IMG/VR virus record: IMGVR_UViG_3300036799_000076
Span: 1-32,214 of that record
Source: a virus
DNA: 32,214 nucleotides
Reading direction: 5' to 3' (one strand)
Both the position numbers and the translations under genes were made by a program. The notes beneath the pieces are model-generated. The model made no database searches. It had not been told where the DNA came from and saw only the letters and a program-made list of their open reading frames with translations. Below are positions 1 through 32,214 of the stretch, piece after piece (within the stretch, counting starts at the first letter, position 1; each line of letters opens with the position of its first letter).

Positions 1-88
1 CCGTCGCTTTTACGACCGGGGTCGGACCAAAAGGGGGGCAAATTTTGCCGTCCTGGCGGCTTCGGCGGGCACAAGACCGCGAATCGGC

Positions 89-118
89 TTGACAGCGCGG
101 CGCACGATTGCCCATGTT
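89..118 (+). promoter_or_regulatory. Possible sigma70-type promoter upstream of the packaging genes
   Basis: TTGACA at 89-94 is a perfect -35 hexamer. With an 18-base spacer the -10 would be CATGTT at 113-118, which matches the consensus at only three positions. Transcription would begin near 125, ahead of the proposed HNH start at 168, so the placement is sensible for the first gene of a late operon. The weak -10 and the high chance of random hexamers keep this tentative. Confidence 0.22.
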
Positions 119-167
119 CTGGCCACACTCGCAATTTTGTGTCTTGACCGGCGGAAGGGGCAGGATC

Positions 168-458
168 TTGCCGTACGCGCCGCCCAAGCACCGTCCGTCA
201 GGCTGGCGGCCGGCCCCCCCGCCCAAGGCCACCGATGCGTTCTACGGCTCCGTCGAGTGGAAGTATTTGCGCGATTTCGTTCGCCAGCGTGATCGCGGGG
301 TCTGTGCCGGTTGCGGCGCGCCAGGATCGCGCCACGTCGACCATGTCATCCAGCGCGCCCTCGGCGGCATGGACCATCCCTCGAACCTGCGGCTGTTCTG
401 CGTCAAGTGCGACAACAAGCGGCATTCGGAGAAGGGTAGGGCATGGCGGGACACCTGA
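168..458 (+). CDS. HNH endonuclease, packaging-associated
   Basis: This small HNH-family nuclease (96 residues from the chosen start) sits just upstream of the terminase genes, as in many HK97-like phages. There, such proteins assist terminase in cutting and packaging DNA. Visible motifs are CAGC and CVKC (a zinc-binding CxxC pair), HVDHV (the catalytic HNH His region), the following GG, and NLRLFC. I chose the TTG at 168 because a strong ribosome site, GGAAGGGG at 153-160, lies just ahead and the protein then begins MPYAPPK, a common N-terminus in this family. The frame is open further upstream, with TTG at 108 and ATG at 114 as alternatives. The end overlaps the next gene by 16 bases. Family is confident; the packaging role is inferred from position. 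Confidence 0.85.
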   Translation: MPYAPPKHRPSGWRPAPPPKATDAFYGSVEWKYLRDFVRQRDRGVCAGCGAPGSRHVDHVIQRALGGMDHPSNLRLFCVKCDNKRHSEKGRAWRDT

Positions 459-625
459 CCGACCTGGGCGAGAACGTGGCGCTGCTGTTCCCGCTGGAGG
501 ACGAGGACGAGGACGATGGGTCGCCGCCGGCATGGGTGCTCTTGCCGACGCTCGTTGTCCTGCCGTGGATGGCCATGCTCGCGTTCTGGGCCGCGCTGTT
601 GACGAAGTGGGAGAGGAACAAATGA
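443..625 (+). CDS. Small single-pass membrane protein of unknown function
   Basis: This 60-residue protein has a strongly acidic stretch (EDEDEDD, about residues 19-25). One hydrophobic helix follows at about residues 29-53 (VLLPTLVVLPWMAMLAFWAALL), ending with a basic tail. Its ATG at 443 overlaps the end of the HNH gene and has AGG-rich sequence just upstream (431-440). Its stop overlaps the next start as ATGA (622-625), so it is translationally coupled to the small terminase. No family is recognised. A holin or an anti-exclusion protein are possible roles, but nothing in the sequence decides. The tight coupling on both sides supports a real gene. Confidence 0.6.
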   Translation: MAGHLTDLGENVALLFPLEDEDEDDGSPPAWVLLPTLVVLPWMAMLAFWAALLTKWERNK

Positions 626-1143
626 AAGGCGGGAGCAGACCGAAGATCACCGCGCTCAAGAAGCTGCACGGTTCGACCGAGCCGATCAATCACGCGGAGC
701 CGATCCCTGACGGCGACCTGGCTGATGATCCGATGGCCGGATGCCCGGCGCACTTCACGGCGGATCAGCGCGCCGCCTGGGAATACGCGGTGCGGAACTC
801 GCCGCCGGGCATGCTGAAGCGGATCGATCAGTCGGTGCTCGAGGTATGGTGCGTCGTGCACTGCCTGCACCGGGCCGCGACCGAGGCGCAGAGCAAGTGC
901 GGGCTATTGGCCCAGAACGGCGTCCAAGTCGTGCCGTCGCCGTTGCTGGCCATCATCAACCGGACATCCCTCGCCCTGATGAAGGCGGCGTCCGAGCTTG
1001 GCTTCTCGCCGGCCTCGCGGCCGCGCCTCCATGTCGCCAAGCCGGGGGCTCGCCTGGGCAGCAATGCCGGCACCAAGGCGGATCCAGCGGCCCAGAGCCT
1101 CGACCAATACCTTGCCAGCGCGCCGCGGCCATCGCTCAACTGA
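622..1143 (+). CDS. Terminase small subunit, P27 family
   Basis: The small terminase recognises phage DNA and recruits the large subunit for packaging. The 173-residue protein starts with the basic segment MKGGSRPKITALKKLHGS, the usual opening of P27-family small terminases. It continues with the typical helical domain (HFTADQRAAWEYAV, and LLAIINRTSLALMKAASELGFSPASR near the end). The family is established as phage small terminases. The start is fixed by the ATGA overlap with the upstream membrane protein. Position immediately before the large terminase agrees. It overlaps the proposed large-subunit start by 32 bases in another frame. Confidence 0.88.
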   Translation: MKGGSRPKITALKKLHGSTEPINHAEPIPDGDLADDPMAGCPAHFTADQRAAWEYAVRNSPPGMLKRIDQSVLEVWCVVHCLHRAATEAQSKCGLLAQNGVQVVPSPLLAIINRTSLALMKAASELGFSPASRPRLHVAKPGARLGSNAGTKADPAAQSLDQYLASAPRPSLN

Positions 1144-2842
1144 CGGCGTCCTCCCGGCGAAGCGACCGAGCCCTTCTGCCGATCCGGTATCGAGCTACGC
1201 GTACGACGTAATCTCCGGCCGGATCGTCGCGGGCGGCCTGGTCAGGATGGCGTGCGAGCGGCACTTTCGCGACATCGCGCAGGCGGGCAAGAAAGGGCTG
1301 GTCTGGCGGCCGGACGTCGCCAAGCACGCGATCGGGTTCGCCCAGTTCTGCCGCCACAGCAAGGGCGAGTGGGCCGGGCAGCGGATCAAGCTCGAGCCCT
1401 GGCAGTGCTTCGTGCGAGGCTCCGTGTTCGGCTGGCTCCGCAAGGATAACGGACTGCGCCGGTTCCGGGTTGTGTACGAGGAGGTGGGGCGGAAGAACGG
1501 CAAGAGTACGAACGCTGCAACGGTCGCGCTCAAGTGCCTCGTGGCCGATGGCGAGTCCGGTGCCGACATCTTCTCAGCCGCGACGAAGAAGGAGCAGGCC
1601 CGCATCGTCTTCGATGAAGCGCGCCGGATGGTGATGCGGTCGGAGGATTTGCAGCAGGTCGTGTCGGTCTTCCGCGCGTCGCTAGCGGTCAACCAGACGC
1701 TGTCGAGTTTTCAGCCGCTCAGTAGCGACGACCGCACGCTGGACGGGCTCAACCCGCACGCGATCATCATCGACGAGCTGCACAAGCACAAGAACCGGGC
1801 GGTGCTCGACGTGCTGGACACCGCCATGGGCGCCAGGCGGCAGCCGCTGATGTGGATCATCACGACGGCTGGCGACGACAATCCCGAGAGCGTCTACGCG
1901 CAGGAGCACGCCTACGCCGAGAACGTGGTGTCTGGGAATTTCGCCGACGACGAGTGGTTCGTGTACATCGCGACGCTCGATGCCGGCGACCGCTGGGACG
2001 ATCCGGCAGTCTGGGGCAAGGCGAACCCGAACCTCGGCATCAGCGTCAAGCTAGGCGACCTGCAGCGGCAGTGCCGGGCGGCGAAGAACAATCCGGCCAA
2101 GCAGACCGAGTTCAAGCGGCTCAGGCTGAACATGCGCACCGCCTCGGCCTCGCAGCTCATCACGGGTGTGGTCTGGGACGCCAACTCGGTGGGCCCGTTC
2201 GACCCGGCGGAACTGCATGGGCGGCGCTGCTTCGCCGGGCTGGACTTGTCCAGCAAGGTTGACCTTTCTGCGTGGGTCAAGCTGTTCCCGCCGGTCGAGC
2301 GCGGCGAGCGGTGGCGGGTGGTCGCGCGGTTCTGGATGCCGGCCGACACGGTCGAGGCCAAGAGCGACCGCGACCAGGTGCAGTATCGGCGCTGGATCAA
2401 CGATGGGCTCATCGAGCCGACGCCTGGCAACGTCATCGACCACAACGAGATACAGAACGCCATCCTCGAGGACGCCCGCAACTTCGACATCGCCACCATC
2501 GCCTACGACCCGTGGAACGCGACGCAGCTCGCCGTCGCGCTACATGGCTACGGCATGACGATGGCCGAGTTCGTGCAGGGCATCCGCTCCTACACCGCGC
2601 CGACGAAGGAACTGATGGCGATGCTGCTGTCGCACAAGCTCGAGCACGGCGGCAACCCGGTGCTGCGGTGGATGGCGCTGAACATGCGGGTTCAGACGGA
2701 CAAGAACGAGAACCAGATGCCGACGAAGAGGGTCAGCATCGGGCGGATTGACGGGGCGACGGCGCTGATCATGGCGATCGGGCGCAGCATGGCCGACGAC
2801 GAAAGCGGGCTGGCGGGCTTCCTCGCCCGGCCGGTCAGTTGA
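1112..2842 (+). CDS. Terminase large subunit (packaging ATPase and nuclease)
   Basis: This is the motor that pumps DNA into the prohead and cuts it. From TTG 1112 it is 576 residues, normal for the Terminase_1 family. The ATPase domain shows a Walker A-like GRKNGKS (about residues 126-132), Walker B IIIDE (Asp221, Glu222) and a following TTAGDD coupling motif. The RNase H-like nuclease begins with FAGLDLSS (Asp378), and the downstream segment IATIAYDPW is also typical. The start is uncertain: the frame is open back to ATG 998 (with 1031 and 1064), but those would overlap the small subunit by up to 146 bases. TTG 1112 leaves a 32-base overlap. No good ribosome site is visible. Conserved sequence begins near 1185. 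The identity is secure, the N-terminus is not. Confidence 0.93.
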   Translation: MPARRGHRSTDGVLPAKRPSPSADPVSSYAYDVISGRIVAGGLVRMACERHFRDIAQAGKKGLVWRPDVAKHAIGFAQFCRHSKGEWAGQRIKLEPWQCFVRGSVFGWLRKDNGLRRFRVVYEEVGRKNGKSTNAATVALKCLVADGESGADIFSAATKKEQARIVFDEARRMVMRSEDLQQVVSVFRASLAVNQTLSSFQPLSSDDRTLDGLNPHAIIIDELHKHKNRAVLDVLDTAMGARRQPLMWIITTAGDDNPESVYAQEHAYAENVVSGNFADDEWFVYIATLDAGDRWDDPAVWGKANPNLGISVKLGDLQRQCRAAKNNPAKQTEFKRLRLNMRTASASQLITGVVWDANSVGPFDPAELHGRRCFAGLDLSSKVDLSAWVKLFPPVERGERWRVVARFWMPADTVEAKSDRDQVQYRRWINDGLIEPTPGNVIDHNEIQNAILEDARNFDIATIAYDPWNATQLAVALHGYGMTMAEFVQGIRSYTAPTKELMAMLLSHKLEHGGNPVLRWMALNMRVQTDKNENQMPTKRVSIGRIDGATALIMAIGRSMADDESGLAGFLARPVS

Positions 2843-3051
2843 TGGCCAAGGGCGAGCCGCCGCGCGAAGCAACTGTCGAGGAGTTGGTGGCGCTACTGCG
2901 CTCGTTTTACACCGACGAGGGCGCCTTCACCTTTCTCATCTCGAAGCAAGCGCTGCTGGAAGGCGAGACACCGCTGGGGGTCCTCGTAGACGGGCGCCTC
3001 ACTGACGTCGTGCTGCTTCTGCGGCAGGCGGACGAGGGAAACCACACATGA
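2842..3051 (+). CDS. Small protein, weakly like a DUF2384 (MbcA/ParS C-terminal) domain
   Basis: This 69-residue protein starts at ATG 2842, overlapping the terminase stop (TGATG). The segment ETPLGVLVDGRLTDVVLLL resembles by eye the TPLE-LL...VL-LL pattern of the C-terminal domain of MbcA/ParS/Xre antitoxins (DUF2384). This is only a pattern resemblance and there is no partner toxin nearby. The tight coupling to the terminase supports translation. Function is unknown. Confidence 0.6.
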   Translation: MAKGEPPREATVEELVALLRSFYTDEGAFTFLISKQALLEGETPLGVLVDGRLTDVVLLLRQADEGNHT

Positions 3052-3058
3052 GCGCTCG

Positions 3059-3145
3059 ATGAACGCTCTGCTGCTGCTCATGTTGGCCGCGATCTACATT
3101 CTCACGCGTCGTCGGCACCCGGCCAAGCATGGAGGCTCTGACTAA
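3059..3145 (+). CDS. 28-residue membrane miniprotein
   Basis: A very short reading frame beginning MNALLLLMLAAIYILTRRR encodes one hydrophobic helix followed by a basic tail. Its stop TAA overlaps the portal ATG (TAATG at 3143-3147). It therefore fills the gap between the preceding gene and the portal exactly and would couple translation. The GGAGG at 3131-3135 inside its 3' end serves as the portal ribosome site. The helix-plus-arginine design and fit between neighbours favour a real leader or membrane peptide. Its small size means chance cannot be excluded. Confidence 0.4.
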   Translation: MNALLLLMLAAIYILTRRRHPAKHGGSD

Positions 3146-4455
3146 TGGGCGTGCGCCGCTGGCTCTACCTCAAGGCGGTGCAGACGATCGCGCGGTCGGT
3201 CGGGCTCACCGATCCCAGGCTGTACCACTTCTTCGGCGGCGGTGAGACCTATGCCGGCGAGGTCGTCACCATCGAGACCGCGCTGCGGGTGGAGACCGTG
3301 TGGGCCTGCGTGCGGCTGATCTCGACCACCGCCTCCACGCTGCCTTGCCAGGTGTTCCAGCGCCTGCCCGACGGGCGCGGCACGCTGGCGCGCGACGTGC
3401 CGCTCTATGACCTCCTGCATGATCGACCGAACGCGGACATGAGCGCAGTCACGTTCTGGACGGCGATGTTCGCCTCGCTGCTGCTGTGGGGCAACGCCTA
3501 CGCGGCGGTGGATCGGCGCGCGGACGGGACGGTGATCTCGCTGACGCCACTGCTGCCCGGGCGGCTGAACGTGACGCGCGAGACGGATGGCTCGCTCAAG
3601 TACCACTACGCCTGGATGAACGTCGCCGAGGAGTACACCGAGGACCAGATCTTCCACGTGAAGGGGTTCTCGCTGGACGGCATTGTCGGCATGTCGCCGG
3701 TGTCGCAGGCGCGCGAGACGCTCGGCATCGCCATGGCGGCCGAGAAGTCGGCGGGCAGCTTCTTCCGCAACTCGATGCGGCCGTCACTCGTGATGAAGTC
3801 TCCGGCCTACTTGCAGGACGCCCAGCGGGACCGCTTCAACGACACCTGGATGGAGAAGTTCACCGGCTCGATCAACGCCGGGCGGGTGCCCCTGCTCGAA
3901 GGCGGATGGTCCCTCGAGCAGATCACCATGACGCCCGAGGACGCGCAGCTCCTCGCAACGCGCTCTTTCAGCGTGGAGCAAATCTGCCGCTGGTTCGGCG
4001 TTTCGCCGGCCATGGTTGGCCACACCGAGAAGGTGACCGCCTGGGGCACGGGCCTCGAGCAGATGAACCTTTGGTTCCTGACCTACACGCTGCGGCCCTG
4101 GCTGCGCGCGATCGAGCAGGAGATCAATCGCGCGGTCATGACGCCGGCACAGCGCATTGCCTACTACGCCGAGTTCAACGTCGACGCGCTGCTTCGGGCC
4201 GACAGCGAGAAGCGCGCCAACATGATGCGCACGCTGGTCTCTACCGGGATCAACACGATCAACGAGATGCGGGCGAAGAACAACGACGGCCCGCTCGAGG
4301 GTGGCGACGATCTCCTCGTGCCGGCCGGGAGCCAGTTGCTCAAGGCGCTTCCCCAGACCGCGCCGACACCGGCAGCGCCGTCACCATCACCGCCCACCGA
4401 TCCCTCCCGGCAGCAGGGTTCGGCCACGCCGTCCGGCGAACGGATCGCGACATAG
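3145..4455 (+). CDS. Portal protein, HK97 family
   Basis: The portal forms the dodecameric ring at one capsid vertex through which DNA enters and leaves. The 436-residue length is typical of the Phage_portal (HK97 gp3) family. Recognisable segments include RVETVWACVRLIS near the N-terminus, LLWGNAYA in the middle, the GMSPVSQARETLGIAMAAEK helix region with FFRNSMRPS, and the C-terminal helix segment with TLVSTGINTINEMRA. The last 40 residues are Pro/Ala/Ser-rich and probably disordered. The start is supported by GGAGG at 3131-3135. It is followed by the protease and capsid genes in the classic HK97 order. Confidence 0.95.
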   Translation: MGVRRWLYLKAVQTIARSVGLTDPRLYHFFGGGETYAGEVVTIETALRVETVWACVRLISTTASTLPCQVFQRLPDGRGTLARDVPLYDLLHDRPNADMSAVTFWTAMFASLLLWGNAYAAVDRRADGTVISLTPLLPGRLNVTRETDGSLKYHYAWMNVAEEYTEDQIFHVKGFSLDGIVGMSPVSQARETLGIAMAAEKSAGSFFRNSMRPSLVMKSPAYLQDAQRDRFNDTWMEKFTGSINAGRVPLLEGGWSLEQITMTPEDAQLLATRSFSVEQICRWFGVSPAMVGHTEKVTAWGTGLEQMNLWFLTYTLRPWLRAIEQEINRAVMTPAQRIAYYAEFNVDALLRADSEKRANMMRTLVSTGINTINEMRAKNNDGPLEGGDDLLVPAGSQLLKALPQTAPTPAAPSPSPPTDPSRQQGSATPSGERIAT

Positions 4456-4466
4456 AGGGGACTGCA

Positions 4467-5375
4467 ATGCTGCGTCACGTATTTGCGGCGCCTGCCGAGC
4501 TCAAGTTCATCAATAGCGGCGAGGCTGGCGAGGTCGGCGGTTATGCGACCGTCTTTGGGGTTCTCGACTGGCACCGCGACGTCATCGTCAAAGGGGCGTT
4601 CGACAAGACGCTCGCCGAACAGAAGGCCTCGGGCCGCAAGATGCCGATGTTTGGCGAGCACAGCTTCGCGTTCCTCGGCGGCGACCCGTATCCCATCGGT
4701 GTCTGGGATGAGCTTGAGCCAGATGAGCGAGGGCTACGCGTCAAAGGCCATTTCATCGGCCAGGATCACCCCGACGTCGCGAGGGTGCACACGCTGTGCA
4801 AAGAGGGCCTGGTTGGCGGCATCTCGATCGCCTACGGGCTTAAGTCAGAAGGCTTCATCCAAGGCAAGAAGGCGGGTGATCCACTACGGACGATCACCAG
4901 CATCGACTACCTGCATTCCGTCGACCTGGTTGCCGATCCGTCCAATCCGCAGGCCCGCGTCGATAGCGTGAAGCAGATGCTGACCATGCCCAATCACCAA
5001 GCGGCAGCCGATGCGATTCAGGAGGCGCATCAGATGTGCGTCGACTGTATGGGCGGCGGCGACGCGCCGACCTCCGACGAGCGTGGCCAGATCATGCAGA
5101 AGATGCGCGATGCCTACGGGCATCTGACCGGCAACGACGTGCCGATGAAGATGAAGTTCGACCAACTGCGCGAGCTGAAGGGGTGGCTGCATCGGCCTGT
5201 GGAACAGGGCGGGCGGGGCTTTTCGGCTGCACAGGCTGACCAGATTGCCAGTCTGGTCTTCAAGTCATCGAACTCTCGGGATGAGAGCGAAGACGCAACA
5301 GGTGCGGCCAGGAAGCAGGCGGTCGGCGAGATCCGGTCCCTGCTTTCTGGTTTTTCTCTCAACTCAGGAGCTTGA
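4467..5375 (+). CDS. Prohead protease, HK97 family
   Basis: This serine protease matures the prohead by removing the capsid delta domain and itself. From ATG 4467 (ribosome site AGAGGGG at 4454-4460) the protein is 302 residues. The catalytic domain spans about residues 10-175: GGYATVFGVLDWHRDVI, then GEH (His65, likely catalytic), then VGGISIAY (Ser120, likely nucleophile), and VDLVADPSNP. HK97 gp4 is about 225 residues, so this protein carries about 100 extra C-terminal residues. These are mostly charged and helical, with two Cys in MCVDCMGGG, and their role is unknown. They may act as an internal scaffold, but this is inference; the capsid protein has its own scaffold-like N-terminus. Confidence 0.93.
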   Translation: MLRHVFAAPAELKFINSGEAGEVGGYATVFGVLDWHRDVIVKGAFDKTLAEQKASGRKMPMFGEHSFAFLGGDPYPIGVWDELEPDERGLRVKGHFIGQDHPDVARVHTLCKEGLVGGISIAYGLKSEGFIQGKKAGDPLRTITSIDYLHSVDLVADPSNPQARVDSVKQMLTMPNHQAAADAIQEAHQMCVDCMGGGDAPTSDERGQIMQKMRDAYGHLTGNDVPMKMKFDQLRELKGWLHRPVEQGGRGFSAAQADQIASLVFKSSNSRDESEDATGAARKQAVGEIRSLLSGFSLNSGA

Positions 5376-5378
5376 ACG

Positions 5379-6587
5379 ATGCCGCTTGATAACGTCAATC
5401 CCGAGGTCGAGCTGAAGGGCTTGACCGACGACCTGAAGAAGGCCACCGACGAGGTCAAGACCTTCGCCGAGCGCGTCGAGAAGGAGATGAAGAGCCTCGG
5501 CGTCGCAACCGGCGAGACCAAGACCAACGCGGACAAGGCGCTCACCGAGATGAACACCATCTCGCAGCGCATGACCGAGATCGAGCAGAAGATGACCCGG
5601 CGCGGCAGCGGCGAGCAGGCGCCGGCGTTCAAGAGCGTCGGCCAGCACGTGATTGAGAACGAGGGCGTGAAGACGCTGCTGCAGCAGAAGAACGGCCAGG
5701 CGCGCGTCACGATCGAGCTCAAGGACATCATGAGCGGATCGGGGTCGTGGGGCACGGGCGCGTCTCTGGCAAACGCGCTCACAGTGCCCGACCGTCAGCC
5801 CTTTGTGGCGCCCGCGCAGCGGCAACTGGTGGTGCGCGATCTGATCACCCCGGGCACCACGACCAGCAACGCCATCGAGTATCCGGTGGAGACCACCAAC
5901 CCGGCGAACACGGGTGCCGCGGTGGTTTCGGAAGGCGCGCGCAAGCCGACGACCAACATCACGTTCGACCTGAAGTCGGTCCCGGTGCGGACGATCGCCC
6001 ACTGGATGAAGGCCAGCCGGCAGATCATGGACGATGTGCCGCAGCTCCAGAGCTATATCGACGGCAGGCTTCGCTACGGGCTCGGCTACGTCGAGGAGAC
6101 GGAGCTTCTCTACGGGGACGGCACCGGCCAGCATTTGCTGGGCATCGTGCCGCAGGCGTCCGCCTACAGCGCCGCGTTCACCCCTGCGAACCTGCAGAAC
6201 ATCGACACGCTGCGGCTCGCGAGCTTGCAAGCAACCTTGGCTTTCTATCCGGCGACCGGCTACGTGCTGCACCCGACCGACTGGGCCAAGATCGAGCTGA
6301 CCAAGGATCTGCAGGCCCGCTACATCGTCGGTGATCCGCAGAACTCGATCACGCCGCGGCTGTGGAACCTGCCGGTGGTGCAGACGACCGCCATGCAGGT
6401 CACCCACTTCCTCACCGGCGCGTTCCGGCTCGGCGCGCAGATCTTCGACCGGATGTCGATGGAAGTGTTGGTCAGCACAGAGAACGAGGACGATTTCGTT
6501 CGCAACATGATCACCATCCGGGCGGAGGAGCGGCTGGCCCTCGCCGTTTACAGGCCCCAGGCCTTTATTTACGGGACGATGACCTGA
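5379..6587 (+). CDS. Major capsid protein, HK97 fold, with cross-link residues conserved
   Basis: This 402-residue shell protein has a charged coiled-coil N-terminal delta/scaffold domain (about residues 1-110). A Ser/Gly-rich linker follows at about 117-124, where the protease would cut. The rest is an HK97-fold body very close to HK97 gp5 itself: HWMKASRQIMDDVPQLQSYI, LLYGDGTGQHLLG and EERLALAVYRPQAFI can be aligned by eye. The three residues that make the HK97 isopeptide chain-mail are all present at the same spacing: Lys189 (HK97 Lys169), Asn376 (Asn356) and Glu383 (Glu363). The ATG at 5379 follows GGAG at 5367-5370. A perfect hairpin lies just downstream. Confidence 0.96.
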   Translation: MPLDNVNPEVELKGLTDDLKKATDEVKTFAERVEKEMKSLGVATGETKTNADKALTEMNTISQRMTEIEQKMTRRGSGEQAPAFKSVGQHVIENEGVKTLLQQKNGQARVTIELKDIMSGSGSWGTGASLANALTVPDRQPFVAPAQRQLVVRDLITPGTTTSNAIEYPVETTNPANTGAAVVSEGARKPTTNITFDLKSVPVRTIAHWMKASRQIMDDVPQLQSYIDGRLRYGLGYVEETELLYGDGTGQHLLGIVPQASAYSAAFTPANLQNIDTLRLASLQATLAFYPATGYVLHPTDWAKIELTKDLQARYIVGDPQNSITPRLWNLPVVQTTAMQVTHFLTGAFRLGAQIFDRMSMEVLVSTENEDDFVRNMITIRAEERLALAVYRPQAFIYGTMT

Positions 6588-6594
6588 CGTAGGG

Positions 6595-6622
6595 CGAGGC
6601 GCGTCGGAGATGGCGCGCCTCG
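6595..6622 (+). terminator. Perfect hairpin directly after the major capsid gene
   Basis: CGAGGCGCG (6595-6603) and CGCGCCTCG (6614-6622) are exact reverse complements with a 10-base loop, eight bases after the capsid stop. No T-run follows, so it is not a classic strong terminator. It could be a leaky terminator or a 3' stabiliser that makes capsid mRNA more abundant than the downstream messages. Confidence 0.5.
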
Positions 6623-6635
6623 AGGAGCAAATCTC

Positions 6636-6905
6636 ATGCTGCTGAAAGCTCTGAAGCCCTGGTTCAACATGGATCACGAAGGCTCGGTCTCGGTAGACCA
6701 GCAATTCGAGGCGTCGGAGTACCGGGCCAGCGAACTGATCCGCAACGGCCTGGCCATTCCGATCGTGAGCGAGACGGAGAAGATCAAGGTGCCGTCCGAT
6801 CCGCCGCGGCCGGAGCCACCGAAGCGGCGCGAGCCCGAGGCAGAAGAGCCGTACGCGTCTTCTCGCCGGACTTCGCGGCAGTCCGACCACAAACACGACC
6901 GCTAA
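6636..6905 (+). CDS. Small head-region protein of unknown function
   Basis: This 89-residue protein follows the capsid gene. Its N-terminal half (residues 1-48) has the pattern seen in small phage head-region proteins that describe a moving boundary of Glu/Ala-rich strands: FEASEYRASELIRNGLAIPI. The second half is Pro/Arg/Glu/Ser-rich, highly charged and probably disordered. The start ATG 6636 has GAGGAG at 6622-6627. Position between capsid and connector suggests a structural or assembly role. No specific family is recognised with certainty. Confidence 0.7.
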   Translation: MLLKALKPWFNMDHEGSVSVDQQFEASEYRASELIRNGLAIPIVSETEKIKVPSDPPRPEPPKRREPEAEEPYASSRRTSRQSDHKHDR

Positions 6906-6919
6906 CGAAGGAGAAGAAT

Positions 6920-7483
6920 ATGGCAGCTCTACCCATCACCCTGATCGGCCAGGCCACGACGGACTCCAGCGGGCAGACCACGTTCATCGGCCTGGCCGTC
7001 GTCACCGGCTTGCAGGTCGGCGGCGGGCCGGCCGAACCGCCGCTCGGCATCTGGGGCGGCCGGCCGCCGCTCTACCCCGACCAAGGCCTGCCAGGGCCAC
7101 AGCCGCGGCCTCCCGGCATCTGGGGCGGCGCGCCGCCATACGTCGACATTGGCGGACCGGGATCGCAGCCTGGTCCCGACCAGGGTCTACCGGGGCCACA
7201 GCCGGGTGGCGGTGCTGGCGCCGGAAACGGCCGTTGGGTTTTCTCGCCGGTCTATGGCTGGGTCTGGGACCCGGGCCAGGGCGGCAAGCCGCAGCCGCCG
7301 AACCCCGGCCAGCCGCCGCGCCCGGGACAAGGGCTCCCGCCCACCTCGCCGCCGCGCCCTGATCAGGGTTTGCCAGGCTCGCAGCCAGGTATCGACCAGG
7401 GCCTGCCGGGCGGACAGCCGGGTATCGACCAGAGCCTGCCGGCGCAGCCGCTCCCTGACCAGACCCATCCCGAGCCGCTCTAA
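6920..7483 (+). CDS. Pro/Gly-rich repeat protein, putative head-associated
   Basis: The 187-residue protein begins with an ordered-looking 30-residue segment (MAALPITLIGQATTDSSGQT). The remainder is built of low-complexity repeats around the core PDQGLPG-QP, seen at least five times, with two GIWGG-PP units. A WVFSPVYGWVWDPGQGG block lies near the middle (about residues 106-122). It should be extended (polyproline-like) rather than globular. Similar PDQGLPG proteins occur in the structural regions of phages of Alphaproteobacteria. Position in the head module suggests a virion surface or assembly protein. GAAGGAGAAG just before ATG 6920 is a good ribosome site. Next comes a hairpin and then the glycosyltransferase cassette. 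Confidence 0.75.
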   Translation: MAALPITLIGQATTDSSGQTTFIGLAVVTGLQVGGGPAEPPLGIWGGRPPLYPDQGLPGPQPRPPGIWGGAPPYVDIGGPGSQPGPDQGLPGPQPGGGAGAGNGRWVFSPVYGWVWDPGQGGKPQPPNPGQPPRPGQGLPPTSPPRPDQGLPGSQPGIDQGLPGGQPGIDQSLPAQPLPDQTHPEPL

Positions 7484-7494
7484 AGGCTGGGGAA

Positions 7495-7542
7495 GGACGC
7501 CGGGCAGGTAGGAGATCCTCCCCTCTTGCGCGCCTGGCGTCC
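7495..7542 (+). terminator. Long branched hairpin between head module and glycosyltransferase cassette
   Basis: GGACGCCGGGC (7495-7505) pairs with GCCTGGCGTCC (7532-7542) over 11 positions, with one G-U pair. The 26-base loop contains its own small hairpin GGAG-ATC-CTCC (7511-7521). It fills most of the 82-base gap between the Pro/Gly-rich gene and the next ATG (7566). There is no following U-run, only GACCGTTT. It may be a partial terminator or an RNA processing structure. Confidence 0.45.
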
Positions 7543-7565
7543 GACCGTTTCACGTGCAACCTCCA

Positions 7566-7781
7566 ATGAGCGCGGACGGCGACCCGAAGGGGCTGTGGTC
7601 GACTGTGAGTCGGCTCGGCCACAGTCTGCTCGGGGCGCTACCTCCGGCGTTCGTCATGCTGGTACTCGTCAACGCCATCTTCCTCGCCACGGTGATGTGG
7701 TTCCTCACGCACCAGATGGACCAGCGGAACGCCTTGGTTGGGAGGCTGCTCGACCGCTGCATGCAAAGCGTCCCAAACTAG
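7566..7781 (+). CDS. Small one-helix membrane protein; possible N-terminal anchor for the glycosyltransferase
   Basis: The 71-residue protein has a single strong transmembrane helix (about residues 26-46, PPAFVMLVLVNAIFLATVMW). A polar, Arg-containing C-terminal tail follows. ATG 7566 is the likely start; GTG 7554 is an alternative. Taken alone it could be a holin-like or unknown membrane protein, a type often seen in alphaproteobacterial phage late regions. Its last sense codons form the slippery heptamer C CCA AAC just before the UAG stop. A -1 slip would fuse it directly to the downstream glycosyltransferase, giving a 378-residue membrane-anchored enzyme. See the finding on this junction. 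Confidence 0.7.
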   Translation: MSADGDPKGLWSTVSRLGHSLLGALPPAFVMLVLVNAIFLATVMWFLTHQMDQRNALVGRLLDRCMQSVPN

Positions 7782-8701
7782 GTCCGCTGCTGATCCATGC
7801 GCCCTGGGGGTTGGGCGACGCCATCTACGTCCGACCGCTGATCCGCGATGCTGCGCTCCAGCGCGAGGTCTACCTCGAGACGCCCTGGCCCGAGCTTTAC
7901 GCGGACCTGAACGTAAAATTCGTCCTCGGCCACAAGGGGCTGCGCCTGCAATGGCGCAACGTGCAGCGGCAGGCTGGCGCTCTCTGGGTGACGCCGCCCG
8001 CCGGGATCGACAAGGTAGCGCTCGGCTACGGGCCTTACGAGTTGGCCGAGAGCGACGTCTTCACCGCGATGGCTCTCAAGATGCCGATGCCGATGGTGAC
8101 GGTGACGGAGCCGGTGTGGGACCTGCCCGACTTGGGCGAGAGCCCGGTGGACCCCGGTGGCGCTCCGCTCGCCTTCGTCCGCCCAGTGATGCGGCGGCTG
8201 GAGTGGGATAACGAGGCGCGCAACCCGCTGCCGCAGTACGTGGCCGAGATCGCGGGCGAATTGAAGGCGGCCGGCTATGCCACTCTGGTGGTGTGCGACA
8301 TCCAAGTGGACCGCGAGATCCTGGCGCAGGGCATCATGCCGCCGCACAACCTGGCGCTGACCAAGGGCGAGTTGAACGTGCGGCAGTTGCTCGCGACGGT
8401 GCGGGACGCCGCGGTGGTGGTGGGGCCGGTCGGTTGGATCGTCCCGGCCTGCGTCGCGCTCAGCAAGCCCTGTTTTGTCGTTCTCGGGGGCAACGGCGGC
8501 ATGAACGCGCCGGACCGGCTGCTCCACCCGCGCATGGCCGCGGATCACATCGGTTTCGCGATGCCGGAGGCTTTCTGTCGATGCATGGATATGCACCACG
8601 ACTGTCGGAAGGAAGTGCCCGACCTGGCCGCGCAATGGCAGCGCTGGATGCGGCGTTGGGCCACGCCGAAGAGCGCGAAGAGGGCTCGCGCCCGCGCCTG
8701 A
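7697..8701 (+). CDS. Glycosyltransferase, GT9 (heptosyltransferase)-like
   Basis: Conserved sequence starts near 7784 with LLIHAPWGLGDAIYVRP, the nucleotide-sugar glycosyltransferase family 9 opening (R.GxxGD-like loop). It ends with a donor-site region GPVGWIVPACVALSKPC...GGNGG, as in ADP-heptose:LPS heptosyltransferases. A Cys/His cluster (CRCMDMHHDC) follows near the C-terminus. The start is a problem. GTG 7697 is the nearest canonical codon that keeps the whole domain, but it lacks a ribosome site and overlaps the membrane gene by 85 bases. TTG 7811 would cut off the first strand. Entry by a -1 frameshift at 7772-7778 fits better (307 residues after the slip). Substrate is unknown: host surface glycan or a virion protein. 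Confidence 0.8.
   Translation: MVPHAPDGPAERLGWEAARPLHAKRPKLGPLLIHAPWGLGDAIYVRPLIRDAALQREVYLETPWPELYADLNVKFVLGHKGLRLQWRNVQRQAGALWVTPPAGIDKVALGYGPYELAESDVFTAMALKMPMPMVTVTEPVWDLPDLGESPVDPGGAPLAFVRPVMRRLEWDNEARNPLPQYVAEIAGELKAAGYATLVVCDIQVDREILAQGIMPPHNLALTKGELNVRQLLATVRDAAVVVGPVGWIVPACVALSKPCFVVLGGNGGMNAPDRLLHPRMAADHIGFAMPEAFCRCMDMHHDCRKEVPDLAAQWQRWMRRWATPKSAKRARARA
7772..7778 (+). promoter_or_regulatory. Candidate -1 ribosomal frameshift heptamer C CCA AAC
   Basis: The heptamer is in phase with the small membrane protein frame (codons CCA 7773-7775 and AAC 7776-7778) and is followed immediately by the stop TAG (7779-7781). A -1 slip would continue as CTA GGT CCG CTG CTG ATC, entering the glycosyltransferase just before its first conserved strand. 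A possible short downstream hairpin, CGCCC (7800-7804) with GGGCG (7813-7817), lies 21 bases after the site. That is farther than usual for a stimulator. C CCA AAC obeys the X XXY YYZ rule but is not among the most efficient sites. Confidence 0.4.
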
Positions 8702-9291
8702 TCTGGAACGACGAATTCGGCTTCGGCTACTTCCCGGTCGATCCGGTCGACGCGCCGTATGATCGCGCCTACTGGGACAAGTACGTGGGCTATGCCGAGA
8801 CGCCGCTCGGCGCGGCGCTGAACCAGACAAGGTGCCAACTCGTCTCCCGCTTCTGGGGCGGACCTGTGGTCGACATCGGCATCGGCTGCGGCACGTTCAT
8901 GAAGACGCGGAAGGCGCGTGGCCTCACCTCGGGGTACGACGTCAATCCCGCCGCAGTGGCATGGCTACAGTCGATCGGCCGCTTTTGGGACCCATACACC
9001 CGCGCCTGCGAGGCGGTGACGATGTGGGACTCGCTCGAGCACATCCGGTGGTTCCCCGATCTGCTAGCGAACGTGACGGAGTTCGTGTTCGTCGCCCTGC
9101 CGGTGTTCAGGGACGCCGAGGACGCGATGACCTCGAAGCATTTCCGCCCCGACGAGCACTACTGGTACTTCACGCCGGAAGGACTGAAGCGCGTCATGTA
9201 CGATCTCGGCTGGGCCTGCTGCGAGGAGAACCGGAGCGAGACCATGCTCGGCCGTGAATCCATCGCCAGCTTCGCGTTCGAGCACATCTGA
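8635..9291 (+). CDS. Class I SAM-dependent methyltransferase
   Basis: The 218-residue protein has the methyltransferase motif I VVDIGIGCGTF (about residues 78-88), the acidic strand-2 end SGYDVNP, and the motif AVTMWDSLEHI (Asp132). The latter has the Methyltransf_23-like D-LEH signature found in enzymes acting on small molecules, sugars or lipids rather than DNA. There is no DPPY or NPPY DNA-methylase motif. ATG 8635 overlaps the glycosyltransferase by 67 bases; TTG 8656 would also work. The overlap with the sugar-transfer gene suggests both act on the same glycan, for example O-methylation of a transferred sugar. That is inference. Confidence 0.85.
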   Translation: MAALDAALGHAEEREEGSRPRLIWNDEFGFGYFPVDPVDAPYDRAYWDKYVGYAETPLGAALNQTRCQLVSRFWGGPVVDIGIGCGTFMKTRKARGLTSGYDVNPAAVAWLQSIGRFWDPYTRACEAVTMWDSLEHIRWFPDLLANVTEFVFVALPVFRDAEDAMTSKHFRPDEHYWYFTPEGLKRVMYDLGWACCEENRSETMLGRESIASFAFEHI

Positions 9292-9292
9292 G

Positions 9293-9973
9293 ATGGACTT
9301 TCGCCGTATCACGGCGGTGGTAACGCCCGCGCCGAACCAGGACCTCATCTCGCTGCAGGACGCGCGCGACGAGCTTGGCACCAAGCGTGCGGACGATGCG
9401 CGGCTGCGGCGCTATATCGCGGAAAGCTCGGCGGCCATCGCCACCTACACCCGCCGCGTGTGGCGGCAGGAGACGGTCACCGAGACGTTCTATTTTGGCG
9501 GCTACAACTGGGGTGGTGGCTACAACGGCTGGGACTGGGGCAATCGCTACCACGCGCATGGCGGCCCGATCGCTCTGGTGCTGTCGCGCTTTCCGGTGGC
9601 CTCGATCGACGGGGTCACCATCCCCGACGGCACCCCGCTCGATCCGACCGGCTACGTGCTCGACGCGGCCAAGGGGTTGCTCTACCGAGCCGACGACTGC
9701 TCCGTCTACGATGCCTGGGGCGGCAACCTCAGCGTTACCTATACCGGCGGCTACAAGGACGTCGACGATGTCCCGGCGGACGTGCGGCAGGGCTGCATGA
9801 CCCTGGTCCGGCACCGCGCCGCCTCGTTCAGCCGCGATCCGTACCTGCGCTCGATCAATGTGCCTGGCGTGCAGGAGGAGACCTACTGGGTCGGGCAGAT
9901 TGGCGAGAGCGGCTCGATGCCGCCGGAAACGGCCGGCCTGCTCTCGGGCCACATCGACATGCGGAGCGCCTGA
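9293..9973 (+). CDS. Head-tail connector protein, gp6-like
   Basis: The 226-residue protein has the helical N-terminus of HK97 gp6-like connectors (LISLQDARDELGTKRADDARLRRYI...AAIATYTRRVW). The family binds under the portal ring. The middle carries an unusual Gly/Tyr/Trp-rich loop (about residues 65-85, FGGYNWGGGYNGWDWGN). The C-terminal part has PADVRQGCMTLVRHRAASFSRDP, typical of connectors, although the protein is about twice the size of HK97 gp6 (about 110). The start ATG 9293 lies two bases from the methyltransferase stop. The assignment to connector is firm by pattern and position. Confidence 0.82.
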   Translation: MDFRRITAVVTPAPNQDLISLQDARDELGTKRADDARLRRYIAESSAAIATYTRRVWRQETVTETFYFGGYNWGGGYNGWDWGNRYHAHGGPIALVLSRFPVASIDGVTIPDGTPLDPTGYVLDAAKGLLYRADDCSVYDAWGGNLSVTYTGGYKDVDDVPADVRQGCMTLVRHRAASFSRDPYLRSINVPGVQEETYWVGQIGESGSMPPETAGLLSGHIDMRSA

Positions 9974-9976
9974 CCG

Positions 9977-10399
9977 ATGGAAGCACCCGGCAGCTACTTC
10001 CTGCTGATCAACAAGACGGACTTCAACATCACCGGCGCGGCCACCTATGTCGGCGATTGGACGACCGATCTCGACGGCATGGTCTCGGCCTCGGTGCAGT
10101 GCGACTTCCGCTCTGGGGCAGCGTCTGGCGGCGGCGAGGTCCGTGCCTTCCTGCAAACCTCGCTCGATGACGGCAACACCATCGTCGACATCGCCTGCAT
10201 GCTGTTCACCGGGAGCGATCGGCGGGTGGTCAACGTCGCCGCCAACGCGACCTCGCAGACCCCAGCCTCCGCGACCGACGTCACTCTCGCCGATGACACC
10301 GTGCTTGCGGGCGTGCTGGGCAACCGGCTGCGGCTGAAGCTGGTCTCCACCGGCACCTGGGCCAACACCTATCTCGGCGGGCGGATGGTGGTGCGATGA
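9977..10399 (+). CDS. Putative virion protein, beta-rich, function unknown
   Basis: This 140-residue protein looks all-beta (FLLINKTDFNITGAATYVGDW, VSASVQCDF, VRAFLQTSLDDGNTIVDIACMLF). The pattern is like small phage structural proteins that report a value with an error: strands around LQTSLDDG. It lies between the connector and other head-tail genes, with a 3-base gap after the connector stop. Its stop overlaps the next start (ATGA 10396-10399). A decoration or neck role is plausible, but no family is certain. Confidence 0.72.
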   Translation: MEAPGSYFLLINKTDFNITGAATYVGDWTTDLDGMVSASVQCDFRSGAASGGGEVRAFLQTSLDDGNTIVDIACMLFTGSDRRVVNVAANATSQTPASATDVTLADDTVLAGVLGNRLRLKLVSTGTWANTYLGGRMVVR

Positions 10400-10584
10400 T
10401 AACGCTGCTGATCTATGTCCTCGTCCTGGTGCTGCTGTTCGGCGTGCTCGCCTACGCCGTGCGCTTGCTGCCGCTCGAGCCGCCGTGGAACCAGGTCGCC
10501 TTGGTGGTGCTGGCGGTGGTCTTCGTGCTGGCGATCCTGAACCTGTTCGTGCCGATGATCCCAGGGATGCCGGTGCTGAGGTGA
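10396..10584 (+). CDS. Two-helix small membrane protein, Thivi_2564-like
   Basis: The 62 residues form two hydrophobic helices (about 2-24 and 34-53) separated by a short LLPLEPPWNQ linker. The arrangement resembles by eye the small Thivi_2564 family of membrane proteins found in bacteria and prophages. It is translated by ATGA overlap from the preceding gene, and the following gene starts five bases later. It could be a holin or an inserted membrane effector. The two-helix shape fits a class II holin, but no endolysin is nearby. Function unknown. Confidence 0.65.
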   Translation: MITLLIYVLVLVLLFGVLAYAVRLLPLEPPWNQVALVVLAVVFVLAILNLFVPMIPGMPVLR

Positions 10585-10588
10585 CGCC

Positions 10589-10942
10589 ATGGACCTGAGC
10601 GCCACCTTCAACTTTCTCTCCAACTCGGACAAGCCAATCGTGCTGCGACGGCTGACCTATGGCGGGATGGTGCTCGACGTGCAGTGCCTCGCGCGGGTCA
10701 CGCTATTCAACCCGCAGGCGCAATTCCAGATCGAGCAGGCAGGCGGCATCGCCCAGGGCGACCGTCAGTGCATCATCTCGAACACCGAGATCGACGCGAA
10801 GGGTTGGCCGGGCCCGCCACGGCGCGGCGATATCCTCGTGATCCTGGACGAGGGTGTCACCACTTCGGTGCTCGGCTGCGACGTGTCCGACCTGGGCGGC
10901 ACGCGTGTCCGCCACAACCTGACCCTGCGCGGCGGCGGCTAA
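10589..10942 (+). CDS. Putative head closure (stopper) protein
   Basis: The 117-residue protein is beta-rich and opens MDLSATFNFLSNSDKPIVLRR. It lies in the operon slot between the connector and the gp10-like protein where head-closure proteins are usually encoded. The ribosome site GAGGTGA precedes ATG 10589. No catalytic or binding motif is visible. The stopper assignment rests on position and size and remains inference. Its TAA overlaps the next ATG (TAATG 10940-10944). Confidence 0.6.
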   Translation: MDLSATFNFLSNSDKPIVLRRLTYGGMVLDVQCLARVTLFNPQAQFQIEQAGGIAQGDRQCIISNTEIDAKGWPGPPRRGDILVILDEGVTTSVLGCDVSDLGGTRVRHNLTLRGGG

Positions 10943-11733
10943 TGGCGCAGGCGTGGAGCGCCCGCGAGGTCGTCGGCTGGAACAAGACCGGCCGGCCGGT
11001 GCCTGGCGCCGAGGTGCCGGCGCTGTTCACCGCCGACCAGTTGGACGCCTTCCAGCGCAACATCACGGTCGGCATCACGGAGATGGCCGAGGAGGCGGCG
11101 GCCGAGGCGCTGCGGGAGCAGACGGTGCAGGCGCAGCGGGAGGTCATCGGCCGGGAGACGTCCCGCTCCGGCGGCATCGCGCCGCTGCCGCGTGTGGTGG
11201 TGGATGGCGTGCAGGACGCGCCGCTCTCGGCCATCTCGGCCGACAGCGTCATCGTCATCCTGTGGAACTACCTGCCGGAGGTGGCGCGGCGGACCTACGA
11301 GGCGATGGTGCTGCGCTCGCCGCGGCTGAGTGGGCGCTACATCGAAGGGCTGCTGGTGTTCATCGACGGCCAGCCCGGCGACTTCGGCCAGATCGACAAC
11401 GACACCAAGGAGGTGCGCCTCGTCGCCTCCGTGCCCTATGCCCGCCGGCTCGAGGTCGGCAAGGACCACGCGGGCGCACCCTGGGTCAAGCAGGTCGCGC
11501 CGCACATCGTCGAGGAGACGGCCATCGTCGGCAAGCGCAAGTTCGGCGACCTCGCCAACGTGGCATACAGCTACGTCGACCTGTCGGGCGCCTGGGCGCT
11601 GAGCCCGGCCGGGATGGTCCCGCGCCATTTCGAGCGCGGCCGGTGGCGCTACGGCAAGAGCCCGCGCACTCGCGGTGGCATGCTGGAGACCCATGTCCGC
11701 TATCCCGCCATCCTGATGACACCGCGCGAGTGA
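10942..11733 (+). CDS. HK97 gp10-like head-tail joining protein (extended)
   Basis: The 263-residue protein contains SVPYARRLEVGKDHAGAP (about residues 164-181), which fits the Y-ARxxExG core of the HK97 gp10/tail completion family. That core is here embedded in a longer protein. HK97 gp10-like proteins are usually 110-180 residues, so the N-terminal helical part (EMAEEAAAEALREQTVQAQRE) and flanking segments are extra. The position between stopper and tail terminator is the canonical place. ATG 10942 overlaps the previous stop. Moderate confidence in family, good confidence in a neck/tail completion role. Confidence 0.68.
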   Translation: MAQAWSAREVVGWNKTGRPVPGAEVPALFTADQLDAFQRNITVGITEMAEEAAAEALREQTVQAQREVIGRETSRSGGIAPLPRVVVDGVQDAPLSAISADSVIVILWNYLPEVARRTYEAMVLRSPRLSGRYIEGLLVFIDGQPGDFGQIDNDTKEVRLVASVPYARRLEVGKDHAGAPWVKQVAPHIVEETAIVGKRKFGDLANVAYSYVDLSGAWALSPAGMVPRHFERGRWRYGKSPRTRGGMLETHVRYPAILMTPRE

Positions 11734-11737
11734 TGCA

Positions 11738-12193
11738 GTGGATGAAGCCCTCTACCGCACCATCCGCGACGACATCATGCTCGCCTGGAACGCGCGCTGG
11801 GCGCGGACGGACATTCCGGTGTTCTGGCGCAGCGGCGGCCCGCAGCCGCGCGTGGATCCGCTGGGCCAGCCCAACTTCCTGCGCGCCGAGATCGCCTTCG
11901 CCCGGCAGGAACTCTCTGGCTTCGGTGGCGGCCTGCACACCAACTTCCGCATTCAGCGCGGCAACGTGGTGCTGCGGTCCTTCTCCTCACGCGCCATCGA
12001 CACCGAGACCGAGGGTCTCAAGGTGATCGGCGAGGCGACCAAGGTGTTCCGCCTCTACCGGGTGACCGATAGCGTGGGCGGGGACCTGTCCTTCGCCGGC
12101 CCCAACAGCGGTTTCGACTGGGGCCCGACCGAAGATGGCGTCTGGTTCATGCGCGGGTATCGCGTCAGTTTCGAGTACCGGTTCTTCGGCTGA
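11738..12193 (+). CDS. Tail terminator-like protein, copy 1
   Basis: This 151-residue protein starts at GTG 11738 (MDEALYRTIRDDIMLAWNARW). Its C-terminal block, WGPTEDGVWFMRGYRVSFEYRFF, ends with the strand pattern typical of tail terminators (gpU-like). These cap the tail tube and fix its length. The size and location just before the tube gene fit. The next gene is an obvious paralog. The stop overlaps the paralog's start (TGATG). Confidence 0.65.
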   Translation: MDEALYRTIRDDIMLAWNARWARTDIPVFWRSGGPQPRVDPLGQPNFLRAEIAFARQELSGFGGGLHTNFRIQRGNVVLRSFSSRAIDTETEGLKVIGEATKVFRLYRVTDSVGGDLSFAGPNSGFDWGPTEDGVWFMRGYRVSFEYRFFG

Positions 12194-12687
12194 TGCCGAT
12201 CGACGCCGCCAACCTCTATCTCACCATCAGCAACGACATCATGCTGGCCTGGAACGCCGCATGGCAACGCAGCGACGTGCCGGTGCTGTGGCGCGACAAC
12301 GACCCGCTGCCGCATCCCGATCCGACCTTCCCGCGCAACGCTGGCACGGGCGGGCTCAATCACTGGTTCCGCAACGAGATCGACTTCGGGATGGAGGAGG
12401 TGGCCGAGTACGGCGGCGGCCACGAGCGCAACATCCGGGTGCAGTACGGCAGCCTGCTGATGCGGTGCTTCACGACGATGATGCTGGACAACGAGGACGA
12501 GGCGCTGGCGCTGATTTCGGATGCATCGCGGATCTTCCGCGGCTATCGCGGCATCGACGCGAACGGCTGCCAGTTGAGCTTCCTCGAGAGCGGCACCGGG
12601 CTTGAGTGGGCGCCGACCGACGACGGTGTCTGGTTCATGCGCGGCTTGCTCGCCGTGTTCGAGTTTCGGTTTCGGGCTACCTCCTAA
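12193..12687 (+). CDS. Tail terminator-like protein, copy 2 (paralog of the preceding gene)
   Basis: The 164-residue protein aligns by eye along its length with the preceding gene: NDIMLAWNAAW versus DDIMLAWNARW; VPVLWR versus IPVFWR; an Asn-Arg-x-Gln region (NIRVQYG versus NFRIQRG); and PTDDGVWFMRG versus PTEDGVWFMRG near the end. It has about 13 extra residues in the middle. Both could form the terminator ring, or one might cap the tail while the other joins head and neck. Which copy is the terminator cannot be told. The gap to the homing endonuclease is 18 bases. Confidence 0.65.
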   Translation: MPIDAANLYLTISNDIMLAWNAAWQRSDVPVLWRDNDPLPHPDPTFPRNAGTGGLNHWFRNEIDFGMEEVAEYGGGHERNIRVQYGSLLMRCFTTMMLDNEDEALALISDASRIFRGYRGIDANGCQLSFLESGTGLEWAPTDDGVWFMRGLLAVFEFRFRATS

Positions 12688-12705
12688 CCGGAGTTTAGCG
12701 AGGCG

Positions 12706-13248
12706 ATGGCTGGTGGCGACCCTGCCGCATGCGCGGCGCGGCGGGTGAAGCCCGTCTTCATCTACACACTCGTCGATCCGCGCAACAGCACCGTCTTCTA
12801 CGTCGGCAAGACTGAGAACGCGCTTAAAGTTCGGCTCAGTGGCCATATCTGCGATGCGCGCGCCGGGCGCTCCTCCCATGGCCCGATCACCCGAGCAATC
12901 CTCGCGGCCGGATTGAAGCCGATGATCTACCAGTTGGAGGTTGTCGGGGACGATTGGGCAGCAGCAGAACGGAGATGGATCGCCTACTATCGCGCGGTTG
13001 GGCGTCTAGCCAATCGTGCCGATGGCGGCCAAGGCGGTAGCGGCGGCGGAAGCGGGAATGCCTGGAGAGGCAACACTCAGAGTAGGGAGCATAGTGCGAG
13101 GAAGCGCCTGGCGATGAAGAAGTATCAAGGTCAGCTAAGCATCGATCAAGCGGTGAGATGGCGCGATCCTGAATACCGGGCGAGGCTGATCGGAAGCATG
13201 ACAGGCAGGATGCTTTCCGATCCGCATCAAGAGCGAAACCTGGACTGA
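12706..13248 (+). CDS. GIY-YIG homing endonuclease, free-standing
   Basis: This is a selfish DNA-cutting gene that spreads by copying itself into uninterrupted alleles. The GIY-YIG domain has IYTL (residues 19-22), YVGKT (32-36), Arg43 and the catalytic-type Glu88 in AERRWI. It then has a Gly-rich linker (NRADGGQGGSGGGSG) and a NUMOD3-like DNA-binding segment (SREHSARKRLAMKKY). A basic tail of about 40 residues follows. Family and domain order are clear. It sits between the tail terminator pair and the tail tube gene, where no structural gene of this type belongs. Its codons look richer in A/T than its neighbours'. It probably inserted into the intergenic gap without breaking a gene. Confidence 0.88.
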   Translation: MAGGDPAACAARRVKPVFIYTLVDPRNSTVFYVGKTENALKVRLSGHICDARAGRSSHGPITRAILAAGLKPMIYQLEVVGDDWAAAERRWIAYYRAVGRLANRADGGQGGSGGGSGNAWRGNTQSREHSARKRLAMKKYQGQLSIDQAVRWRDPEYRARLIGSMTGRMLSDPHQERNLD

Positions 13249-13256
13249 ATGTCCGG

Positions 13257-13280
13257 TTGCCCTGAGCCGTCCTTGGGCAA
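13257..13280 (+). other. Short hairpin before the tail tube gene
   Basis: TTGCCC (13257-13262) and GGGCAA (13275-13280) form a six-base stem with a 12-base loop, between the homing endonuclease stop (13248) and the tail tube start (13306). It may be a remnant of the original intergenic region or a weak regulatory structure. Short stems of this kind arise by chance, so the call is weak. Confidence 0.25.
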
Positions 13281-13305
13281 GACGCGATCATGATGGAGAC
13301 GGAAC

Positions 13306-14547
13306 GTGCCCCTAGCTGAAGGTGTTAGCGCCAGAATTGCCTACAAGCCCTATGCGACCGGCAACATCACGCCGAACGCGCTCGACGATCCGTTGACTGC
13401 GCCCGGCCCGACCGGCGGTCAGTCGCTGCGTCGTGTCAGCAGCACGCTCGGCCTGGCCAAGAATACGTATCAGAGCGCCGAGATCAGAACCGATCGCCAG
13501 ATCGTGGACTTCCGGCACGGCACGCAGCGGGTCGAGGGCAACATCGCGGGCGAACTGTCGCTGGCGACCTACATGGAACTGTTCGAGGCCGTGCACCGCG
13601 ACACGCGCACCCCGGGTTCCACGGTCGATCAGACGACACTGACCAGCATCGCGGCAAGCGCGTCGGCCTCCACCCTGACGTTTGGCGGTGGCGATCCGGT
13701 CGCGGCCGGGCTAACCGCCGGCACGGTGATCCGGGTGACCGGCACGGGGACCGCCAACGACAACAAGAACTTCACCATCATAGCCTTCGGTGGCACCAAC
13801 CACCGGACGGTGACCGTCGATCCGAAACCGGTGGATATGACGACGCCGATCACCACCTTTTCCACTACGGCACCGGGCAGCTCCACGAGCCCGCCCTCGA
13901 GCAACTTCATAAAGCGTAAGTTCGGGTTCGAGGTGTTCCACGACGACCTAAACCTGGCCCGGCTCTACCAGGAGTGTCGCGTCGGCAGCTATCGCCTCGC
14001 TCTGCCGGCCACCGGTATGTCGACAGTGGAGTTCACCGTCATGGGTCGTTCGCAATACAACCCGCCGACCGGTCCCTACTTCACGGCTCCGGCACCGGAG
14101 ACCGGGACGTCGGTGCTCGCCGCGGTCAACGGCAGCCTCTTCTTCGGCTCGCAGAAGATCGGCGTGGCCACGAGCGCTGATCTCACGATGACCCTCACGC
14201 CAACGGCGGCAGAAGTCATCGGCCAGAACTACTCGGCCGAGATTTTCCTCGGCCGGGCCAATATGACCGGCACGGTCACCGCCTTCCTCGACAGCCAAGA
14301 CCTCATCAACGACTTCATCCAGGAGACTGAAGTCTCGATGCTGTTCACGCTCAACGCCTCGAGCGCGGCGAACAGTCCATCGATGACCATCTACCTGCCG
14401 CGTCTGAAGTTCGGCACGGCCGGGGTGAACTTGACCGGCGAGGGCGGCCAATCCGTCTCGCTCAATGTCCAGGCGCTGAAATACGTCGGCTCCGCTCCAG
14501 GCGTGCCGCACACGACCGTGGTCATCCACGACACAGAAGCGGTCTGA
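13306..14547 (+). CDS. Major tail tube protein
   Basis: The 413-residue protein is of the Phage_tube_2-like type. It begins with MPLAEGVSARIAYKPYATGN and contains about 100 residues of an all-beta insert (about residues 105-205: ASASTLTFGGG..., GTVIRVTGTGTANDNKNFTI) that is regularly found in this family. The tube core follows (FEVFHDDLNLARLYQECRVGS, AEVIGQNYSAEIFLGRANMTGTVTAF). The start is GTG 13306 after GGAGACGGAAC. It polymerises around the tape measure to make the tail. The following 100 bases hold two hairpins, then the chaperone genes, which is the usual order. Confidence 0.85.
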   Translation: MPLAEGVSARIAYKPYATGNITPNALDDPLTAPGPTGGQSLRRVSSTLGLAKNTYQSAEIRTDRQIVDFRHGTQRVEGNIAGELSLATYMELFEAVHRDTRTPGSTVDQTTLTSIAASASASTLTFGGGDPVAAGLTAGTVIRVTGTGTANDNKNFTIIAFGGTNHRTVTVDPKPVDMTTPITTFSTTAPGSSTSPPSSNFIKRKFGFEVFHDDLNLARLYQECRVGSYRLALPATGMSTVEFTVMGRSQYNPPTGPYFTAPAPETGTSVLAAVNGSLFFGSQKIGVATSADLTMTLTPTAAEVIGQNYSAEIFLGRANMTGTVTAFLDSQDLINDFIQETEVSMLFTLNASSAANSPSMTIYLPRLKFGTAGVNLTGEGGQSVSLNVQALKYVGSAPGVPHTTVVIHDTEAV

Positions 14548-14552
14548 CCGAG

Positions 14553-14572
14553 ATCCCGTCCGGCAACGGGAT
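14553..14572 (+). terminator. Hairpin just after the tail tube gene
   Basis: ATCCCGT (14553-14559) and ACGGGAT (14566-14572) form a perfect seven-base stem with a six-base loop, beginning five bases after the tube stop. No U-run follows. By position it resembles the post-capsid hairpin and may reduce read-through or protect the 3' end of the tube message, which must be made in large excess. Confidence 0.45.
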
Positions 14573-14605
14573 GGCGCTTCGGCGCGCGTTGAGGGGGTGG
14601 GGCGG

Positions 14606-14641
14606 CCTGCCGGGGTCGTCCCACTTTCGCCCACCGGCAGG
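14606..14641 (+). promoter_or_regulatory. Hairpin overlapping the ribosome site of the tail chaperone
   Basis: CCTGCCGG (14606-14613) and CCGGCAGG (14634-14641) form an eight-base stem around a 20-base loop. The 3' arm includes the first bases of AGGGGG (14639-14644), the ribosome site of ATG 14649. The fold would sequester part of that site and lower chaperone translation. The chaperone is needed in small amounts compared with tube protein, so this is a sensible place for such control. Inference from sequence only. Confidence 0.4.
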
Positions 14642-14648
14642 GGGATAA

Positions 14649-15110
14649 ATGGCTCCGAACAACAAGTTTGCAGGCCTCGCGGTGCCTGAGACGCCCGCGA
14701 GAATGACCGTAATCAGTCCGTGGGATCCGGACCCGATCGTGCGCAGCGATACCGGCGAGGAGTGCTGGATCGAGCTCTACCCGTCGCAGAGCGAGGTCGG
14801 TCGACTTGTCGACCGCAAGCTGCTCGATAAGAACCTGCGCCGCCGCGTGCAGCGCATGAGCGCGAAAGACATCGAGGCGAACGTCGTCGAGAAGCTCGCG
14901 GGCCTCACCAAGGCCTGGTGTCTGGCGATGCCGGACGGAACCCCAATTGACGAACCGTGCACGCCCGAGAATGCGCTCGCCATCTACAGCGACGTGCAAT
15001 GGCTGCGTGACCAAGTCAGCACGTTCGTGAACGACTTGGGAAACTGGCGCCCGACGCTCTCGCAGACCTCATCGACTACGCCGAGTGGGACTTCCGACTC
15101 GGCCGCGTAA
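14649..15110 (+). CDS. Tail assembly chaperone, upstream frame (gpG-like)
   Basis: The 153-residue product of normal translation is the gpG-like tail assembly chaperone. It helps load tube protein on the tape measure. It contains SPWDPDPIVRSDTGEECWIEL, DRKLLDKNLRRRVQRMSAKDIEANVVEK and LAGLTKAWCLAMPDGTPIDEPCTPENA, and lies between tube and tape measure genes where these chaperones are always found. The -1 slippery heptamer GGGAAAC (15038-15044) is in phase at codons 131-132. The last 21 residues of the unshifted product (Ser/Thr-rich) look like read-out of a frame not under selection, which fits an internal shift site. Start ATG 14649. Confidence 0.85.
   Translation: MAPNNKFAGLAVPETPARMTVISPWDPDPIVRSDTGEECWIELYPSQSEVGRLVDRKLLDKNLRRRVQRMSAKDIEANVVEKLAGLTKAWCLAMPDGTPIDEPCTPENALAIYSDVQWLRDQVSTFVNDLGNWRPTLSQTSSTTPSGTSDSAA
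15038..15044 (+). promoter_or_regulatory. Programmed -1 frameshift site G GGA AAC
   Basis: The heptamer lies in the zero frame as TTG GGA AAC (15036-15044), exactly X XXY YYZ. The lambda G/T site is GGGAAAG, one base different. After a -1 slip, translation continues CTG GCG CCC GAC in the frame that encodes the T-like domain. A perfect seven-base stem, GCCGAGT (15080-15086) with ACTCGGC (15097-15103), lies 36 bases downstream. That is farther than is usual for a stimulator, so its involvement is doubtful. Confidence 0.85.
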
Positions 15111-15469
15111 CCGCCGATGGCCAAGCCACCGCGCGGGAGGTTCTCGAAAGCGTCGAACGGCAAACCGGCCGACGCCCGCCTGATCTTGACGGTCCCGAGC
15201 CACCCCTGGAACTCGCCTATCTCTGGGAGTGGTTCCAGGACCTGCACGTCGCGCGGAGCTCGAATGGCTGGGGGCCGAACCCGATCACCTACAATGACAT
15301 CGCTGCCTGGGCCGGTCTTACCGGTATCACTCTTCGTGTGCCTGAGGTTCGGACGATCCTGATGCTCGATCGTCTCTGGCTCATCTCGCACCACGAGGGC
15401 AGCAAGGCCCGGCAGGACTGGGCGGAACAGCAGCGACGTCAACAATCGGGGCGCGCGCATGGACGTTGA
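15044..15469 (+). CDS. Tail assembly chaperone, frameshift extension (gpT-like)
   Basis: This frame has no usable start codon: it opens after a stop at 15008-15010 and its first ATG/GTG codons are deep inside the domain. It adds 141 residues to the upstream product, making a 273-residue GT-type fusion when the ribosome slips at 15038-15044. Its sequence is the typical tail chaperone second domain: ADLIDYAEWDFRLGR, PPLELAYLWEWFQDLH, SNGWGPNPITYNDIAAWAGL and VRTILMLDRLW. It ends at TGA 15467-15469, overlapping the tape measure start (15459) by 11 bases. The unbroken frame and strong pattern make this a real coding segment. Confidence 0.87.
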   Translation: MAPDALADLIDYAEWDFRLGRVTADGQATAREVLESVERQTGRRPPDLDGPEPPLELAYLWEWFQDLHVARSSNGWGPNPITYNDIAAWAGLTGITLRVPEVRTILMLDRLWLISHHEGSKARQDWAEQQRRQQSGRAHGR

Positions 15470-18400
15470 AAAGCGAACGACGATCGTCGCTGGCCTGAAC
15501 GCGGAGCCCATGAAGCAGGGCTTGCGCGAGATCGCGAGCGAGGCGGCGAAGACCACGGCCCAGATGACGCAGAGCACGGCGCAGATGGGCCGTGCCTTGC
15601 TCGACGCGAGCAAGGGCTTCGACGCCCTGGCGAAGAAGTGGGTCGACGGCTACCGGGACGCCATCAACTACGCCCAGGCCTATCAGACCGTACAGCGGGC
15701 GCTGGGCGAGGGCCGCGACAAGCTCGGCGTCATCCCAGGCATCCTGGACAATATCGAACGCAGCTACGGGCTGGTCGGCAATGCGGCCCGGCAGGCGGCC
15801 GCGGCTATGGCCGATAGCAGCAAGAGCGCCGAGGAGCGGCTACGCGCCTTGCAAGCGCTAATCCTGCAGATGCGGCAGCCGGCGCAGGAGATCGCACGCG
15901 GGCCCGACCTCTCCGGGCTGCGCATGCTGGGAGACACCGCACGGCGGGCGCGGCTCGGGGCCGATCCTGGCGAGCAGCGCGCCATCGCCCAGCAGATCGC
16001 CGATGTGCAGGGGACGGCGAACCAGTTCGCAGCCTCCTCGCGTGGCGGCTGGGCGCAGGCCAACAAGGATGCCGCAGAAAGCGCCGCCGTCCTGACCGCC
16101 GAACTGGACAGGCAGCGTGCAGCAATCGATCCGCTCTTCGCCGCCTCCAAGCGCTACGAAGAGGAGCTTGGCAGGATCGACGAGGCCGAGAGGCTTTTGG
16201 TGGTCACGCGCGAGCGCGGGGCCGCGCTGCGCGAGCAGGCCACCCAGCAATTCGCCGCCCGCAACGCGCCTGCGCTGCCCCAGACCGAGAACTTCGAGAA
16301 GCTGCGCGCCAGCATCGATCCGGTCTACGCGGCCTCGAAGAAATACGAGGAGGAACTCAACAAGATCAACGAGGTCTCGGCCAAGCTCGGCCTGACCCAA
16401 ACCCAGACGGCCGCCCTGACCAGTCAAGCCACCCAGCGCTTCGCGGCGGCCAACCAGCCACTCGGCGAGCACGGGCGGCTCATCGGCCAGGTCGTTGGCG
16501 CGAACGGGCAACTCCAGTTCGTCATGCGGCAGTTGGGCGTCCAGGCGATCCAGACGTTCCAAGGGTTCGCCACCGGCCAGCCGATCATGATGACCCTGAT
16601 CCAGCAGGGGCATCAGGTGGCTGACGTGATGCTCGCGTCCGGCGTGAGCATCCGGACGCTGGGCAGCCAAGTCCTGGCGTTTGCGACGCGCATTCTCGCC
16701 AATCCGTTCGCTGCTGTCATCGCTGGTGCCGCCGCCTTCGCGACTGCAATCGTGGCGCTCGGCGTGCATGCCGAACACACGGCCTCGCGCATTGCGACCA
16801 TGGGCGTTCAGCTTCGCGCGACGCGGACTGATAGCCGGGGTGCGGCAGAGCAGATCGAACGCGTTGCCCGCCATCTCGGGCAAACGACCACTCTCGGCAC
16901 GGGTGAGGCCCGCGACGCGGCAAGGGCTCTCGGGCCACAATTTCGCGGGTCGGACGCGGAAGTCGAGCGCATGGTCAAGACGGCCAAAGATCTCGATGCC
17001 GTCTTCGGCAAGTCGGGCGAAGGTGCGAAGCATCTCGCCGAAGCGATGAAGGAACCGGCCAAGGTCGCCAAGCAGCTCGCCGACGAAGGCTGGCCCGGCA
17101 TGAGCCAAGCGCTCGCCGAAGCAATCCGCATCCAGGAAATGGCGGGCGACAAGGCTGGCGCATTTGCCCGGGCGCTGGCGGTCATGGAGCAGCACGCAAA
17201 GGGCGCGCGTGAAGCCGGTATGGGGCCGCTGCAGAAGGCGCTGGCCGATCTCGACAAGACGCTGGCTTCGGTCTTTGGGGTGAACGGTCGCAGCTTCATC
17301 GAGTGGCTCGGCAACGGCATCATCAAGGCCGCCTCGAAAGCGGTCGAGGGCTTGGACTGGGTGATCAGGAAGCTGCAAGCTTTGGACGAGCTTGTCGGCG
17401 CCGCGAAATATGAACATGCCGGCGAAGTCATGGGCAAGCAGCTTGGCGGCGACGTCGGCAAGCAAATCCGGGACATGGCCACCGCGAAGCAGATGTCGGA
17501 ACAACAGACGAAGCTAGCGCTGGCGATCGCCCAACAGGAATCCGGCGGGCTGCAGATCGATCCCAAGACGGGCAAGACGCTCACGAGTGGCGCGGGCGCG
17601 ATGGGTGTCATGGGGCTGATGCCTGGGACGGCGCGGGATCTCAAAGTCGATCCGCACAACGCGACGCAGAATATCCAAGGCGGGCTCGATTACATCCAGC
17701 AACTGTGGAAGAAGTACGGTGGCGATCCGGCCCTGGTCGCGATGGCGTACAACTGGGGCCCTGGCAATCTCGACAAGTGGCTCCAGAGCGGCAAGACGCT
17801 GTCGACAGTCCCGGCCGAGACGCAGAAATACGTCAAAGCTGTCGTAGGCAGCGACCTCGATCCGGCCAGAGCGGTCGAAACCCAGCGCAAGACCGCCCAG
17901 GAGACGCTCGATCTGGCCGAAAAGCAGTGGCAGGCGACGCGCGGCCAGCTTGAGACAAGGATCAAGGAGAACCAGGCGCAACAGGAGGCGCAGCGCAGGG
18001 CGCTCGAGGCCGCGCAAGCGACGGGTGACACCCAGGCGGCCCGGAAGGCGCAGGAGACGCTTGAGCACCTCAAGATCACCTCTTCCGACCTTATCACGGA
18101 GCAGCAGAAGCTGGCCCGTAGCTACCAAGACGCCTTGACCCCGCTCGCTGCCCAGGCTGGCGCCGCGCGCGAACTCGCGGAAATCAGGCAGCGCATGGTG
18201 GAGACGGCGCGCTCCGAGGGCCGCCAGGTCGACGAGGCAGCCGTGGCGGCGGCGCAGACGGCCAGGCTGAGGGAGCTCAACGTGCAGCTCGACGATCACG
18301 TCGAGCGGACCCGGCGCGACACCTATGCCGTCGTCCAACAAGGGAAGGCGATCCGCGATGGCGCCCTCGCTATGGAGATGGAAGCCAACAAGGCGAGAGC

Positions 18401-20249
18401 GCGGGAAGAGGTTCTCACACGGGTGCCGGCAACGGACCCCAACTTCAAGGCTGAGGTCGACCGGCTGACTGAGGCATATAACGAGCAGGCCCAGGCCCGC
18501 GCGCGCAACGCGGCCCAAATCGACATCGAAAAGTACGAACGCGAGATCGACGCACAGAACAAGGTCACGGCCTCGGTGAAGGACGGCGCCCTGGCCAGGC
18601 AGCTCGTGGCCAACGCCCATCAGGCGGAGGAAGAGGCGCGGCAGAGATTTGTTGTCGGCTCCCGCGAATATGTCGAGTTCGTCGCACGAGAGACGAAGGC
18701 GCTGAACGACCGCACCGTCGCGGCGCAGCAGACCAACAATGCCGTGGACCTCCGCGAGCTGCAGAAGCAAGTCGATCTGCAGAAAGAGTTGGCGACAGCG
18801 ACCAAGGATGGCGCTCTGGCCCAGGAGTTGGCGAACAACGCGATCCGGGCGCGCCAGGAGGCGACCGAGAAGACGCTGCAGGGCGCGGAGCGGGAGCGCT
18901 ACATCCTCGAGCAGACCAAAGCGCTCAACGACGCCTCGATCCAGCGATACAAGAACCAGACCGATACCGAGGTCGCCGAGACCGAGCGCCGAACCCAGGC
19001 GCAGAGGGATTTGCTGAAAGCGACTGAGGAAGGCGGCTTCGCGGCCCAGCACGCCGCCAACGTGGCCCGCGCCACCGAGACGGCCTTCCAGGCGACGAAG
19101 CCTGGTGAGGATCGCGCGGCGACGATCGAGCGCATCACCAAGGCGCTGGACGCGGAGACGCGTGCGGCCAACGACAACCAAGCCGCACAAGACATCAACG
19201 CCTTCAGGCAGCGGAACGAACAGCTCGAGCTAGAAGCCAAGCTGATCGGCGCATCGACTGAGGAGATCAATCGCCAGACCGCTGCCCTGCGAGAGCGGCA
19301 GAGGTTCGGACTGAAGCCCGGCGACACGGCGTCCCCTGAGCAGCAGCGCGCTATCGACGCGTCAAAACGAACTGCCGACACGGAAAGCAACGTGCAGCGG
19401 CAAAAGGCCGCCTACCAGGAGTTGGAAAACTTCGGCTCTCAGGTCTTCAACACGCTGGGCGATGCCATGGCGGGGAGCTTCAAGAAAGGTGCCGACGCGG
19501 CGCAAATCTGGCGCGATGCCATCGGCAACGTGGTCCAGGAAGTCATCAAAGAATTCATCAAGTTGGCCATCCTCAACCCGCTGCTCAACAGCATCTTCGG
19601 CGGCAACCGCCCGGTGCTGGGCGACGTGGTGAACCGCGTTTTCGACAGCAAGGGCGGCGAAGGCGCCGGAACCAGCGGCGGCAGTGGCAGCGGCGCCGGC
19701 GGTGCGGCGGGCAGCACGATCGGGACGACCGACATCTTTGGCAAGGCGGTCAACTGGGTCGGCGGCCAAGGCTTCTATGAGCATGGCGGCCTGATTGGCT
19801 CCATGTTCGGCAGCGGCGGCGGTGGTGCCAGCACCTATGGCTTCTCGACCACCGGCATCAATGCGGGGCTGGACCCGAACACTGGGCTATTCTCCGGTGG
19901 CAGCACCTATCACAGCGGCGGCCTGGTGGGCGTTGATGCCGTGCCCGTGCGCATGGTCAGCGGCGGCATCTTCGACCACGCGCCGCACTTCCAGTCCGGC
20001 CTGGGCGGGAACGAGTTTGCCGCCATCCTGCACCGCTCCGAGCGCGTGCTCACCTCCAACCAAAACGATCGGCTCGAACACGTGCTCGGCCGGGTGGCGG
20101 GCGGCGAGACTGGAGGCGGCCGCGGCGGCGGCAACGTCGTCTTCAACATCACGACGCCCGACGCGGACAGCTTCAGGGCCAGCCAGTCGCAGATCCAGAA
20201 CCGCGCCGTCGCCGCCCTGAACCGGTCGCAGCAGCGGAACCGGACCTGA
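15459..20249 (+). CDS. Tail tape measure protein with transglycosylase-like domain
   Basis: The 1596-residue protein sets tail length, is ejected with the DNA and probably helps it cross the cell wall. Residues 1-200 are helical. The TMP_2-like segment follows (FVMRQLGVQAIQTFQGFATGQPIMMTLIQQG), then a hydrophobic stretch at about 405-440. About residues 675-785 form a soluble lytic transglycosylase-like domain: AIAQQESGG with Glu694 as the likely catalytic acid, AMGVMGLMPGTA, and MAYNWGPGNLDKWL. Long coiled coils and four 75-residue repeats occupy about 945-1245. The C-terminus has the lambda gpH-like IWRDAIGNVVQEVIKEFIKLAILNPL then a Gly/Ser-rich tail. At about 0.15 nm per residue, the tail would be roughly 240 nm long (rule of thumb, not measured). 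Confidence 0.95.
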   Translation: MDVEKRTTIVAGLNAEPMKQGLREIASEAAKTTAQMTQSTAQMGRALLDASKGFDALAKKWVDGYRDAINYAQAYQTVQRALGEGRDKLGVIPGILDNIERSYGLVGNAARQAAAAMADSSKSAEERLRALQALILQMRQPAQEIARGPDLSGLRMLGDTARRARLGADPGEQRAIAQQIADVQGTANQFAASSRGGWAQANKDAAESAAVLTAELDRQRAAIDPLFAASKRYEEELGRIDEAERLLVVTRERGAALREQATQQFAARNAPALPQTENFEKLRASIDPVYAASKKYEEELNKINEVSAKLGLTQTQTAALTSQATQRFAAANQPLGEHGRLIGQVVGANGQLQFVMRQLGVQAIQTFQGFATGQPIMMTLIQQGHQVADVMLASGVSIRTLGSQVLAFATRILANPFAAVIAGAAAFATAIVALGVHAEHTASRIATMGVQLRATRTDSRGAAEQIERVARHLGQTTTLGTGEARDAARALGPQFRGSDAEVERMVKTAKDLDAVFGKSGEGAKHLAEAMKEPAKVAKQLADEGWPGMSQALAEAIRIQEMAGDKAGAFARALAVMEQHAKGAREAGMGPLQKALADLDKTLASVFGVNGRSFIEWLGNGIIKAASKAVEGLDWVIRKLQALDELVGAAKYEHAGEVMGKQLGGDVGKQIRDMATAKQMSEQQTKLALAIAQQESGGLQIDPKTGKTLTSGAGAMGVMGLMPGTARDLKVDPHNATQNIQGGLDYIQQLWKKYGGDPALVAMAYNWGPGNLDKWLQSGKTLSTVPAETQKYVKAVVGSDLDPARAVETQRKTAQETLDLAEKQWQATRGQLETRIKENQAQQEAQRRALEAAQATGDTQAARKAQETLEHLKITSSDLITEQQKLARSYQDALTPLAAQAGAARELAEIRQRMVETARSEGRQVDEAAVAAAQTARLRELNVQLDDHVERTRRDTYAVVQQGKAIRDGALAMEMEANKARAREEVLTRVPATDPNFKAEVDRLTEAYNEQAQARARNAAQIDIEKYEREIDAQNKVTASVKDGALARQLVANAHQAEEEARQRFVVGSREYVEFVARETKALNDRTVAAQQTNNAVDLRELQKQVDLQKELATATKDGALAQELANNAIRARQEATEKTLQGAERERYILEQTKALNDASIQRYKNQTDTEVAETERRTQAQRDLLKATEEGGFAAQHAANVARATETAFQATKPGEDRAATIERITKALDAETRAANDNQAAQDINAFRQRNEQLELEAKLIGASTEEINRQTAALRERQRFGLKPGDTASPEQQRAIDASKRTADTESNVQRQKAAYQELENFGSQVFNTLGDAMAGSFKKGADAAQIWRDAIGNVVQEVIKEFIKLAILNPLLNSIFGGNRPVLGDVVNRVFDSKGGEGAGTSGGSGSGAGGAAGSTIGTTDIFGKAVNWVGGQGFYEHGGLIGSMFGSGGGGASTYGFSTTGINAGLDPNTGLFSGGSTYHSGGLVGVDAVPVRMVSGGIFDHAPHFQSGLGGNEFAAILHRSERVLTSNQNDRLEHVLGRVAGGETGGGRGGGNVVFNITTPDADSFRASQSQIQNRAVAALNRSQQRNRT
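16125..16500 (+). repeat. Two 63-residue tandem repeats in the tape measure
   Basis: Two copies run IDPLFAASKRYEEELGRIDE and IDPVYAASKKYEEELNKINE. Each continues to a QATQ(Q/R)FAA element. The Asp of each IDP falls at residues 224 and 287, exactly 63 residues (189 bases) apart. The repeats lie in the helical N-terminal half and look like an internal duplication that lengthened the coiled coil. Confidence 0.8.
18303..19197 (+). repeat. Four tandem repeats of about 75 residues in the tape measure
   Basis: The landmark (D/E)G(A/G)(L/F)A recurs at 18357 (DGALAMEMEANKAR), 18582 (DGALARQLVANAHQ), 18807 (DGALAQELANNAIR) and 19029 (EGGFAAQHAANVAR). The spacings are 225, 225 and 222 bases, that is 75, 75 and 74 residues. 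Each copy has a helix with Ala/Glu/Arg, an acidic or Arg middle and a conserved (T/V)xA(L/Y)(D/N) element near its end (ALNDRT, ALNDAS, ALDAET). This is a tandem duplication in the rod part of the tape measure. Confidence 0.85.
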
Positions 20250-20253
20250 AAGC

Positions 20254-20898
20254 ATGGTCGCCTTTCACGAGATTCAGTTCCCGCCGTCGATCAGCATGGG
20301 CGCGGTCGGCGGGCCCCGCTTCTCGACCACCGTCACCACGCTCTCGGGCGGCACCGAGCAGCGCAACATCAACTGGAAGCAGGCGCGCGGCGAATGGGAC
20401 GTGAGCCACGGGCTGAAGACGGAGGAGCAGGCCGATCAGCTCCTTGCCTTCTTCCACGCGAGGAATGGCAAGGCATATGGCTTTCGGTTCAAGGATTGGA
20501 GCGACTACCGCCTGCCGAGGTGGGACGACGTGCCAGGGGACGTGATGCCGATCCCAGTGATGTTCACGACGGACAACACGACCAAGGTCATCCAGATCGT
20601 GAAGGTCTACGGCGACACCGCCGGGTTCTATGTCCGGCCGATCACCAAGCCGGTCGCCGGCACCGTGCAGATGCTCAACAACGGCGTGCAGACCTTCAAC
20701 TTCACGGTCGATAACACCACCGGGCTGATCACGCTCGGCTCCGGGCTGTGGAACACCACAGGCCACACCATCGCCGTGGTGTGCGAGTTCGACGTGCCCT
20801 GCCGCTTCGACACCGACGAGATGAAGCTGACGACGACGATGGTCGATAACTTCTCGTGGTCTTCGATCCCGGTGGTGGAAACGCGGGAAATCAAGTGA
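20254..20898 (+). CDS. DUF2460 distal tail protein (GTA gp12-like)
   Basis: The 214-residue protein has the DUF2460 signature MVAFHEIQFPPSISMGAVGGPRF at its start. In the middle it has the typical QLLAFFHARNGKAYGFRFKDWSDYR, and it ends FDVPCRFDTDEM...WSSIPVVETRE. The family includes the RcGTA distal tail (Dit-like) protein that caps the tube at the baseplate end. ATG 20254 is four bases after the tape measure stop. The stop overlaps the next start GTG 20895. High confidence by signature and gene order. Confidence 0.93.
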   Translation: MVAFHEIQFPPSISMGAVGGPRFSTTVTTLSGGTEQRNINWKQARGEWDVSHGLKTEEQADQLLAFFHARNGKAYGFRFKDWSDYRLPRWDDVPGDVMPIPVMFTTDNTTKVIQIVKVYGDTAGFYVRPITKPVAGTVQMLNNGVQTFNFTVDNTTGLITLGSGLWNTTGHTIAVVCEFDVPCRFDTDEMKLTTTMVDNFSWSSIPVVETREIK

Positions 20899-22232
20899 AG
20901 ACGATCACGCCGCAACTGCGCACGCATCTCGCGCAGCCGGTTACCACCCTCGCGACGTGCTGGCTGCTCGAACGGACCGACGGCACGACGTACGCCTTCA
21001 CCTCGTTCGACGAGGATCTCGTGATCGGCGGCGTCACCTATCTGTCCACGGCAGGCTTCACTCGATCGGCGGTCCAGACGGGCTCAACCGGCGAGGTCGA
21101 CAATCTCGATGTCGTCGGCTTCTTCCAGGACGACGCCATCACCGAGCGCGACCTCAAGAACGGCCTGTTCGACTACGCCAGCATCCACCTGTTCGCCGTC
21201 AACTGGGCGAACCTGAGCCAGGGCATCTGCAAGCTGCGGCGCGGCTGGCTCGGCGAATGCACGCTCACGCCCGCAGGGATCTTCAAGGCGGAACTGCGCG
21301 GCATGACGCAGGCGCTCGTGCAGGAGTTCGGCGCCGACTACATGCCGATCTGCCGCGCCGACCTCGGCGACAGCAAGTGCAAGGTGCCCATCAAGCCGAG
21401 CGCCTGGTCGCACAACACGCCCATTGCGCAGGGCAGCTTCATGCAGGCAGCCACACGGCCGGACGATGCCATGCAGGTTGCGATCTTCGAGGCGCAGAAC
21501 TCAGGCACGACGGGATCGACGGAACCGGCCTGGGACCCTGCGATCGGAGCGACCACGACCGATCACGACATCTCCTGGGTCTCCAAGCCCTACTGGCGCG
21601 GCATCTTCAGCGTTGCCTCGGTGATCAACCAGCGCGAATTCGTCAGCTCGCTCTCCGTCCCGGCGGCGCCGAGCACCACCTCGAACACGGGATCGGTGAG
21701 CTTTCGGCTAAACGTCAGCGCGAACACCACGATCACCGTCTCCGATGGCGTGGTCAGCCACGGCTTCACCATCCCGATCGACGCCAAGCCTGAGGACGTG
21801 CTGGAATACTTCTATCCCGCCATGGCCTCCTACACCGACTGGAGCATGGCGGTCACCTATTCAGGCGCCACCGTCTATTTCACCAACACCTCCGGCCAGC
21901 CCGGCAGCATCACCAAGATCGGCGATACGCTACGGGGCATCATCATCCAGGACTTCCAGAGTGCAGCGTTCGACGGCGGCACTGTAACTTGGATCGACGG
22001 CGACAACGCTGGCACCAGCATGGAGATCAAGGCCTACGACACCGGCTCCAGCACGGTCGTGCTGTGGCTGCGATCGAAGTTTCCGATTGCCGTCGGCGAT
22101 CGCTTCTTCGCCTACCCTGGCTGCGACAAGCGGCGCGATACCTGCGTGAACATCTTCAACAACATTCTGAACTTCCGCGGTGAGCCGGACATGCCGATGA
22201 TGGACAAGGTGCTCAGCTATCCGGACGCATGA
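20895..22232 (+). CDS. DUF2163 / BR0599-family baseplate hub protein with an insert
   Basis: The GTG at 20895 (overlapping the upstream TGA) gives 445 residues. The N-terminal part (LRTHLAQPVTTLATCWLLERTDG, then FTRSAVQTGSTGEVDNLDVVGF) and the C-terminal GCDKRRDTCVNIFNNILNFRGEP are the standard DUF2163/BR0599 ends, the latter with its two conserved Cys. These families are usually about 270-300 residues and are the hub adaptor of GTA-like tails (gp13). Here an insert of about 150 residues, strand-rich and Ser/Thr-rich (about residues 225-370), separates them. It may be an extra surface-exposed domain. The ATGA overlap at 22229 joins it to the peptidase. Confidence 0.9.
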   Translation: MKTITPQLRTHLAQPVTTLATCWLLERTDGTTYAFTSFDEDLVIGGVTYLSTAGFTRSAVQTGSTGEVDNLDVVGFFQDDAITERDLKNGLFDYASIHLFAVNWANLSQGICKLRRGWLGECTLTPAGIFKAELRGMTQALVQEFGADYMPICRADLGDSKCKVPIKPSAWSHNTPIAQGSFMQAATRPDDAMQVAIFEAQNSGTTGSTEPAWDPAIGATTTDHDISWVSKPYWRGIFSVASVINQREFVSSLSVPAAPSTTSNTGSVSFRLNVSANTTITVSDGVVSHGFTIPIDAKPEDVLEYFYPAMASYTDWSMAVTYSGATVYFTNTSGQPGSITKIGDTLRGIIIQDFQSAAFDGGTVTWIDGDNAGTSMEIKAYDTGSSTVVLWLRSKFPIAVGDRFFAYPGCDKRRDTCVNIFNNILNFRGEPDMPMMDKVLSYPDA

Positions 22233-22660
22233 CGCGCGAGGAGGTGCAGCAGGAGGCCCGCAAATGGCTCGGGGTCCCCTTTCGCAAGCGTGGCCGCTCG
22301 GAGGACGGCGTCGACTGCATTGGCTTTATCGTGGTCGTGGGGCGCGCCTTCAGCATTCCGCACCAGGACGAAAGCGACTACTCGCTCTGGCCGGCGCAAG
22401 ACCACCTCATCCTGCGCAAGCTGGGGCAGTATCTGGTGCGACTTTCGCCCGACACCTCGCTGCCTGGCACGGTCGGCGTGTTCGCGGAGCGGCGCCTGCC
22501 CGGCCATGTCGGGATCTTTAGTGAGAAATACGGCGGGGCGGTGCATCTCATCCACGCCCGCATATCGCCCGGCCGGGTTATCGAGGAGCCTTGGCAGCAT
22601 GTCCCGTATCACGAACTGCGGCTGATCGGCCTTTTCGGCTTCCCTGGGTTGGAGCTCTAG
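22229..22660 (+). CDS. NlpC/P60 cysteine peptidase, tail-tip (GTA gp14-like)
   Basis: The 143-residue protein is the cell-wall peptidase associated with the tail tip that cleaves peptidoglycan stem peptides during DNA entry. The catalytic Cys30 is in GVDCIGF and the His93 is in GHVGIF. The N-terminal helix segment (VQQEARKWLGVPFRKRGRS) and C-terminal WQHVPYHELRLIGLFGFPG fit GTA gp14 proteins. It starts at ATG 22229, overlapping the hub gene. Gene order DUF2460, DUF2163, NlpC/P60, tip is the GTA order. Confidence 0.93.
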   Translation: MTREEVQQEARKWLGVPFRKRGRSEDGVDCIGFIVVVGRAFSIPHQDESDYSLWPAQDHLILRKLGQYLVRLSPDTSLPGTVGVFAERRLPGHVGIFSEKYGGAVHLIHARISPGRVIEEPWQHVPYHELRLIGLFGFPGLEL

Positions 22661-22663
22661 ACG

Positions 22664-25600
22664 ATGGGTCAGCAGGCAGCCGGTCTCGCCTTCATGCTCG
22701 GCGGGAAGGTGATCGGCTCGTACTTCGGCGGGCCTATTGGCGGTGCGGTCGGTGCCCTGGCGGGCGGCCTCATCGCCTCGTTCATCTTCAACCGCTCCAG
22801 CAAGCCGCTGGTCCCCGATACGCAGCTCACGTCCTCGAGCTACGGGCACTTTATCCCGATCATCTACGGCCAATGTCGGTTGCCGGCGACGGTGATCTGG
22901 GAGACCGACATTGAGACGCAGTCGCATAACGGCATCAGCAGTTTCCTCGGCAAGGGGTCGTCGGCCACTAGCTACAAGCAGAACGCCGCCTTCGCGTTCT
23001 GCCAAGGGCCGGCGCGGCTGCTGAAGGTGTGGCTCGACGGCAAGCTGTGGCTGGACGTCACTTCGGCCACGCCGGTCACGCCGCAGAGCTACTACTTTCC
23101 CATCCGCGGCTATAACGGCGACGAATTTCAGCTTCCCGATCCGCTGATCGCGCAATGGGTGTCGCTCTACGTCAGTTCGCCAACGTCCTGCCCAGCCTAT
23201 CGCGGCCTCGCCTACCTCGTGTTCCAGGACGTGGATCTGTCGCACTACGGCAACCGCATGCCGAACGTGACTGCGGCCTGGACGACGAGTTGGGAAGACA
23301 AGGTCATCACCCGCCAGCTCATGCGGTTTGCGGGCGACGTTTCGCCAAGTGGCGTCTGGATCCAGGGCGTCGCAACCGATTGGCTGAGCAACCGCGTCTA
23401 TCAGATGAAGAGCGACGGCAGGCTACGCGTTTTCGACATCAATAACGGCTCTGCCGTCGCGTCGGTGACGATGGAGCAGATGCTGGAGGCGATCCCGGAA
23501 GTTGATCAGCCGTTTCGCATTGGCGCGCTTGCATCCATCGCTGTGACCCCAGGCAGCCAGTACGTTTACATCGGCGGCATGGATGCTGGCTATAATCCGA
23601 CCCTTCTGGCCGTCGACACCGGCTCAATGCGAGTGGCCTATAGCCGACCGCTGTGGAACTCAACCTCGATCTGGGACAATGACTTCCCCGCCCACATGGT
23701 GCCGTTTCAGATCCAGTCGGCCGATACTGGCCTGCAGGATATGCTGCTGATCGGCACCTACAACTGGGAAGGTTGGTACATCGTCAATCCCGACACCGGC
23801 GTCAATTCGGGCATTCTGCCGACGCACTACAATGGAGGCTATCCGGGCGGGTATTCCTCAGACGCCATCGTCGGCAAACAGGACGTGACCGCCGGCACGG
23901 TCGACTTGTGGATAGTCCAAAACACGCCGGGCATTTTCGGGCCGGATGACCCGGCCGACGATTTTCTCTACATCCACAAGGTCACGGTCGATAGCGACAA
24001 CCCCTCCACTATCGCGGCCTTGGGAATGTGCCAAGAAGTCGGCAGGATCGCGCCGACCGATCTCGGCCTGACCCCAGGTATTCCTGGGTTCCATTTTTGG
24101 TCGAGCGTTAATGTCGTCTACGACCCGTCCGATGACTCTCTCATTATCACAGCGCCCGTCACCTCAGTTGCTGGGAGCACCCTCAAATGGAAGGAAGATG
24201 TGGGCGTCGTGTGGCTCCAGCCAGACCAAGTGGCGGTGTCATGGGGGACCCTAACCACATACTACCAGCTTGATGCAGGCCTCACGGGAGCGGCCAACGG
24301 CGGCGGTAACGACTACTGGGTGACGCAAAGCATCGACGGTCAGCAATCACCGCTCTATCACACAAGCGGCCCCTCGGTCTCGCCCGACGGGGTCTGGGCG
24401 TATTCCAGCGCCCTCAACGCCATGGTGATCGACGAATACGGCCGCGACGAAATGTGGGTCATCTACCTGCAGCGCGCGGCCGCGGGCGAAGTGCCGGTCG
24501 GCGATATCCTGCGCGATCTCTGCCTGCGGGCCGGACTGACCGACGCGGACATCGACGTGACCCAGGTGACCGCGAGCTGCGTCGGCTACGCCATCACCGA
24601 GGAAAAGAGCTACGGCGCCGCCATTATGGACCTGTGCCACTCGTACCAGATCGACATGACGGAGAGCGATTATAAGCTGAAATTCGTGCAGCGCGGCGCC
24701 GGGCCGATCGCCACTATCACCCAGGCCGATCTGACCTCGTCCAACAACAGCGATCCAGGCAACTTCTGGGAGACGAAGCGGGCCATCGAGCAGGAACTGC
24801 CGATGCAGATCAATCTTCGCTATGCGGACGTCGATCTCGATTACCAGCCGGGCGCGAGCTATTCCAAGCGCATCGCCAACCCGGTCGCGACGACCTTCAG
24901 CCGGCGCGTGAAAAGCGTCGACCTTCCGGTCGTGGCGCACAACGCCGAAGCACGGCACATCGCCGAAGTCTGGCTCTATACGATGTGGGCGGAGCGCGAC
25001 ACCTACCGAACCAAGACGGCGCAGAAGTACCTGTGGCTCGATCCGACCGACAATGTCACGGTCGCCTTCGACAGCGGCGACCAGATCACCACGCGCATTC
25101 AGACGACCGAACTCGGCGACGATTTCTCGATGGCGCTCGACCTCTGCGCGGAGGACATCGAGACCTTCGTCACCTCGAACTCGCCACCAGCGCTGATCTC
25201 CTACCAGCCGCAGGTCATTAAGCAATCCGGCTTCATCGACCTGCTGCAATTCAACACGCCGCTGCTGCAGGATAGCGACGACACCGGCGGCGGCGAGATG
25301 CGGATCTACTATGCCGGCGGCCCGAACGCGGCGGTCTCGTCCTCCACGGTCGCGGTGCTCTACCAGAGCCTGGATGGCACCTCCTGGCCTGCCTTTGCGC
25401 AGACGTCGGCGTTCGCGGACTGGGGCCGAGCGACCAATGTGCTGGGCGACACCGTGGCGGCCTTCGCGACGGACTACGTCAACAGCCTCACCTATTTCCC
25501 GACCGCAGGCTCGGCCACGCCAGCGAGCTGCACGTATCTCGAGATGATGAACGGCGCCAACCCGGCGCTCGTCGGGCGCGAGATCATCCAATACCAACTC

Positions 25601-26296
25601 GCGGCGCGGAACGCCGATGGCTCCTACACCCTGAGCACGCTACTGCGCGGCCGGCGCGGCACCGAATGGGCCTGCGGCGGGCATGTGCTGGGCGAACTCG
25701 TGGTGCTGCTCGAGATGGGCAAGATCCAGGTGGGCAGGCTGCCGCTGAGCCAGCGTGGGCAGACATCGCTGTGGAAGCTCGTGCCGACCGGGCGCTTCAT
25801 CGACAGCACGCCAGCGGACAGTTTCGCCTATCGCGCCTTCGACCTGATGCCGTACGCGCCGGTCAACGCCAAGCGACAGGTGAGCGGCGCCAACCTGCTG
25901 CTGACGTGGGTCCGGCGCACGCGCCTCGGCGGCTTGCAGGTGGACGGCACCGATACCGCGCCGCTCGGCGAGGAGCATGAGGAATACGAAGTCTATCTGC
26001 TCGACAGCCCGTCCGACCTGGCGCACTTCGATCCGGCAAACCCGACCACCTATCGCCGGGCGTTCCTGGCGCTGACGACGTCGAGCTTGACCTACACAGC
26101 GGCGCAGATGGCGAGTGATGGCTTCGACATGGCCGCCGATCCGCTCTGCGCGGTGATTTATCAAATCTCGGCTGTGGTGGGCCGGGGCTTTCCTGGCTTC
26201 CACGAGCTTGAGCCTCCAGGTGGTGGCCTCTCGGTTGGGCTGGAGGACGACATCGGCTCGTGGGCCACGGTAGGCGGCGCATGGCTATGGGGATGA
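22664..26296 (+). CDS. Tail tip / central hub protein (GTA gp15-like) with a propeller-like insert
   Basis: The 1210-residue protein begins with a Gly-zipper helix (GKVIGSYFGGPIGGAVGALAG, about residues 14-34). The usual tip module follows (GHFIPIIYGQ, then CQGPARLLKVWLDGKLW). At about 177-203 CPAYRGLAYLVFQDVDLSHYG fits the family pattern. At about 215-595 a segment of blade-like strands (WIQGVATDWLSNRVYQMKSDG, VYIGGMDAGYNPTLLAVDTG) breaks the normal layout. A hub domain starts near residue 605 (VPVGDILRDLCLRAGL), and a conserved LLRGRRGTEWACG lies near residue 985, a tip-family motif. It is the likely base of the fibres and of host contact. Identity firm, propeller fold inferred. Confidence 0.88.
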   Translation: MGQQAAGLAFMLGGKVIGSYFGGPIGGAVGALAGGLIASFIFNRSSKPLVPDTQLTSSSYGHFIPIIYGQCRLPATVIWETDIETQSHNGISSFLGKGSSATSYKQNAAFAFCQGPARLLKVWLDGKLWLDVTSATPVTPQSYYFPIRGYNGDEFQLPDPLIAQWVSLYVSSPTSCPAYRGLAYLVFQDVDLSHYGNRMPNVTAAWTTSWEDKVITRQLMRFAGDVSPSGVWIQGVATDWLSNRVYQMKSDGRLRVFDINNGSAVASVTMEQMLEAIPEVDQPFRIGALASIAVTPGSQYVYIGGMDAGYNPTLLAVDTGSMRVAYSRPLWNSTSIWDNDFPAHMVPFQIQSADTGLQDMLLIGTYNWEGWYIVNPDTGVNSGILPTHYNGGYPGGYSSDAIVGKQDVTAGTVDLWIVQNTPGIFGPDDPADDFLYIHKVTVDSDNPSTIAALGMCQEVGRIAPTDLGLTPGIPGFHFWSSVNVVYDPSDDSLIITAPVTSVAGSTLKWKEDVGVVWLQPDQVAVSWGTLTTYYQLDAGLTGAANGGGNDYWVTQSIDGQQSPLYHTSGPSVSPDGVWAYSSALNAMVIDEYGRDEMWVIYLQRAAAGEVPVGDILRDLCLRAGLTDADIDVTQVTASCVGYAITEEKSYGAAIMDLCHSYQIDMTESDYKLKFVQRGAGPIATITQADLTSSNNSDPGNFWETKRAIEQELPMQINLRYADVDLDYQPGASYSKRIANPVATTFSRRVKSVDLPVVAHNAEARHIAEVWLYTMWAERDTYRTKTAQKYLWLDPTDNVTVAFDSGDQITTRIQTTELGDDFSMALDLCAEDIETFVTSNSPPALISYQPQVIKQSGFIDLLQFNTPLLQDSDDTGGGEMRIYYAGGPNAAVSSSTVAVLYQSLDGTSWPAFAQTSAFADWGRATNVLGDTVAAFATDYVNSLTYFPTAGSATPASCTYLEMMNGANPALVGREIIQYQLAARNADGSYTLSTLLRGRRGTEWACGGHVLGELVVLLEMGKIQVGRLPLSQRGQTSLWKLVPTGRFIDSTPADSFAYRAFDLMPYAPVNAKRQVSGANLLLTWVRRTRLGGLQVDGTDTAPLGEEHEEYEVYLLDSPSDLAHFDPANPTTYRRAFLALTTSSLTYTAAQMASDGFDMAADPLCAVIYQISAVVGRGFPGFHELEPPGGGLSVGLEDDIGSWATVGGAWLWG

Positions 26297-26299
26297 AGC

Positions 26300-27628
26300 A
26301 TGTCTGGTAGCACTGGAGTAAAGATCAGCGACGCGACCCCTGCCGCGCCGTTGTCGCCGACCGACATGGTGCCCATCGCGCGGAAGGACACCGACGCGCC
26401 GTTCAATGCCACGATCCAAGACTTCGCGACCTATGTCACGATCTTGGCGAGCCAGAGCGCGCCTCCGTATTCTGATCCGACCGGCGCTGGCCACGCTGGC
26501 GTTCAGGAGCAATACGCCCGCGCCGATCACGTCCACCCGACCAATCCCGATGTGGCGATGAGCAACTCGCCGAGCTTCACCGGCAATCCCACAGCGCCCA
26601 CGCCGCCAAAGGACGACAACTCCAAATCCCTAGCCACGACGGCCTACGTCGTTGGTCAGGCTGCGATTAGGCTGCCGCTGATGAGCGCCGTCGCCGATCC
26701 CGGCGTTTCGCTCCGCTACGCGCGCGAAGATCATGTCCATCCCGTTCCACCGGTCGCCCCGCTGGACTCGCCCCACTTCACCGGCACGCCCAGGGTGCCC
26801 ACGCCAGGCATCGACGACAACACCGACCTGATCGCCACGACCGCCTATGTCCAGAACCAGGGCTCGACCAAGCCGCCACTGATGGCGGGTCCTGTGCTCC
26901 CTGGTGTCTCGTCGCGCTGGACCCGCGAGGACCATGTCCACCCGGTCGATACAAGCCGCTACGCAGCCTCCAACCCGGCGGGCTACGTCAATGCCCAGGG
27001 TGCCGCCGCAGCCGCCCCTGTGCAGTCCGTAGCGACCCGCACGGGCATGGTTACGCTGACCCATACCGACATCACCGACTGGACGACCTCGCTCGCGCCC
27101 TATGCGCTCTTGCAGTCACCCGCCTTTCTTGGTCAGCCCACCGCACCTTCGCCTCCGACTTCGGATGCCTCGACCCGGCTGGCGACCACCTCCTACGTTC
27201 GCATGGGGACGACCACGAACGACAATGCGGGCAGTGGCCAAGTTGGCGAATACTTCACCGCGCAGGTCCTGCAATCAGCCTCGATCCCGCTGACCACCAA
27301 CACGGCCATAAATATCTGCCAGATCACCCTTTCCCCGGGCGATTGGGGCGTGTCAGGGAATGCCGGCTTCGACTGCACGGGTGCCGGGGGAACGAGTTTT
27401 TCGTGCGGCATTAGCGTCGTCTCGGCGCAGTTGCCGCAAAGCGGGACTCCGATGAACTCGGTAACCTATGGCGGGAACACCACGGTCACGCACACAAACA
27501 TGCCGATCCCGGCCACGCGAATTTCGCTCGCCTCGCCCGCGATCATCTATCTGGTGGCGAGTTCGATCTTTCCCGGTGCCGTCAGCACCACGGCCTACGG
27601 CTCCATGAACGCCAGGCGGATCCGCTGA
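26300..27628 (+). CDS. Tail fibre protein with repeated DHVHP motifs
   Basis: The 442-residue protein has an N-terminal anchor-like segment (MSGSTGVKISDATPAAPLSP). Three repeats follow, combining SP-F-G-P-(A/V)P-P...ATT(A/S)YV with (Y/W)(A/T)R(A/E)DHVHP. The first His of each HVHP is at residues 77, 145 and 212. In other phage fibres such HxH motifs bind metal ions along a trimer axis. The C-terminal 130 residues, beginning near GQVGEYFTAQVL, are beta-rich and probably the tip. Start ATG 26300 lies three bases after the tip protein stop. High confidence for a fibre, lower for the metal binding. Confidence 0.85.
   Translation: MSGSTGVKISDATPAAPLSPTDMVPIARKDTDAPFNATIQDFATYVTILASQSAPPYSDPTGAGHAGVQEQYARADHVHPTNPDVAMSNSPSFTGNPTAPTPPKDDNSKSLATTAYVVGQAAIRLPLMSAVADPGVSLRYAREDHVHPVPPVAPLDSPHFTGTPRVPTPGIDDNTDLIATTAYVQNQGSTKPPLMAGPVLPGVSSRWTREDHVHPVDTSRYAASNPAGYVNAQGAAAAAPVQSVATRTGMVTLTHTDITDWTTSLAPYALLQSPAFLGQPTAPSPPTSDASTRLATTSYVRMGTTTNDNAGSGQVGEYFTAQVLQSASIPLTTNTAINICQITLSPGDWGVSGNAGFDCTGAGGTSFSCGISVVSAQLPQSGTPMNSVTYGGNTTVTHTNMPIPATRISLASPAIIYLVASSIFPGAVSTTAYGSMNARRIR
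26488..27200 (+). repeat. Three repeat units in the first fibre gene
   Basis: The YARADHVHP, YAREDHVHP and WTREDHVHP elements start near 26516, 26717 and 26921. They alternate with SPSFTGNPTAPTPP, SPHFTGTPRVPTPG and SPAFLGQPTAPSPP. The period is about 67-68 residues. A fourth DHVHP is absent, and the third SP element leads into the C-terminal domain. Confidence 0.75.
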
Positions 27629-27629
27629 G

Positions 27630-28856
27630 ATGGCCGTCTCCCCGCTCCTATCCATCCCGCTGACTGCGCCCACGCAGACAGACAAAACCACGACCCAGAA
27701 CGATGGGATCGTGCAGCTCGAAGGAGCGCTGCAGGATCAGATCTCTATCGACCTCTCGGCCGGCGACGTCACCCTGACGACGGCGCAATACACGCGCTTC
27801 CAGTTCTTCGTGTGCACGGGGGCGACAGTCGCGCGCCGCCTGATCAATCCGCTCAGCAAGCGCATGTTCGTCGTGCGCAATGCGAGCTCGGCTGCGGTCA
27901 CGGTCGGCGGCACCACTGGATCCACGGTGGCCATCCCGCCCGGCAACGGCACCGTCCTGCAATGCGACGGCGTCAACACCTTCGGCTATGGCGCTGGCGG
28001 CCCAGGCCCGCAAGGCGTTCCTGGCGCGGCCGGCGGCGGCATCTCGATCAACTTCGGCTTCGACGCCACCAGCACCTCGAACTCAGACCCAGGCTCCGGA
28101 AAGCTGCGGCTGAGCGCCGCCACGCAGAACACGGCGATCGCGATCTATGCCGATGCCCTCGACCTCTCCGGCAGCGACTGGACGACGGTGCTGGCCAGCA
28201 TCGACAACGGCACCAGTTCGGAGAAAGGCACGCTGCGCCTCTACAAGCTCTCGGATCCGACGCACTACCTCGTCTTCTCGGTGGCGGACTACATCTCGCA
28301 CACCGGCTACGCCGAACTGACGGTCTCGGTCACCGGCTCCTCGAGCGCAAACCCGTTCATCAATCTCGACCAGGTCGGCTTCACCTTCACCCGCACAGGC
28401 AATATCGGCTCGACTGGGCCTGCCGGTCCCGCTGGACCAGCCTCGACGGTGCCTGGACCGGCGGGACCCACCGGACCGACTGGGCCCGTTGGTCCTACAG
28501 GGGCCACAGGCCCGGCCGGTTCCAGCCGAAGTGCGGCGAGGCTGCAGGCGCAATGGGTCTCCGGCGCGGTCGTCATCAATGACACCGTGTATCTGGCCTA
28601 TGACGCGCCCTATGCTGGCACGGTCAATTCGCTGACCTACTTCACCGGCGTGGGCTCGTTCACGGCGAACATCCAAATCGCGGGCGTCTCGGTGACCGGC
28701 CTGGCGGCGGTGGCCGTGAGCAGCGCGACACCAGCGACGGCCAACGCCACAGCGGCGAACACGTTCACAGCCGGCCAGCGCATCACTGCGGTAATCACGG
28801 CGGCAAGCGGCAGTCCCACCGACGCGCTGCTGTCGCTCGCGGTGACGTGGAGCTGA
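27630..28856 (+). CDS. Collagen-like tail fibre or appendage protein
   Basis: The 408-residue protein has a beta-rich N-terminal domain (about residues 1-130, ending GGPGPQGVPGAAGGG). A second globular part follows (about 135-255, ISINFGFDATSTSNSDPGSG). A collagen-like Gly-X-Y stretch with some breaks lies at about residues 260-297 (GPAGPTGPTGPVGPTGATG). A C-terminal beta-rich domain of about 110 residues is at the end. Collagen-like stretches force trimers in phage fibres. The gene begins at ATG 27630, one base after the previous stop. The 25-base gap to the next gene contains nothing notable. Receptor binding is inferred. Confidence 0.82.
   Translation: MAVSPLLSIPLTAPTQTDKTTTQNDGIVQLEGALQDQISIDLSAGDVTLTTAQYTRFQFFVCTGATVARRLINPLSKRMFVVRNASSAAVTVGGTTGSTVAIPPGNGTVLQCDGVNTFGYGAGGPGPQGVPGAAGGGISINFGFDATSTSNSDPGSGKLRLSAATQNTAIAIYADALDLSGSDWTTVLASIDNGTSSEKGTLRLYKLSDPTHYLVFSVADYISHTGYAELTVSVTGSSSANPFINLDQVGFTFTRTGNIGSTGPAGPAGPASTVPGPAGPTGPTGPVGPTGATGPAGSSRSAARLQAQWVSGAVVINDTVYLAYDAPYAGTVNSLTYFTGVGSFTANIQIAGVSVTGLAAVAVSSATPATANATAANTFTAGQRITAVITAASGSPTDALLSLAVTWS
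28407..28520 (+). repeat. Collagen-like Gly-X-Y repeat in a fibre gene
   Basis: About a dozen Gly-X-Y triplets, with X often Pro or Thr and Y often Ala, Thr or Val, run across residues 260-297 of the fibre protein. The run is interrupted once, at ASTVP. The nucleotide sequence is built of short direct repeats around GGNCCN. Confidence 0.8.
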
Positions 28857-28881
28857 TGCAGCCACAAAAGGGATCGTTCTG

Positions 28882-30405
28882 ATGTCATTCCTCTTCGGCG
28901 ATGGGTTCGATTGCTACACTCAGTTCTCGGACCTCTATAGCAGCGCGACCTACTGGGACAGCAGCGCCACGCCAGGGCTAGATTTGTCATCATTTGGTCG
29001 GTTCAGCGGCAGTCGTGGACTGACAACGACGACAGGCATTACTCCCACCGTAGCGTCGTTAACGAAGTCTTCCAACGTGAACGACGCCGTTCACCATATC
29101 AACGTTGCGATCCAGCAACTCGTAGCGATCACCGGCACCGTTAACACAATCTGGCTCACGCTGTTCGATGGTGCCACGGCGCAATGCTCGATTGTGTTTC
29201 GATCTGACGGCGTGATCTTGCTCACGTCAGGCGCGTCAAACGGAACGACATTGGCGACTTATACCGGGGCGTTTCCGGCGATAAATACGTGGTATGGTTT
29301 CGAGATCGAAGTTGTCATTAACAGCACCGCGGGATCGTTTACCGTCCGCAAGAACGGCAACACGAGCAACGATTTCACCTTGGGTTCGTTGAACACACGT
29401 GGGGGCACCGCCAACAACTACGCCAACAAGCTTTCGATTGGCAATGCGCGCGGAAACGCTGCCGCGCAGGTTATCGACGATCTGCTTTGGCGTAGCGACG
29501 CGTCCTCCGTGCCTTGGGCGGGCGACGTGCGCTGCTACACGCGCATGCCCGCCAGCGATGCCGCCGCGACCTGGGCTCGCAGCGGGGCGGTGGTGCCGGT
29601 TACGCCGTTTGTAGGAACGGCTACCGTAAACACGGCCACTATGCATTTCTCGCCGTTTGTGGCGACGTGCTCCGGCACGGTCGGCACTGCCATCATACAG
29701 CTTACCAGCCTTCTTCCCGGCAACATGAAATGCACGCTGTTTAACGACGGCGCGGGAGTTCCAGGCACAGTGCTCAGTTCGGCCGCGACAATCAACAATC
29801 CCGTTGCGGGCAGCAACACTTTCACCTTTGCCTCGCCGCCTTCGGTTACAACGGGAATAAGATACTGGCTCGGCCTCGCCACAGACACAGTAGTTAGCAA
29901 TGTCTATACTGTAACCGCGTCGGGCTTTGCTGGCGCTTACGGCAATTCTAGCGTCACGAACTCCCAAACCTATGCCAGCTTTCCGAGTTCCAACCCGACC
30001 GGCCTTACGACAGGCCAGCAAGCCAACATCTTCACCGTCAACATCACCCCGACGACGGCGACGAACGCCAACCTGGTCGCGGAACTGACCCCGGATACGG
30101 GCGGCTATGTCGCCGGCAGCAATGTTGGTGACGCCGACCTTTATACGCTACAAGGGATCAGCGGCACGCCGACCAACATCGTTGCCGTCACCACGCGGGC
30201 GGTGGCGCAGAAGTCGGACGCGGGCTCGCGTGCTATCGGACTGACGCTCAAATCTGGAAGCACGACCTCGGCAGGCGCGTCCTCGGCGCTCAACACGTCG
30301 TTCGCCTATGTCTACCGAACCGACACGGTTGATCCGAACACAGGCGCGGCCTGGACTGCGGTTGCGGTCAACAACCTGCAAGTCGGGCCTACGGTGACGG
30401 TCTAG
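28882..30405 (+). CDS. Tail fibre / receptor-binding candidate A, lectin-like N-terminus
   Basis: The 507-residue protein begins MSFLFGDGFDCYTQF. It has a concanavalin-like jelly-roll segment of about 200 residues (DGATAQCSIVFRSDGVILL, GFEIEVVINSTAGSFTVRKNG, NTRGGTANNYANKLSIGN, DDLLWRSDASSVPWAGDVRCYTRMP). A second beta-rich domain covers about residues 225-400. A C-terminal domain ends with DTVDPNTGAAWTAVAVNNLQ. It is a clear paralog of the next gene. Together with that gene it has more A/T than the rest of the window. It probably encodes surface appendages; the receptor is unknown. Confidence 0.72.
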   Translation: MSFLFGDGFDCYTQFSDLYSSATYWDSSATPGLDLSSFGRFSGSRGLTTTTGITPTVASLTKSSNVNDAVHHINVAIQQLVAITGTVNTIWLTLFDGATAQCSIVFRSDGVILLTSGASNGTTLATYTGAFPAINTWYGFEIEVVINSTAGSFTVRKNGNTSNDFTLGSLNTRGGTANNYANKLSIGNARGNAAAQVIDDLLWRSDASSVPWAGDVRCYTRMPASDAAATWARSGAVVPVTPFVGTATVNTATMHFSPFVATCSGTVGTAIIQLTSLLPGNMKCTLFNDGAGVPGTVLSSAATINNPVAGSNTFTFASPPSVTTGIRYWLGLATDTVVSNVYTVTASGFAGAYGNSSVTNSQTYASFPSSNPTGLTTGQQANIFTVNITPTTATNANLVAELTPDTGGYVAGSNVGDADLYTLQGISGTPTNIVAVTTRAVAQKSDAGSRAIGLTLKSGSTTSAGASSALNTSFAYVYRTDTVDPNTGAAWTAVAVNNLQVGPTVTV

Positions 30406-30416
30406 GGAGAGCGACC

Positions 30417-32214
30417 ATGTTTTGTTTCTCGGACGGGTTCGATCTCTACGGGGCCACGGCCGATTTGATCGCAGGCTATTGGGACGGCGGCGGAGGAGCG
30501 TGGGGCCTCCTTGCGGGTCGGTTCAGCGGTAGCCGTGCGCTGCAAGGAAACGCCGTAACAGGAATCATCGGCTTTAAGAACAGCGGTGCAAATGACGCCG
30601 TTCACCACCTCAATGTCGCCGTTATGCAGCCTGCTGCCCTCACCGGTTCGAGCACTTACCACTGGTTTAGGTTCGGGGACGGCGCAACCTCGCAATGCAC
30701 GATTACGTTTCGTTCAGACGGAACAATTTTGTTGCAGTCGGGCGCTACCAGCGGCGCGACATTGGCGACCTACCCGAACGCGATCACGTTGCAGAACCAA
30801 TGGTTCGTGTTCGAGTTCGAAGTTGTCATCCATAACACCGCGGGTTCGTTTACAGTTCGGACCAATGGCGCTACCAGCAACAGCTTTCAAGCAACCGGTT
30901 TGAACACACGCGGCGGCACCGCCAACAACTATGCAAACCGGCTATCAATCGGCAACGACACAGCCAGCATAATTATCGATGATCTGCTCTGGCGCAGCGA
31001 TGCGTCCTCGGTGCCGTGGGTTGGCGACATCCGCTGTTACACGCGGATGCCTGTATCGACGGCCTCGCAACAATTTAGTGCTAGTCCACCGAATTGGACT
31101 CAAAGCATCAGCAGTCTCCTCTCCACCAACGGAAAAGCGGCAAACGCCGGATGGATGACTCCTTTTGTCGCCGCCTTTAGCGGTGCGATCACATCTGCGA
31201 CTGTACAATTAAATGCCGGTGGAACCGGCAATATGAAGGCAGCGATCTATGCGGCGGATCGTTCAACCGTGCTGGCCGCCTCGAATGCCGTGGTAAATCC
31301 AATCGCTGGCTTCAACACCGTCACTTTTTCCACACCGCCAACTGTGACCAAGGGAACCACCTATTATTTCGCGACAGATCAGGATTTCACCGTCACCTAT
31401 ATGTATGGCAATCCTTCCACAATAAGTTTTTATTTCACCACGACCTACGCGAGTTTCCCGGCTGCCGCGCCCGCTTTGACCTCCGGTCAGCCTTCGCATG
31501 TTTTCACCGTGACAACCGCTATGACCAGCCCGGTCAATTTGGAGTTCATTAGCGAGGCCCAGCAGGACGGCTTGACCAGCTACCTCTACGACAGCACCGT
31601 GGGCCACGCCGACTTCTACAATATCGCCAGCATCGGCGTCACGCCGCCTAGCACCGTCGCGGTCACTACCCGCATGTTCGCGCAAAAGAGCGACGCGGGC
31701 TCGCGTAGCGGCGCGGTGCAGTTGAAGTCCGGTAGCACTACGGTCAGCAGTAGCTCCGGAACAGTCTTACCTACTTGGAGCGCGACCGATATAGCGAGCG
31801 TGACCCTAAGCAACGGCAACCTGACCGCCACTTCTAGTGTGGCCACATATAGCGGGGTGCGCGGAACGACACAAACACAGAGCGGCAAATATTACTTCGA
31901 GTCCACCACCTCCGGTTCCGTAGCCAACACAGGCGTCGGGATAGCCACACCTACCGCTTCATTGACTGTAGGGGCGTTTACGGGAATGGCGTTTGCCAAC
32001 GTCGCTAACAGCTTGATCTTCGTTGACGGCAGCAGTGTAGGGAGCATGGCTGGGTCCGCTTTTGTTGCAGGGGATGTCCTGTGCGTCGCGGTAGACATGG
32101 CCCTCTCGCGCATCTGGTTCCGAAAGAACGGCGGAAACTGGAACAACAGTGGCACAGCCAATCCGAGCACGAATGTTGGTGGAGTGAGTATTTCTGCCTT
32201 ATTCCCGTCTAACG
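30417..32214 (+). CDS. Receptor-binding candidate B (paralog of A), SPRY-like C-terminus; cut by window end
   Basis: The frame is open from ATG 30417 (ribosome site AGGGAGA) to the window end, 599 codons so far with no stop, so the 3' end is missing. Residues 1-220 match the preceding gene (FSDGFDLYG, GRFSGSRAL, NDAVHHLNVAV, TRGGTANNYANRLSIGN, DDLLWRSDASSVPW). The match continues through AQKSDAGSRSG...LKSGSTT. From there it leaves the other protein and continues into a SPRY/B30.2-like domain starting SGKYYFESTTSG, with GDVLCVAVDMALSRIWFRKNGGNWN (about nt 31881 onward). SPRY-like domains bind ligands and are known in some phage tail proteins. Confidence 0.78.
   Translation, partial: MFCFSDGFDLYGATADLIAGYWDGGGGAWGLLAGRFSGSRALQGNAVTGIIGFKNSGANDAVHHLNVAVMQPAALTGSSTYHWFRFGDGATSQCTITFRSDGTILLQSGATSGATLATYPNAITLQNQWFVFEFEVVIHNTAGSFTVRTNGATSNSFQATGLNTRGGTANNYANRLSIGNDTASIIIDDLLWRSDASSVPWVGDIRCYTRMPVSTASQQFSASPPNWTQSISSLLSTNGKAANAGWMTPFVAAFSGAITSATVQLNAGGTGNMKAAIYAADRSTVLAASNAVVNPIAGFNTVTFSTPPTVTKGTTYYFATDQDFTVTYMYGNPSTISFYFTTTYASFPAAAPALTSGQPSHVFTVTTAMTSPVNLEFISEAQQDGLTSYLYDSTVGHADFYNIASIGVTPPSTVAVTTRMFAQKSDAGSRSGAVQLKSGSTTVSSSSGTVLPTWSATDIASVTLSNGNLTATSSVATYSGVRGTTQTQSGKYYFESTTSGSVANTGVGIATPTASLTVGAFTGMAFANVANSLIFVDGSSVGSMAGSAFVAGDVLCVAVDMALSRIWFRKNGGNWNNSGTANPSTNVGGVSISALFPSN

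Follow-up and report, generated by a model that had tools for sequence, protein, structure and literature searches.

The window analyzed here is the whole of a 32,214-base stretch of a virus record (IMGVR_UViG_3300036799_000076), and the enzyme gene, its neighbors, the sites described around the enzyme start, and the tail chaperone slip site lie on the + strand. An open reading frame that runs from ATG 7566 to 7781 encodes a one-helix membrane protein of 71 residues and is followed by an enzyme domain (7781 to 8701), whose 3' end is overlapped by a methyltransferase gene (8635 to 9291). The membrane protein gene ends in GTC CCA AAC TAG (7770 to 7781), which places a heptamer of the -1 slippery type, CCCAAAC (7772 to 7778), in the phase X_XXY_YYZ (C_CCA_AAC) directly before the UAG stop (7779 to 7781). 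The conserved domain of the enzyme begins at or about GGT CCG CTG CTG ATC CAT (7781 on) in the -1 frame relative to the membrane protein gene. The UAG occupies positions -2 to 0 relative to the GGT codon at 7781, and the upstream stop lies within a few bases of the enzyme start region, as in coupled stop/start pairs. An earlier note proposed that ribosomes slip by -1 at this heptamer and thereby fuse the membrane helix to the enzyme. We confirmed from the sequence the geometry of that proposal, including the reading after the slip, CTA GGT CCG CTG CTG ATC CAT, and the computed length of the product of a slip at 7772 to 7778, 378 residues.

The name glycosyltransferase, given to the enzyme in the earlier note, is backed by its predicted fold, that of GT9 heptosyltransferases, and by the annotation of named relatives. 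The AlphaFold2 model (mean pLDDT of 89.6), in which strand 1 comprises residues 3-6 (LLIH), matches TibC, heptosyltransferase II, and WaaC (Foldseek E values down to 3.5e-9), and the enzyme shares the GT-B fold with the E. coli heptosyltransferases WaaC/WaaF and TibC (GT9) at 10-14% identity. It also matches PHROG 6804 strongly, a family that carries no stated function, while no Pfam family match was found. These predictions support a GT-B fold, GT9 heptosyltransferase-like enzyme. The same enzyme family (approximately 38% identity over 95%), with the same methyltransferase neighbor, is found in Pseudomonas phage D3 (orf12-orf13) and its kin (Detrevirus), and in both D3 and the window this pair lies after the head genes, between head and tail genes. 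D3 differs in that orf12, in its annotation a gene of its own, follows an intergenic gap, with no upstream fusion or overlap. In the head-tail region of the window, two adjacent and similar open reading frames (11738 to 12193, DIMLAWNARWARTDIPVFWR, and 12193 to 12687, DIMLAWNAAWQRSDVPVLWR) are an apparent tandem duplication, and another between structural genes (12706 to 13248) contains a stretch that, judged by eye, is GIY-YIG endonuclease-like (FIYTLVDPRNSTVFYVGKT).

Neighboring genes and the missing start codon

Upstream of the membrane protein gene, the window encodes a small conserved protein (KALKPWFNMDHEG...; 6636 to 6905) and a proline-rich protein with PDQGLPG repeats (6920 to 7483), of which a similar, longer version is present in relative L002. 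Between the proline-rich and membrane protein genes lies a GC-rich inverted repeat (GGACGCC...GGCGTCC; 7490 to 7550) with TAGGAG in its loop region, possibly a terminator or regulatory hairpin. Relatives of the small conserved protein directly precede the enzyme in related phages, and among the closer relatives the gene before the enzyme mostly encodes, in place of a membrane protein, a small protein (KALRPWxNxDHEGxV...) whose tail is proline-rich or charged; in the window the small protein is parted from the enzyme by two other genes. Relatives of the membrane protein, 52-58% identical and with similar end positions, occur in five other phages (L332, L333, L334 (= L037), L335, and L336), and in none of these does the available DNA contain the enzyme, next to the membrane protein or elsewhere. 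No in-frame natural fusion of the small upstream protein to the enzyme was found among relatives.

Open from 7484, the enzyme frame contains, upstream of or within the first strand region, only TTG 7526, GTG 7595, GTG 7697, and TTG 7811 as standard start codons, with no ATG and with no ATG, GTG, or TTG at the stop overlap. The earlier note had found no good start for the enzyme, and our data agree. GTG 7697 (7697 to 7699) is nearly without a ribosome site (Shine-Dalgarno energy of -1.1 kcal/mol) and has no counterpart in relatives, and TTG 7811 (7811 to 7813), which has no Shine-Dalgarno sequence, encodes residue 11 inside the GLGD loop and cannot be the start since strand 1 lies before it. 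TTG 7526 is disfavored as well, despite a fair site (-7.3 kcal/mol). The enzyme is without a usable ATG, GTG, or TTG start.

By scanning viral contigs we obtained 136 non-redundant loci of the enzyme, the window included, and loci without ATG, GTG, or TTG from -66 to +12 were classed as startless. Nine loci are startless: the window, L013, L019, L020, L022, L021, L025, L057, and L122. In the enzyme tree, L021, L025, and L057 form one clade, L013, L019, L020, and L022 fall together beside the TTGA group to which L122 belongs, and the window groups with L002, L042, L003, and L005. A common start in the family is an NTG overlapping an upstream TGA (TTGA, GTGA, or ATGA), and other loci start at an ATG or GTG somewhat upstream. 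In L002 and L042, the closest relatives of the window, the start of the enzyme is a GTG that touches or adjoins the stop of the preceding gene, and these preceding genes differ from that of the window. Unlike the many relatives with NTGA coupling, the window and two clades have no NTG at the overlap (NTAG or none); the NTAG geometry of the window stop is also found in L019, L020, and L022. L122 reads CTGA exactly at the TTGA position of its sisters L123-L131 and has no ATG, GTG, or TTG from -207 to +12; judged from its sequence, it would be a clear natural example of CUG initiation within the family.

Since the missing start recurs in other loci and the enzymes are intact with dN well below dS, indicating purifying selection, our data indicate that it is real and not an error in one contig. 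Another member lacks its start in the same way in three assemblies (L022, L023, and L024). Given that several relatives are also startless, ribosome entry into the enzyme must be unusual. We found that a proline at +3 is kept in all nine startless loci compared to none of the 19 loci in which the sole start comes after it, which suggests that the codons ahead of +6 are translated. Translation without a standard start is recurrent in this enzyme family, whichever mechanism holds. A nucleotide search of phage records gave no match, and a single prophage relative was found in GTDB genomes, in Mesorhizobium, the only such genome among 397 sampled from its order.

The startless loci are not uniform in their arrangement. 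In L021, L025, and L057, the small gene overlaps the enzyme by 58 bases and has no stop close to the enzyme start, no ATG, GTG, or TTG is present within 130 bases upstream, and the overlap contains no heptamer. In L013 (4500 to 4560), the startless enzyme is in frame with the upstream gene and lies behind its UAG, 18 bases away, an arrangement that would require either readthrough or initiation at a non-AUG codon.

Slippery heptamers and frameshift signals

The genes of the window contain three in-phase XXXYYYZ heptamers (Y = A/T) in 8,924 codons, at 7366, 7772, and 15038, compared to 6.1 expected from codon usage. Since there are only three, CCCAAAC is unusual for this genome, and the chance of such a heptamer is approximately 0.001-0.002 within the final three codons of a gene and 0.02-0.05 within a gene of 71 codons. 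The heptamer GGGAAAC (G_GGA_AAC; 15038 to 15044) is the -1 slip site of the tail chaperone (PHROG 313), as the earlier note described; the -1 product runs to 15469 and overlaps the start of the next open reading frame at 15459. The membrane protein and enzyme genes resemble the lambda-type tail assembly chaperone G/GT of dsDNA phages in that an in-phase X_XXY_YYZ heptamer lies near the end of the first gene and the second frame is -1. The G/GT fusion is widely conserved and was shown by experiment in lambda (PMC5009743), whereas in the window locus neither the neighbor nor the heptamer is conserved.

Among the relatives, the enzyme is in the -1 phase to its upstream gene in eight of the nine startless loci, the exception being L013, and also in L066. 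In-phase heptamers are present in L020 (C_CCT_TTA and C_CCA_AAA), L019 (C_CCT_TTA), and L066 (C_CCT_TTA and A_AAA_AAG) and absent from the overlap in startless L013, L022, L021, L025, and L057. The window has a slippery heptamer within a 0/-1 overlap; neither the slip site nor the fusion was found to be conserved in relatives. In L066 (3950 to 4010; IMGVR_UViG_3300037222_000092), the upstream gene has the tail GTC AAA AAA AAG, with the dnaX-type motif A_AAA_AAG, and the enzyme follows in the -1 frame; there is no ATG, and a TTG within strand 1, overlapping the stop at +9, is the sole standard start. On these sequence features, L066 would be the best frameshift candidate of the family. With L066 counted, in-phase heptamers occur in four of 10 startless or TTG-only loci compared to one of 20 loci with starts (Fisher p = 0.03); p becomes 0.14 if L066 is taken to have a start and 0.30 if L019 and L020 are also collapsed. 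The enrichment of heptamers in startless members is marginal once relatedness is considered.

No downstream stimulatory structure was found at the window heptamer (folding z of 0.43), nor a Shine-Dalgarno sequence 10-14 nt upstream of it; a GGGAGG sits 26 nt upstream. L020 (2488 to 2594) contains C_CCA_AAA followed 12 nt on by an unusually stable hairpin (z of -2.18), the sole unusual fold of five other stretches tested and weak given that number. Sharma et al. selected motifs that frameshift above 0.10% in E. coli in the absence of a stimulator; CCCAAAC is missing from that set, and by their rule a last base of A or G is favored after A_AA (PMC4066793). The motifs of L066 (A_AAA_AAG) and L020 (C_CCA_AAA) are frameshift-prone in E. 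coli (PMC4066793). Among open papers, we found none relevant to CCCAAAC or to a frameshift-fused phage glycosyltransferase.

Routes of ribosome entry into the enzyme

Within the membrane protein gene, its GGG AGG codons form a strong Shine-Dalgarno-like site, GGGAGG (7740 to 7745), with a predicted energy of -9.8 kcal/mol with the anti-Shine-Dalgarno sequence, which surpasses the predicted ribosome sites of all 16 gene starts of the window that were tested. A CTG in the enzyme frame (7757 to 7759) lies 11 nt after it, and among the 662 CTGs of the window three follow an equally good site. This CTG is a candidate non-AUG start that would give MHAKRPKLGPLLIHAPWGLGD and would retain the conserved proline. 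The earlier note overlooked the pairing of an in-frame CUG with a strong predicted ribosome site, which would explain the locus equally well on local evidence and appears at least as likely as the frameshift. A CTG CTG pair (7787 to 7792), with a weak AGGT upstream, provides candidate post-termination starts. A non-AUG start at +6/+9 is not a general answer for the family since L020 and L021 have no CTG there and the proline at +3 is conserved; no enrichment of CTG at +6 was seen by eye among startless members.

We hypothesize that the enzyme is a separate product whose translation, coupled to that of the membrane protein gene, begins at a non-AUG codon close to where that gene ends, and we give this reading a probability of roughly one half (approximately 0.48). 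Ribosomes translating the membrane protein gene would open the mRNA, including the paired GGGAGG, and would reach or re-bind the site, with CUG 7757 as the best candidate and CUG 7787/7790, just past the UAG, as the second choice. The NTG-TGA overlap common in the family would have been lost in the window and two other clades, and with no NTG left a weaker entry would be used. We infer a CUG start in the window from several observations: of the starts tested, CTG 7757 with its GGGAGG has the strongest predicted ribosome site, stop-start overlaps are common in the family and take the form CTGA in L122, the nearest relatives initiate right at the upstream stop or beside it, and retention of the proline favors entry upstream of it, such as at CTG 7757. 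Since the overlap is free of heptamers in five of the startless loci, some route besides a heptamer slip must exist, and the family probably has a non-standard way of initiating translation. According to a passage of PMC12350097 that cites Hecht et al. 2017, the seven strongest initiators of E. coli comprise CUG, AUA, AUU, AUC, AUG, GUG, and UUG, although the wild-type initiator tRNA starts inefficiently at CUG (PMC11497404). Coupled initiation is also weakened by the spacing of 11 nt, which is long, by the predicted pairing of GGGAGG in isolated RNA, and by the relatives, among which the GGGAGG/CTG site is not seen and no other startless member carries a ribosome site of similar quality. Furthermore, the in-phase heptamer would then be a coincidence (approximately 0.001-0.05).

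In a rival explanation, which we regard as possible but less probable than coupled initiation, ribosomes shift by -1 on C_CCA_AAC. Most ribosomes would stop at the UAG and release the free membrane protein, and a few would slip to make the membrane-anchored enzyme, with a predicted junction of ...SVPNLGPLLIHAPWG.... The exact geometry, a heptamer that is very rare in this phage and placed right before the stop, and a tail chaperone site that likewise ends in AAC all argue for a slip, as do the -1 phase of every startless member except L013, the heptamer counts (p = 0.03 at best), the frameshift-prone motifs of L066 and L020, and the retained proline, which a slip would also preserve. The pairing of enzyme and membrane protein is, however, unique to the window contig, no relative fuses its small protein in frame, the overlap is without a heptamer in L013, L022, and the L021/L025/L057 clade, and L013 is in frame behind a UAG. 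CCCAAAC is off the list of efficient motifs and stands without a downstream structure or a suitably spaced Shine-Dalgarno sequence. The fusion proposed in the earlier note is thus supported in its missing start, -1 phase, and rare heptamer and not in the conservation of the arrangement; some relatives do have a normal start and no heptamer, which the note had named as counting against it, but in this form they do not exclude a frameshift here. A frameshift fusion of the membrane helix to the enzyme is not established. We consider unlikely the wider proposal that C_CCA_AAC yields both a free one-helix protein and a membrane-anchored GT-B enzyme and that relatives repeatedly turn the stop-start overlap into a frameshift fusion with whichever gene precedes.

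It is improbable that the missing start reflects faulty sequencing or assembly, or recent damage to the gene in one phage: the window is a single metagenomic contig and no second copy of its junction was found, but three assemblies and two clades share a missing start, and dN is well below dS. Least probable is a far-upstream start at GTG 7697, GTG 7595, or TTG 7526, for which the open frame and the fair site of TTG 7526 speak, but which would add an arginine-rich extension read out of the conserved frame of the membrane protein gene, with no counterpart in relatives and no such codon at all in L013, L019, L020, and L022.

Gene callers will miss or truncate enzymes of this kind. If the frameshift is true, it would represent a route of membrane anchoring for a phage enzyme that was not found in the literature searched. 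The family contains natural genes, in two clades and one singleton, that have stayed intact over long divergence without a standard bacterial start, beside relatives that have one. Together, these genes and their start-bearing relatives offer a direct test of whether coupled initiation at CUG or another non-AUG codon, or frameshifting, replaces a lost start.

Follow-up and report, generated by a model that had tools for sequence, protein, structure and literature searches.

The window, which is the whole 32,214 nt of an IMG/VR virus record, almost certainly carries the two tail assembly chaperone frames of a long-tailed phage, predicted from their sequence to be expressed as lambda G/G-T is, by a -1 frameshift. 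The case adds one more phage, represented solely by environmental sequence, to known biology and introduces no new principle; the original prediction was right to describe it as confirmation rather than novelty.

The tail genes of this stretch, all on the plus strand, read tube, chaperone, tape measure. A tail tube protein gene (13306-14547; PF18906 Phage_tube_2, E 9.7e-25; phrog_290) lies upstream of the zero-frame tail assembly chaperone ORF, which is gpG-like and spans 14649-15110 (153 aa). The -1 frame is open from stop to stop at 15011-15469, sharing 15011-15110 with the zero frame; its T-like extension occupies 15044-15469 and overlaps by 11 nt the start of the downstream tape measure protein gene (15459-20249; PF06791 TMP_2, E 1.5e-14), which includes an SLT transglycosylase domain (PF01464 SLT, E 6.4e-17). 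Just upstream of the tube gene, a homing endonuclease-like ORF with a GIY-YIG domain is found at 12706-13248 (PF01541, E 7.4e-5; phrog_314, E 3.4e-7). Past the tape measure gene, 20254-26296 holds a gene-transfer-agent-like tail tip module with a Rcc01695-family distal tail protein, a phiJL001 Gp84-like hub and a Rcc01698-like protein.

The chaperone ORF contains a single in-phase G_GGA_AAC, at 15038-15044 on the plus strand, in the context ttG GGA AAC tgg: the first G is 15038, and the zero-frame codons are GGA (15039-15041) and AAC (15042-15044), in the exact phase that had been claimed for it. The heptamer is separated from the zero-frame stop by 63 nt. The -1 frame has exactly 141 sense codons from 15044 to 15466, the number originally given, followed by TGA at 15467-15469, and the predicted translation reproduces the expected junction peptide, VNDLGN|LAPDA. 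Both frames and the site that would join them are read directly from the DNA. The further claim that the second frame lacks its own start codon is true of any product that includes the entire domain, though not literally: GTG at 15338 (codon 99 of 141) and ATG at 15362 are the only ATG, GTG or TTG codons in the -1 frame, and a check for an independent start found none before codon 99. In lambda the gene order is likewise tube, chaperone, tape measure, and the slippery heptamer is GGGAAAG. The likeness to lambda G/G-T described here is one of arrangement and consists of the gene order, an in-phase XXXYYYZ close to where the short ORF ends, and the -1 extension, whereas the window heptamer ends in C and that of lambda in G.

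The T-like domain that had been recognised by eye proves to be PF23812 Phage_TAC_18. The T frame aligns with this profile from position 1 to position 78 of its 79 (E 6e-18), scoring 65.2 bits where the curated cut-off is 27, and each of the 18 aligned T domains matches the profile too. The match covers T residues 37-113; no difference was found within the domain, to which the window protein adds 36 residues before and 28 after. Among PHROGs, the best match of the T frame is phrog_4966 (E 6e-16), a family of unknown function, with weaker matches to phrog_3817, tail chaperonin (E 9.7e-6), and phrog_8233, tail assembly chaperone (E 0.0044). The zero-frame protein matches phrog_313, Tail assembly chaperone (E 3.2e-6), and so does every one of the 17 G proteins that were aligned (best E 2.6e-27). 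No Pfam family was found for the zero-frame protein, and NCBIfam gave no meaningful match for either frame.

The AlphaFold2 model of the T part is all-helical (mean pLDDT 90.6), and that of G is a mixed domain (mean pLDDT 77.0) in which residues 135-153 fall below 50. Beyond the slip site G ends in a tail that is rich in Ser and Thr and predicted to be disordered, and that is read only when no slip takes place. Foldseek searches of the two models against the PDB returned nothing meaningful (best E 0.72 and 0.84). In BFVD the top-scoring matches of the G model are unnamed or uncharacterized, and the model also resembles tape measure chaperone models from Escherichia phage Seurat (E 4.3e-4) and the Caulobacter phages Sansa (6.2e-4) and CcrColossus (7.4e-4).

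Selection was assessed on one sequence pair, the only close relative of the window being L001 (IMG/VR 3300036799_000108), a 69,648-nt contig whose T is 72% identical to that of the window. Purifying selection is observed in both frames: dN/dS is 0.08 over the 132 zero-frame codons before the slip and 0.162 over the 117 codons of the -1-only part. For the ungapped T block (108 codons), dN/dS is 0.139 when it is read in the T frame; the two alternative frames give 1.29 and 3.10 and contain stops. The overlap gives 1.02 in the zero frame and 0.53 in the -1 frame, values that carry no weight, as each comes from only about 21 codons. When substitutions are sorted by codon position, the best breakpoint for a change of frame falls at 15046 (15015-15076 lie within two log units), and the model with a breakpoint is 21 lnL units better than that with no change. 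The phase of the substitutions therefore puts the frame switch on the heptamer, independently of the sequence of the heptamer itself.

Relatives had to be gathered mainly through T because searches with the zero-frame protein gave few or no matches (none at E 1e-5 in phage records and only three loci in IMG/VR). From a first set of 16 phage records nine were taken (H1, H2, H3, H5, H6, H8, H13, H15 and H16), leaving out H4 and H9, which are RefSeq copies of H3 and H8, and H7, H10, H11, H12 and H14, which score the same or nearly the same as those taken; a second set of 81 supplied seven new ones, picked for their different hosts. Removal of T-region duplicates (L009, L024, L026, L027, L030, L031 and L033), with the window (L008) counted once, left 28 loci, to which eight later ones were added without a duplicate check against the 28, for a total of 36. 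Several of these loci are close kin of one another, so that they do not represent 36 independent events.

The arrangement is conserved among these relatives. T occupies the -1 frame at 34 of the 36 distinct loci, window included, and 32 of the 36, again with the window, carry an in-phase XXX(AAA/TTT)Z within the overlap; for 10 rows the overlap searched was longer than 150 nt, and there a chance heptamer is likelier. TTTTTTC is the commonest site; GGGAAAC or GGGAAAG is found in the window, L001, L012, L013 and L043, and both L001 and L012, the latter being Pasteurella phage Pm86, have a -1 frame that opens just 3 nt upstream of GGGAAAC. Weak matches to T are seen in L034 and L035 (domain E 4e-12 and 5e-12), where the heptamer is more than 100 nt away from the matched stretch. 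The loci with no in-phase XXX(AAA/TTT)Z are L014, L017, L036 and L037; L017 and L036 place T in the +1 or -2 frame, the other two in the -1 frame with some other kind of site. Roseobacter phage CRP-6 (L014:1974-1998), with no in-phase XXXYYYZ, reads GTG GAT TTT ACG, offering at best a single T_TTT slip, and Serratia phage Serbin (L037:1459-1576) has CGA AAG TTC TTT near the junction, which may hold an A_AAG site.

Could T be a separate gene, translated from an internal start or by re-initiation after the zero-frame stop, beginning at GTG 15338, at ATG 15362 or at some non-standard codon? Both of these codons are indeed present in the -1 frame, and annotators have placed a start inside T in 12 of the 15 annotated phage regions among the relatives (a sixteenth phage record has no annotation and is outside this count). 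The remaining three regions (L012, L017 and L041) omit T and none of the 15 has a joined G-T fusion CDS, much as the original prediction expected of standard annotation. However, the first available start in the window lies inside the PF23812 match, near its end, and amino-acid conservation of the -1 frame begins just past the heptamer, well upstream of any start. The start codons of the relatives, moreover, vary or are absent, whereas the slip site keeps its place at the border of the domain. I therefore regard a separate T gene as very improbable.

Even less probable is that the two frames are one gene split by an indel of assembly or sequencing, or a gene in decay. A frame break like this one can be an artefact, and the source is an IMG/VR virus record, but L001, a separate record, has the same break with the same GGGAAAC at the same place and a zero-frame tail of equal length (21 codons) to the stop; purifying selection on both frames also argues against it, and I count it as refuted by a -1 arrangement that recurs in 34 of 36 loci. 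A frame change through slippage of RNA polymerase rather than of the ribosome, conceivable in the many relatives with T6 or T7 runs at the junction, is just as hard to credit, since the window, L001, L012, L013 and L043 have GGGAAAC or GGGAAAG and no run longer than 3.

Ribosomal frameshifting at the heptamer is the reading followed here, and its separate lines of evidence differ in weight. In 20,000 codon shuffles of the zero-frame ORF, an in-phase XXX(AAA/TTT)Z arose somewhere in the overlap in 2.7%, and a member of a list of efficient heptamers in 1.6%. Across the 21 main ORFs listed for the window (9,351 codons) only three in-phase XXX(AAA/TTT)Z occur. The other two, GGGAAAT at 20885-20891, near the start of ORF 20856-22232, and GGGTTTG at 7366-7372, in ORF 6920-7483, are probably chance occurrences. 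Openness of the -1 frame was considered as stand-alone evidence and rejected: it is weak by itself because the -1 frames of other genes in the window have open stretches of up to 316 codons. The evidential weight lies in the domain match and the selection signature.

The RNA downstream is a point against this reading. In the 50 nt after the heptamer no stimulatory structure was found, 199 of 200 shuffles folding at least as well (z +1.90), and none stands out in the 80 nt after it (z -1.27 for the window, -0.74 for L001); Rfam has no match in the window. A stem, GCCGAGU/ACUCGGC, can be drawn at 15080-15103, 35 nt past the heptamer, and L001, where a U-A pair replaces one C-G pair, can fold it too. 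The 80-nt stretches that contain it are matched in folding by 21 and 48 of 200 shuffles, which is not significant, and the stem is too far away for a usual stimulator and is not claimed as one.

From the frames, the site and the comparison with lambda, I infer that frameshifting occurs at this locus. Most ribosomes would translate 14649-15110 into the short chaperone. In a minority, the tRNAs on GGA AAC would slip back by one base and re-pair with GGG AAA, after which reading would resume at CTG 15044 and end at the stop at 15469. The predicted fusion of about 273 aa would consist of 132 residues through VNDLGN and 141 from LAPDA. If the products act as those of lambda do, the short form would coat the product of the next gene, the tape measure protein, the fusion would recruit through its T domain the tube protein from the gene before, and neither would stay in the virion. 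For lambda, PMC5009743, which cites Levin 1993 and Xu 2004, states that G binds the tape measure protein and T the tail tube protein, that both depart before the tail is finished, and that the short product exceeds the frameshift product by about 30 to 1. It also states that in E. coli heptamers ending in AAG are highly shift-prone and that A_AAA_AAC shifts far less than A_AAA_AAG (PMC5009743). By analogy, GGGAAAC would be weaker than the AAG-ending heptamers, these rates being those of E. coli, which may not be those of the host.

Sites with the same letters have been described. GGGAAAC is predicted for gp18/gp19 of Burkholderia phage KL1, the same gene pair (PMC3483164), and for the pre-tape measure chaperone of Caulobacter phage Colossus (PMC3556154), and PMC5009743 lists G_GGA_AAC for the haloarchaeal virus HCTV-1. 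The window locus is therefore a known kind of system. Colossus and KL1 share with the window both the heptamer and the role of the gene, and the CcrColossus protein is among those that the G model resembles in BFVD. KL1 differs in that its site stands directly before the zero-frame stop, where the window has the intervening 63 nt, and in that an extra gene precedes its tape measure gene, which in the window follows directly.

A sister clade places T in another frame. In eight distinct loci T falls in the +1 or -2 frame, and TTT CGA occurs a short way ahead of the zero-frame stop: L017 (junction L017:1979-2008), L036 (junction L036:1482-1511; the same as L044 in T), L046 (the same as L047), L048, L049, L050, L051 and L052. 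Two of the eight are Limnohabitans phage DC31 and Curvibacter phage P26059A, and the other six are environmental loci. A further locus, L059, has TTT CGT at the junction and T likewise in the +1 or -2 frame. The 16 loci found with a query from this clade were kept separate from the 36 above; the remaining seven of them (L045 and L053-L058) have T in the -1 frame. L045 is 66% identical in T to L036, the query, and has A_AAT_TTT at the corresponding Asn-Phe, in a phase read by eye from the printed codons.

I lean towards the view that the direction of frameshifting has switched at a fixed residue within this chaperone family, being +1 at TTT_CGA and -1 at A_AAT_TTT and joining the frames after the same Asn-Phe in both; a -2 slip may be an alternative to +1 at the TTT CGA loci. 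Switching of direction as such is already known, because the coat protein gene of Listeria phages is shifted by -1 in some and by +1 in others and HSTV-2 likely uses +1, according to PMC5009743. A limited literature search, which leaves prior publication possible, found no paper on a UUU CGA frameshift in a tail assembly chaperone and, for a forward frameshift with tape measure and chaperone, only PRFect.

For the window, these results fill in the annotation of one tail gene, which automatic callers would skip or cut short, and the gap is a general one, T being missed or truncated in all 15 annotated regions of its relatives. For the family, a change of direction, if true, would mean that the fusion product was kept while the recoding rule was replaced. 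Such a switch between -1 and +1 at a single junction would be relevant to the evolution of recoding sites in cases where the fusion protein and the ratio are all that counts.
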